Of a stretch of DNA of 64,000 nucleotides, positions 1-64,000 are shown in pieces. A program made the position numbers and the translations under genes. The stretch's first letter is position 1; each line of letters opens with the position of its first letter. The DNA is from Takashimella koratensis (Eukaryota; Basidiomycota; Tremellomycetes; Trichosporonales; Tetragoniomycetaceae): NCBI GenBank assembly GCA_003116875.1, contig BCKT01000019.1, forward strand, positions 62,001-126,000. The letters are read 5' to 3'. The notes beneath the pieces were generated by a model that searched no databases, was not told the DNA's origin, and saw only the letters and a list, made by a program, of their open reading frames with translations.

Positions 1-1200
1 TCGGTGATCCTGGCGGCAGTGAATTAGCTTGTCTCTGGGTCACCCGCCTCCCGTCTGATTGCTATCCATAAGCCCGGTCCTCCGGGTCACGGCTGTGTTT
101 AACCGCTTCCCTTCCACGTGGGCGCAATGTGGCGTGGCACAAGAACAAAAGTGGCACCGGAGACAATAAGCCTCACTTCGCCGGTCCAGACTCGTCCAGC
201 TCGCTCGCTTCCGGCTCGATCGATCTGCAAGGGACATATTGACAAGGTGCTGAAGGGCTTCTCTTCGATACGGCTATGTCCCACCCGAAACAAACTCATC
301 GCGCTATTGTGACGTGTTATCGGGATGCGCTGACTCCTGGGGCTCGGCAGTCACGAAGGAGCGGACCTTTGCGGGAGATTGCCGTTGACCCATGTGGTCT
401 CTATTGTATCCGGTGCTCGATCGATCTTAACGTAGATATCCAAGCTTCTAGTCGTGGGAGAAGATCGTCCGGAGCGATCTCTGTACGGAATTTGCGCTGT
501 GTGAGATCTGAACGAGCACTCCGTCCTGCCGGTGGCACTCTGTATGTGCCATATGCGACCCTCTGATCGGCTTTGCACGTTTCCGCAGTCTCGTCACAAG
601 GGGTGAGCGATGTGTGACTTTGATGCCTGTGGCGCTGGGTGAGGAAGATGGCCCCAGATGGCGAGGTACGTCAATGATGACTAAGGGTGTGTGGGTGCGA
701 GGAACCGAAACAGGAAACAAACAAAGCTTGTTAGAGTAAAGCGTGTCTATGTCGTTGACGCATCTCCTGGACAACCATCAGTCTGTGCGTTTTGAAACTG
801 AGGATCCTTAGGTCAAAGGAAGGGTCGTTGCCATCCCGCACACACCGACGAGAGGAGGCGATCTGTGCGTGCCTCTCCTCTTGCGCCGAGAGTAGTGAGG
901 ACGATGCTCGACGGGTTGTTGTCTACATTGGCGGCCCCAGCGTGTTCAGGCACCGATAGCGGGGTGGAACTGAGACATAAAGGAAGGATCAACACGAACA
1001 GCACTAGACCTGGACCTGGACCGGGGCCGGCGTCGGTTCACCCCTCCTCTCTCAGCTGCCGCCGCAGCCGCCGCAGTCCACTGTCCGTCGTCTTGCACTA
1101 GCCAAAAGAAGCCAGCGGAGGCAAACAATCAACATTACAACTCTAAAGAATGCACCCTGTCCTTCATCACTCCATCACCGGCTGAGGATTCTTTCAAGAA
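1..1200. other. no gene recognised
   Basis: About 1.2 kb upstream of the bZIP leader. Only short overlapping ORFs on both strands are present, none with a family signature or coherent splice structure. I see no tRNA-like box A/box B pair and no repeat of note. It may hold the promoter of the downstream gene or the end of a gene outside the window. Confidence 0.5.
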
Positions 1201-1203
1201 GTA

Positions 1204-1427
1204 ATGTCCGTCGTTCCCTCATGTCGTCTTTTTCTCCTTGCTCGTTCTCTCCCCTTCTCCCGCCTTCGTCTCTGACCCCGACCGGTCGCGGCATCGTGAC
1301 GAGGTGGTGATGTCCTGGATAGACCCGCAGGTTGTTAACCGGTGGGAACAGGGGGAGGGGATCTGAGACACATGCCTGGTGGCTTCTGATAAGACGAGTG
1401 ATGAAGCTGAATGTAATGGTATATTAA
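1204..1427 (+). promoter_or_regulatory. cluster of four short upstream ORFs
   Basis: Four short ATG-initiated ORFs lie upstream of the bZIP start codon at 1696. They are 1204-1275 (23 codons), 1310-1366 (18 codons), 1372-1389 (MPGGF, then stop) and 1401-1427 (MKLNVMVY, then stop). GCN4, CPC1 and ATF4 messages are known to be controlled by such uORFs through eIF2-alpha phosphorylation. That these ORFs lie in the transcribed leader is inference, because the transcription start is unknown. Confidence 0.4.
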
Positions 1428-1695
1428 TCCCGCTCGTGGTCCGTCTGCCTTCCCCTCAACCCTCCTCTTCACTCTCCTCTTCACTCGCCTCTCGACCATC
1501 CCTCCCCCACTGTCCCATTTCCTTCACATTCCTTCAGCGTCTACCACACTCTTGTCTACCCCGCCTGAGCTACCTAGCTTCCCTCTTTCTCTGTCTAGCC
1601 CGTGCCTACCTGTCAGTCTGTCTTGTCTACCTTCGTGTCCCCCCACTGTGTCCCCATACTTCCACCCATCCCGTTGTCCAGCCATCGTGATCACC

Positions 1696-3470
1696 ATGAA
1701 CCACCCATCGTCCCCCACCCTGTCATTCGACCCGTCTGTAAGCCATCTCCTTCCCTTTCTGTTCTCGGAGTCGACTCTCACTGACGTGGCTTCCAGAACG
1801 AGGACTACCTCCTCACACCCACCGACTCAGGTACGAGCTTCGACCTATCGAGATGTCTTCAAGTGAGCTGTCTGACCCCGTTACCCTCATTCTAGTTTGC
1901 CCTACCTCCCTTCCTCACTCCAGTGAACTGTCTGTTTACACCTCCCCGCTGACTGCACTAGGACTTCTTGGACTCCCAAGAGGTCGAGTGGGCCGATCCG
2001 TATCGCAAGGGTGACGAGGACTTTGCCCCCACCAAAGATCCGGACTTCAACCTCCAAGTTCCCTCACAGAGCGTGATCTTCCCCAGCCCTCTCCTCCCTT
2101 CCCTATTCCCCCTCCCCGACACCGTCAATCTGTCTGCCATCTGTCCGCAGACCCTCTCTTCCCCTGTTCCCCCAACTTCCACCTCCTCCACGGTCGGCAG
2201 CCTGCTTGACGTGGACGTTGACAAGGAAGATCTCTCGGATATGAAATCCGACACCTCTACTTCCCCAAGCGTGGACGCGTACAGCTACCGCCCCAAAGGT
2301 GAATCGGTGGAGGAGGACGAAAGCGAGGACGAGGACGAGGAGGCGGATGCGGATGAAGATGGGGACGAGGTGAGTTTTCATCATTCCCTATCCCCCACTC
2401 CACGCGCCACTGATGCCGTCAAAGGACCCCGATGACAAAAGCGTTCTAACATCCGCACCATCCTCCATCTACTTAAAGACACCCTCGCCACCCCCTCCCC
2501 CTTCTGTGCCTCTCACCCCACCACCCTCCGCCAAACATCGTCGACTCTCCCCTCGCCGGACCATGCCCCCGCACATCATCCAGACCGCCCGAAAGCGTGC
2601 GCGACCCACGTCCAAGCCCACCACCGACCTCAAGTCGGTCTCCGTGAGTCCATCGACCTCGTCCCTCTTCCCATCAATCCAGCACACGTACCACGTCCTG
2701 CTGCTCACATCATCATCCAGCCCAAGACCAAGCCCATCGTCGCGGTCACCCCTGCGGCCACGCCACTTGCTACCCCCGCCCCCCCTCGCTTTCCCGACTT
2801 CCGCATCTACCTCCCTACCCCCTCCACCCCTACCCACTCGTCCACTCCTCCCACTCTCGCCGACGTGCCCCTTGCCACCCCTCCCGTCGTCAGCAATAAG
2901 GACGATTCAACCGTCCTCTCTCCCCCCACTTCGCGTACCCGCACGAGGGTGTCGGCACCGGCTCCGCAGCGAGCCAAGCGGGAGCACGTCGATGACTCGA
3001 GCGACTCGGACTATGCGCCGAGCACCACCGTCGTCACCAAGCGCAAGACGACCAAGGCAAGCCCTTCCAAAAAGCGGACCAAGTCCCCGTCGTCCAAGAA
3101 GCGCAACGGCGAGGCGCGCAAGTCGCAGAACCGGGATGCTCAGGAGAGGTACCGAAACAAAGGCAAAAATGTGACGAGCCTTGTGAGTGAGCTTTCCGGC
3201 TTGATCGATTCGACTTGAGCGCGTACTAACTTGAGCTCTAGTACAAGACCTTGCTCGCCAGTGGCATACACATCAGCCGTACCGTCAAGTCTCCAGCTGA
3301 GAGGTGCCGTAGGTACGAGGACCTGTTCAAGGGCACGTGGTCGACACTCAAGGGTGAGTTTGCAAGGTGACGAGAGGGTGTCGATGGACAAGGGGTTAAC
3401 AAGTGAGCTCGACACAGAGACGTGGCCCATGCAAACGGACCAGATCGAGCAGTTGATTGCTCGACTCTGA
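1696..3470 (+). CDS. ATF4/GCN4-like bZIP transcription factor
   Basis: A nuclear DNA-binding protein of about 463 residues. Proposed exons are 1696-1737, 1797-1862, 1896-1922, 1962-2369, 2425-2643, 2721-3182, 3242-3353 and 3418-3470, and the reading frame is kept through all of them. Several introns are only 33-39 nt, and exon 3 encodes only nine residues. The middle is acidic (an E/D-rich stretch near 2310-2369) and Pro/Ser-rich. Near the C-terminus is a basic region containing SQNRDAQERYRNKGKN, which fits the bZIP signature N-x2-A-x4-R as in ATF4 (QNKTAATRYRQKKR). The following zipper is poor in regular leucines, so dimerisation may be weak. The basic region is split from the zipper by the 59-nt intron at 3183. 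With the uORFs upstream it fits an amino-acid or stress-response regulator, but that role is inferred. The gene converges on the repeat array downstream. Confidence 0.7.
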
Positions 3471-3989
3471 AAAGAGTCCCGACCTATGCCTCCCTATGAG
3501 TCTGTGGTTCAGATTCTACACCATCTCACCGATCATCTTTGAGGACAGTGTTGTTTGTACATTGTGATACCCTCTGGCTATTGTAAACACCTATCATTGT
3601 ATTGTAGACCGCCAGACTATTGAGCAGCAATCCTGAATGCAAGAAGACAGGGTACTTTCCCCTCGAGACAGGAGATGACTTTGGCTCTGGGGACGTTGGC
3701 AAGGTCGATAGACAGGTGCTAACGCTGCTGGGAAATTTGCCCTCCTCAAAACTGTTGACGAAAGAGCCGACATGTGGCGGTCAGTGTGTTGATCACCGAG
3801 CACAGATATGAGAGGGCTCCACGACCAGGACATCAGACAGCAATCTTAAACCCACTGTGGTGCACTCTATCGCTGGAGTCTTTCACCATGAACTGAAATG
3901 AGATGTCGCTTCCTAGCTGCGCGAGATATTTTCGGGCGATTAAAATCTCGTCTTCACGAGATTTCCAACCGTCTGTCATTTCTAAAGTA

Positions 3990-5695
3990 CGGGACAACTT
4001 TGACGCCGTGTTCGGAAGTGCCTCGAGCCGATGAGCTTCAATTACATGCATAAGAGACAGCTTTGGAGAGTTTGGGACCTCTCTCGCGCCGCGCGCGAGC
4101 AAAAGCATCTGTGAAATGACAGCCAAAATTTCCGCTCCCAGGTATTTCAATCGTCCGTGACTTCTGGAAGCTGGGATAGCTTTGGCGACATGGAGGGGTT
4201 GAAGTCTTCGACCATGTCATGGCATGCACAGAAGATAATCAAGCGAAGAGGCATTCTGAACTCTCTCTCCGGCCCTGCGCGAGCCAGGGAGAACCTGGGT
4301 GAAGCACTCAGCCAAAAAGAAATCTGACCCGTGGTATCTCTGTAGTAACTAGCTTCTAGAATCTCGGACAGGTTTGGCACCATGCTTGGAAGAGCTTGAA
4401 AGCTCCTAAAGGTGTCGTCATATGCATACCAGTAGTCAGAGGCTGGGAGAGATACTGACAACTCCTGCACGCTGGGCGCGAGCGACCCCCCCCCCCCCCC
4501 GGTCCGCTCGCGGAGCAGACCCCACCAATCGGAAGATCACTCCTGGAGCCCTGGACGACTTTGCGCGACGCTGAAGGGCATCTTGGGCACTTTAATCAGT
4601 GAAATCATGAGCGAGAGACAATCAAACCTTTGGAAAGCCGCTGACATTCGCTCGCGCTGAGCGCGAAGAAGAGCACACCCCGCCTCTGGCAAAGCTCGCA
4701 GCCAAAAAGCTCCGGATTCTGGTATCTCAATGGTCAGTGGGTTTTGACACCCAGGGCAACTTTGACACCAGGTCTGCAAAGTCGTAAGGTTGCTGGACGT
4801 GTCAATGTACACATAGGACGTGGTTGAGGTGAGATACTTTTGGCTCGCTCGCGCCGGGGGCGAGCAAACGTGCCCCCTGCAACACCATGGCGGAAAATGC
4901 CCAACTTACAATATCTCAATCATCATTGACTTTTCCAACCAGGGACACTTTGGTGCCTTGTTTGGGTGTATTTAGGCCTTGAGGGTGTTTCATTAGATTT
5001 ATAGAAGAAGATAAGAGATAGCTTTTGAACTCGTTTGCGCTGAGCGCGAGCTCATAGCCAGTACGCAAAACCCACTGCCATATATCTTGAGTGTCTCTTC
5101 TCAACCATCTTTCAGTTGTGGACCGTGGAACAACTTTGGCGCAATGTCAGGGAGTCTGCTTGCCACATGACTGTACACTGGACTCCATAGGAGGAAGGTT
5201 TGAAGACATTCTCAACTCCCTCGCGCCGCGCGCAAGGGACCAACTCATGCTTGTACCAGCTCGACTTCTCAGCGAACTGGCGACAACTCTACGTTAGCTC
5301 TCTCGTCTATCATCTCTGATTCTGGGACAACTTTGGCGCGATACTGGGAAGGATTATGAGCAGGTGAGACCATCGTTGCATGCATAGACGTGATTTGAAG
5401 TTGAGCAAAATTGGCTCCCTTGCGCTGGGAACGAGCCAGAGCTGCACTCAGCTCGCCCGAACAAAATGGGAACGGTTCTCTCTCGCGCGCGGCGCGGGTG
5501 AACCCCACGTCTATTGCCAAATTTCTAACGAAATCACGACATCTCCACCCTCCGTTATCCCTGAAGCCTGGGATGACTTTGGCGCCTTGCGGGATATGTT
5601 AAGAGTGTGTGGGTCCATCATTGTCTGCATCTGAGGAGTTCGTCTGGGAGTGAGAGGATTCTGGCTCTCTCGCGCTCAGCGCGAGAGAATACTCT
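3990..5695. repeat. diverged ~190-bp tandem repeat array
   Basis: About nine diverged units lie between two convergent genes. Each has a core resembling GGGACAACTTTGGCGCC, near 3991, 4173, 4366, 4553, 4754, 4942, 5127, 5324 and 5570. Spacings are therefore about 182, 193, 187, 201, 188, 185, 197 and 246 bp. Most units also carry a GC palindrome of the type CTCGCGC(n)GCGCGAG (near 4081, 4651, 4842, 5033, 5220, 5481 and 5672) and many a GGTATCTCAATC-like and a GCCAAAA element. No reading frame is conserved between units, so the array is probably non-coding. A further weak core is near 3671. The 15-nt C run near 4487-4501 lies in one unit. Confidence 0.75.
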
Positions 5696-5726
5696 CCCCC
5701 GCCTAGACCGGCACCTATGCTCGCTC

Positions 5727-6530
5727 TCACTTCGCCTTCGCACTCTCCTTGGCTTTCTCCTTCTCCTTCTGCCGTTGCCTTTCTTTCTCCTTTTGCCTCT
5801 GTCTCTCCTTCTCTTTGTCTTTGTCCCCATCTTCACCGCTTCTCGACTCGTGCTCGGTCTTTGCGGACGGCTCGTATCTCTACCCGTACTCTGTTAGCCT
5901 ATACCACACCTCATCCAGCTAAAACTCACCAGTGCTGAGCGCCCAAACCAACCTCCCCCCAGAACGACCAACCCCACGCCTAACCCCACCTCGCACCCCC
6001 ACTTCCACCCAGGCCTGAACACTCCAACCCAGCCCTTGACAACGTGGGCAGCCACGTATCCTATCCAATACATACACCACTGGGGGGAGTCGTGAGACTT
6101 TGCGGGAGAGTAATCGAGCTCCACCCGCGCGGCGCGGAGCGAGTTGATTACCGGGATCAAAAGGGTGATAGGTGCGGATAGGTGAGGCTGGAGAACTGGC
6201 GGGGAGACGATGAGGAGCAAGAGGTAGATAAGCCCCGCTATGAGGGTGGCTTGGAGGGGTGGTACCGAGAGGGATGTGAGGATGGGCTCGAGCCAGCCGG
6301 CATGGGATTTCCACTATACGTTAGATCCGGAACGGAGCATGGCTTACCGAGTCTTTCACGAGCTTGTCAAGTTTGTCCTGCGGGTTGGATCGTGAAGAGC
6401 GCGATGACCGCTCTCCGCTGGATCTCTCTAAGCTCGACCGAGTCGATCTGTCTTTCCCATCATTGCTCTTCCCGTCTTTCCCGTCTGACTTTCTCTCGCT
6501 CGTGCTTTGATCTTTCCTCTCTTCCGGCAT
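5727..6530 (-). CDS. TB2/DP1/HVA22-like (REEP/Yop1) membrane protein
   Basis: Proposed exons are 6530-6348, 6313-5930 and 5879-5727 (183+384+153 nt), giving 239 residues. The N-terminal 61 residues are Ser/Lys/Glu/Arg-rich. Next come hydrophobic segments (LIAGLIYLLLLIVSPPVL and PITLLIPVI), then NSLRAAR and PQWCMYWIGYVAAHVVKG, and a further hydrophobic stretch. This order resembles the TB2/DP1/HVA22 core, where a Tyr/Pro-x-KAIES segment is followed by QWLTYWVVY. Such proteins shape tubular ER. The tail is a highly charged Lys/Glu/Arg/Gln helix (EKERQRQKEKERQRQKEKEK). The first intron is 34 nt and the second 50 nt. The start is the first ATG before the charged N-terminus. It lies 145 bp downstream of chs5 on the same strand. 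Family membership is moderately supported. Confidence 0.6.
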
Positions 6531-6675
6531 CGCTAGTATTGTAAGCACATTCAACAGCTCCGAAGGCAATATAAGGTGTTAGTAGAACACGTCTGAAAGG
6601 AGTGAGCATGTCAAAGGAGCGCAATTAGTAGGTAGACACTCAAAGGATCATGAATCACAAATAATCATCCCTTGC

Positions 6676-8427
6676 CTAGCTCAAATCTATTTCATCAAGT
6701 GTCTGCCCCTCGACCTCTTCGTGATCTTCATGATCGTCGTGTCCATTCGTCTGAGAGTCAGCTGTGCCACCCTGGTTTACTCACTGTCTCCACTGGCGGT
6801 GCTGCTGGAGTCGTTTTCACAACATCATGGAACTGCGCGACGGCCTCGTCGATTGTAGTTGCGGTGCTTGCAGGCTCTTCGGGCACTGGTTCTTCCGTCG
6901 TTGACGCAGCTGCCGCTGCAGCCGCGGGCTTGGTGATCTCCACGGGCAACGGCATAGGCATCTCGTTTGATGGCGCGGAGATGTGTACGACGGGAGTCGC
7001 TGGAGTCGTGGGTTCCGACGTCGCGGTAGTCGACGTGGCGAGCTGTGGTTGAGGGTGGGAAGAGCTTGTAGGCGAGTCTGCAAAAGTCGACGTAGTTGGG
7101 GACTCTGCCGAGAGAGGGAATTTGAAACCGCGATCCAGTTTCCCATCAGTCTCTGGCTTGGGGCTTCTCGGCCTCTCTTTCTCCGGGACCGACGGGAGAG
7201 TCGAGTCGCGACTCCTTCGCCTCTCCGTCGAACTCGAGCGCGATCGACTCCCTGTGCCCGCTAATGCACCCGTCATGCTCATACGTGCGATCGTCTCGGG
7301 GCTGGGTGAGCGGACAATTGCATCTGGGTAGGGGTCGGAAGGAGAGGGTTGGGCGCTGCCGATGAATGGGAGGGACGTGCGTTTGAGTGGGTCGGGACGG
7401 CGGAACGGCGGGATCGGCTCGGTCGAGGTGGCTGATGGTAAAGGGGCTTGCACCACGAAGCTAGAGATTGGCACGAGTCTGAGGTCAGCCGACAAGTCTC
7501 TTACCGCGACTCACTTTCGCTCCGTAGCGACTGCGGTGAGCCATCCGGGGCTGACGACGGGCATGTTCACTTTACTCGCTTCAAAGTATCCAGGATCGAG
7601 CGTGCCTGCCTCGTCCACAACGGCGGAGGAACAGACAAAGTGCGTTGTATCGAGCTGTACGCCGTCGGATTCACGGGCGCCAATATCCCTCAGCGCGGCG
7701 CGGAGCTGGTCGAGTAGGCTTGGTGGGTTGATAGGACCGAACGAGACGAGCAGACCCGTGAGGTTGCTACAGGTTAGGAAAGGACAAAGTGGGACTCACT
7801 CCATGGTATGTGTCCGTACGCGAATTAGATTGGAGGAGAACGTTCCCGCGGTAGTTTTCCTATGGTCAGCGCACATACCGACTTCACTCACAGGACTAGC
7901 TGGAAAGTATACTCATCCCCGCTTTGAAGCCCACCCGTCTTCCATTCCCTCTTATCCTTGCCCGCACCTTCTCCTACTCTCCCCCACCTCTGCCCATTCC
8001 TCCACATCTCCAAACCCCTGAACCCTGCGCTCCCCAACTCCAGCTTATCCCACTCGACACACACGCTCGTCTGCGTGACATTGCGCAGCTTGAGAACGGG
8101 CTTGGACGGGACGACGGTACCAAAAGTGTTGAGAATTGAATCTTGCAGAGATGAGAACTTGGATTGCGCCGCGCGCTCGGCAGAGAGGTCACGCGTGACG
8201 GTGATGACGAGGATGGAGCCGGGACCGAGGGGTGGGTCGGAGGAGGAAGGGGTCGGGAGGAGGAGAGATGGGAATTCGAGCAGGTGCGCGTTGGGCCCGA
8301 GCAGGATCGCCTAAAGTCAGTAAGTGGTTAGAGAGTGCGCTTACCATCCCAGCATCCAGTTTACCCAACGTGAATGTGACTGGGATCGTCAGCAGAGCGA
8401 CTGTCATCTTAACTCACACTGCTCCAT
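6676..8427 (-). CDS. CHS5: exomer complex subunit Chs5 (FN3 + BRCT)
   Basis: Chs5 and its orthologues (S. pombe Cfr1) form exomer, which carries chitin synthase and other cargo from the trans-Golgi to the cell surface. Proposed exons are 8427-8418, 8379-8345, 8310-7892, 7859-7800, 7766-7515, 7478-6785 and 6750-6676. They total 1545 nt (514 residues) with six introns of 32-38 nt. The N-terminus [17 protein letters not shown] and LEFPSLLLP match the Chs5 dimerisation segment. An FN3 domain follows ([19 protein letters not shown]), then a BRCT domain ([30 protein letters not shown]). The long C-terminal half is Pro/Ser/Thr-rich and ends in an acidic [17 protein letters not shown], as in fungal Chs5 tails. 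The 10-nt first exon is chosen because it restores frame with the GKLDAG motif. Confidence 0.9.
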
Positions 8428-8751
8428 CTTGGAGCTCGGGCCGGGGCCCGGCTGCAGCACGTCGGACTGCATCGGCGGTGGGGCGGTCTCTACGCGTGTC
8501 TATGAGTCGGTCGCGCGAAGGGAGAGGTGGATGGGTAGTCGATACGGGTGGATGTGATGCGAATGTGGAGATGTTGGTCGACGTTGACGGTATCGACGCG
8601 CTCAGCACGTGACCGAGTGTGGCTAAGCGGCTCTTTTCCCCCGGGCGACCGCCTAAGAGTACCAGAGAACACTCAAATGTATGCATGTCTATAAGGATGG
8701 TATTGACAAGGCGACGGATCTATTGGTATGACTCTGTACATAACGGCTCAT

Positions 8752-10517
8752 TCACTCAGTGCCACTACCCAGCAAACCCTCTGGCATCGGGATGACAGGC
8801 GGGTCTTGGCTGACCCTTGAACCACGACGACGCACTTCTTCCTCGCGCACGACATCAGCGCGATAAGTGATCCTGCTGCCTCGTTTCGCTGGTGTCGGTG
8901 GTGCTGAAGGCGGCTGGTTCGACTGACTGGTCGGGGCGGCAGACGTGGGGCTGATGGGTTGAGTCGCAGGGACCGGCGGGGGAAGAGGGGGTGAGAATGT
9001 CCCGATCTGTGGGGAAACGGAACGCTGAGCTCGGTGTCCTGTCCCAGGTGCGGGAGCAAAGACGACAGCTCGTTCCACTGATTCGACCCGGGGAGGGAAC
9101 CCACGCCATGCGGAGAAGAGACTGGGGGTCCCCGCGGTGCTGTCGGACCATGCGGTTCCGGGAGTCGCCGGAGTGAGAGCAGTAACGGTGTGTGGAGCGG
9201 TGGTGGGTACAGGAGGTGGGTGTGGTGGGAAAGGAGAGGAGGACGGGGAGAGTAGAGGCGCGGATTTGAGGGCCATTGTGGATACGGATGTGGGCAGCGG
9301 GCGAGGGGCAAGAGCGTGGCTGGCGGCATGACCAGCTGTGGCAACAGCGCTCCAGGGGGAGTGGGTCGGCGGGGGCGAGCGCCTGCCGGAAGTCAAGAGA
9401 GACTTGGGGCGCCCACGCGGTGGGCGCGGGGTAGGTGGCTGAGAGGCAAAGTGTACGGCGGGCTTGTGAGGACCGGGGAAGGTAGGAGTAGGAGGAAGCT
9501 GGAAGGTGGGGGCAGTGACGGGCGCTGTGAGAGGCGCGAGGGTGAGAGGGGGTGGGAGAGGGGAAGGGTGGTGAGGAGTGCGACGCATCGCCGAGATCGA
9601 GAGAGAGCGGCTGCGCGCGCTGAAAGGGTGTTCGGTGGGCACGATCGGCGAGGGACCGTCGGCGGGGTGAGCGGATACCGAGCGTGTCCTAACCAGAGAG
9701 TGAGGACGAGATTTTCTCCTCGGGCGCGGAGGTAATGGAATGGCTGATGTCTGTGGAGCAACGGGGAATGGCTGCTGTTGAGGGCTTTGAGAGGGCAAGG
9801 GGTCAATGCTTGCCCCGCGTACGACCAAAATATCTTCCCTACCTCCCGCGCTGACTCGGCGCACAGGGAGAGAGTCGTTACTGTACTCTGAGCCCGCAGA
9901 GAACACCGACGGTCTCCTACTCCCCATCTCCACCACGGCCTCTGCCAGTGGGAACCCCAGGACATCTGGAGCTCTCGCACTCGGGAGCGGAGTGGCAAGT
10001 GTCTCAGAGGGGAGAGAACCGAGGGTCGAATCGGAAGGGAAAATCCCAGAGCTCGTGCTTGCGTGTAAAGAGGAGACGACCGAGGTGATGACTGAGACGC
10101 TATCGGTGCTTGCGGAAGAGGAGAGACGGCGGACAATGATGGGTTGCTCGGTAAAGTGGAGCTGGGAGATGCTGGGTCGGTGCGCAGGTGGACCTGAGGG
10201 TGGGTCCGGAGAGAGAACTGTTTGGGTGGATTGAGTGGGAGCGAGAGAGGAGAGATGTGGGTGGTCGACTTCGTGAGGGACTGGGTGTTGACAGTGGTCA
10301 CATTGAGGACGTGCGAAACCTGGAGCAGGAGAGGAAGGGAGAGATTGAACTCGACGTTTGGAGTAGAACCGACGGACGAGGAACATGGCTGGGATAAGGA
10401 CGACGAAGAACCCGATTGAGACGGCAATGGCAACTGCGGGGTGTTAGAGGGTCGACGAGAACCAGAAATTGACAGGAAGGGCTCACGAGCGAGTAAAGTG
10501 GTGTCTGAGAGCGACAT
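8752..10517 (-). CDS. single-pass membrane protein with long Pro/Ser-rich tail
   Basis: Proposed exons are 10517-10487 and 10433-8752, 570 residues, with a 53-nt intron. Splicing puts a hydrophobic segment (about residues 11-30, containing LAIAVSIGFFVVLIP) right after a 10-residue N-terminus. It is followed by RRFYSKRR, a strong stop-transfer signal. The rest, about 535 residues, is predicted cytoplasmic, low in complexity and rich in Pro, Ser, Thr and Arg-Ser. It has a small Cys/His cluster (CDHCQH...H...H) near the membrane. The layout recalls SKG6/AXL2-type fungal transmembrane helices, but there is no clear extracellular domain. I do not recognise the function; a cell-surface or secretory-membrane scaffold is a guess. 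Confidence 0.6.
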
Positions 10518-11221
10518 GAAGAGCGCGAGCTCTCGATCCTATGAGAACGTTACACGAGACTGTTGCCTCTTTTTGTTTACTGGATAGTACGAAACTAGAT
10601 TGACGACCACCTCCCCCTTCCCCTCCTTCACTCACTCCCTCCTGCTGTCAGCGACTATCAGGATTTGCGGGGTCGGAGACAAGGGGGAGGATGAAAGGAT
10701 AGTACATGAATGGAGCGACGCACTCGAAAGGGTGATAGGCCTCGGTGCCACTTTGGACTCTCAGCCCAAATGTCATTTGCAGATACATCGTATGACAATT
10801 GTATAATAGCTACGACCGCATGCACGGTGATCAAGAATGTGTGCACATGGAATGATAAGGTGATAGGATGGTGGCAACAGTGTGTATGAGTGCGTGTGGT
10901 AGTGTAGTGATGGCAAAAAATGGGGTAAGGGTCGGCGCGTCTACACGTAGCTCTTCAGATACTCATGGGGTTTGGGGGGGGGGTGGGATAGATGGGGGGG
11001 GGGGGGGGGAGATGTGGGATAGGGGGGGGGGGGGGGGGAAGAGGCGAAAGGGGGGGGGGGGGGGGTTTNNNNNNNNNNNNNNNNNNNNNNNNNNNNNNNN
11101 NNNNNNNNNNNNNNNNNNNNNNNNNNNNNNNNNNNNNNNNNNNNNNNNNNNNNNNNNNNNNNNNNNNNNNNNNNNNNNNNNNNNNNNNNNNNCCCCCCCC
11201 CCCCCCCCCTCCTCTTACGCG
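10518..11221. other. intergenic, G-rich, with assembly gap
   Basis: Region between the upstream end of the membrane-protein gene and the 3' end of the Sds3-like gene. It holds runs of 10-17 G from about 10975, an unsequenced stretch of N at 11069-11192, and a run of C directly after it. The sequence changes from G runs to C runs across the gap, as expected if the gap hides an inverted G/C structure or failed assembly of homopolymers. No gene is visible. Confidence 0.8.
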
Positions 11222-13965
11222 CTACATCGGCTTCAGCCACAAAGGCTTAAACCTCCTCTCATCCTGAACGGCCTGCTCTGTTCTCCCCGTTAACCCAGTC
11301 CCACTCCCCGCGGCACCAACTCGATCTCTCTCCATTTGCATTTCAATCATTTCAGCTCGTTGAGCCCTGATCGCATCTCTCAACCGAGCTTCTTTCTCTT
11401 GCTCTTTCGCTCGTTCGCGCTCTTTCTCCTTTTCAACTTCGCGCTGAGCGAGAGGGTCGAGTTTCTTTGCTGCATCGCTCGTGGTGAGAGCGGCCTTGGG
11501 GACCTCGGCAGGTGAAGGGCGGAAAGGACGAAGGCCGAGACCGTACGCACCGATACCGTACCCGCTCGGCACATAATCGCTGGTACGGTTGAATGAGGCA
11601 CCGTTGGTCGTGGATGACCCGCCGTTTTGAGTTGATGGTCGTGCAGGTTTGAGCATTTGTTCTCTTGACTTCTCTCCAGCGACGAAGCGCTCTTCAGCCC
11701 TGCGCCTTTCTTGCGCGTCGAGGGCCCATGCTGACGTCCGGCTCGTGGTCTCGGGCTTGTCTTTCCGCTCCTCGGGAGGTATACGGTACGGCCAGTGTTG
11801 GTTGGGTTTATCGGCGGGTTTATCTGCAGGCTTGGGTTTATCGGCGTCTTTTTCTTCCTTGACAGGTGCCGGCCGGCCGTACATCGAGCTTAGACCATGG
11901 CCGAAATCGCCAATCCCGTAGCCCATCAGCCCAAATCGAGACGAGTCGGAGCGAGAAACGTCCCGAGCCGAGTCGCGCGCAGGTTCCGGTCGGCGCGGGG
12001 CGGGAGCAGATGTTGAGGTGGTCGACTGCGGGCGGGACTGCGATTGCGCCCCGGTGCTCGCGGCGGGCGCGGGCGCAGAGGCAATCTGCCTCGGGTTCGA
12101 CACGGGCGATTTTGGTCTCGTATGCGGTTTCCACGACCACTCGGGCTCTGAGCGGTGCTCCACGCGGGCTGTCGCCGGTTCCACCTTGTCCTTGGGCTGC
12201 TCTTTCACCGGCGCCTGGCGAGGGGGACCGTACAGATACGTCTCGTAGAGTGACCGTCGGAATGGCTGCGTCACTGATGTTTGCTGAGTCGTAGATTGAG
12301 CTGGTGGCGGCGCTGGCTGGGGCTCGATCAACCGCCCTAATCCCGCTGAGGCCGGGTGTGATCGAGATCCCGAGGACGACTGCGCCATTGCCTGCGAAGC
12401 GGGCTTGATTTGCGGCTGGAGCTGTTGCTTTGACGGTTTCTTCTCAAGCGGCGGCGCAGCCGGGGTGGGTGCCGGGGCGGCAGGAGCGATCGGGGCGGGA
12501 GAGGGCGGGTACGAAGCAGTTTTGTTCCTGCTCGGCGGCGCACTTTGCACAGGTCGGGTTTGCTTGCTCAATAGCTCAATCGCCGGGTTCGGAGGTGGGC
12601 TCAGCCTTCGTCGACCCATGCGAAGGAGGTCCGAGTCTGCTTCGTTCGCTGACGCCAAGCGTGGGTGGAGAGAAATGTCGCGCCGACGCCTGATGTCGCT
12701 TTCAGTAACCACCGGCAAGAATTTCTCCTCGTTTTTGGACAACAAATTGTGGTCGTTGAGTTCCCACGAGTAGCCGCCTCGCCCTTGGCGCAAGGTTGTC
12801 ATGTTGGTGTACTGTCGCTTCGTCGAAGGCCTGCCTCGGTCCAGGAAGTTTTTCTCCGCGTTCAGATGGGACATGCGCCGGATGTTATCCGCGACCATTC
12901 GATTAGCCAGTTCCCCTTTGTCGTGCTAAGCAGATGTCAGTTATGAAAGCGAATGGTTCTGCTTGCAGACGATTCCCCCTACGGTACCACCGTGTTTATA
13001 CACTACGCCATCTCCTGTACCAGAACTTACGTGGAACTGCGTGTGAACCTGCTCTTTATCGGCATCCCGACACCTCTCAAGCTGCTTGATATCCGCCTGA
13101 AACCTGACTTCGAGGTTATGTCCACGCTTGAGGTACCTGCTCTCCAGTTCTGCCCAGAGCTCAAGCAACTGTGGGTGCGTCTCATCGAGTATCATCTTTT
13201 CCTGCTTGTCGAGCGATTCAATGGCTTCGTCGATACGCGCGAAGCGTTCTCTCTGTCGCGCGACAGCCACGACGTCGTCTGGGTCGACTGGAATGATGTT
13301 AGCCGAGTTGAATATTTAGACTCACTTTCGCCCTTTCGGAACCACTTGCGACGCTTTCGTGGAGCTCGCTTGGGCTTGTCTGGCGCGAATACTGTCGGAG
13401 CCTCGATACCCGCTTCGACCTCGCCTCCATCGCCCTCGTCTCCGTCGCCATCACCCGTCTCACCGGCGTCATCACCCTGGTCACCGCCAATTTCATCGAC
13501 GACCGCTGCCTCCTCTACCGTCTCCACTGCTTCCTCCACCTCGACGCCCTCCATTGGCTCATCTTCCTGCGCGCTCTCCAAGACAGCAGCCTCCACCTCG
13601 GCAGCCTCGCTAGGCGCAGCGGTAGCCGTGACCGACTTGACCAAGTCCCCTTCGTCCGCCTCGTCCTCTGGCTTGCGCTTGCGGGAGAAGACAAGTTTGA
13701 GTCGTTGCGGTGGTGGGACGGGCTCTTCCTCCTCTTCTTCGTCTAAAGGGTCAATCTCATCCTCGCCCTCTTCTCCCTCGACGGCGACTGCTGGTTTCTC
13801 GGGCGAGCGCTCTTTGCTGGTCTGGCTACGGAGGGAGCGAGAAGAATTTGGAGAAGACCGCCGCCGGTCCGAGGGCGGCATGGTGGATGGGGTGCCGCGC
13901 GGATGGCGTGTGCGCGGGGAGGCTTCTGTCCTGACTTCGGGGGCCAGGACGGCCGAGGTGGACAT
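11222..13965 (-). CDS. Sds3-like subunit of the Rpd3 histone deacetylase complex
   Basis: Proposed exons are 13965-13326, 13287-13031 and 12925-11222 (2601 nt, 866 residues), with introns of 38 and 105 nt. The N-terminal 210 residues are acidic and end in a basic APRKRRKWFRKGE. Residues of about 220-330 match the Sds3/BRMS1-type helical domain: RERFARIDEAIESLDKQEKM, then DETHPQLLELWAELESRYLK, then DADKEQVHTQF and ELANRMVADNIRRM. Sds3 proteins are core scaffold subunits of Rpd3L/Sin3 deacetylase complexes in the nucleus. The remaining 530 residues are low-complexity Pro/Ala/Ser. They include Tyr-Gly motifs (GYGIGDFGHGLSSMYG, GYGIGAYGLGLRPF) and a charged helix near the C-terminus. The protein is much longer than yeast Sds3 (327 residues). 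The stop lies 30 bp from the assembly gap, so the 3' end deserves care. Confidence 0.7.
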
Positions 13966-16815
13966 GAGGGTGGGTCGGGTTGGGATCTGAAGAGTAAAGG
14001 TAAATGTCAGCGGAGGTAGGGAGGGAGGCGGAGGGGAGAAGACAAAGACTGCGCGGTTACGTAATCCGGAGGAAGGATGGTCGGAGACCCCGCGATCGGC
14101 GCTAGTCCGGCAAGGTCGATTCCCAGAAGTGAAAAGGGGCTCGCCACCGGGTATCACAAAGTGGGGGGAGCACACAGGGAGGAGAGGAAGCGTAGTCACC
14201 GAGCCGCCGGGTCAGGGGAGACACACCCGCGGGCGGGGCACGGCGCGGGGAGGAGTTGAGACGCACCGAGCAGGTGAGGAGACGGTCTGTGCGAGACCTA
14301 GAGTCAAGAGAGAGAGGATGAAAGGAAGGGAGGCATGCACACGACAGAGTGCACTGCAACCGCATCGAGACCGAGGCAAACAAGGACAAAGATGAAACTA
14401 AAAGGTACCACACCCCCGCGGTCCCCCCCGCGATCCGGCAGTGCGATACAAGCAACACGGGCGATACAAACACACGGGGGGACGAGTAGGGCGCTTTTGC
14501 GTCATCAGGATGATGAACAGCAAGCATAGTGTCCGTGTCTCTACTAGATGCACACTTGATGCACCAAAGCATGCGGGTGGAGACGGCAGGGGATGTGTAT
14601 GCACGCACAAACGCGCCCAGGCAAAGGAAGGGAGGGTAGACGGGGATGGGAAAGGCGCAAATCATCGCCGCCTGCGTCGGGAAGGGGTTGGGTAAGGGAA
14701 TATAAGACTTGATACGGTACAATGTAGCACAATGCACGATCCAAGTGGTAATAGAGCAGAGTGAAGAGATGATAGATGTAGGATGTAGGATGATGGATGC
14801 ACGACGGGGCGAGACGGGTGCAATGGCATGTTGCCCGACTGCGAAAGGAGGTTCCGACGGTGGAGGTTCAAAGTAGTTGAACCCATCGACCATCTCGACG
14901 CATGCAGACGAATCAAGCATGAGAACAAGATGACGAGAAAGACAATATGACGATGAGATGGAGAAGGGGGGAGAAATGGATATGATGTTGTTGACAGACC
15001 ACGGGTTGCCGCTGAATCATGTAGACCACAAGGCCGAGGTAACGACCGGAACGATGGCGAGAAAGACCAGAGAGACAAGAAGAGACCTATCGACACGACG
15101 ACACGGACGCAGTGGAGAGCATGTATACGAGAGACGGGAAGGGAACAATGTACTCACCAACTCGTACTCACGCGACTTGAACGGCCGATGTTGGGTAGTC
15201 GGCGTGGAGAAACTTTTTTTTTTTTTTTTTTTTTTCTTTTTTCGGGGATGGGGATGTTGTTCTCGTTTTTGGGAGATGCAATGCAAGGGAGTAGGTGATG
15301 TCGGGGAGAAGTAGGTGCAAGAGGTGGACAAGGGAGGGGTGGGAGTGGGTGTCGGATGAGTTGTGGATGAATGGTTGTGTCGGTGATGCAATGGGGTGAG
15401 TGGTGAGGGTGGGGTTTGTGGTGGTGGTGGAGAGAGCAGTGGTGGTGAAAACGGCGGTGTCTGGGATGGATGTGTCTCTAGCGTAAGAGGGTTCGGTTGG
15501 CGGTCGGTGATTGGCTGATGGGCGGGAAGAAAGGGGTGGGCGGTGAGATGAGATGCGAGCGAGGGGATGGGGGTCGCTCATTCTGGAAGGGAGAGGCGTC
15601 GGCCAAGCAGGGATACCTAGGGCAGGGCAAGGGCACAAAGGGCACACCCACACGCCAAGGGCGTACGCAGCCAGCCGACAGCCAGGAGCCATAACTAAAC
15701 CGCTACAGTCTTGACTGACCCACAACCACGACCCAGGACCGACCCAGGACCCAGCTCACCTCAACAACCGCACCGCACAACAACATCAACCTTTTTTTTT
15801 ATATTTTTTGTTTTTATTTCGACCCTGCCCTGAGGTTCCAAACCCTGACCCTGGATTCCGTCGTGATTACCCATTAGCCACGCCGAGGACCACGGCTAGC
15901 TCGTGATCATCGTCTAGTCGAATCAATAAGACTGGGATTGACGTATTGCCAAGTTACCACGATAATGGGCAAATGTCGAATATCAGCCAGGTGTCGCGTC
16001 GTCAGTCACTGGGACGGGGGACAGTGATGACAGCGCATCGCATCAAGATGGTCAGATCAGATCAAATCCAATCAAGCGAAATCAACACTGGGTGTAGACT
16101 GGTAAGCGGGTATGTATTCGGTTCTTCCCATTGACCCAGCTGCTCGCTCATACTTTCCTTCTCTACTCTATGACTGTTGTGACTACCCCTCCCGCCCGTT
16201 TATCCTCGTCCCCCTCTAAATTCCTCATCCTCTTACCAACCCCTCGCGTGCTTACCCATATTGCCCCCGAATGATTCCTTTTTCCGTGAGATTGAGGATA
16301 TCACCTGGTGCATGTTTATTTTCTCCCGGCTGGTCGGACCCGCCCGAATGGGAGAACCCTGAGTTTATGATCGGCAGTTTACAGTTTCGTATCCACCCCT
16401 CCGGGTCACCCGTTTCGTTTCGGCTTCCGGGACTGCGTTTTTTTGTTTTCAACGCAAACACCCGCGGGTCAAAATGTACCTTGTGAGTGCATCTACTCCT
16501 CATGATGAGACAAAACAGTTGGAGAGAGGGCAACGTTCGCAAGGGTATTAGCCTTTGGGTTTGGCGAATGTGATCTATGCATGAGAATCTTCCGGCTGCA
16601 ACGCCATGTCTGGCGAGTAGCACCAGCCATGCTCGTTTGTAGAGTTTACGGTGACCTGTACAACCTTGCTACGACTCACCGCTACCTCAACTCGGACCCA
16701 GCGACGTCGCCACTGCCTTCCATGGCTTCAGCCCTCCTCGCCATTCTATCTCATCCTTGCTCCGCTCTTACTCAGCCTTTTCCAATGCATAAAAACAACT
16801 CCCCAAAGAATCAAC
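13966..16815. other. long intergenic region, no convincing gene
   Basis: About 2.85 kb upstream of the Sds3-like gene. It has a 21-nt T run at about 15213-15233 and short A/T runs near 15793. A minus-strand stretch near 15117-15017 could encode a hydrophobic segment (SLLVSLVFLAIVPVV) followed by a stop. I could not build a full gene around it, so a small membrane-protein gene is possible but unproven. The remaining ORFs are low-complexity shadows. Confidence 0.5.
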
Positions 16816-19800
16816 CTAAACACCCGGCGCTCCAACCCCACCTATCGAATTAACAAACGCCTCGAAATCAAATCCTTCTTCACCATCATTCAACAGAGCC
16901 ACATCGATCCCTAGCGCCATTGACATATCTGTATCCATTACACTTGCTGCTTCCTCTGCTGCTTCGTTTTCCTTCTCGATCGATTCAGCGCGTCGGTGGT
17001 TGTGGGGCTGGTAGTAGGTGCTCGAGGTGGCCTGGTTTGTCGGGTTGGGCGGGGATACGTTGTAGCTTGGATCTACAATCTGTTGCTGGGGTCCAAACGA
17101 GACTGGGAAAGGGACCGACGGCGCGTTCCCCGTAGCCGGTCCCACAGCACTCAACATCCCATCCAGCTCCATCGCTGTCAACGTCTCTCCACCGCCCAGA
17201 GCGAGCGGGGATGTCGTCGATGGGTCCGCTGCCCAGCTCCCCGGTGCCGTCTCTACAAACTCGTACCAAGGCGCGGAGCCGGGATCGCCGTTGGGGCTCG
17301 CTCCGGTTCCCAGGTGGATCGGAGGGGGTGGAGCAGCGGCGCTTGCCGCAGACAAGGGAGAGATGAGACCCAGGCCCATGGTCTGCTGCATACCGGGTGG
17401 AGGGGGTACGGCGCCGAGACCTTGTTGAGTGGGCTCGACGAGTGTGGCTGTGCTCGCGATGGAGAATGCGGCGGAACCAGGTGTCATGTTGTTCTGGCCT
17501 GTGGGGGAGGACGTCAGAGACGGGCTCGAGATGGTCCGTTGACGTGGCGAGGTCGGGTTGGTTGATCCCGCGCTCACGCTGCCGGTCCCGAGACGGACGA
17601 GTTTCGCCGACGAGACGAGGTGGGAGAGGTCGTCTTCGCCGTCGTCGCCTTCCGGGCGGCGCATCTTGGCTGCGGCGGAAAGGGTGGCGAGCGCGCGCGT
17701 GCGGAGACGGAGGAGCACGGGCAAGCCGGTTTTCGCTCGACACCCCTCGCGCGCGGCGGCGGAGATGTCGCAGACGACAGACATCCCGTGGTATGCTGGG
17801 TTTGCAAACGCCGAGGTCGGTGCGCGGATCGAGATGGCCGAGAGGCACACGGCGGAGGAAAACGCGTGGAACCAGAAGAACCACCATCGGGCAATCAACG
17901 ACGGGTGGTAGATGACCAACTGCTTGACGAGCTGTACGATTTCCTGTGCACTTTCGTATAGCGCCACAAAGCTTTCCCCAAACTTGGATCGGGAAGGGTC
18001 ATCGGGCTTGTCGTTGAGTGCGCGGGTAAAAGTTGGGCGGTTGAGTAAGAGACGAGTTTGAGCGACGAGGAGGCGAATCCCGAGACGGTGGATGACGAGG
18101 TGCGGGTGGATCATGCGATCAAGGGGGAGGTCTTGGATTGAGACGAGTGGGAGGAGGGTTTCGGGGAGGGTTTTCTTGACTAGAGGGGGTAAGTCAAGGA
18201 TATAGAGAGATTAAGAGAGTATAAGAGGGAAGATGGAGAGTAAAACGAAGCTGAGAGGGAGGGAAAGGGAGGGTGGGGGGGGGGGGGGGGGGGATGTGGA
18301 GAGGTAAGAGGGAGAGGACCTACAGTGAACTATCTCCGCGTCGAGCGCCATTACAGCCGAGTAGGTGACTGGGTTGACTTGTGTTTGCTAAAGCGTGAGC
18401 ACCACCCCAACAATGAACTTACCAAGTCAATCACCTGCTCCATCTTCTCCATGAGCCTATATTTTGCTCTATGATCTAACTCATCAGCCCCATTGTCACC
18501 CTTTTTTACTCACATCCATCTTTATCCGCGATTCGATCATCAGGTTCAGGGAATTTTGTATCTGCCGTGAAATTTCTAGTTGCGCAAGGTCTACCAAAAC
18601 ACATGGCTTGAAGTCGATCATAAGTGACTACTTCCCAATAGATTTGACGACGTTCTTGAACTTCGTATTCGGATAAACCGAATGATGAACCGTCTCTGTG
18701 AAGTCCGAGCTTGATGTTAGTTGAGGACATTGGTCAACTTACGCTTTGAGCAACTTTGATTGCTGTACCCAAGATTGGCCAAAAAATCTCTGCGCCATTC
18801 CCATGTTTATCGTTCAACGTGTACGTCCCCATGAGATGAAGCGCCTGGACTGTCGCAGGGCTGGCATGTTCCAATCCCGTGACGCTTAAGCACGCTCGAC
18901 CAAGGAGGAACAATCTCTCCCCTCTTCGATCCCAAGGTGGGCGATGGAGGTCAAACATGACACCTATCGCCATGACGAGAAAGACGCAAGCGAGTTTCTG
19001 TGGATTAGGCGGTGTATCCCGATCGTATGCGTTGGGTAGATGGTCGGCGTCAAACATGGGTCGAGGGAGGATATGGTACATCCAATTAACATTCTCCCAG
19101 TAACTCTCAACGAGTAATCGACCTTCTTCTTCCCATGGTGGGAGTTGATCTCGAAGTGTGTAAACGTCCCATGAACCTGATCCACCAGGTACGATTGTAT
19201 CAAGTAACGCTGCTCCTTCGCCGTAAGCTGGTGGAGTCTCGACGTCTTCGACGACCGCGTCACCGCCTTCTTGGAGGTACTCTGAGCCCGCAAAGGAACC
19301 GATGAAATGCGCTTCGCCCTCGGTACGGATGGTCAGTGTCCCAAAGGCCGAGTTGATCACTTCGTCATCGGTCGACTCGCGCTTCACGGGCGCGGGGTAA
19401 GGCGTGGGCTGTGGTCGTGGAGCGGATGGAGTGGCCGTGGGCGCGTTGCGAGGGGAGAAGAGGTAGGTCGAGGAGAGGAGGGGATGGGGGTCTTCAGTAG
19501 TCTTGGAGTGGGCTTGCGCAAGAGCGAGTTCAAGTTGGGATATGCGCTGGTGGAGCTCTTCCGTGTTGGCGAGGATAAGACTGGGGTTAGTAGAGGTCGT
19601 GCTAGGACTTACCGCTTGCCCTTGCCGGTACGCATCTCGCCCTTGGGGCAGATCTGAGCGCATCCTCGCTTGACGCCTGGGGGTGTCAGTGGGTTGGTCA
19701 AGAGTCGGAAAGGCTCATCCTCATCCATACTCACACGAGGTACATGGCCATACGCGGGAACACTTGAGCTTGAGCCTGGGTCCGTCAGCAAAGTCAAAAA

Positions 19801-19965
19801 CGATCAATTTCCCACCGCGCATGGAGTCCATCGTACTCACCGACGACACTCGGCGCAGCTGAAACTTTGCCTCGCTTTGTCCTTGTTCGGGTCGACGGGG
19901 CGGTTGACCGGCGGCGGAGGGGGTGGGGGCTGGGGCTGGGGCTGGGTCTGTGCTGCTTCCGCCAT
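16816..19965 (-). CDS. Zn2Cys6 fungal transcription factor (fungal_trans domain)
   Basis: Proposed exons are 19965-19841, 19775-19735, 19676-19613, 19580-18743, 18709-18514, 18475-18423, 18387-18324 and 18179-16816 (2745 nt, 914 residues). The zinc cluster is at residues 37-65 (CAECRRLKLKC...PCTSC...C) and is cut twice by introns of 65 and 58 nt. A short coiled coil follows (NTEELHQRISQLELALAQAH). The fungal-specific regulatory domain contains LLVESYWENVNWMYHILPRP, GLHRDGSSFGLSEYEVQERR and YHRAKYRLMEKMEQVIDL. Of seven introns, four are 32-38 nt. The last is 144 nt and carries a run of about 17 G on the + strand. The C-terminus is Pro/Ser-rich with an acidic end (NDGEEGFDFEAF), probably an activation domain. 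Such proteins regulate metabolic genes; the target is not visible. Confidence 0.88.
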
Positions 19966-20003
19966 CGTGTGGGTGGGAATGGAGTGAGAATAATTGGAGT
20001 AGG

Positions 20004-20060
20004 GTGAGATGTAGAGGTTGGTGAGATGTAGAGGTTGGTGAGATGTAGAGGTGGGTGAGA
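20004..20060. repeat. short tandem repeat upstream of Zn2Cys6 gene
   Basis: Three near-identical copies of a 17-nt unit (GGTGAGATGTAGAGGTT) lie just upstream of the start codon at 19965, probably in its leader or promoter. A G-rich minisatellite (GGGAGGGGGA units) with one undetermined base at 20144 follows further upstream. Confidence 0.7.
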
Positions 20061-20149
20061 ATGTGGATGGATGGATGGAAGAGTGGAGCGGCGAGCCCGG
20101 GGTGGCCGGGGCAGGGGGAGGGAGGGGGAGGGAGGGGGAGGGGNGGGGT

Positions 20150-21290
20150 TGGATGGGGACGAGGAGGTGATGCCAGGGTTTTTTTGATCAAAGGTGAATC
20201 GTGTGTAGGTGGTGTAGGGATCAACAAAGGACGGAAGAGTGCCTGCGAGCGACGACGTCGAGTTCGAGCCAGGGGCGATGACAGGTGAGGATAAATACCC
20301 ACGACGAGGTCAACGGTGTGTAAGAGAGTGTAGGAGAGAAGTGTGTAATGTCGAGTCGAGTCGAGCTCGGGTCGGGTCGAGGTGACGGTCGGGGAGTCGG
20401 AGATTGTAAACAAAGGGTGGTCAAGAGCAACGGCGTGGGGCCGTTTATAGAGGGCTTATCAAGTCCAAGTCGTACCCGAATCTGTCCACTCGTCGTCTTT
20501 CCACCCGCAGTCGTCGATACCGTCACTGCAGCTGTGGTCGCTGGCGTCGTCGTGCTTGTTGCAGGTCTAGGTCTCCCGTGTCCGTGGTCTATCGTCTTGG
20601 CTATAAGTGGGGGAAGGACCTTTCTTCGAGATGGGTTGACTGTGGTTGGGTGGAAAAAAGAGCCAGCACGCAATGGACCGTAGCGGCAACGGGGGCCGTG
20701 GGCAGAGATAGCGACGGGTCAGAGAGCAAGGTAAGGGTTTACATTATACATGGGGGGAAGGAATAAACTTTCCTCTTTATTTTCCACCAAGCGGGACCGA
20801 CCCCTAGGTTCTATGCATACTTAGTCATAGATAAGCCCCTGGGAAACGTCAGCCGGTTTAGTTGGTTCTCTGCCTCACTCGCCTCTCTCACCACTCCCAC
20901 GCCAGACTCTCGAGTCGCTTAGCTTCAAAGATATGCAATGAACATGACATCCCTAGCACGATCAAGATGTATATGCGTTGATGGTATCGGTTGCGAATAG
21001 GCATACCGTCGTGCTCCGCCTCGTTGCTCCGACTATCCCTCTCGACATTATGTGGACCCCTCTCACTCCTCATTCCCGCTACACTTCGCCTCAATCTCCT
21101 GCCCGCCATCCCAATGTATTCCTCCCTCGCTACATACTGCTTTCACTCCAAGATAGTGCGTGACATCCACGACCTCGACTCTCCACCTCGCTACGACCCA
21201 TGCGGCCACTGCTGGATATCTACAGAATGTTAGCAGTGCGCTCGCTCAGTACCAAATAGGCAGGCCCCAATACCCTCGCGCCTGCGGCTC
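20150..21290. other. intergenic between two Zn2Cys6 genes
   Basis: Promoter of the gene at 16816-19965 and 3' flank of the gene at 21291-24534. Only small ORFs are present and none has a recognisable signature. Confidence 0.6.
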
Positions 21291-24200
21291 TCACTCGGAC
21301 TCACGCGTAGCAAACTTATCCCAGTACTCCTGATTAAACTCGATCCCACTATTCACCGGGATCCTTGGTCCTTGAAAATTCGGATCGACACCCATCATCA
21401 TCCCATTCACCATGACCCCATTCATCCCATTCCCTATTGCTCCTACCTCACCACCCACGACGCCCACGTTACTCGGGACAATCATCGTCGGCTCTGTCGC
21501 TTCCCCTGGGATCATAGCGTACCCGCCATCGGTATAGAAACTCGTCGATGGCGGAGGACCAGCGACGACAGGAGTCTGCCATGTCGGGTCGTAGTAACCG
21601 TTGTCCTTTGGCATATTGCGGAGTAGGAAAAGCGACGGGTCGGCCGGCGCGCCAAAACTCGTTGGTCCAAAGTCGAAGAATTGATTCAGCCTGGGGGTCA
21701 GCAAAAATCATAACTCTGCTTACATTTGCTGCCCGACATCCTCGTTGGATCTCGGTGTCTCCCCGTTACTCTCTCGCCTGGAATCTACTCTTGGGCCACC
21801 ATTCGCCACTTGCTCCACTTCATCATCCTCCAACTCGTCCTCTTCCTCATCCTCCACCCCGCCTCCCCGCTCGTAGCTCGTCTCGACGGGGCGAGGTTTG
21901 ACCCTGTTCTTGTGCAGCTCTGTCGCGCGACGGTGCAATGTGTGGATCTGGAGTCAGTGTAGAATTGAAAACACTCACAATTGCCGCTTCAGATTTGCTA
22001 AAGTCGTCTTTCATCGGGTCGTGTGGGTGGTGATCCATGTAGTTGGTCATGATCAACCACAAATCGGGGCATCTTGCCGAGTCGGGCTCCATCAGTAGCC
22101 CAATACCAGCGATCATCGCAGTGTTCTGAGCTTAGCTAGTGGCACGGCCTACACTTACAAACTCTCTGAACGACCCGCCAAGTAGCGTCTCGAAGAAATC
22201 GGGGCAGTCAATCTTGAACGCTTGTCGCTAAGGGTTAGCCACGATCCCGACCTCACTTACGATTTTGAAATCCGTTACGGCTGCTTCAAAGCAGGCGTTT
22301 CGAGAGAGCTTGTACTTGCCGCTACGAAGCTTGCGAAGGAGCCAGGGTCGCTACCGTTAGCCATCGCTCTCGCTACCACTTACATGAAGGATAATGGTAA
22401 AATGTAAAATCTCAGTCTGGATATAGTACCTGTGCAGCTTGAGATACCAAAGATCTTTCGTCAGCCCGTCCAAAATCCAACCCACCTTCATCAAACGACT
22501 TGTCCGGGTTGAGCATGTAAAACTGAGGTGGCAACTCCCTTCTCAATGTCTCAAACTCGGCATCGATCGCTTCGACATCATGATACTGCATTCCTCCATC
22601 GAGTCGTTGAAAGTGCTTCACGATCATCGCGACGACACGAGCGAGCTGAGCTCGGAGGATGAGGTAGGTTGCAAAAGTCGGCTTGTCCATTGGTTCAGGC
22701 CCTTTCTCGATCTCGTGCAAGTTGATGTTGGAAGGCAAGCGGGTATCCGAGTACACCGGATCGATCATGGTCGGTCTACCGAGGAGGCACGAGTAGGTTG
22801 CGTCCGCGTGACAGAGATAAGACCAGAGCCGGCGTCGGTATTCAGTCAGGTAGCGATCAAAACCAAGTTTAGAGCCGTCGCGATGGAGTCCGATCAATTG
22901 GCCAGTTGTCACAGCAGCTCGAAGACACTGCCACCCTTCGGCTAGCCTTCGCTCATGCATGAGAACGAGGTATAGCCCCGTCTAATGTCAGTTATGCCTC
23001 CAAAGTACTTACGAGGAGGCGTGTCTCCACCAGCTGAATGTGTTCAGTAACCAAAGCCGTGGCAAGGCGTATCGACGTGGTCGCTGGGGTCAGCCAAGCC
23101 TCACCAAGACCTACACCTCCAGTACAATTTGAGACTCCACGCGCGACGTTTCTCGTCTGTCCCTGCTTCAGGCTTGATCCGGATCGCAATGGCGAGGACG
23201 ATGAACACGAGCGGGAGAGCGATAATTGCAGCAGGTACGATCACCTCGCTTGCTGCGTACACCGTTTCATACGCTTTCGTCAGCAGGTCCAAGATACGAC
23301 TCACCCTTTTCGAACAATTTGCGGTCGATAGGGTACCGAACGTGATTGAATTTTTCAAAGAACCACTCGATGAGGACATCGGCACGTTCCTTCGTCGGGA
23401 GGTCCTGAATCGACCCGCGTAACCGCTTTGGATCGACACCGTAGTCGTTGAACAAGCGTTGCAACGAGTCGTCAATTGTGCCATGTTGGTCGATGCGCGG
23501 GAGGATTTTTGCCTCAATCTGGGGTCAGCCGAGTCAACGAGGGACGTACCAAAGGCCCAGGATTCCGTGCGGCTGTGCGAGTATCCAACGTCACCCAGTT
23601 CTCCTCACTCTCGGCGGTATCGTCAACCTCATCGGTCGGGGGTGATGGCGGCGGGTGCACTGGGGTTAGCCATGTCAAGCAAGAACGTACCATTCTTCCA
23701 TTCCGTCAACAACACTTCATCCACGTCCACTCTCTGAACCACCGCACCTAGCATCCGCTCCACCAGTTCCAACCGCGTCTTGACATCTGGCTTGGCAACC
23801 TTCTCCTTGACCTCCTGCTTGACCTCCTTGACCTCCTTGACCTCTTTCCTCGGGGTGAGATCTACCGACTCTTCACTCCTCGCGACGGGGACACACAAGT
23901 GTGGAACTTTTCTCGACACGCAATGCTGGCATGGTTGTTCCCTGTTACACTTTTGTTTCCGTTTCGAGCACTCTGCACACGATAACGCCTGACGCCGTTT
24001 CTTCTTCTTTGGCTGATCGTCGGATTGAGAAGGTCGTTTCTCGCCAATGGTGTCATCCTTGGAGACGAGGGAGGAGATCTGGGCATCGAGGCTGTTTCTT
24101 GCCGGGTAGGTTGAAGGCGAGTCCCAAGGGCGGAGAGGTGGGGCGTCGTCGGGTCGGGTGAACGCAGGGGACCACCTGGGCGCGGCGGATTCCTTGGGCG

Positions 24201-24534
24201 GGGGTTGGCGACGATCGGCCCAGCTGGACGGGTCGGTGATGCCGAGCCCGAGCGACGAGCCGCCGCCGGGTCGACTCCCCGGCGACGGCGCGGTCACTGC
24301 GTCTCTCGGCGAAGTCGGGTAGTATGCGCCGCCGCGAGGTGAGGACGGAGGGGGCAAGGCGAGGGAGTGGAAGAAGGGTGTGGTGCGGGATGGTTGTGAA
24401 GGAGAAGGCGGTTGGGGTGGGTACGGGAGGTAAGAGGAAGGGAAGGATGGGGAGGAGGAAGGGAGACGCTGTGCAAGACCGGAAGACGACCCGCGCGGGG
24501 GAGGTGGTGGAAGCGGGCGATGGCGGTCTTCCAT
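21291..24534 (-). CDS. Zn2Cys6 transcription factor, Xyr1/XlnR-like layout
   Basis: A nuclear regulator of about 850-900 residues made from about 11 exons. The N-terminus is Pro/Ser-rich. The zinc cluster at about residues 186-214 reads CAECSKRKQKC, NREQPCQHC and SRKVPHLC (spacing C-x2-C-x6-C-x5-C-x2-C-x8-C), preceded by a basic KKKKRRQ. A Lys/Val/Glu coiled-coil linker (KEVKEVKEVKQEVKEKV) follows. The regulatory domain includes LQRLFNDYGVDP, FEKFNHVRYPIDRKLFEK, GLHRDGSKLGFDRYLTEYRR and the helix LWYLKLHRYYIQTEILHF. This last piece reads through only if the 31-nt intron at 22455-22485 is removed. The domain has a predicted hydrophobic helix (VIVPAAIIALPLVFIVLAIAI). The C-terminus is acidic, then Met/Gly/Asn-rich. 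Introns are mostly 30-35 nt. The target pathway cannot be told from sequence. Confidence 0.82.
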
Positions 24535-24756
24535 TGACACCTGGGTGTGGGTGGCAATGGATGTGGGTGGTGTGGGTGGTGGTGGATGATGCGGTTGAAG
24601 GATTAAGAACAAGTCGGGGTGAGCTGTGATCGGGAAGAAAAGGAAAGCTAAAACAAGATTGAGCGAGTGAGACAAAGCGGCAAAGGAAGGAGAGAGCAGG
24701 TGCGAGACGAGGGCGGGGGGGGGGGGGGGAGCGGGTGTAGGGGGGAGAGCGTGGGA

Positions 24757-24791
<35 letters not shown>

Positions 24792-27787
24792 GAGGGGGGG
24801 GACGAGGGGGGTCGGATGGTCGGATCGGGTGGTCGGCAAGGACGATAACGAGGAGGATACCGTTCGTGTTGGGAGTTCGGAGCGAACAAGGACGGTAACC
24901 AGGTACGAGCACGAGCACGGCGGCAGCGCTACGGTACGGCCGGTGCACTGGGGAAGAGCAGGGAGATAAAGAGGGAATCGGACTTTGGGGAATACCCCGA
25001 CCCCGTACGCCGTCACCAGGGCGGAGGATTGCACAGAAGAACAAGAATGAGAAGACTCTCCCCAACTCGCCCGCCCCGCTCGCACGCTCTCTTCCACGCC
25101 CCAAGACTCACGGTGTATCCTCGCCGTATCTGCGTGGAGAGCAATGGACCCCCTGCCTTTCGTCTAATCTCGTTCCTCGTCCGCCCTGCTCCGTGCTTCC
25201 CACGAGGAAAGGCGATCTGCAAAGGAGACAAGTTTGGAAGGGCGGTCACAAGGGGTGTGTCACAAGGACGAGGTTGTTGGTCACAAGGTCAGTCAGTATA
25301 AAGTGGGGGTTCAAAGTGGGGAAGAAAAAAAACCCATCAGTCGTCCTTTTTTATTCAACCAACTTGGGGTACTGGTGACCGTCCCGTTTCTCCGTCCCGT
25401 ACAGGGCTGACAGGCTATTAAGCTTTGGGGAGGAGCTCGAGTGCGTCGTGCATGCATACAGCAGAAAATAGAGTAATCTTAAATATCGACCTTGTCAGAG
25501 ACTATTCCCAATTTTGGCACAGGTCGTCATCGAAATATATCCTTGGGGGCAAAGGTGCAGAGGTGCACCCCCGGTACCCTGCCTGCCTCGCTTGGATCCC
25601 TGGGTCCAAGACAAAGCTTATATCGCAGATTGCCCCGATGGCGTGGCAGTGGCAGTGACTGCGAGGCGCCAGGGGTGAGCCTGCTGACGAGTGAACCCGG
25701 AGCGGAGTAGTCGGGCGCACCCGGACGCAGCGAGCGAGACGTCGACACCTTGACAGTCACATCCCGACACAGTGACCTAGACCAAGACACACCCAGACAA
25801 ACCCACCCGCTATCGGCGCTGGGCAGATCGCTCCGTCACGTGCTTTCACATAAGCTTATCCCTGCCTGTCGCAATCCGCCACAAAGCGGTCTTCTCCGGT
25901 GCTATCCCGTTTTAGCGCGGTGATAACGTCGACGGATAACAGCGGCCGAGGCGGTGGGCAAGAGGGTATCGATAGAGGCTTGCGAGGTTGGGAGGTTGGC
26001 AGGTTGGGCCAAGCAGAGACTAGGTCGAGGAGACCCCCCTTCGTCAGTCGCTGCGCACACGTGCTTATATACCTCACGTAGGATTGGCCCCGAGTCCAGA
26101 TCAGCCCGCAATCAGCCAGATCAGGGACCGGAGGGAACAGATCGAGTCCCACGTTTGTGCGTAGATCAGGCATGGATAAGCGAGCCTAGCTTGGTTTGCG
26201 AGGGATCGGGGTTGAGGCGATACCAACAGGGAGCGAACCCATTGCTCGCTGCTCTCGCCTCGGTCGCACAGAAAATGCGAGAACCTCATCCCCATGCATC
26301 ATTTCGACCGGGCGAGGGGGGGATCATGTGCAGAGCGGCATAAAATCGTAATCGTTATCCCCCAGTTCCCAATATGGTAAAAAAAAAGCATTTCCGGCCA
26401 ATCAGAACGGTCAGCTGCTGAAGAGGACGCGGGGGAAGAAAAAATTTCTCACATCTGGGCGGTGTTCAGCCGGCCCGCTGCAACACGGGGCTTTTTTTTT
26501 TTCTCTGGTGTGCTTATTTTATCTCCAATCGGGTTATCCGACGCGGACTTGGGCGGGCTGCTGCGCGGGCTGCCTCTGTGAGTCTTTATGAGGGTTTCTA
26601 TGGAAAGTGATCCCTCTGTCACAGTGGCAGCAGTGCTGTCCGTAACCCCTAGGCACTCTTTCCCGAGACGTCACCAGGAGGCAGCGTCGAGAGGCAAGAT
26701 ACCGAGTCACGTGACTTGTGATGACCTGGTCAACAATTTTTTCTTCTCCCCCTTTTGCGAGTTACTTGATCGGGTAATGATCTGTAACGAGGGAGAAGAC
26801 GAGAGTGAAGGGATAAGGGATAAGCCTTTTGGGCGATTCGCCATCATCTGACCAGTAACACCGAGGAGACACACACACAGACTGACAGACCGACCCACCC
26901 ACCACCCCCCTCTTTTCTTACCCCCTCTATCTAATCCTTATCCATCGCACCATCACTGCTACCATCCACCCACCACTCACCTTTCACCACCACCCATCGA
27001 CCACCGCCCCACTCCCACAACACTCTACTCCCGTCCCCTCCCTGTGCACCCCCTCCACCACCCCCCCTCCCAACTCCTCGTTATCAGAAGAATCAAACCC
27101 CCATCGAAAAGGAAAAAATAAAAAAAAACAGCGAGGGAAAAATTACGCGGCAAAAGGACCAAGGAATCCACACCGCATCCCCATCCACGTAGTCTGCCCA
27201 CGGCATCGACCCGACACAACCTCCTTCATCGCATCGTCCACTGTCTCACCCTCCCTCACTCTCTCGACCTCCCCCCTTCCCCTCACCCCGACCTCATCGC
27301 GACCATCACCCATCGGCACATCTCGCCGCCATCGTCGCGATCGTCTTGCCCGGCGTTACTAATCACGGGCCGCAGTACAAAGTGAGTTTCGGCGGCCGAG
27401 CACGTTCAGGACCGTGCTTCTCGTCGGGGTCAGTAAGCGGCCAAGGCTTGAGTTGTTCTCGAGTGGCCAAGAATCGTTCTGCCAAGCATCGCCCCGTTCC
27501 GTCTCCGTGCGCACCCGTCCTTTCAGATCGGGAGGACACGCACGATAAGACACTATCTTTTTATTCCATCGCATTCTTCACCCCCGGCCCCATCCCATTG
27601 ACCACCCCGACACTGCCCGTTGCCACCCAACCTTACTTCCGCCCCGTTATCACACCCAACCTTATTCCTCCCCTCACTCGTCATTGCCACCAACTATAAA
27701 ACACTACCCCCTTGACACCGCCCCGGTGCCCCTCCGAGATCTAATCAAAGTTTCCCCCATTCTTATTCATCAACTAACACCACTAGC
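24535..27787. promoter_or_regulatory. long divergent intergenic region with GATA and CACGTG motifs
   Basis: About 3.25 kb separate the start codons of a Zn2Cys6 gene (-) and the iron-type GATA gene (+). I find no gene in it. It holds many GATAA/TTATC motifs: GATAACG near 25921, GGATAACAG near 25934, GGATAAGGGATAAGCC near 26811-26826 and TTATCAGAA at 27081-27089. The last is one base from the inverse of the ATCWGATAA site of SreA-type repressors. A 12-bp palindrome AGTCACGTGACT is at 26705-26716, with other CACGTG cores near 25838 and 26058. Autoregulation of the GATA gene is plausible but inferred. Confidence 0.45.
24710..24805. repeat. long poly-G tracts
   Basis: Several G runs, the longest of about 32 G near 24759-24790, lie 180-270 bp upstream of the Zn2Cys6 start codon at 24534. 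On the + strand they could form G-quadruplexes, and on the minus-strand transcript they would be C runs. Homopolymer length may be unreliable in the assembly. Confidence 0.7.
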
Positions 27788-30700
27788 ATGCCCGAGGGCA
27801 CCCCCAAGCAAACAAACCAACCCTCCCCGGCGACCTTTCCCTATCGCCGGTTCTCCGCCTCGCGCTTCTCCGACACCCGCGGTGACGCCGAGTCGGTCAC
27901 TCCCAAGGCTGAACCCTCCGAGGCGCGATCCGACCGCGATCCTCGTCCCGAGCCCCGCCCAGACCCCTCCGAATCCCGCCCTGAGACTCAGTCCCCGTCC
28001 ACCGCCGCAAACCCGGAAGACGACGAAGGGTACACTGGCCGACTAGGTTACGCGATGAACTCGTGGCGCGCCAAGTTTGGCCGCGGATGGGGGGTCGGGT
28101 TTGGCAACTCGAACGAACGTGGTGGTAACCCAGAAGAAGACGCGTCGAGCGATGTCGACAACGTCAAGGCGGCGACCGGTGAGCCGTCCCCGGCGCTGAC
28201 CCCGACGACCGAGGCGACCAAGGATGAAAAGGAGCCAAAGGAGGCGGCGCCAGAGCCCGAGGAGGACAAGCCGAAGCGCCGCGGACGCCGGGCCACCGCA
28301 GGCAGGCGCAAAGAGGATGAAGAGGAGCCTCCTTCGGCCAAGAAACGAAGATGTAAGTGGTAGTATTGACTTTACTAACTTTAGCTATCGCTCCTGCGCA
28401 ATCTCCGCTCCCTTCCCCTCCACCCACCTCTGCTGCCGCTCCCGCACCTGGCACCTGCCCCGGCGATGGCCGCTGCAACGGCGCTGGTGGCAAGGCAGGC
28501 TGCGAAGGGTGCCCAACTTATAATAACAACATTTCTACCACCGGTCCCTCTGAAGGGATCGACCGACCGTCCAGCTCCAAGCCTGAATCCGCACCGCTTC
28601 GTCACAGCTGGTCCATGTCTGCTGGTCTATCCAATGATCGCCCGGCATCTCCCTCCTTTGCATCCGGCGACGAGGGTAGAGCGTCTGGATCGCCTGAATC
28701 AGACGCCGGGGAGAAGACGGCCCAGGCGTCGAATGGTCTCGCAGCTACGCCTATCGGTATGAGCTGTCGGAATTGCGGGACGAGCACGACCCCGCTCTGG
28801 CGTCGAGACGAGGAAGGCAGGCCGCAGTGTAACGCGTGTGGTAAGTGATCACATATGACTCGACTAATTCACAGGTCTCTACCACAAGCTGCACGGAGTG
28901 CCGCGACCCGTGGCGATGAAAAAGTCTGTTATCAAGAGGCGCAAGCGTGTCCCCGCTGTTGCCCAAGGTACCTCGGCGACAACGTCTCGGGCGTCGCAGC
29001 CGCCTGGTGGCTCGCCGTCGCGCGAGGGTGCACCGCACACCCCGACGACTGCGCTCCCCGCGGGTTACCCCTTGCAGCAAGCGCTCAAACGATCGCCGCT
29101 GTTTGGGACGTCAGCCAGTCCGGCCGCAGCGCCTGCCGCAGCCTCGACCTCATCTACCCCCGCGTCGCTCGATTCCCGACGCAAGGCGCTCCCGCTCATC
29201 ATCCCGTCATCACTCACGGGTGAGCGCAAAAAACCGTGGTGGATCGATGAACGACCTAGGTCGATCGCAGAGCCACACCGCCTCGAAGACAAGGAAAGGG
29301 AGCGTGAGCAAGGGGTGAGTAAAGGAGTACTAATTCCCCTATCGATAAGCACAGCCTTGTGTGACAACCCCATTCCCACCCATTCATTCGGCCTCCTGCC
29401 GATGTGCCCAAACCTCCTTTCTCCACATACTCCTTTGAGAAACCTTTGTACCCTCTCGCGGGGGTTACATCTGCGCTTGACAAAAGACAAGCGACGATCA
29501 TCTCTTTCCACATCAAACCCTTCATCATGACCCCACAGCAATACCCAGCCCTCTTTAAGAGATACTCTGCTAGATCTACAACTGTGCCCCCAGAATCGCT
29601 AACACCTCCTCTTCCCTCTCGCCGAACGCTATCGCTCGACTCGACACAGCTCGCGCACCAGCTCGCCGCAGAGACACTCCTCTCCATTGGCCCCCAGACA
29701 AAAGCAGCTACCTCGCCCGACAACCGAGACAAGGTACGCGCGCTCGCCCCGGCCGCTGCTCCGGCTCCTTCGACCTCGCCCGCGCCGACCACCACTGCCT
29801 CCGCGACCCGCTCAACTGCCATGGACGTTGACAAGCCCGAGGAACCCCGAGGTACCAAGCGCAAGACCGACGACGAATCGCGTCTCCCGGCGACCATGAC
29901 CCCGGCCGAACGTGAGCGTGCCGCACGTGAGCGTGCTGTTCCGACCCCACCGCCGTCACAGTCTACCGCCACGCCGACGTCTGCGTCTCTGGCGCAGTCC
30001 CGAGTGGGCGGGTCGACGTCTACCGCCTCGCCTGGGTACACGGCTCAGCAAAACAGGTACTCGATCTACGGCCCGACCATGCGCGATCCGATCATCAACT
30101 CGCCCTGGTCGCTCACCGGCGGGTCGCGATACTCGGCGTACGGCTTTGGTCGGCGCGAGGTCCCCTCGCCGTCAGTCACCCCGGCTACGACCAAAGCGAC
30201 GCAGCTGTCCCCTCCTCGCCGCGCATCCCCCGACCCAACTCCGGCGGCATCGACCGCGGCGAAAGAGCCAGCCCGCGACTCTCCTTCCACTACCGCCGCG
30301 TCAACCGCCGCAACCAACCCGGCCTCTCGGTTCTACTCCCCCATGAGCACTTCCCTAGGCGTCTATGGTCACTACAGTATGGGCCGTCGCGAGCTGTCCG
30401 AGCACCGCGAACAGCTGCGCGAGGGCAAGCGCTGGCTCGAGGGGATGCTTACAAAGACGGAAAAACTATTGGCGATGGTCGAGAACAAGATGGCCCTGGC
30501 TCCGGGCGAAACGGCAGCGGCGTCGACCGCTGCGACCACTGCTCGATCCACGACGACGACGACGACGACGACCCCTGCTGTCACCGCTGCTGGGCGGCAC
30601 TCGGACGACTGGGAGTTTGAGGAGCGCGAGCGCATCAGGTCTCGCGAGATTCAGAGGTTGCAGGAAGAGTCTGAGCGCGATCGGCTAGAGAAGGAACGCC

Positions 30701-31185
30701 GGATTCGTGAACGCGAGCGCGAGCGAGAACTTCAACTTGCCCGAGAACGTGAACTGAGTGGGATCGACCGTGAATCGTCGCTCTTTGGGGATCGAGAACG
30801 ACCCAAGTCGGAAGCGGAAAGAAATCGGGATTTGTTATTAGCGAGTAGGCGAGTAGCTGCGATTTCACCAAGTCGAGGTGGGAAGAATGGGACACCGGCA
30901 GGGAGCGGTCATACGAATGGAAGTGGAAGTGGGAATGGGAATGGGGAGAGGCAAGGTGCGGCAGGATCGAGTTCGGGGTCGGCAGCGGCAGGTGGAGCGG
31001 CAGGTTCGACAGGGTCAGGGAGTGGGGCAGGGCCAGGGTCAGCAGCGGCGAGTGGAGATAGGCCAGCGATCAAATCAAGTCCCTGGGATGGAGAACCGGT
31101 CCTTGGTGGGATCGCACTCCCAAGGAGGGAACAAGCGACAAGTAGGCTAGGTCGTGGTCTCTGGGCGTTTGACACGAGGGTGTAG
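27788..31185 (+). CDS. CIR1: iron-responsive GATA factor, Cir1/Urbs1/SreA family
   Basis: A nuclear GATA-type regulator of about 1070 residues. Proposed exons are 27788-28352, 28385-28840, 28875-29314 and about 29440-31185. The first two introns are 32 and 34 nt. The third acceptor is uncertain: a 125-nt intron keeps frame, while a better-looking acceptor at 29354 does not. Residues of about 213-231 are [19 protein letters not shown], exactly C-x5-C-x8-C-x2-C. This is the cysteine-rich region that binds iron in SreA, Urbs1, Fep1 and Cir1. About 85 residues later comes one GATA finger ([15 protein letters not shown]...CNACG), with [20 protein letters not shown] as in iron GATA factors. A single finger after the Cys-rich region is the Cir1 arrangement. 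The C-terminal half is low-complexity with Tyr-Gly motifs and a long Arg/Glu helix. The expected role is repression of iron uptake genes when iron is sufficient. Confidence 0.88.
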
Positions 31186-31760
31186 GCGATGGGCCAGAGA
31201 GAGGGGGTTGGAGTGGAAGAGGGAAAGGGAAAGAAGTTGGTAGTGGCCATTTGTTTTTGATCATATCGTCAAAGTCTCGTATTCAGCCCACGTCTCTAGC
31301 TCTCCTCGTCGCGTGCCTCCATTGTTGTGTGTGTACATGCATAAGCATACGGCGTTGAACTTGGGTTTAAGGCAGCTGGTGGTGGATGAGGACCGAGAGT
31401 CAGAGTGCCACGGTGAGTTGTGGACGGAAGGGGGAAAGTGCCACACTGGGCTCAAACGCCGCCTAATGAGCTATTCTACTATTTTTCTTTTTTTTATTTG
31501 AACCCTGCATCTACCGTGACCGAGTCTTCAACTGGCATCTCAAACCGTCTCAATCACCTCGACTTCATCCTCATCCCTCACCCATCCTCATCCATCCACA
31601 TCCATCGCGGGCACTTTGGACCGTACACCTCCGACAGGGTTTAACTGAATCCACCGAGCGAGGGATCGAGAAGATATCAAAGTGGAGTAAAAGGATTTGA
31701 GAGAGGAATAGAGACGGAGAAGTTGTTGTTGAAAGAGAAAGATTAGGTCGTTTGCCCATC
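31186..31760. other. intergenic region
   Basis: 3' flank of the GATA gene and promoter of SmB. A/T- and pyrimidine-rich near 31470-31500. No gene seen. Confidence 0.6.
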
Positions 31761-33084
31761 ATGGTGAGTCCCTACCTCACCGCCTCTTCTTCGGTCGCAT
31801 CTACCATACTGACTGTTGTGTCTCTTTGATGTCCGGTATCGCTTCTGTCTGTCTTTATTTGACGGTCATTGTTACAGCCTCGTGAGTGGACGGATGGAAA
31901 TTAGGATGCGGATCAGGAATGAAAGCTGACGAACGGAATAGCTCCTAAAGCGAAACACTCCAAGATGGTGACGTTGTTGCACTACCGTCTCAAGGTTACC
32001 CTGTAAGTTTGGCCGCATCATTTTGCTTGGTGGAGTATGGAGTGGGACGGATTCGATACAGAACGGAGGAGAGGAAGGGAAGCGGGAATGGATGGAAGAC
32101 TTGATGGGATCGAACTGGGGTCGAAGCGGGATGGCAAGTCGAGAGAGAAGAAGGGTCCGCCGGACAGGACCGAAGGCGCTTTGAAGCTGCTGGATGTTCA
32201 ACGAACTGACCACCCCACGTAGTAACGACGGTCGTTCGCTCGTCGGTCAGATGCTCGCATACGACAAACACATGAACTTTGTCCTTGCCGAGTGTGAAGA
32301 GTTCCGGACGGTCAAGGTGGGTATCGCGCGATAACGATGGCTATGTTTGCTCCCGATCACAATACCCAACACCTTCCTATACAACACCTACAACCACACC
32401 AAACTTGCCTGTTCACGCCGTGTCTCGTTTTGCATTCAACTGACCCGTGTCCAGGGGAAGAAAGGAAAGAACGCCGCTGCCGATGAGCCCGCGCCTACCG
32501 TTCAACAAAAGCGAACGCTCGGCCTTGTCATTCTCCGTGGCGAGACCATTGTCTCTGTCTCCGTCGAGGGTCCACCTCCTTCTCTCCCTGACGCGCCTGG
32601 GATCGCACCCGGTCCCGGAACGGGTTTGCCCGCTGGGCGCGGGATGCCGTTGGGCGCTGGCGCTGGTGGGCCCGGAGCAGCGATGGCTGCAAGACCAATG
32701 CCGTACGCACGTCCCCCGCCTGGATTCCCACAGGGTTTGCCGCAGGGAATGCCACCGGGCTTCCCCGGTGGGATGCCCCCAGGCATGCCGCCGCCCATGG
32801 GGTGAGTGGTGGAGAGCAGAGAGGAAGAGCCAAGGGAGGCTATGTGATGGGTGCCCACGCATAGACGTAGCGTGAGAGGTGGAGAAAGGGGACAGATTGA
32901 CCTCGTGTACTTTGCTAACACGCCACAGCATGCCGCCAGGGTTCAGGCCGCCAGGTATGCCAGGCTTCCCGCCGGGACAGATGCCTCCTGGGTAAGTGGT
33001 CTTGACTTTGCTCCCAAGCTTCCATTCGGGTCAGGTAGTAGGTTAGGCGCTAACGTGAGCAGGTTCCCGCCTCGACCTCAATAA
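31761..33084 (+). CDS. SMB1: small nuclear ribonucleoprotein SmB
   Basis: SmB/B' is part of the Sm ring on spliceosomal snRNAs. Proposed exons are 31761-31763 (ATG only), 31878-31881 (4 nt, CCTC), 31942-32002, 32223-32316, 32455-32801, 32929-32991 and 33063-33084. Together they make 594 nt, 197 residues. The start reads MPPPKAKHSKMVTLLHYRLK, close to the K-x-x-KM-x-x-x-x-x-YR start of SmB. Sm1 is VTLNDGRSLVGQMLAYDKHM with NFVLAECEEFRTVK. Sm2 is RTLGLVILRGETIVSVSVEG. The C-terminus is a Pro/Gly/Met tail with PPG-M repeats, as in SmB proteins. Two introns, 220 and 138 nt, are unusually long for this genome. Without the 4-nt exon the ATG cannot be joined in frame to PKAKHSK. Confidence 0.93.
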
Positions 33085-33919
33085 ATCGACGGAAAGCCTA
33101 TGTGGGGAACGAGGCGGACGAGGCGGTGTGTGTTGTCCGAAGCTAGGCATGGCAAGAGGAAGGCGTGAGGCGAGAAAAGCATGGTAAATGCAGCCAGTCA
33201 CAGAGCGAGTGTGAAGAGACGAGGCAAAGTGAGGCTGAGAATGCAAATTCGACACATAGCATGTATATCGTGTGAACCAATCTCAGTACACAGAAAGGTT
33301 TTGCATAGTTGGAATCCGATTTGAAGTAATGGTTCCAAGGTACAATCAGAGCTGTCTGTTGCTTGGCAAAGTCGTTTCCCGACTCGGTTCGGCTTTTTTA
33401 CAATCTTGAATCCTCTCTCCACTCTTCCCTTTGCAATTCCCGAATCGACTCGTCTGCGCTCTCGAGTCGAGCGTGACGGAGGCATGGGAGAACCAAGGCT
33501 GTCGTTGTTCTCGCCCCTACTTCTTTTACTTCTTCTTCACTCATCGCCTCGCCACGCCACGCCTCGGTTGTCCCCGCGTGATATCTGTCCCTCCCCTTGT
33601 CCATCTGTCCCACTATCAACACAACACTCTGTCCTTGTCATCCGTCCTCGTCCTCATCCTCGCTCGCCTCGCTCAACGCAACTCCCTGTCGACTCGTTCT
33701 CACGCTCTCGAGAAAAGGACACTGTCTAGGTCCCACCCCGGCCCACCTTCCATCTTCCCTTCTACACCTTGTCCTTTTTCGACTCACTTTCTTCCTCTCT
33801 TTCTCTGTCTCTTCCTATCTTCTCCACCTGGTCCACCTTGAATCTCACGCAGTACATCTTGCCCCTTGCTCAAACACTCCATCTAGACGCACCTCTACTC
33901 CCTCTACCCCCTCCTCAAG
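33085..33919. other. intergenic, pyrimidine-rich
   Basis: Promoter-like region before the nucleotidyltransferase-like gene. It is C/T-rich from about 33500 to 33910. No gene is supported. Confidence 0.6.
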
Positions 33920-35136
33920 ATGGGCGGGAACGCTCTGACCACACCTGCCCGGCGAATTCAAAACGCACACTACGACCTCCTCTACGCTCACTGTCTCTCT
34001 CGACTGATGACTGCCCCTCCATCCGGTCTTTTTCGATTCACCTCCTGTTCTCGACCTCGACACTTTATCACCAAGCCTGAACACGGAGACCTGGACCTGA
34101 TCTGTGCCTGGGCCGGGGTCGGGACCGATGGTCTCAAAGGTCGAGAAACGGGAAAAGTCTCCTACCCTTCCGAGTCGAAAAGGGGCAAAGCGGTGGTTCA
34201 GATGGATGAGATGAGAGAGTGGTGTGAAGATATTGTGAGGGATTTACAAGGGACAGAGTGGGTCAGAAACGGTGGAGTTTTGGATATTGCGGTTCCAGTC
34301 GAGGTTATCGACCCGGTGAGTGAAAAAGTGAATCAGGAGTTGAGTCGCTGACTTACTCGACCCGCTCACACCACTCCTCGCTTGCCTCCCTTCCTCACCG
34401 GCCCCTACTCTTGCGCTCGTCGCAGTCCGACACCCTCGGCGGGTTCTACCAAGTCGACGTCATCCTTACCCCTGCATCCTCCTACACTTTCTTCCTCACG
34501 CTATACGGCTACTCTTGGCTCATACCTGTTTTCTCAACCATGGTTGGCCGTTACTCTCGCTCACTTGTCCTTCGAGAACGTGCGCTCTGTATCAAACACA
34601 CCGCGTACCCTGGTCTACCCGCTATCGATTTTGTCCTATGCACCGACCTCGGCGGACCCAGGGGAGTCTTTACCTATTTCGGGATGGACGAAGGGTTCGT
34701 TACCCGCCCGCAGATGAATGACGAAGACGAGTTGTGGGCGTGGCTCGCGGACTGTTCGGACGATTCGAGAGGTGCCAAGATCCTCAAGCGATTGGCGAGA
34801 CCAGGTCCACATATCAAACCACTGAGGAACCGACCCGAGTCAGTGGAGAGGTTTCGCGCGTACCTCAAGACCACACACTGGGCGCCACCGCCTTTGGAAA
34901 CCCCAGACCCGGCAGAAGCGCTCGCAGCCTTGTCCATCTCCTCCTCGTCATCGACCCCATCTACACCACCTATCCAACCCCCGCTCGACCCGGCGAACCC
35001 CGTCCCGCTCGACGCTGACGCACTCGACGCTTTGGTCTTCTGGGGAAAGGAGAAAGAGTACGCCACGCATCTCGCTCGACTCAGGATCGAGGCCGAGTCA
35101 CTTGCCGCGAGGCGCAAGCCCAAGGTCAATGCGTGA
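33920..35136 (+). CDS. conserved fungal nucleotidyltransferase-like protein
   Basis: Exons 33920-34315 and 34426-35136 give 368 residues, with a 110-nt intron. The start MGGNALTTPARRI matches a group of fungal hypothetical proteins that begin MGGNA...TPR. The segment KPEHGDLDLICAWAG near residue 54 has the G-D-x-D pattern used for metal binding in nucleotidyltransferases. GGFYQVDV, after the splice, could supply the third acidic residue. Later parts read LADCSDDSRGAKILKRL and a charged helix near the C-terminus (FWGKEKEYATHLARLRIEAE). Both the fold and any activity are inferred, and the substrate is unknown. Confidence 0.6.
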
Positions 35137-35556
35137 TACCTAGTCTCACTGGTTCAGACAACTCCCGCGGCTAATCGAATCGACATGTGATCTTGCGCTT
35201 CCATTTGAATGGCTGAGAAACATCCCAGCGATCAACATATAATCTCTTATCAACATTGCATCTTGGGCGACCCTGTGAAGAGCTCTTGGATCTGGCCACG
35301 ACATAACGAGTAACGAATAACGACGACACGATCATGACAATGACCACAACCACGAAGTGACACCTCGTACCAATGTAACTAGAGTCCACCCTGAGACCGT
35401 CCAGCTCTGTTCCGTCTGGGGTCTATCACAGACCCCACGCCCGTTGGCAACGGCACATACCATTATGCATGATTATATCTATCTACCAGTCTAGTCTAGG
35501 TACAACTAATAACTACAAGATTGGACACCTTTCAACAAGACGACCACGCTCTTGAT
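35137..35556. other. convergent intergenic spacer
   Basis: Shared 3' flank of two convergent genes. It is A/T-richer than its surroundings and no gene is visible. Confidence 0.6.
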
Positions 35557-36505
35557 TCACTTCCACAAGTTTGTACCCCATGCGAAACCCACGCCGGCGG
35601 AGAGAGGTCGTTGCTGCTCTATACGATCCGAATCGCTTCCTGTATCCGGGTCATGTGCGTGAGTGTCAGCCTCGGTTCGGTTCTGAGTCGGGGACGAAGG
35701 GGTTGAACCAGGTGTTTCTAATGCCGCGCCGAAACGGAGCGGTTTAGCGGAGAATGTGGTCGATGAAGGCGTGATAGCCTGGTCGGGTAGCGATGGGTAG
35801 ATTCCGCGAAACGAAGGGGGAGGGGGTTGAGTCATTGGTTGGTATTGGCTGTCCACGGGGGAAGGGAACGACAGCTGGGAAGGTTGGGAAGGGCGAGAGG
35901 ATGATGGAGAGGCATGGGAGAAGGGCGGTGGAGGTGGTCGATGACCTGGCTGAGGGAGTTGAGACGGGAGGAGTTGGGACGAGGCAGGTGCGAGATCAGG
36001 TGAAGGTCCAGGGGAAGGGAAACGAAGGAAGTCGGTGAAATCGGTAGCTTCGGTAGGATCGGGAAGGAAAGGGTGGCGAGTGAGGTGGTCGCTGAGCCCA
36101 GAGGAAGGTGGGGGTTCAAAAGAAGGTGGAAGTGGGAAACTGTCAGAGATACCAGTGGTCGTTGTGATCGTGGTTGTCGTGATATCGCCCGCTCCGGCTA
36201 AAACCTCTGCAGGTGTCAGAACATGCAATGTACCGAGGGAGGTGTGGAACGTAAGAGTAGAAGCGAAAGGTCAGAGATCGGATGGGGAAAGAGTTGAGAC
36301 AAGGGAGGAAACGTAACCTAGACTCACGAGACAATCTAAGATCATCCTCGTAGAGCTCAACTCTCCCATCGACGATTCGACGCTGATGAACCGCCATGTA
36401 TTCGGGGATACAGACGGGTAAATGGTGTGTGAGGAAATGATGTTCCAGCGCTGGTCGAGAAGGCGAGGAGTGGAAGCAAAAGTCCCATTTGCAAGAGAAC
36501 GACAT
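35557..36505 (-). CDS. C2H2-like zinc finger protein, Pro/Ser-rich
   Basis: Exons 36505-36328 and 36206-35557 give 276 residues, with a 121-nt intron whose acceptor (ctgcag) restores frame. The N-terminus MSFSCKWDFCFHSSPSRPAL is followed by EHHFLTHH. This fits one C2H2 finger with C-x4-C-x(12-13)-H-x(3-4)-H spacing. The rest is Pro/Ser/Thr-rich (SPSSSRPSQPSQLSFPSP), has a Thr-rich stretch and ends GVGFAWGTNLWK. It could be a small transcription regulator. I do not recognise an orthologue. Confidence 0.55.
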
Positions 36506-37220
36506 GGTCCAGGTGGTGAGTTGGTGGGAGGTTGATGATTGATGGTTGATGAGTAGGAGAGTGGTGAGTGAGAGAGCGGAAAGGATGGATTGGTGATCGA
36601 GGACATTACGCGACACGGTCGGAAAGTAATTTAGGGACAGATTTTAGTGTCACCCTCGACTCTAAGTCTGTCCACTGCGGCCCGCTGTTTGCTCCGCAAG
36701 AGTCGAGAGGCGAGTCGTGCAGAGTTGTGGAAAGACTCGATGCTGCTCAAGTAACTTGGGGATGGAGTCTCCGCTCTGATTCAGTTTCGTGGGCGAAGGG
36801 GAAGCGGAAGGGGAAGGGGATTCGAATGGGTTCAAGTGGCAGTTGTCCCACCCATATTCGTAACGTTGCTGGCCCAGATTCCCAAGTCGCAGATCATCAT
36901 TTTGCATATCGCCCAACTCAAGAAGAATCAACAGACTGTATAGCTAAATTATGAACACTAGGACCCACGATAAACCTATCGTATCGAACAACGACGGCTC
37001 CTGGCCATACTCTTTTTGGGGTTTTGATTTCGTCCATCCATTCGTTCGTTTGTTTCCTCTCTCTGTGTCTCGTTCTGTCGTTTCCCTGTTCCGTCTTTTT
37101 TTTTCGTATCTGTCATAAAGCAGCCATCGTTACCATTCGTCGTGATCCCGTATTCCCTGTCGTCATCGGTACTGAAGAAACCTCTTGCTCCCGCCCCTGC
37201 TCAACCTCTCGCCCCTCCTG
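36506..37220. other. intergenic region
   Basis: 5' flank of the C2H2-like gene and 3' flank of the modular repeat gene. T-rich near 37090-37110. No gene is supported. Confidence 0.6.
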
Positions 37221-38738
37221 CTAGTGTCCAACCTTCGCGCCGAGACCCTGGCGCAGCAGGCTCGCGCGGTTCGGCTTGGGCGTGATCACCGGTGACGGTG
37301 GGACAAATTTGCGTGACGCGACAGAAGGCGAGGGCGGGACTCGGTCTTGCCCGGTCCCTCCGCTAGTGGACGTGCGGACAGGGGGGGGTTTAACGTTACC
37401 TCCGGTTTCAGAGGCGGCGTGCGCGAGGGAAGAGGAAGAGTCGGATTGGCTGACTCCGGGGGCTCGAAGCATCGCCGCGCGGTTGAGACGCGGTGCCTGG
37501 GGCTGTCAGTTGCTGGCAATAGAGACTGACCCATGATAATAGGTAAAGGGGACATACGATAGACGGCGCGGCAAGACTCTTGAGCGTCCCGGCGACACTG
37601 GAACGACGAGCGAGCCGCTCAGCCTTGTCCTGCTGCGCTCGCTCTTGCGTAGTCATTGGCTTGCCACGGTTCGCTGCCGAGCTCTGGGTGAGCGCCGACT
37701 GGGACTCGGACCGGGGCATCCCTGGTGCGCCGGGAGCTGCGCGAAGAGCTGACGCCTTGTTTGCTCGTGGCACCTGGAGATGAGCGGTGGGACTATGAGT
37801 CGAGGGGGTACTTACGATAGACGGCTGGGAGAGACTAGCCACTGCGATGCTCCGCCTGCGCTCGAGCTTGGCGTCGCCGGCGTCCGAAAGGTTGACCGAC
37901 GACGAGGAGCGCGGGAAGGGCGTGGCGAATGACGACGGGGGAGCGCCGGTTCTCAGCGCCGACGCCTTGTTAGCCCTCGGCATCTGGTCCATCAGCGATG
38001 GAGTAGATTGTACACTCACGATGGAGGGAGCTGCGAGACTCGGAGGGGAGACAACAGACTGACGCAGTTTCTCCCTCTCAGCGTCCGCGCGAGCCTTGTT
38101 CGTAGCTGCGATTTCGTCGGGGTCACGTTTCGTTTCAGCTGGTACGAGACCAGCACGCAACATTGCCGCCTTGTTCTGCCTCGGTGCCATGGTCGGTGCT
38201 GCCAGAGACGCGGGCTACAGTCAGTCACGACTTGAAACCGACTCACCACCGCGACGACGCGTTTCGGAGCCTCAGTCCTCTCCTTCTCGAGAGCCGTTCC
38301 CGAGGTAGCCCTTTGCTCCGCCTTGATCTCGTCCCAGTTCTTCCCCTGCCTCAGCGCCGCGGCCTTGGTCATCTTCGGGCCCGGGTTCCCCACGCTCTGC
38401 GGGGCCGGCCTTGCACGGAAGACAGGGCGGGGTTCGGCGCCATTTTCCACCGGTTTGCGGGTGACGGACTGCGCACGCGCAAGGCGAGAGAGGATCGGGT
38501 CGCGCTCGATTTTCCGAGGGGTCAGGTCCTCGCTGGAGTAAGTGGGGATGAGGTCGGACGGGTAGAGCTTGGACGAAAGGTGCGCGTCGTCAAGGAGGTC
38601 TTCGATAGCTGAGTCGGAGTCGGAGGACGGGTCGGGCTGAGAGGAGGGAGGGTGGGGGGCGGCGTTCAAGGTAGGCTGGGAGGTGGGGAGTGAGGAGGAG
38701 ATGTCGGCGGCAGGGGCGGGGGAGGGAGGCGCGGACAT
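37221..38738 (-). CDS. modular protein with repeated P-R-x-N-K-A-[AS]-x-L-R motif
   Basis: Exons 38738-38247, 38214-38020, 37983-37816, 37773-37558 and 37502-37221 total 1353 nt, 450 residues. All four introns (32, 36, 42 and 55 nt) are phase 0. The motif occurs six times: PKMTKAAALRQG, PRQNKAAMLRAG, PRANKASALRTG, PRANKASALRAA, PRLNRAAMLRAP and PKPNRASLLRQG. Most copies sit at or near an exon start, and exons 2 and 4 end with SLAAPSI (exon 3 with SLSQPSI), just before the intron. Each exon thus behaves as a repeat module. The N-terminus is acidic and Ser-rich. There is no signal peptide or membrane segment. I do not recognise the family; short Arg/Lys-Ala-Leu-Arg repeats could be docking motifs for a partner, but this is a guess. 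Confidence 0.72.
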
Positions 38739-39219
38739 GATTGATGAGATGGGGTGAAATGAAGAGTGTATAGAACTCGTTGTCAAGTTGTTTACGTCGG
38801 AGAAAAAGAGGACGGTCCGAGCGAGAGCACGGCCCTTTGGTATGTGGTTTGGACTGGGACAGCAGACAACCCGGGATGAGCAGAGACCACGCGGAGGGTG
38901 ACGAGGTGGTGATGTCGGGGAGAGTAGTGAGCGATGGATGAACAACCCCGAGGACAACAAGGAGGACCGAGGATGAAACCAAACAACAACAAAGGATGGT
39001 CGCACAGGCACAGGCACCGGTGTGGCGGAGTTTGCTAAGAGGCGTTACTGAATGGACTCGGTGGCACACCCCCAATGCACTGCTCTGCTCCGCGGGTCTC
39101 GCCTCTGACGTCGGCATAGCTATCGGTGTCATCTCCTCCTCCCCTCTTGCCCCCATCTCTCTTAACCCAACCCATCCACATCGCATCCACCCACCCCGAT
39201 CCAACCGACACAGCCCAGC
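38739..39219. promoter_or_regulatory. bidirectional promoter, modular repeat gene / fimbrin
   Basis: 480 bp between divergent start codons at 38738 (-) and 39220 (+). It is pyrimidine-rich near the fimbrin start. No TATA box is obvious. Confidence 0.5.
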
Positions 39220-41418
39220 ATGCAGGCAATCAAGCTGGCCAAAAAGTACCCCGAGTTCACCCAGGACGACGTCTTTGACCTCATCAACAAGTTCAAGTAA
39301 GTCAAAAGCTCAACCAACCCGCAACTACTCACGCCCACAGACAAATCGACGTCGACGACAAGGGATCCATCGATAAGCCGACGGTCATCTCGGCGCTTCA
39401 AGGGTCCGGTGCCGATTACGACTCGGTTCGAGAGACTCTCAAGAGCGTCAATCTCGATTCCTCGGGCCGGGTCGAGCTGGAGGACTGGGTCCAGCTTCAC
39501 TCGCTCCTTCGAGCGGCGAAGAGTCAGCCTGTGTAAGTGTAAAGACTAAATCTACCTACTAACACACTCAGGCTCGAGACGAACAAGGGCAAGATCTCGG
39601 TCAAGGGTACCGCAGGAACCAACGCCCAGCATACGATCAACGAGGATGAGCGACGGTCTTTTACCGAGCACGTCAACGGTGTCCTCGCTGGTGACGTTGA
39701 TATTGGCCACTTGCTGCCAATCGACGCCAACACCATGCAACTCTTCGATGAATGCCGAGGTGAGTCGTATCAGAGAACTAGCTAACCGCAGACGGTTTGA
39801 TTCTCTGCAAACTGATCAACGATTCCGTCCCCGATACGATCGACGAGCGAGTCTTGAACAAAGGCGGAGCGAAACGCAAGGCCCTCAACGCCTTCCAGAT
39901 GACAGAGAACAACAACATCGTCATCACTTCTGCCAAAGGTATCGGATGCTCCGTTGTCAATATCGGACCTAGCGATATCCAAGAGGGAAGGGAACATTTG
40001 ATCCTCGGTTTGATCTGGCAGATTATTCGAAGGGGTTTGCTCAGTAAGATTGATATCAAGCTTCACCCGGAGCTGTACCGCTTGCTCGAGGATGGAGAGA
40101 CGCTCGAAGAGTTTTTAAGATTGCCACCGGATCAGATTCTGCTCAGGTGGTTCAACTACCACCTCAAGGCAGCGGGATGGCACAGGAGGTAAGCGAGCTC
40201 CTGAGCGCAGCACAGGAGCGAGGGCTTGAGGCATTGCTTGAAGCATAACGCTAATACCGTCAGGGTCGAGAACTTTACTCGCGACGTCGCGGACAGCGAA
40301 AACTACACTGTCCTTCTCAACCAACTCAAGCCCGACGAATGCAGTCGTTCCCCACTCCAAGTCTCGGATCACCACCAGCGTGCCGAGCAAGTCCTCCAGA
40401 ATGCCGACAAGATTGGCTGTCGTCGATTCCTCACTCCTAACGCTATCGTCGCTGGGAACCCAAAGCTCAACCTCGCGTTTGTCGCCAACTTGTTTAACAC
40501 GTGGCCGGGACTCGCACCGCTCGAGGAGGCTGAAGCACCCCCGCCGATCGAAGACTTTGATGCTGAGGGAGAGAGGGAGGCGAGGGTGTTTACCCTCTGG
40601 TTGAACAGTTTGGACGTCGAGCCGGGGGTGTACAACTTGTTCGAGGATCTCAAGGTAAGTGAGCGGGGAGCGAAAGCGACCCGCTCATTTAGTGCCATGT
40701 TGGAGCCCCGCTGACCCCCACAGGACGGCTACGTGCTCTGCCAAAGCTTTGACAAGGTCATGCCTGGTTCTGTTATTTGGCGCCGCGTCTCCAAACCCAA
40801 AGAAGGCGTCGAGTTGTCCCGTTTCAAGGCGGTGGAGAACACCAATTACGCTGTCGACCTTGCCAAAGCCAGTGGTATGCACATTGTCGGTATCCAAGGT
40901 TCCGATATCGTCGACGGAACCCGTACCCTTGTCCTTGGTCTCGTTTGGCAACTTATGCGTGTATCGATCAATCAAACGCTCGCCTCGATCTCGGGGAACG
41001 GCAAGGGAGTTACCGACCAGGAAATTGTACGCTGGGCCAACGATACAGTCAAGAAAGGAGGTAAAAGCAGTACGATGCGTTCTTTCAAAGACCCGAGTCT
41101 TAGTAACGCAGTGTTTTTCCTCGATTTGCTTAACGGGGTTAAACCAGGGATTGTGGATTACTCTTTGGTGAATACTGGATCATCAGAGGATGATAAGAGA
41201 ATGAACGCGAAATTGGCGATTTCAATCGCGAGGAAACTTGGAGCTTTGATCTTCCTCGTTCCGGAGGATATTGTCGATGTTCGACCGAGACTGGTGAGTT
41301 TGAGCGCATCGCGCAGACCTCGGAGAGGCGTGCGAGATGTAAAGTCTCAAGGACGATGCTAACTTTTCAGATCCTCACGTTTGTCGGCGCCCTCTGGAGC
41401 GCTTCGCTTCACCAATAA
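39220..41418 (+). CDS. SAC6: fimbrin/plastin actin-bundling protein
   Basis: Fimbrin crosslinks F-actin in endocytic patches and rings. The protein is about 630 residues with six introns (donors near 39297, 39533, 39761, 40189, 40653 and 41294). The start MQAIKLAKKYPEFTQDDVFD opens an EF-hand-type headpiece with degenerate calcium loops (DVDDKGSID). Four calponin-homology domains follow. CH1 has LFDECRDGLILCKLINDSVP and ERVLNKG. CH2 has ILLRWFNYHLKAAGWHRR. CH3 has RVFTLWLNSLDVEPGVYNLF and GYVLCQSFDKVMPGSV. CH4 has EIVRWANDTVKKGG and ends with IFLVPEDIVDVRPRL. The last exon encodes ILTFVGALWSASLHQ. Length and order match family members. Confidence 0.95.
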
Positions 41419-41671
41419 GTGTGGCCAGGCCGAGAGGTCGAGAAGATCAAGGACCAGATAGTCGGAAAGTTTGAGAACGTCGGGAAGGTTGCAAAAGTGA
41501 TTTCGAATAGGTCTTGAAGTTTCTCCAAAGTTTCAGTTTCTTTGAATGCAAATGTTCTTTATAGCTTGCAGCTCAAGTTGGCTTAAGGTAAATTGTGATA
41601 TCTCATCGGATTTCTGCTATACTCTTCAAATCGCTCAATATTTCCCTAAAAATCTCGCTCACTGATAACTC

Positions 41672-44600
41672 CTACACATCAATCGCCATCGCCTCGGTCA
41701 TTTCTGACTTTTCCACACCCGTTTCTCTCTTCTCCCCTTGCCCCTTGTCCTCCCCCTTACCCTCTCCCTTCGGCTCACCTGCCCCTCCCACCTCCCCGCC
41801 TTCCTGCCCGACCCACCTCCACGCTTTGATAGGGAACAACAGCCCTTTCTCCCCTTGTACGGCTACTGCCAATCCATCATCTAGCCAATGGACTGAACCA
41901 GGCATGATCCCCTGCGCCACGAACGCCGGTTTCCCAGTACCCTCGGGAACAGGAAGAGGTTTTGTATTGGAGATATCAAGTTTGACGGGTTCACTCGACG
42001 AGATGCGAAGGCGGTACCTGAGAGGTTAGGGAATGGACAAGGTTGGAAGACTTACAAATCGTCAGTGGTGTGGAATTCCAAATCATGCGTCCATAACGAT
42101 CGCGTCTCGTCGGTTTTACTCTTGGTCTCTTCATCTGCACTCTCCTCTACTCGATCAAGGTACCCTTCGAGCACTTTGGCGTCGTACCCAAACCTGCGCG
42201 AGTCAGCCTCATCCAATGCCCAAAATCGCTCCACCTTCTTGCCCCACCTACCACCCCAAACTCACCCCGCTTGACCCGAGACAAACACAAACGCCGGATC
42301 CGGAACCGCGTGTCTCCTCTCAACCACGACCCTGTACTCGTCGACAGGCTTGTCCACGGGCGTACCGAACAGCGCCAACCTCGCTCTAGCCGTCTCTGCC
42401 ATCCGGACCTTGCGCCTCGCTCGGTACGGGAACCGCTTGGCATAACCTCCGTCCACCTGCCACGTTAGCCTTTCAACTCCACCGAGGTCAGACCCGTTGG
42501 GCGATCCACTCACCGGAACCCTCTCAACTCCCTCGACGACAATACTCAACCCGTCGTGCCCGTTCCCCCAGGCCCTCGTGACCACCCCGTTCCGCTCAGT
42601 GGCGACATAACGCACGAGCGGGGGTACGATCCTCACCGTCACATGAACCGCATCATCATCCCTTGCTCCATTCTTCAACGGAGCAAGTCTCGCGCGATCA
42701 CTCTGAACCCACCTCACCCAACCCGCATGGATCAAAACCAACCCCAGGTCCGAATCATCCGTGTACACATCCGTCCCCCAGACTTTTCTCTCGTCCTCAC
42801 CCCAACCAAGGCCGGCAGAGTATCCCGCACCATTGGAAGGAGACGCCTCGTCCCATCCTTGTTCACCGCGAATACGCCAGGATTTGCCGAGGAACGCACC
42901 GCTGATACGTACCACGACGATGGCGCCTTCGTTCCCGCGCACCGACCGGCACTGGGACAACGACCACCCGTGTGAAGTGTACACCTCGTGAGCGGCAACG
43001 CGGGAGAGGTCAGGCTGAGACTTGAGCCACGCCTCGACAGGTGCACTCGAGACCTCGGGCCATTTTTTCACAGCAGTCGTGAGAGCAGAGAGGTCACGCG
43101 TGGGTGTAGGCGCAGGCGCCGGTTTCTTGTCATCTTCTTTGCGCCGCTTAGACTTGGCAGTGGACGAGCGGCGGTGAGCCTGTGCTTGTTCCTCGACCGC
43201 CGCGTCCATCCGGGATCGCTTGGTCGGTGCGGCCGTTGGCGCCGGTGTCGGTGCAGCAGGTGCGGGTGTAGGTGCAGGAGCTGCCGTCGCCGGAGTCGCT
43301 GCTGCTGCTGCCGCCGATCCCGACGCCCCCCTCCATCCATACTCGCTCGATTCCTCGCTCTTGAAGATATACGGCCTGGGTTCCCTCGCCCCCGCAATCT
43401 GCTGCATCACCGACGTCGGTCGTTCCGCCGCGGGCTTTGGCGCGGGCTCTGGCTCCCCAATCAATCGACCAAACAGATTATACCTAGGTCGATAAGGGTC
43501 GTCATAAACCACGCTCGACGACTGGCGCGGCGGCTGGAACGGTTTCGCCTCGGTCACAGCTGGCTTTGCAGCCTCGCGTTGTCGTTCGAGATTTGCAGCA
43601 ATCTGCCGAGCACGTTCCCTCTCGATCTCGCGCTCCCTCTCTCGCTCCCTCTCCCTTGCCCTCTCCCTCTCTTGCTCTCGTTCCCTCTGGAGCAACCTCT
43701 CCCGTTCAAGTTCCCGCTCCCGCTCAATCTCGCGCCGGCGGTCAAAAGGCGGTGGGACCTTGTTGCGGTCAAAGAAACTTCCCCCGAGCGAGCCAGAGAG
43801 GTAGTGCGAGCTGCCGAACGGGTTCGGGCCGTACATGCTGGAAAATGACGACGGCGGGCGGGCGGCGGTGGTCGTTGGCTGCGCGGGCTTGTCCGCAGCC
43901 GCAGGCGGCGGGCGCGTGGACTGTACCGGAGATCGTTGCGGTGCGAGCGCGACGGGGGATCGCTGTGTAGCCGGGGTCGAGCTCGGGGCGTTGGACGCGC
44001 TGTACATGCTGCGCACGGTGGTAGGTTGGGTAGTGGATTTAGTCGGGCTGACGCGGCCGGAGGTGGAGGCAGCCGGTGGGTTCGGAGTTGGCTGCGTCGA
44101 TCCGCTCGGGGTACGGCGGTGCTCTGTCCCGAGTTGTCGGTAGACGCTCGACGGAGGGGGATCGAATCGCATCATCGCGGAGAAGGGCGAGATGGATGAG
44201 ATGGATGGAGAGGGTTTGGCAGCGGGAGGACGAGATACGGATGGGGAAGGTAAGCCCGAGCGGTAAGTCTCACGAGTAGGCGACGTGGCTGTTTCCGACT
44301 TGCGCTGGCGTTCACGTTCTTGTTCCCTCTCTTTCTCCCTCTCACGCTCTCGCTCACGCTCTCGCTCGCGCTCCCTTTCGCGCTCCCTCGCCCGCTCCCG
44401 CTCTCTTTCCCTCTCCCGCTCCACCTCCCTCACCCTCTCTCGCTCCCTCGCATCCTGCTCGCCGTACGTTCCAAACATCCCGCCGTACCCGCTTCCGTAG
44501 AGTGACGACCTGGACGGAGCGGTATGCGTCGATGCGCTAGTCGTCGTCGGTGGGAACCCAAACTCCCTACGCGCTGTCGAAGGCTGGGCCGGGGCGGATG

Positions 44601-45209
44601 CGGCGGAGAGCGCCGGGGATTGAGTCGGAGGGGTCGTCTTTGCCGCGGGGGTGGAAGCGGTCGACGGGCTCGCGCTGGAATGGTGGTGGTGATGATGGTG
44701 ATGGTGGTGATGCGGAGGGACGGACGAGGACGGAGTGGTCGCTGTGACTGGGGATTGAGGTTGGGAGAGCGGGTCGCGTCTGCCAAAGAGTGACGACGAG
44801 GATGGGTAAGGGTATCGACCCGACAAGTCGGCTGAGTAGGATGAGTGATGTGATAATATCAAAGGTGATGATGGATAATGGACTCACCTCGTGCTCTTTC
44901 CCTCTCCCTTTCGCGCTCTTTATCACTCAGCCCGTAACTTGGGCGCAACGCGGTCGACCCGGTGGTTGAGCTTGCCCCGGCTGCAGTGGATGGAGCGGCA
45001 CCGGCAGAGCTGGGAGCAGGGGTATTTGAGGTGGAAGCGGCAGCGGCGGCGGCACCACCTGGCCAAGGGGAGGACGACGAGGTGCGTGGTGCTTGGGATT
45101 GAGAGGCAGGGGGCTGGGGCGTGGCGGATGTGGATGCGGATGCGCCTGCGCCTGCACCTGCGCCCGGGGTGGAAGCGGGCGACGCCGAGGCGTTGGAGTG
45201 GGGCTGCAT
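41672..45209 (-). CDS. RXT3: Rxt3-like subunit of the Rpd3L histone deacetylase complex
   Basis: A protein of more than 1050 residues. The first exons are 45209-44888 and 44831 to about 42264. Two more exons follow toward the stop at 41672. The C-terminal third contains RKVWGTDVYTDDSDLGLVLI followed by HAGWV, the hallmark of the Rxt3 domain, plus KRFPYRARRKVRMAETARAR and FGYDAKVLEGYL. Rxt3 belongs to the nuclear Rpd3L complex. The N-terminal two thirds are low-complexity, with two long, nearly pure Arg/Glu stretches (about residues 230-290 and 500-560), probably single alpha helices. Tyr-Gly motifs (SSLYGSGYGGMFGTYG, SSMYGPNPFGSSHYL) and a His-rich run are also present. The C-terminus is acidic. 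It is far larger than yeast Rxt3 (294 residues). The start ATG is the first in the Ala/Ser-rich exon. Confidence 0.78.
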
Positions 45210-45724
45210 GGGTGCGGGTAGGGAGGGAGAGGTGGGGTGGAGAGGGGGGAGGTGGTGTCGAGGGAGCGTCGACGAGGGAGATGGGCGGCGAGGGGTGAGG
45301 GATAGGTGTGGTGGGGGTGAGTGGGTGCGATGGATGCGGTGTGTGTGTGAGTGAGTGATGAAGATCCAAAGGAAGATGATTCAATCACCGTTCCTCTTGC
45401 TCCGTCCCCTCTCCCCGTCTCCCCCTCTCCCCCGTCTCCCCCTCTCCCCCTCTCCCCCCTTCCCCCGTTACTCCTCTCCCATTGGCCGCACTGGGCCCCA
45501 TCCCCGCGCCGTCCTTATTTCCGCCTCCCTGCATTCGAATCTCGCGAGTGCTTTTGCTTTTTGCTTTTGTTTTTTGCTTTTTGCCGCAACTGCCCGACTC
45601 CAAAGGGATAAACAACAACAACCGATTCGTGCTTCAACTTGTACTACATCCAACCCACAACATCAGCTACGACCTCGAGCTCCATCTCGCTCCATCTCGC
45701 TCGTAGAGCACCCTCAGCCCCACC
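45210..45724. promoter_or_regulatory. divergent promoter with polypyrimidine and T-rich repeats
   Basis: 515 bp between divergent starts at 45209 (-) and 45725 (+). A C/T tract made of CCCCTCTC-type units spans about 45405-45478. A TTTTGC-type tandem repeat is at about 45549-45585. Such tracts are common in fungal promoters; the factor is unknown. Confidence 0.5.
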
Positions 45725-48700
45725 ATGTCGACCCGTCGCGTCCTCGGGGAGCGATCCGAGAACACTCCCCCTTCTCACACCCTTCACCTTTCCCCTCTCA
45801 AACACCGCAAACCCACTCCTAAACCCATTCGCCTTTCCTTCCCCAAATCCACCCCTCATCCACACCGCCGCTTCACCGATCTAGCCTCCCCTTCCCCTTC
45901 CCCTCTCCGCTCCACGTTCGCCTCGCCTCAGCCTATCCGCACCATCCAGTCCAATGACGAGACGTTCCTACTCGACTATGAGATGTCCGACCTCGCGTCG
46001 GGGGACTACACCGACGACGACGAGCCTCTTCGCCGAGTCTCTCTTGCTGGTTCTACCCCCAAAGCCAAACCCACCCAACCCGCCGTGCGTGGTCCTGGTC
46101 GAATGATGACTCCCGCGGATAGCCAAGAGGTAAGTCCCTGTTTACCTCCTTTCTCACCACCCAGGCCCCGCCATCAAACGCATCAAAACGCGTCCCTCGA
46201 CTACCCACTCCTACCTCACAACCACTCACTCGACCCCGACCCGATACTCCACCACGTCACGACACCGTCACCGAGTGGGATACACCTTTAGCCGACCCAT
46301 CTCCCAATCCTCGGCGTCGCAAGACCCCGCGCTTATCCACCCCTGCCAAACCCATAGCGTCGGGTTCTAAAACCAAGTCCAGTGCCAAACCGCGCAAGTC
46401 GACACCGCGAATCACCGTGCGCACCTCGGCACCAGCGACCGCGCCTGTGCGGCGGCAGACCACCGCTCGATCAGCGTCTGGGTCTCGCCGCCGATCCACT
46501 GGCACCGCCATCCAAGCGTCCACCGCCAAATTCAAACGCACCCTCCCGCCGACAGCACGCAAAGCGCTCAAGGGCCTGGCCGTTGGATTTCTCGACGATG
46601 AAGTGGAGATTTCACCGGGAGACGACCCGCTTCTCCTCCTTGGTCTCGACTCGCCTCCACGCCCGCCCAAATCGGCACGGAAAAGTTTGAAGAAATCCGA
46701 GGTAGACCATTTCGCACCGGACCCCCTCGTCGCTGCGGAAACCAACGACGACCCGTTGAGCCGAAGAGAACTCGAGCTGTTCGATGCGGGAGGTGACGAC
46801 TTGTCCGACGAGGAAGTCGGGAACGATACGTTTGTCCATGTCCGAAGAGGCGCTGGTCTCGACAACCTAGTCAACGAGGAGATCCCCGAGATCGAGGAGC
46901 CGGAAGAGACCGCGGAGGAATTGGACCTTGCGCACGGGTGGGAGAACTCGTTGAACAACCTCTCACGATTCGTCGGGTCACCACGCCGTTCGAGTCCGTA
47001 CTTTGATATGGCAGCGGGTCCCGATTCAGACGACGGGGGAGACGAGATGGAGGAGACGTTGAATCGGACTTTGGCGATGTTGGAGGAGCGTATCGAGGCG
47101 AGCGAGAGCGTTGAAGTGGAGCAAGCGCCAGTTGTCGAGGATCTCGAGCAGGTCGAGTCAGTCGATCCAATTCAGGCGGCGAGCCACAGCGAGGCATTGG
47201 ATGGGATCATCACATCAGCCGGCTTGGAAGATAACGACGCGCCAGTCTTTGCGACGGTGCACATTGATATCGTTGAGAAGGGCGAGGAGGTTGATGAAGA
47301 CGAAAATGTCGCAGAAACGATCGAGCACGACACCTCTCTCCAGGTTGACGACTTTTCCGCCGACCACCGCTCTGAGGCTACCCCCGACCCGCACTCCATC
47401 GCCATCTCGACTCCTCCCGCGATTCAACTTACTCCTACCGCAATCAAAACCCTCACTCCCTTTGCATCTTCTCCCCTCCGCCCATCCCCAGGCCCGTCTC
47501 ATACCCCAGCCTATTCCCCACTACGTGCCTACTCTCGCCCCGAAGTCGGATCCGAGCGCGATGCGCCTTTCACCCTCTTCGCAAGATCTCCACGGGTCGT
47601 TGAGCGAGTCGAGCGAGTGGTTGGCTTTGGGACAGAGGTTGATAAAGAGGAGGCTGGACCGATGACACCGCCAAGATCGGTGTCCCCGCGCGTGGGGCGG
47701 CCTGCGACTCCGTTCGCCCGGGCTTCTGTGGACGCCGATGAGGACGAAGACCGGGAAGAAGTCGAGGAGAAAGAGGTTGTCGAAGAACACCACGTCGACA
47801 CCTCGACACCTCTAGCCCTGGTCCATACGCTTTCAGAGGCGGAAAACGACGACGATCTCGACCGAGAAACCGAGGCCGACGGTACTGTTCCTGCCCAGCA
47901 CGAGGTTCACGTCAATAGCGAGACGATTGACCCAGAAGTCGATCTGAACATTGGCGAGGGAGTCGTGCCAGAAGCTGAGGACAACGAGGTCCAAGCGGGT
48001 GACGTGACTATCGAGGCGAATGAGGACGAGTGGGAGGTTTTGCCAGATACCTCGGTCGTGGCGGGTAAGGAGGAGATGGGACAAGAGCAAGCACCGGTGC
48101 GAGAGAAAGAATCGGTTCTTGAGGATCTTGAGCTCGAGCAAGAACATGAGCACGAACACGTCGCGCAAGAGCCTGGTTTCGAGCAGGAATCGGACGAGGA
48201 GTCCCCCTTTGAAACAGTTCATGACTCTGCGCCCTTCGCTGAATCTGTCGCTGAACCTGTCGCCGAACCCGAATCCGAACCCCAGACCGTCGTCGTGGCC
48301 GCCGCCGAGATCCAAGCCGAATCTGACGAGGCAAATGCCGACATGACGATGGAAGCTGATGAGGCGGAATGGGATGTGTCCGTTGAAGTCGAGGTGGTTC
48401 CGGAGAACATGGAGGAGGTTGTCAACCCCGTCGAGCCTGCTGTCCCTGAGCTTGACCTTGAGGCCGAAGCACAGGTCGAAGCGCACGCCGAAGCACAGGT
48501 CGAAGCGTCAATCGAGGCGCCGGTCGACGAATCTATCGATGAGTCTCTTGAATCAGAGGAAGAGGCCCCACTCGAGAGTGAGGAGGTCAACCGACCAAGC
48601 TCGAATATGGACCGTCATAGTCCCCTTCTTCTGGGCGCAGACGTAGAGAGCTACGACCTCCCCGAGCGCCACGACCTCGAGCGAGGCAGCGACGAGCAAA

Positions 48701-51259
48701 ACGACCACCACGCCGACTTCCACAACGCCCACACCGACTCACAAGACATCCGTAGCGATCTCAACCTCCACGAGGCCCCCGACCACCTCCACGAAGCCCC
48801 CGACCACCTCTCCGACATCCCCAACGACTCAGGACAAGACGTATCGACCGAGATACCCGTAGCGCAAAAGGTCGTACTGAGGTTGATCGAGATGGGAGTT
48901 GTCAAGATCGAGCCTGATGAGATGGACCCTGAGCGCGAGGTGGATGCGGTAGAGGTTTCTGCTGGTATGGAGGAAGGTGAACATGGCGAGGTCGAGGGGC
49001 ACGAGGATGGGTCCGAGCAGGACGAACACGAACGGAGCGAGGACGAGCAAGACCATGACGATCAGATCGAGGACTGGGCTGAGCCGGAGGGCGTTCTTGA
49101 TCGATTCGACGAGCAAGAACTCGAAGATTCCCGAGAGGAACTCGAACGTGACGGTGGAGAGGACCACGTTCAGGCCGAGGTTGAAGATTTCACCGACGAA
49201 GCCGTCAGCGACCAGGACGATGAGAACGACGACAACGACGAACACAATCGGATCAACTCGCAACCCTCCCAACCTGATCTCGAGCTCCGTGGGATGCGCG
49301 CATTTAGTCGTCGGTCAAGGTCACTACGTGACGAACTTGTCGATGCGAGCGTTACCGGATTCGCAGAGGTCTCGTATGACCAAGGTGTCAACGAAGAGGT
49401 CGAATCCGAGGCTGAATACGAGACGGAGTACGAGGTCTCTTATGAACAGCCTCTGTATGACGAGGACGAGCAGGACGCGGAAGAGGAAGAGGAATACGCG
49501 GATGACGAGACCGACGCTGAGGCCGAAGCTGAAGGCGAAGAAACCAACTTTGCCGCCTCACCTGTCCCCGCTGCTGCCGACGATACCTTCGATTCCGCCG
49601 GCGACGATAGTTTCCGCTCTGTTGTCGAGGTTTCCTCACTCGACCCTCGGGCTGCTGCTCGAGCCGCTGCGATCCTCAAGCTCGTAAGTACTTCTTTACC
49701 CCTTTCTTCGTCTCATCCCCAACTCCAGCCAACCCCACCACACCATTCCTGCTGACCGCCAGAACCACGCATACATCGAACACGGTGTCCTCCCTTCCCC
49801 CGGCCCTCGCCGAGCTCGGTCCCGATCCCGGACCCCGGCGGACCACGGACTCAGTCTCCGCCGTACCACCTCTCGGCACTTTGAGACCATCGAATCCGCT
49901 CGTCGATTGACGAAAGAGCAACTCCTACATGAAGCTGAATTGGAGATTGTACATGCGCAAGCCACGCCGAGCCCTTCGAGAAGTATCCAAAGTGTAAAAA
50001 GTCTGAGGAGTGTGAGGGATTACAGGGAAGGCTCGGTGTTTGACAGTCCGGCGACGCCTCGATTCCCTGGTGCATGGGCGACGCCAAAAGAGAAGAAACG
50101 AAAACGATACGCGGACGCTCAACCTAACCCATCGGATGTCGTCTCGGCCACCGTACCCGCACCCGTGCCGGCCTCGCGGCCGTGGGGAGTCCCGCAATGG
50201 AAGAGACTCGAGCGAGTCTTCCGTGCCGAGCGCCAAGCATGGGACACCCAACGAACTGTCCGACCTCTCCCCGGTGGCCTTGTCGCTTGGTCTCGACGTC
50301 GTCAGTCGATCTTACCTACTTCGACACGTCCTCAGCCAGCGGAGATAAGTAATTGGGACGTGAACCGTGTCGTTGATGCGTTCTACGCTGCGGAAGGGGT
50401 TGTGGAAGGGGATATGAGAGGGGAGTGGGGCAGGGAAACGGTTGCGATGAGGGTGAGGGCGTTGGAGAGGAGAGTAACGGGAGCAGAGGGAGTAGGGAAG
50501 GGGAAAGATAAAGAGAGAGGCGAGGAAATGAGGACACCGAAGAAGGTGAAAGTGGGTGAAGAAGAGAAAAGAGCGGTGGAGCCACCTTCAACGATTAAGA
50601 GGGTCATGAACTGGGTTTGGGGGTTTGGGTCAACGACAAAGCCTAAGCTCAACATGACGGCGAACACCAGCCAGTCATCAGCTGCGACGGGATCGGTGCG
50701 CACGAGTCAAGTCGACTCGGCGATTGAGACTGAGCAAGAGATGGTCCAAATCCCCGAGACACAGGCAAACGGATCGACCTTTCTCGACAAGCTAAAGCAC
50801 GTCGCCAGTGACTCGACAGACGATAATTCGTCGATTCCAGCCGTCTCGACGTTTGCGGCCGCCTCCGCGCCCCTGGGTAGACCAATGTACCCTACTCTCC
50901 CCTCTGCCCCAACATCCAAACCCTCGCGTGTTGCGTTCCCTCGCTCGACCTTGTCCACATCCACTTCCGCGCCTCTTCCCATCCCACGCGCAACTTCTCC
51001 CATTCCCATCCTTACCACTTCCACGCCTAACGCTTTGCGCTCTTACCCATCTTACCCCACCTCGTCGTCCACACCCTTCTCGGGACTCGTATCTGGATCA
51101 TCAGGGACCCCGCGAGTCCGTGACATGGTACGCAGTTTCGAGAGCGGAGCGGAAGGCCCCAGGTCAAGGCAAAGTAGTTTAAGAGATAGGGAAGTCGAGA
51201 AGGAGAAAGTACTCGAGTTGAGGAGAGTACAGAGTCTAGTAGATAAGTTGAGGCGGTAG
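45725..51259 (+). CDS. large acidic low-complexity nuclear-type protein, unknown
   Basis: Exons 45725-46129, 46165-49683 and 49763-51259 give 1806 residues, with introns of 35 and 79 nt. The N-terminus is basic and Pro/Ser/Thr-rich, with repeated Arg-rich patches. A 1000-residue middle is strongly acidic and repetitive (AEAQVEAHAEAQVEASIEAP; many Glu/Asp pairs). The C-terminal 500 residues turn basic again, with RARSRSRTPADHGLSLRR, SPATPRFPGAWATPKEKKRK and the apparently ordered WGVPQWKRLERVFRAERQ. A Trp-rich VMNWVWGFGST and a final coiled coil (EVEKEKVLELRRVQSLVDKL) follow. Several S/T-P sites and KKRKR-type patches suggest a nuclear protein under CDK control, but no domain is recognised. 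The exon 2 reading frame of 1173 codons is unbroken. Confidence 0.7.
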
Positions 51260-52809
51260 ACGGTGATGACGACGGGTCGGATAGGGTTGTGTACTTTATG
51301 TCTGGTCGTGTTTTGGTTACTTGTTTCGCTCTATACATAATGCATCTTCTTGTCTTGTCCCGACTGAGTGACAGGGAGTTGGTACCCCTTGAATGTCCGC
51401 GCTGCCACGCTGCCACTTGCCATCACGCACAGTCCCACCGTACCTCGCTCCCCATCACAACCGACCCGAACTCGAGGCACAGGTAAACAAAAAGCACGGG
51501 ACACCTTTGGCACCATCCAACCTCGTGAGAGCGTGAGTGAGCGCAGTATGCAGGCGATAGAACGAGGTTGAGGAGACGGTGGTCTTGGTCGGAGTTCGGA
51601 GGTGCTTTCTTTGGACTTCCGAGGATTGAGCTTTCAGACTACCAAGAACTCGGTTGAGCTTTATCCTTCTTTCAGCGCAAGGTTTGGCCATACGATGAGC
51701 CTTGGATGGCCTTGGGTAAGACAAGGCACGTCAGTCTATCGTTACTCGGATTCAGACGCACACGCGTCGCGGCTCAGCCAATGACACCGATACATCCACC
51801 CCACCACACCACACCACAAGATCTACGAGAAAAAAAATCTAGGCTGAAAAGCCATGGACCGCAACCCCAGAGTAGTCCTGATCGAGTTATCCCAGGCCAA
51901 GACTTGAGTCTCTGCCCTTTTCACGGGACGTCACCAAATTGCACTAAAGCCCGTTGTACGGGGACTCGACGCTTTGGGTCAAAGTCGGCACTGATTCGTA
52001 CCCGAGCATCCACCCGCGCTCTTACCAAGTCGCCCCCCATCCTCCCTCCCTGCCTTTTCCTATCCGTCCTCACAGAACCCCTAACCACCGCCTTGCGCCC
52101 TCCGCTTTCGCTTCTCCGGGCGTGAAAGGGGGGTGTGGTGAGCCTGCTCGAGATAGGGGGACGAAGGGAGCGGGAGGAGTAGGGGTTGACGCATTTCTGG
52201 TCGAGCGCGACGCGCGTTAGGCGCGGGCTCTTTCGAGCCAGTCGTATAAGGGGGGTGGTAAAAAGCCAGGACCTTAGCCCGCTCCCGAGTGGACCTGCGC
52301 GCAAACAAGTTGCGGCAAGAAGTTTGTGGGGAGCATTGTGACCTTGGGTTTGCGGTGAGAGGAGGGAAAGTGAAACGAGTCGAGGTCCAGTTTTTATACG
52401 TTGCAGGACGAAATTTTGGTGAACCCGTGTCACGTGATTGAATAAAGCAGGACGCGACTCATTGGGCAAAGCCTTGAGCAGCTGAGATCGTATCGTTGTA
52501 TCGCTTGCATCATGGTAGATACTTTTTATCCAAGCTGAGTAAGAGATCTTGTAAACGTAGAAATGTATAAACGTCGAGATTGAGAAAAGAGAAAGAGAGT
52601 AAAGCTATGAACAACCGGAACGCGCTCTATATCCTGTATGCAGTGTAGGTGGAGAACGAGTCGAGCAGAGACGTGACGAGGAGGAGAGAGCCCGAAGGGC
52701 GAAGGGAGAGCGAGAAGAACGGGTCATGCGTAATGAAAGAGATCCAAAGCATCCTGAATGGAGAAATTGAGAGGCTTGGAGAACAGCCTCTAGTCAATTA
52801 TCGCGGGTT
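51260..52809. other. intergenic region, no gene recognised
   Basis: 1.55 kb between the acidic-protein gene and the 3' end of the mitochondrial carrier. Short ORFs only. A CACGTG core with flanking GTCACGTGAT is at about 52430-52439. I see no tRNA or rRNA. Confidence 0.55.
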
Positions 52810-54114
52810 TTACTTGGCGGGAGCGGCGGGCGCGGTACCGATACTGCGGGGGTCAGCGTAATTTAGAGATGTCAAGAAATGAACAGTGAGAGGGCATCAA
52901 AGAGATGGAGATAGGAGCATGACAACACGAAAGGAATAGATCACTCACGCAGCCTTGACATAGTCGGCAAAGCTGACCATGCAGATCGTCTGCCACGCGC
53001 CGAGACCGATACGGGGGGAGACACCGCGGTAAAGACCCTTGAAGCCGTTAGTCTTGTAGATGTAAGAGAGGGTGTTGAAGACGGTCTTCTTGGTAGGTGC
53101 GTTAGGGTCGGTCGACTTGATCGCGGATTGCATCTGTATGGAGGTCAGCTATCCTTCTCGGACTTTAGTCCCAGCCAAATCCACCAACCCGCCCCGGCCT
53201 GGAGCCACTCACCTCAACACGGACAACCTCGATAGGCTGGTTCCAAGTCGCGAGCGCACCACCGATCGTGCTAGCGAGAATCTTGTCCATCGCACCGAGC
53301 TTCTCCCCTTCCTTGATCCCCTTGGCCGACCTGAGACCCGATTCGGCGAGACGTGCGAAACCCATTCGAGACCCCCAGTTGGTCGCTTGACGAAGAGCGA
53401 CAGCGTTCACACCCTTGTTGATACCCGCAATACCTTCGCGGCGGTAAATGTCGGCAAAGACTTTGAAGGTGGATTCAGGCTTGGCGCCAGACTCGACTTG
53501 CTTGTGACGAGTAATCTCGACGGTCTTCATGCATGTGCAGAAGCCTAGAGAGGTTAGCACGAGTTCTCACAGATAGAGATACGAGGTATAGACTGGGTCG
53601 GTCTAGCTACTCACCCATCGTGGCGTAGGCCTGGGCGATACCACCACCGACACCGCCGAGCATACCAGCTCCCGCAGCCGACATGTTGAACGAGTTGATT
53701 GCGTACTTTTCAATCTCAGACGAAGTGAAGATGAGGACAGCGCCTTTGGTCGACGCCTCGATCCAGGCCTAGTGGATTTAGCTAGCCGCTCTCCCAATCG
53801 CGAACATGAGCTACTCACCCAGGGGATAAGACCCTGGTAGAAACCAGCGACACCGCCGCGAGACCAGACGGTACGGAAGGCCTGACCCATGGTCTGGGAT
53901 CGGTTGGCGGCCATCTGGGTCTTGAGGACCTCGAGAGGCTGGCCGAGGGTGGTGACCTCGAACTGGAGGTGTCAGCATAGCACGAGACATGGTTGGTCAG
54001 CAGAAAGGAGGGGAGCTGAAGCTAGCTACAAAGTGGAAGCTAGCTACATACCATGTTCATGGTCGCGCCGACGGCGATGTTGGACCAGGAGAAACCTTTC
54101 TCAGCGGGCGCCAT
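52810..54114 (-). CDS. YHM2: mitochondrial citrate/oxoglutarate carrier Yhm2
   Basis: An inner-membrane carrier that exchanges citrate for 2-oxoglutarate and supports cytosolic NADPH supply. The start [20 protein letters not shown] is at 54114, the first exon being 54114-54052. Characteristic Yhm2 stretches follow in order: [94 protein letters not shown], and [21 protein letters not shown] small last exon is joined by a 109-nt intron and adds [10 protein letters not shown] before the TAA at 52810-52812. The gene has about five introns of 50-110 nt. The unusual CTCMKTVE segment, rather than a standard carrier signature in repeat 2, separates Yhm2 from other carriers. Confidence 0.95.
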
Positions 54115-54424
54115 TGTGTATGAGTGGGGAGTGGGTGGGAGAGAGGGGAGGAGGTGTAAGGTATGAGAGATGTTGAGGATGTGGAATGATTCGTACGAGA
54201 ATGGACTAGACGTGGATGGGTTGACTGGGGATATCTACAGTGATGAATTTTGGGGCAACAAACAGGGTCCGACAAGCGGGTCTCCGCGGGAGCATTTGGG
54301 GTGCAATTGCTCAGGTCAGTCCCGGCGTCTATTACAAGTCCCCTGTTGGTCTCATGCTGCTCGCCTGTTTGCTGCTGCTCGCCCTCGGTTCACTCTATCT
54401 TTCTTGAACACCTAACAAGGTCAC

Positions 54425-54490
54425 AGCACTCGCGGCTTGCGCCGCTCGTTGCACATTCACAATCACTCGCGGCTACGCCGCTCGCTCGGC
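54425..54490. repeat. pair of GC hairpins
   Basis: Two similar palindromes, CTCGCGGC(ttgc)GCCGCTCG near 54430 and CTCGCGGC(tac)GCCGCTCG near 54467, are about 37 bp apart between eL13 and the carrier gene. Both genes are on the minus strand, so the hairpins lie downstream of eL13 and upstream of the carrier. They could act as a terminator or processing element; the role is inferred. Confidence 0.55.
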
Positions 54491-54574
54491 ATGAGGAGAA
54501 CTGATGCATCCCCTCCTATAACATACACTCCCCAAAGGAAACAGACCAAGTCATGAGAGATGGGAAAAAGACCT

Positions 54575-55522
54575 CTACTTCCTACACAATTGTCAGCTTT
54601 GCTCCAATTCCACCCATTCTCAATCACTCACTTGGCCTCGGCCTCGGCAGCGGCCTTGTCGGCGGCACGCTTGGCACGGGCACCGGCGTTGCGGGCGTCG
54701 GCGCGGGCGGTGCGGAGGGTCTTGAAGGCCTCGAACTCCTCCTCGTCGGCCTCGATCGCGCGGGGCTTCTCGGCGGTGTAGGTGGTCGGGAGAGCGGGGA
54801 GGGCACGGGTGAGGTGGGCGGTCAAGTCGTCACCGGTAGCGTCACCGGCCTTGGGCTTGCCGTGGACACGCGGGAAGACAACGAGACGAGAGCGGTACTC
54901 CTTGAGGCGCTCAACGTTAAGGGTCTGGCCCTCCTCAGACTTGGATCGGCGGCGGTGGTCGACAACGATACCGAGACCGAGAGCCTCCTTCTTCCGGATA
55001 CCAGCGAGCTTGAGCTCGGAAAGGGTGAAACCACGGCCCTCTGTCAAGTGTTAGAGAAAGCTTGAAAGAACGACATGATCCGACTCACCCCTGATGCGGA
55101 TGTTGTAGCGCTGGGTGGGGCAGCGGACGGCGGGGCGGAGACGCTGGAGGGGGGCGGCACCAGAGGCAAGAGCCTTCTTGGAGCGTGCGACACGGCGAGA
55201 CTTCTTCTTGCCCGGCTGGTCGAACTGCGAAAGGTTAGCGGTGGTCTAGGTAATCTTTCGTTCTTCCTCCTTATCTTCCACACGTTCCCCACTTGCTCTC
55301 CCATCTTTCTCTCGTCCTGCCTCTCCCTGCTCGGCACAACTCTCGACACAGCTCCCTCCATCCCATCCACCAAATGAACCTTCGCCCTTGCTTCATTCTT
55401 CCATTCCACCGTCCCATCTCTTCCATCCTTCCAAGCCAAATGACACCCACCCAGGTCTTAACCCGCCTCTGCCAGTCCTTGCGGAAGTGGTTCTTCTGGA
55501 GTTGGTTGTTGTGCTTGACCAT
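54575..55522 (-). CDS. RPL13: 60S ribosomal protein eL13
   Basis: A component of the large ribosomal subunit. The start MVKHNNQLQKNHFRKDWQRR is at 55522, followed by VKTW and, after a long intron of about 225 nt, FDQPGKKKSRR. Then come RPAVRCPTQRYNIRIR, GRGFTLSELKLAGIRKKEAL, GIVVDHRRRSKSEEGQTLNV and RLKEYRSRLVVFPRVHGKPK, the conserved eL13 order. The C-terminus is Ala/Lys/Glu-rich. A stop is read at 54628-54630. However, the sequence there also forms a donor (AA|gtgagt), and a 50-nt intron with branch ctgac and acceptor tgtag would instead give ...EAKK and a stop at 54575-54577. I favour the spliced end because the neighbouring genes show the same pattern, but this is uncertain. Confidence 0.93.
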
Positions 55523-56763
55523 TTTTGTTGCCTGCGAGGTTGAATGAATCGACGATCACACGAGTGCGCGGGGGGACGGAATCGACAGCGCGAGGGGGAA
55601 ACGAGGATAGCAGCGAGAGAAGAGAGACAGGTCAGCACGGCGATGACGGGGCAGCGGAGGGGACTGGGATAAAGGTGGTGGTGGTGATCGCTGTACGCAC
55701 CTAGGTCGTGACTTGACGGATGAAGAGGAAGAGAGAGGAAAAAATGAAAATGTTGAAGTTGGTGCTGGCTGGTGAGGGTTCCTCCAGGGTGAGCCCAAAG
55801 GTGGCACTCACTCCTGGCTCAATTTCGAAACCCAAACAGAAATCGCCGCGAAACTCCGCAAGCGTGTGGCGGGGTCACTCTTCCTGCGTGATAAGTCCTT
55901 CGGTCCCAAGGGAAAGTCCACGTCACTCACCTCCGCTTGGCTTACTCATCACCTTGACCCCCGCTCCTTCTGTATAAATTTTCTGCGACACCCGCAACCT
56001 CTTTCTTCTTCTTTACAATAACGCATTTTAAATCCCAACCTAAAAGCACCTGCGCGCCTTGCTCTCACTCCTGGGTCCCTCTCGGGGTCACTCAGTCGCA
56101 GTGTTCGATCTTTTCTTTTCGTAACGCATTTCTGGCGCGCGGGCCGTACGTTGAGGAAGAGAATCAGTGTTAAAACCCAGACGCGTTATGGGTGGATCGC
56201 TCGTAGGTCCCTCTTTACCCAAAGTGGTGAAGAGGGACGATGGTGAGGGGTCCAAGACGTGTTTGACATTCGAGAATGTTGGTGATGTCATCTTGTGCCG
56301 TGTTGTTTGCTTCAGAGAGTAACCAGATCGTCCGGGCCTTGGTCGCGCTTGCTCACTCGTTCAGCAGTCAACCCACTCTCAACATCCCTCGCGCTCGCTC
56401 GCCTTGACCTTACCCACCCAGTTTTGTCTCACGCTCCCTTTCCAGCTCAATCTCCAGCTGCCCATTGCTCTCATCTTACTTATCTGACCTTTGTTACCCA
56501 CGCTCCTCAGCCTAACGCGTTTGGACCATCGGTCCTTTCACGTCTAGCTGGGGTGGAGCGACCGTTATCAAAGGATGTTGACGGAGTCGTCATCGGCGTG
56601 GTGTAGTATTCAGCGCGTGAGTATCTCACGGTGACAACTTACACCCCTCACCACCTCCCTTAACACTCACTATCGTCTCAACACTTACCACCGTCTCAAC
56701 ACTCACCACCCTCTCAACACTCACCACATCCCATACTCCTTGACAGCCTTTCCCAGTCTCACG
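55523..56763. other. intergenic; eL13 promoter and island boundary
   Basis: Upstream of eL13 and before the first small island gene. C/T-rich. At 56545-56557 is the 13-mer CTAGCTGGGGTGG, repeated at 57397-57409. TTATCAAAGG is at about 56567-56576. A series of short direct repeats (CTCAACACTCACCAC) runs at about 56664-56730. The ORFs here look like shadows. Confidence 0.5.
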
Positions 56764-57174
56764 ATGTCTACCACAACCGGCTCCCACTACACCTGGGCGG
56801 ACATGTGCCGCGAGCTGACTGAAATTTCCATGAAAATGTCCGAAGAAGACAGTCACATGTGGGATGACGATTCAGCCAAGTCGCACATCCCGCAGTCCAT
56901 CATCGAGGAGTCCAACGCTAGCACCGACCATGACAACGCCGATTCTACCATTCCTTATACGACCTCGTCATCCACAACAGTCGAGGTCGTAGACTTTCTG
57001 TGCGTCCTGTTTGTCCGTATCCTCGTCGCCATTATGCCTCGGCAGGCAGTACACTCGCTCCCCGTGACAGCATTTGTTGACTCAATGACCTATAGACATC
57101 CTAGCTGGATCCCGCGTCACGAACGTGACGCAACCGCGAAGAACAGCGTCAGCACCTCTCAGAGTGGGGGCTAG
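56764..57174 (+). CDS. small orphan protein with hydrophobic segment
   Basis: A single-exon ORF of 136 residues from the ATG at 56764 (a start further upstream would use the pyrimidine tract). The N-terminus is polar and acidic (SEEDSHMWDDDS). Residues of about 77-93, VDFLCVLFVRILVAIM, are hydrophobic and could cross or associate with a membrane. The C-terminus is basic/Ser-rich. There is no signal peptide and no recognisable family. It shares upstream motifs with its neighbours (CTAGCTGGGGTGG and TCAAAGG), which is the main reason to take it as a gene. Confidence 0.45.
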   Translation: MSTTTGSHYTWADMCRELTEISMKMSEEDSHMWDDDSAKSHIPQSIIEESNASTDHDNADSTIPYTTSSSTTVEVVDFLCVLFVRILVAIMPRQAVHSLPVTAFVDSMTYRHPSWIPRHERDATAKNSVSTSQSGG

Positions 57175-57510
57175 TATCGGTCTTCTATTGGAAGGATCTA
57201 CCTCTGCTCTGATGTATACGTCTTCCTTGGAGAGTCGTGACAGCAAGTGCACTGACAGCTGAACCCACTCGACCAGACCTACAGTTCACCCTTTGTAGCT
57301 CCCAGCGCCCACCCCTCCCTTCATGACTTGAGTGCAGAAATAGCAAGCCAGACTCGTTGTTTCACTATCCGCCAAACGCGTCAAGGGAGTGACCGACTAG
57401 CTGGGGTGGTCTCTAGCTCGTTCAAAACGTTGCCACCCATATATGCCCCCTCTTTCTTTCTTTTAACTATCCGCAACTTTGAACATACAGCGAATAACCA
57501 CACAAACGAC

Positions 57511-57766
57511 ATGCCCAACTCGACCGCTTCAACAAGTAGTACCGTCAAACCCAGCAGCGTCGGAACGGCCAAGACCAACAGTACTGGATCCAAGTCAAAC
57601 CAGAAGACTCCGCTGCAAATTCTCCTCGACAGTATACGCGGTGATAACAGGTGAGTTTGGCGGTGACAGCAAAATCTATCCTTTTCGCTGACTTGGTAGC
57701 ACCACTTCGAACGCGAAATCAAACGAGAATTCGACGACTGGGTTTGGGGGCTCCTCGAACCGTTGA
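57511..57766 (+). CDS. small Ser/Thr/Asn-rich orphan protein
   Basis: Exons 57511-57650 and 57700-57766 join in phase, 68 residues, with a 49-nt intron (branch gctgac, acceptor gtag). The product begins MPNSTASTSSTVKPSSVG, contains one hydrophobic-amphipathic stretch (TPLQILLDSIRG) and ends TTGFGGSSNR. It is low-complexity and otherwise featureless. The 13-mer CTAGCTGGGGTGG is 102 bp upstream of the ATG. No family is recognised. Confidence 0.45.
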
Positions 57767-58113
57767 GTTAGAGAATGAGATGGAGACGGCGCTTCGCGTC
57801 TGTCTCAGTGACCGTGGCCTAGATCTTGCGTTCAACCACGATATGCACTCCAGTATATTTGAGCACGGTTAGGAGACTGACCTCGTTAGCAAATGAGGCT
57901 AGGTTTTTCTCGCTCAGCGGATGCTACCCGCCGGGACGCCCAATCCGTCTGTCATCATATCCTTGACATGTCGACCGTTTGTTTTCCTTTGTACCGACCA
58001 ACCATTGTTTTCGGTCGCGGTCAGATGGACGCAATTGGTCCTTTGAGCAATGCAGTGTTGCAGCATGTCAAAGCTGGCGAAAGGTTGTTGGCGTCAAAAT
58101 GCACAGAGCTGTT

Positions 58114-58141
58114 ACCTTTGATGAGGCGGATCATCAAAGGT
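58114..58141. promoter_or_regulatory. promoter inverted repeat ACCTTTGA-n12-TCAAAGGT
   Basis: Perfect 8-bp arms at 58114-58121 and 58134-58141, 136 bp upstream of the first family-member ATG. A TATA-like sequence (ACATATAAAG) lies about 43 bp further downstream. ATCAAAG/CTTTGAT is the core bound by HMG-box factors, so an HMG-type regulator is a possible binder (inference). Confidence 0.6.
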
Positions 58142-58276
58142 GGCGCACTGTGCGGGTGAAATTGGCGTTATAGTCTTGTACTACATATAAAGACGAACAC
58201 GCCCCCGATTCCTCCACATTGCTCGACTGTAGGAGTTACTTCCAATCGTACATTGCACCGCATTTCCTCAGCTCTC

Positions 58277-58860
58277 ATGACACTCCCACAAACCTCCTCA
58301 GCCGAAGGCTCCACGGTAGTCGCTACAAGGTGAGCTTGAGCCTTCACACTTTGCCTCCCTTTGAAATCCATAGGTGAAGCAGTCCAAGGCAAAGTCTGAC
58401 GCTACTCAGCGCAATCAATCAGGATTTCATGAGCGGAGTCAACATGATATCCATCAAACAGGAGGAATTCTTTCGCTTATACAATGTCTTTCGATCTCAC
58501 TACCCTTCTAACGCTCAGGGGGAGTCGGGTGGGACCTTTGATCACATCGCTATTGCTGGGACATTTTTGTCTCTGTCGATCTCTGTAGAAGAACTCGAGA
58601 CAGACTTTGAATCAATGACTAAGTTGGTGCAACGCGGCAAAAACGCATTCAACGGTGGAACCGGACCAGCTCTTACTCAGGAAGAGCTCGAAAGCAGCAA
58701 AGCTGTAGCAAATTCGCAGATGCAGCTGACTGATACGTGGGTCGAGGTGAGGGACATTTGGTTGCAAGCGGCATTGAAGGATACCAGTGCGGCTGATTCG
58801 GAAGCTCTAATGTGCATGGCAAGGTTGCCGGTAGGCTGGTCAGAAAGGAAAGAGGTATGA
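58277..58860 (+). CDS. island family member 1, coiled-coil-type orphan
   Basis: Exons 58277-58329 (53 nt) and 58410-58860 give 167 residues. The 80-nt phase-2 intron has branch ctgac and acceptor ctcag. The start MTLPQTSSAEGSTVVATS is polar, with no signal peptide. The body is helical: SISVEELETDFESMTKLVQR, then LTQEELESSKAVANSQMQLT, DTWVEVRDIWLQAA. The spacing of the last part matches members 2-4 (conserved Glu/Asp pair, a QL dipeptide, then Arg/Lys, then Trp or another hydrophobic residue). No known domain is recognised. The inverted repeat 136 bp upstream links it to members 2 and 3. Confidence 0.55.
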
Positions 58861-59457
58861 TAGCTTCTCGACCTGCTAAAACACGGCATAATGTGAGAAC
58901 GCGCGCACCTTCGTACCCACTTGTAGACAACAGATCATTGAGTGCCATTAGCCCAGTCCTTGCCTATGTCGCCTGCAGACATGATGAATCGTTTGAGTAT
59001 GCCGTCTCTGAAGTAAGTTCAAGGATGTTTGGAAGTTAGAGGGTGGCAAAGACAAAATTGCTCCATGATACTTGCAAGATAGCCATGTATCATGGGAGAG
59101 ATGGGTCACAACCTCAACAGAGGCAGCACAGCTTCACCCCGGGATGCTCCCCACACGCGCACAACGGGGAGGTACTGTAATCTCACTGCCAATCCAGGTG
59201 TAGTACTCCTCTGTCATCGTTGACTTCGAACGACTCGGAGGCTATCGCGGGGGCTAACAGACCATCAAAGGTCGTTTACGGGATCTGATCTCGGAGGTAT
59301 ACAGACTACCGTTGAGGCTCATAGAGCGTCAAAGGTTGTTTAGCCGCGCTGCACTCGGATACTTTGTCAAACACTTGAAAGCCGCGGAGGCAGACTCGGG
59401 GTTGAAATGGGTACTCAAAGGGTCGCTGTGGGAGTCGCGTCTGGATGCACCGGGGCT

Positions 59458-59483
59458 ACCTTTGACGAACGACAATCAAAGGT
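59458..59483. promoter_or_regulatory. promoter inverted repeat ACCTTTGA-n10-TCAAAGGT
   Basis: Arms at 59458-59465 and 59476-59483, 120 bp upstream of the ATG at 59603, followed by TGACAACGGGA. Further TCAAAGG half-sites lie near 59264 and 59330. The block 59228-59345 resembles the block 60500-60620 before the next gene, so the promoters look duplicated. A TATAAG is at 59518. Confidence 0.6.
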
Positions 59484-59602
59484 TGACAACGGGACAAGTC
59501 TGAGAATCCACCGCAGGTATAAGCCGCCTTGGAGCACCCACCCCTCTTATCGTTTCTATCATCATCGATAACACCAGTCTTGCAGTACATCAGCCATCAA
59601 AC

Positions 59603-60221
59603 ATGACTCCCGAAGTTGACCAAGTCTTGCTCATCTCCCCTGAAGCCTTCCGCTCTCTCCAACATGACTTAACTCTCAGTTACTGATTGACGCCAACCCG
59701 AGGTAAGTGTACTGTGCTGACCCAGAACAATGCTGCAGGGCAAACCAGAGATTGAGAGATGGGTACTGACCAGCTCCTGCAGCGTCATCTCTAAGGAAGA
59801 GCTTGTCAGCCAGTTCAGGAACTTGACGGAGGAATCACAGCTGCTAGCGGCCTCTTGCAGTTTGTGTCGCTCAAAATTTGACACTTACAGCACTCTCGAA
59901 TACAGGTTAACATTCGGCACTCTGCAAGATGTTTGCAATGAGTACCAAAAGATGGTCCAGTCTCACGAAGAGCTCGAGAAGAGAGTTCAAGATAGCGTGG
60001 TTAATGTCCAACGCTCTGCACTGGCATCTTTCTCGAGAGAAGCTGAAGGTTCTTCACAAGACGATGCTCTATTGCTTTCAAACTTCATCACTCAGTATGA
60101 GCAGCTCATTCTCGCAAGGGAAGAATGCTGGAAAGCGGCGTCCACAACACTCACTCTATTAGAAAGGTCGAATAAGCCATCGGTTCAGATAAACCACGAG
60201 GAAGAGACTTTGGATGCCTAA
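59603..60221 (+). CDS. island family member 2, 5' end uncertain
   Basis: The main exon 59783-60221 reads VISKEELVSQFRNL, then EELEKRVQDS, LLLSNFITQYEQLILAREEC and KAASTTLTLLERSNK, ending in an acidic NHEEETLDA. It aligns with member 3 (VSKETLVMQTRDL, DELEKEVNKC, LVQLSETRKSTW). An 80-nt phase-2 intron, 59703-59782, matches those of members 1 and 3. The upstream exon (ending ...LIDANP) is open only from about 59680. It needs a further intron, ending at ctctcag 59679, to reach the ATG at 59603, with a poor donor (gtcttg). The 5' end may therefore be mis-modelled, use another start, or be damaged. Confidence 0.5.
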
Positions 60222-60585
60222 GAGGCCTCGGAATATTGGCTTCCTTTACTTTGACTACATAGCCTTATAATGCGTGGCAGAGGATATATCTTTGTTGAAT
60301 ACAGACCTTGTTCATCGTGCGGACAGGAATGATCGTTCCGAGCCATGCATTAGCCTACCCCACCTTAGGCCAAGACTCGACTTACCGGCCCAGGGTCTTT
60401 AAGAGGACTCCGTGACCGCTGTTCGCACCAAATCACCCATGCCCTCCCCACATGTCTGGCGGCGTTCATCATGCAGCTCAACTGGACTTTACACCTTTCT
60501 GCGGAGCTATTCTCGGACGCAGACCGCGGGGTCTAATACTCCCTCAAAGGTCATCTAAGGAGCTGTTTCGGACACATACTATAAC

Positions 60586-60610
60586 ACCTTTGAGGAGAAT
60601 GATCAAAGGT
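60586..60610. promoter_or_regulatory. promoter inverted repeat ACCTTTGA-n9-TCAAAGGT
   Basis: Arms at 60586-60593 and 60603-60610, 117 bp upstream of the ATG at 60727, followed by AACAACGGGATA. An extra TCAAAGGT half-site is at about 60544. Its arrangement copies that before family member 2. Confidence 0.6.
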
Positions 60611-60726
60611 AACAACGGGATACGTCCGTGGATGTGGGTACATCAGCAGTCGAGTGCGCCCTATGTCGATGTGTCTTGCACCGTTTTCTTCAGCTCTGTT
60701 GATCCCATACTACATCAGCGCTTATC

Positions 60727-61321
60727 ATGTGCTCCGACCAAGACTCTAACACTGTCGTGCAATCCAGTGCTGACACAAAGTAAGTGCGCGTCTCCGCTTC
60801 ATTGCTTTCCCATTGTGAGGACGAGGCCCGTCAGGAGTGTGGACTCATCATTCTGCAGCCTCGTTTCCAAAGAGACCCTCGTTATGCAAACTCGGGATCT
60901 TGCAAAGAGAGGGTCAGAGGTCCTGACTTCCTATGACTCGCTGCAATCGACTTTTGAGGCGTGGGAAATTCCCGGCTGTGGAAGAACTTTGGCTGAAGTG
61001 GCTCCGATAATCCGAGAGTTCTCGAATATTGAAAGGTCATACGATGAGCTGGAGAAAGAGGTCAACAAGTGTTTGGATAAATGGAAACAATACCTGCAAG
61101 CGCTTGATTCCGGAGAGGTGTCGAAACTCTCAGCGAAAGAGATTCCGCTCATTATCGCAACCAGGGCCATGTTGGTGCAACTCAGTGAGACAAGGAAGTC
61201 GACTTGGACAAAGGCGAAACCGATCATCACTTTGGCCGATTTGGCATTAGATGAAGTGCTTAGTCACTTCAACGACAACGAACAGCATCCGATCAACTGG
61301 GCGAGTGCCCGCGTCGATTAG
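60727..61321 (+). CDS. island family member 3, coiled-coil-type orphan
   Basis: Exons 60727-60779 (53 nt, as in member 1) and 60859-61321 give 171 residues, with a 79-nt phase-2 intron (acceptor ctgcag). The start is MCSDQDSNTVVQSSADT. The body reads LVSKETLVMQTRDLAKRGSE, LTSYDSLQSTFEAWEIPG, IERSYDELEKEVNKCLDKWK and IIATRAMLVQLSETRKSTW, all predicted helical. It ends ...PINWASARVD. There is no signal peptide, transmembrane segment or catalytic motif. It is closest to member 2 by eye. Function unknown; a cytoplasmic coiled-coil protein is the most that can be said. Confidence 0.6.
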
Positions 61322-61831
61322 TAGGAGAAGCGGCAGAACCGTCATGACGTCTTTCATAGTTGCTGAAGGCTAGCTTCTTTTTTCAATTTTCATAGCTCGC
61401 CTAGGTATGCAAATTCGCACTAGTCTAATGTGCCCTCGACCGGAATAGTGAGAGGTTCAAAGACATCGCCACCGCATCCTTGGATTCGGACCCCTCCGAA
61501 CACCTTTAACAAGCACACCCGACAGACAGCGCACATCCCAAGCGCACACCTGCAAGGCGTGGATTTTGCACCTTTCATTCCTGCATGAACAATGCACCGA
61601 TCCTCGAGATTTGAACCCACTCTCGGTCTCGGCCGAAAAGCTCGGCGATTCGCCCGGGATGCTGTGGCGCTCCTGAGCTGAGTTCCAACACCCTTTCAAC
61701 CGCACGAAGGTTCTGGCGCCACCACTGGTTGAAGAGTGGAGTATCGAATTGTGGACGACAACCCACCTCCTATTTCTTAATTCAAATTACTCATCACCCC
61801 CTCTCACTTGCCACTGACTCACTCAAACATC
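61322..61831. other. spacer between family members 3 and 4
   Basis: 510 bp without a gene I can support. It contains a minus-strand tRNA-like patch (box-B-like GGGTTCAAATC near 61606-61616) that does not fold into a proper cloverleaf. No ACCTTTGA inverted repeat was found, unlike the other spacers. Confidence 0.5.
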
Positions 61832-62914
61832 ATGGTGTCCAACGAAAACACCAGGCACCCTACTGACAACTGGGAGACCCCCCGCAATGGCTCTACCACC
61901 TTCCACAAGGTTCCGCAGGACACTGGGTCCTTCACTCCTGCATCCCAATCCATCGACCTCGCCGAAACCGATTTGATACTCATCACCTTCGACAGGGTGG
62001 CTCCTCACCAGGAATCCGCAAGCTCCAAAACGATCACCGCTGCCACTACCGACAAAGCCAAGTTCCCCAACGTCACAGCCCAGCGGACAGAGTTGTGAGT
62101 GACGCCTCATTCCCCTAGACATCTGAAATATTCTGAAACACAGGGTCACTCATCCGGTGAAGCGATTTAATCCTGACACTTTCACAGTGCCAAGAAACGC
62201 AGCGAGTACACCCGACTGCTGGGCGGAGCCGACCGCTTTCAGACTCTCCTCACCTCACTCGCGAGATTGCATACCAAGGTTCAAGCTTGGAATGTCAGGT
62301 ATGACGTCGGAGGGTGACTGAGGCGGTCCGAGCGGTCCCGGGGTACCTGGATGCCGAGAGAACAATAAGACCGAGCGGGGTGGCGCAGGTGGCGCAGGCC
62401 GAGACCATGGAGAACAATAAGACCACTAGTGGAGGCGATGCAGCGCTGCGGCGCACGGGCCCAAAAGCGGTTGCGGCCGCGGAGAATGACGGGGATGCAT
62501 GAACGACGCGCAAGCGGTCGAGGCCGACCTGTTGCACTTAAATAGCAGTCGGTAGCGTCGAGAGATGAATCCCCAACCCGTTAGAAACTTAACATGGAAC
62601 GCGTCAGACACTGCCACTTCTGGGCAAATTTACAAGCTCAACCAATGGGCTGTCAACGGTCTCACGACAACATCAGAGCCAAATTCGATCCCTGCCGCGA
62701 ACTTGCTGATGCGCTCACGACCGCTGAAGAAATGGGCAAGCAGCTTTCCAACGAGGAGTCCAGATGGCTTCGCCACTCCAAGGGCCTTCTGAGTCAGCTT
62801 GACCAGCTCGAAGTGGCGCGAGAGGCGGCAGATCGAGAGCTGTTCCCCGCCATCCTCCGAGTGTTCTCTGCAGATTTTGCTGACAAAGAGGCAACTCTCA
62901 AGCTTGGCGCGTGA
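61832..62914 (+). CDS. island family member 4, diverged
   Basis: Exons 61832-62094, 62188-62298 and 62677-62914 join in frame to 203 residues. The second intron (378 nt) is unusually long here and may hide another exon. The N-terminal 87 residues are polar (MVSNENTRHPTDNWETPRNG) and unlike the other members. The rest resembles them: LLTSLARLHTKVQAW, ELADALTTAEEMGKQLSNEE, WLRHSKGLLSQLDQLEVARE and LFPAILRVFSADF. Compare LTSYDSLQSTFEAW in member 3 and EQLILAREE in member 2. The inverted-repeat promoter is not seen, so regulation may differ. Confidence 0.5.
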
Positions 62915-62956
62915 CGAATAGCTGGGTGAGTGGGGAAGTACGCATTGTACGCGAGC

Positions 62957-62979
62957 GGGGGGGGGGGGGGGGGGGGGGG
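62957..62979. repeat. poly-G run
   Basis: About 23 consecutive G just 3' of family member 4. Similar runs occur near 4487 (C), 11000-11065, 18278 and 24720-24790. The true length may be uncertain. Confidence 0.8.
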
Positions 62980-63745
62980 CACGCAAAGATTCGCTGAAAT
63001 GCTGAATAAAGCAGTCGGAAATCCTGCGAATGGGCCCATTTGAGCGTAGGCAATACCCCTCCGACATTGTTACGCTCGGTGTGGTGTCCCACTTCACGCA
63101 TTCGAACCTACCCAACACATGTCGATGATTTGTTAGATCCATACACGACATCTGCCCTTGCTCATACAGTCACATGCCAAGATGTTACAGCCTGTCCTTC
63201 ATACTCTCGTTGCACCGAGTCTAGGTGGTTGAGCTATGCTCTCAAATGGTCTCACAGTACCAACGGCTGACCTGAATGCTGGCACCACTCGTGTTGTGCT
63301 CGGCAGACAATCAGCCGCTATCTCATCAGCACTGCCGCGCCTTCCTCGCCGACGCCATGCCTGAACGACGCTGCCTACAAAGACGCTGCCACCCTGAGAT
63401 CCTCCTTTTTACGGCGGAGACGCGTGGCGGAGCATTTTCCAATTCAAAGGCCCAATATGCGAGGGGGCGTGGATCCACACATGGGCGTGGTGCGCAACTC
63501 ACCTTTATCTTCGGGAGCCAACCGACGGTATCTCTCCCTTCAGCCGTCGCTCTTTTGTTTTTCAGAGTGTCTCCTGTCGAATGAATGTGAGGCTGGCTTG
63601 AGTTACAAGACGAGGGGAGAAGGCCGCTCTTTGTCTAACACCACCTTTCATGCGCCGATCTAGCACATCATCAACGCATCCTTCATATTACGGTGAGAAC
63701 ATTTGAAACTCAGCTATGCTGTCCTCTGATCAACACGACAATCCT
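62980..63745. other. spacer, no gene recognised
   Basis: Only short ORFs with no similarity to the island family are present. A box-B-like GGTTCGAAT on the minus strand near 63098 has no matching box A. Confidence 0.5.
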
Positions 63746-63783
63746 ACCCTTTGAGTCACCACCTTTGAATGACGATCAAATGT
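63746..63783. promoter_or_regulatory. imperfect ACCTTTGA...TCAAATGT promoter element
   Basis: ACCTTTGA at 63761-63768 and TCAAATGT at 63776-63783 (one mismatch in the second arm, 7-nt spacer), with another CCTTTGAG just upstream. A TATA-like GGATATAAAC is at about 63884-63893, and an ATG lies 120 bp downstream at 63903 (MTLSKPPAP..., compare MTLPQTSS in member 1). This suggests the start of a fifth family gene that continues outside the window. Confidence 0.45.
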
Positions 63784-64000
63784 CTCGGTGGAGCTTCACA
63801 TCAAGTCAGAAGCGCTGCCTGTGGCCCTCTCCTTTCATGTACAAAGGTCGAACGTCTTTCAGCTGCATGCCCGCGTCTCAAGAGGGATATAAACTTGGTT
63901 GCATGACCCTCTCCAAACCCCCTGCTCCCCATTTCTCCTCACTCACTCCACTCATTACTCCTCGACTTCCCAAGAGCTCACAAAGCCAATCACAGACAAA

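What the first reader, a model, noticed from the sequence alone, without database searches (positions are those of the whole stretch)
56300..64000. Lineage-specific tandem gene family with a shared inverted-repeat promoter
Four small plus-strand genes (58277, ~59603, 60727, 61832) encode diverged helical proteins with matching segments (VISKEELVSQFRNL / LVSKETLVMQTRDL; EQLILAREE / VQLSETRK / DQLEVARE). Members 1 and 3 have a first exon of exactly 53 nt. Members 1-3 have a phase-2 intron of 79-80 nt. Each of these three is preceded by ACCTTTGA-n(9-12)-TCAAAGGT, 117-136 bp before the ATG. I recognise no known domain. The combination suggests local duplication of gene plus promoter, with rapid protein divergence under one shared regulator.
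Basis: partly seen in the sequence, partly recalled or inferred. Interest (0 to 1): 0.8.

Follow-up and report, generated by a model that had tools for sequence, protein, structure and literature searches.

The report
Tandem orphan genes sharing one promoter switch
In a yeast-like fungus, a short row of small genes of unknown function includes old copies of one gene whose proteins have drifted far apart while a matching DNA switch in front of them, found as a close pair nowhere else in the genome, has been kept.

Summary
The motif is real. ACCTTTGA-n-TCAAAGGT (spacer 5-35) occurs 3 times in the 25.1 Mb genome, all before members 1-3; about 0.3 expected. Two one-mismatch copies lie in the same cluster, none elsewhere in the 176 kb held. 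Members 2 and 3 are paralogues (0 of 1000 shuffles; coding-type conservation). Member 1 is borderline to probable, member 4 only possible and without the motif. Members 2 and 3 share an upstream block of 105 columns at 70%, while their introns share nothing and third codon positions are near saturation: promoter outlived neutral sequence. This suggests a functional control element private to the locus. Weak points: no RNA data; member 2 does not fit the proposed splicing without a further intron or another start; phase-2 introns are common here (7 of 18). No homologue was found, but the nearest listed relatives, Tremellomycetes, are only 57% identical at a conserved gene, so 'lineage-specific' is unproven. 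Regulator and protein function are unknown.

The parts
58114..58141 (.). Inverted repeat 1, ACCTTTGA-n12-TCAAAGGT, before member 1
   Evidence: Exact; one of 3 in the genome
58185..58191 (+). TATA-like box of member 1 (ATATAAA), downstream of the repeat
   Evidence: consensus recalled
58277..58329 (+). Member 1, proposed exon 1 (53 nt)
   Evidence: no RNA evidence
58330..58409 (+). Member 1, proposed phase-2 intron (80 nt)
   Evidence: also found by the unguided scan
58410..58860 (+). Member 1, exon 2 with stop; orphan protein, borderline to probable paralogue of members 2 and 3
59234..59336 (.). Promoter block shared with member 3 (60512-60610), 105 columns, 70% identity; holds one half-site and a one-mismatch repeat
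   Evidence: E 1.7e-6; z 14.6, 0 of 300 shuffles
59308..59336 (.). Inverted repeat 2a, ACCGTTGA-n13-TCAAAGGT (one mismatch)
59458..59483 (.). Inverted repeat 2b, ACCTTTGA-n10-TCAAAGGT, before member 2
   Evidence: Exact; its right flank aligns with that of repeat 3
59518..59523 (+). TATA-like box of member 2 (TATAAG), downstream of repeat 2b
   Evidence: consensus recalled
59603..59702 (+). Member 2, proposed 5' part; the ATG 59603 frame stops at 59684-59686, so an extra intron or another start is needed
59703..59782 (+). Member 2, proposed 80-nt intron; holds an in-frame ATG at 59730 that would allow an intronless start
59783..60221 (+). Member 2, main coding exon with stop
   Evidence: homologous to member 3
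60512..60610 (.). Promoter block of member 3, counterpart of 59234-59336
60586..60610 (.). Inverted repeat 3, ACCTTTGA-n9-TCAAAGGT, before member 3
   Evidence: Exact
60727..60779 (+). Member 3, proposed exon 1 (53 nt)
60780..60858 (+). Member 3, proposed phase-2 intron (79 nt)
   Evidence: not found by the unguided scan
60859..61321 (+). Member 3, exon 2 with stop; low-confidence model of three long helices
61832..62094 (+). Member 4, proposed exon 1 (phase-2 end)
   Evidence: unguided scan
62095..62187 (+). Member 4, proposed intron 1 (93 nt)
62188..62298 (+). Member 4, proposed exon 2, unless it runs on to the nearby stop
62608..62914 (+). Member 4, proposed exon 3 with stop after a 309-nt intron (tentative; 62677 is another possible start)
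63761..63783 (.). Inverted repeat 4, ACCTTTGA-n7-TCAAATGT (one mismatch), 218 bp before an ATG at base 64001 (first base beyond the window, L008:1)

Best explanation
This is a small, old tandem gene family (members 2 and 3 shown; member 1 likely; member 4 and the gene starting at 64001 only possible) in a fungus of the Tremellomycetes or close to them. Gene and promoter were duplicated together. The proteins diverged to about 24% identity and neutral sequence is close to saturation, but the promoters kept an inverted pair of TCAAAGGT half-sites. Inferred mechanism: a dimeric sequence-specific DNA-binding protein sits on the repeat shortly upstream of the start region and switches the members together under one condition. 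The repeat probably acts as DNA, because in members 1 and 2 it lies upstream of a TATA-like box. Shown here: the motif, its confinement as a pair, paralogy of 2 and 3, conservation of their promoter block. Inferred: the dimer, co-expression, activation rather than repression, helical intracellular proteins.
For: All 3 exact paired motifs in 25.1 Mb lie here; the only everted pair with spacer 5-35 is here too. 8-mer half-sites: 11 in 6.1 kb (one of them inside member 1's coding exon) against 0.25 expected from the 7 in the other 170 kb. Members 2 and 3: 0 of 1000 shuffles, E 1.9e-4 and 5.2e-4. Identity by codon position over 130 codons 60, 65, 41. Upstream block 105 columns at 70%, E 1.7e-6, z 14.6, while the introns of the pair have z about 0 and their exon DNA gave no blastn hit at E under 1. 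Upstream regions of m1-m2 (0 of 300) and m1-m3 (4 of 300) also exceed shuffles, though this may be the repeat itself. A profile of m2+m3 against 1623 open frames plus 3 added sequences ranks the spliced m4 core (E 0.079) and m1 (E 0.10) next after m3 and m2. TATA-like boxes at -92 (m1), -85 (m2) and -114 (gene at 64001).
Against: No RNA data; the model of member 2 is unresolved and the frames of members 2 and 3 are also open without splicing. m1-m2 is not significant; in single profiles m1 ranks m3 only 8th (E 10) and m2 does not list m1 among its best 9; when m4 is added to m2+m3, m1 falls to E 1.1 behind an unrelated frame (E 0.061). Member 4 lacks the motif. No TATA-like match for members 3 and 4. 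A more sensitive comparison does find some exon-2 DNA similarity of m2 and m3 (1 of 300 shuffles as good), so saturation is not complete. The 9-mer ATCAAAGGT is common genome-wide (316 against about 119 expected), so only the pairing is special. Promoter similarity could stem from gene conversion rather than selection.
Confidence: 0.65

Rival explanations
1. The repeat is a pair of sites for an HMG-box factor of the Prf1/Mat2 kind, and the genes belong to a mating or filamentation regulon.
For: The core CAAAGG is shared with the grass-smut pheromone response element ACAAAGGGA (PMC3248468, passages); in Cryptococcus the HMG protein Mat2 binds pheromone response elements (PMC3744442, passages; the letters of that element are not among the passages and CAAAG/CTTTG occur 0 times in the text). 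The genome gives 7 HMG_box matches, 6 over the cut-off.
Against: Exact paired sites occur only here. The nearest ATCAAAGGT to the STE3-like gene at C2:2043636-2044573 (minus strand) is 6.9 kb away on its downstream side. The STE3-like stretches on C15 could not be checked because the listing of places stopped at C4. TCAAAGGT differs from ACAAAGGGA.
Confidence: 0.15
2. A later duplication or gene conversion copied the promoter block without function; the repeat is carried along.
For: The m2 promoter holds two copies of the repeat, as if locally duplicated.
Against: Introns of the pair are unrelated and third codon positions near background; member 1 has an exact repeat although no longer shared block was reported for it.
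Confidence: 0.13
3. The frames are not working genes, or some are decaying pseudogenes.
For: Apart from the longest, the plus-strand stop-free lengths lie below the shuffle average of 195; member 2 lacks a clean start; the gene at 64001 has an in-frame TAA in its proposed second exon.
Against: Codon-position pattern 60, 65, 41 of 130 (binomial p 3e-8, with the third-position rate taken as fixed). The 301-codon frame that holds m3 exceeded 100 of 100 shuffles (largest 274), but it also spans promoter and intron.
Confidence: 0.1
4. The repeat is a remnant of a mobile element or an RNA hairpin.
For: Inverted repeat with a short loop; the surroundings of repeat 1 are also imperfectly self-complementary over 54 columns.
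Against: Only 3 exact copies, at 117 to 136 bp before neighbouring genes; spacers differ; TATA-like boxes lie downstream of it in members 1 and 2; 0 Rfam matches at gathering score in the window.
Confidence: 0.04

Closest known systems
Taxonomically restricted tandem gene families of fungi (orphan clusters; recalled as a kind)
   Same: Small adjacent paralogues on one strand, no known domain, high divergence
   Different: Here an exact paired promoter element is confined to the cluster, and a promoter block outlasted introns
Ustilago Prf1 / Cryptococcus Mat2 pheromone response elements
   Same: CAAAGG core in promoters (ACAAAGGGA)
   Different: Inverted pair with 9-12 nt spacer, TCAAAGGT instead of ACAAAGGGA, one locus only, no copy of ATCAAAGGT near the C2 STE3-like gene
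Cluster-specific fungal regulators such as Zn2Cys6 factors on inverted CGG (recalled)
   Same: Palindromic motif before clustered genes
   Different: Half-site is not CGG; I recognised no transcription factor gene among the small frames, by eye only apart from the Pfam scan of 6 proteins

Membership tests
Tandem paralogue family | Significant protein similarity among members | tested here: met
   Met for m2-m3, i.e. 2 of 4; m1 borderline and m4 weak
Tandem paralogue family | Shared promoter by descent | tested here: met
   m2-m3 block, E 1.7e-6, z 14.6. For m4 and the gene at 64001 no upstream pair did better than 29 of 300 shuffles
Tandem paralogue family | Shared exon and intron structure | tested here: inconclusive
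   53-nt exon and phase 2 fit m1 and m3; m2 does not fit cleanly; phase 2 is common (7 of 18)
Lineage-specific genes | No homologues in adequately sampled relatives | tested here: inconclusive
   0 hits at E up to 1, but the best listed VTS1 relative is 57% identical
Mat2/Prf1 pheromone regulon | Same element before pheromone or receptor genes | tested here: inconclusive
   Not near the STE3-like gene on C2; C15 not checkable from the cut listing
BAR domain | Pfam BAR gathering score | tested here: not met
   m3 13.7 bits against 28.5
BAR domain | BAR-type three-helix fold | tested here: inconclusive
Secreted effector cluster | Signal peptide | not tested
   No predictor at hand; by eye the N-termini show no hydrophobic stretch

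The most novel reading that the evidence does not exclude
A locus-private regulatory circuit: one regulator whose paired binding site exists only at this array keeps a set of fast-diverging proteins in lockstep, as might be expected of conflict proteins (nonself recognition or selfish elements). The array may extend to about a dozen small plus-strand genes over 13 kb, all derived from one ancestor.
Probability: 0.12. Interest if true: 0.7.

Novelty: new member of a known kind. Interest (0 to 1): 0.42.

Why it matters
It offers an internal comparison, within one genome, of how long a promoter element can outlive introns, synonymous sites and most of a protein sequence. A motif pair confined to one cluster also makes the regulator findable by a simple binding screen, which could give a first handle on genes with no known relatives.

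Full report
Setting. The window is G000:C19:62001-126000 of a 25.1 Mb, 24-contig genome. The contig's VTS1-like frame (family name as in the records) matches Tremellomycetes best: 57% to Kwoniella newhampshirensis, 56% to Naematelia encephala and Tremella mesenterica, 54% to Vanrija albida (class of Kwoniella and Vanrija checked). So this is a fungus in or near the Tremellomycetes with no close relative among the 120 proteins listed. I held 176 kb of contig C19, 299 of them N.

Motif. The exact repeat ACCTTTGA-n9-12-TCAAAGGT occurs 3 times in the genome, at window 58114, 59458 and 60586. Widening the spacer to 5-35 still gives only these 3; the opposite arrangement gives one, in the promoter of member 3. 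Local half-site density predicts 0.04 and 0.33 repeats, composition 0.01 and 0.09. With one mismatch (spacer 5-17) two more appear, 59308 and 63761, and none in the rest of the 176 kb. Half-sites number 11 in 6.1 kb against 0.25 expected; one of the 11 lies in member 1's coding exon. The single 9-mer ATCAAAGGT is however common: 316 copies, against 119 expected from composition and 71 for the reversed word. The pairing, not the half-site, is special to this cluster.

Proteins. Members 2 and 3 align over 131 residues at 24% identity (E 1.9e-4; E 5.2e-4 the other way; 0 of 1000 shuffles), although two-sequence BLASTP missed it (E 2.3). Identical positions by codon place over 130 codons are 60, 65 and 41, the mark of protein-coding selection with third positions near background. 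m1-m3 is borderline (6 of 1000 local, 1 of 1000 global; cores only, 45 of 2000); m1-m2 is not significant (265 and 141 of 1000). A profile of m2+m3 run over 1623 open frames plus three added sequences puts the spliced m4 core (E 0.079) and m1 (E 0.10) next after m3 and m2. m3-m4 reaches 2 of 2000, m2-m4 489 to 499 of 2000. A profile of m1-m3 ranks the frame holding m4's first exon next (E 0.19), then the m4 core (E 0.69); but m1 alone ranks m3 8th (E 10), and a profile of m2-m4 ranks m1 (E 1.1) behind an unrelated frame (E 0.061). Searches of the genome with m1, m2, m3 and the last m4 exon found no other convincing paralogue; the only outside match was one on C2 at E 0.13 (1 to 3 candidates scored each).

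Promoters against neutral sequence. In a self-comparison of the 14.5-kb island the best hit is the upstream block of m2 against that of m3 (59234-59336 / 60512-60610, 70% over 105 columns, E 1.7e-6); a control stretch of the same length gave its best hit at 2.4e-4. With shuffles z is 14.6. The block ends at the repeat of m3, which is matched by the one-mismatch repeat of m2; the right flank of m3's repeat instead matches that of m2's second, exact repeat. So m2 seems to have an internal duplication of the element. Introns of the three genes show no similarity, and exon-2 DNA of m2 and m3 only a little (1 of 300 shuffles as good). Thus promoter sequence outlived neutral sequence; selection is the simplest reason, gene conversion the alternative.

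Gene models. m1 and m3 allow 53-nt exons with 80- and 79-nt phase-2 introns. For m2 the ATG at 59603 meets a stop ending at 59686 and is out of frame; an extra intron or an intronless start at 59730 is needed. An unguided scan of the island found 5 spliced models on the plus strand and none on the minus strand; 4 of 5 are phase 2; m1 and m4 are among them, m2 and m3 are not. Outside, 7 of 18 are phase 2. So intron phase adds little.

Function. No domain over a cut-off, no homologue, a low-confidence three-helix model for m3 (pLDDT 65) that resembles many helical bundles. I infer intracellular helical proteins. The repeat lies upstream of TATA-like boxes in m1 and m2, so I infer a DNA site for a dimeric factor. 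The HMG-box idea rests on the CAAAGG core shared with ACAAAGGGA (PMC3248468, passages) and on Mat2 of Cryptococcus (PMC3744442 and PMC2869318, passages); the one check I could make, at the C2 STE3-like gene, gave no support.

Verdict. A real, small, diverged tandem family (two members firm) with a promoter element confined to its locus as a pair: an ordinary kind of thing with an unusually clear regulatory signature. Interest is moderate because function, regulator and phylogenetic spread are open.

Noticed in passing
window 56764-64000 and L008:1-5711 (C19:118764-131711): A row of about a dozen small, mostly Ser/Thr-rich or helical frames, all on the plus strand and about 1 kb apart (starts near 56764, 57511, the four members, 64001 and L008 2299, 3315, 4201, 5271; some by eye, two). 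They may be one larger family.
   Followed up: partly
L008:1-455 (base 64001 onward): Gene starting at the first base after the window with a one-mismatch repeat 218 bp upstream; its proposed second exon holds an in-frame TAA, so it may be a decayed member.
   Followed up: partly
G000 genome, C2:2043636-2044573 and C15:465003-468970: STE3-like receptor matches on two contigs, apparently two sets on C15.
   Followed up: no
G000 genome: ATCAAAGGT is 2.6 times more frequent than composition predicts (316 against 119), the reversed word less (71); a general element or a coding effect.
   Followed up: no
C10:326133-326161 (L024:1500-1528): A looser repeat, ACCTTTGA-n13-TCAAAGGA, lies about 235 bp before a short orphan-like frame; a possible second site of the same regulator.
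   Followed up: partly
C7:98844-99301 (L019-L021): Three identical looser repeats spaced 218 bp apart, apparently a tandem repeat.
   Followed up: no
window about 62958-62979; L008 about 1095-1110, 3165-3180, 5829-5893: Long G or C runs and an N gap between the small genes.
   Followed up: no
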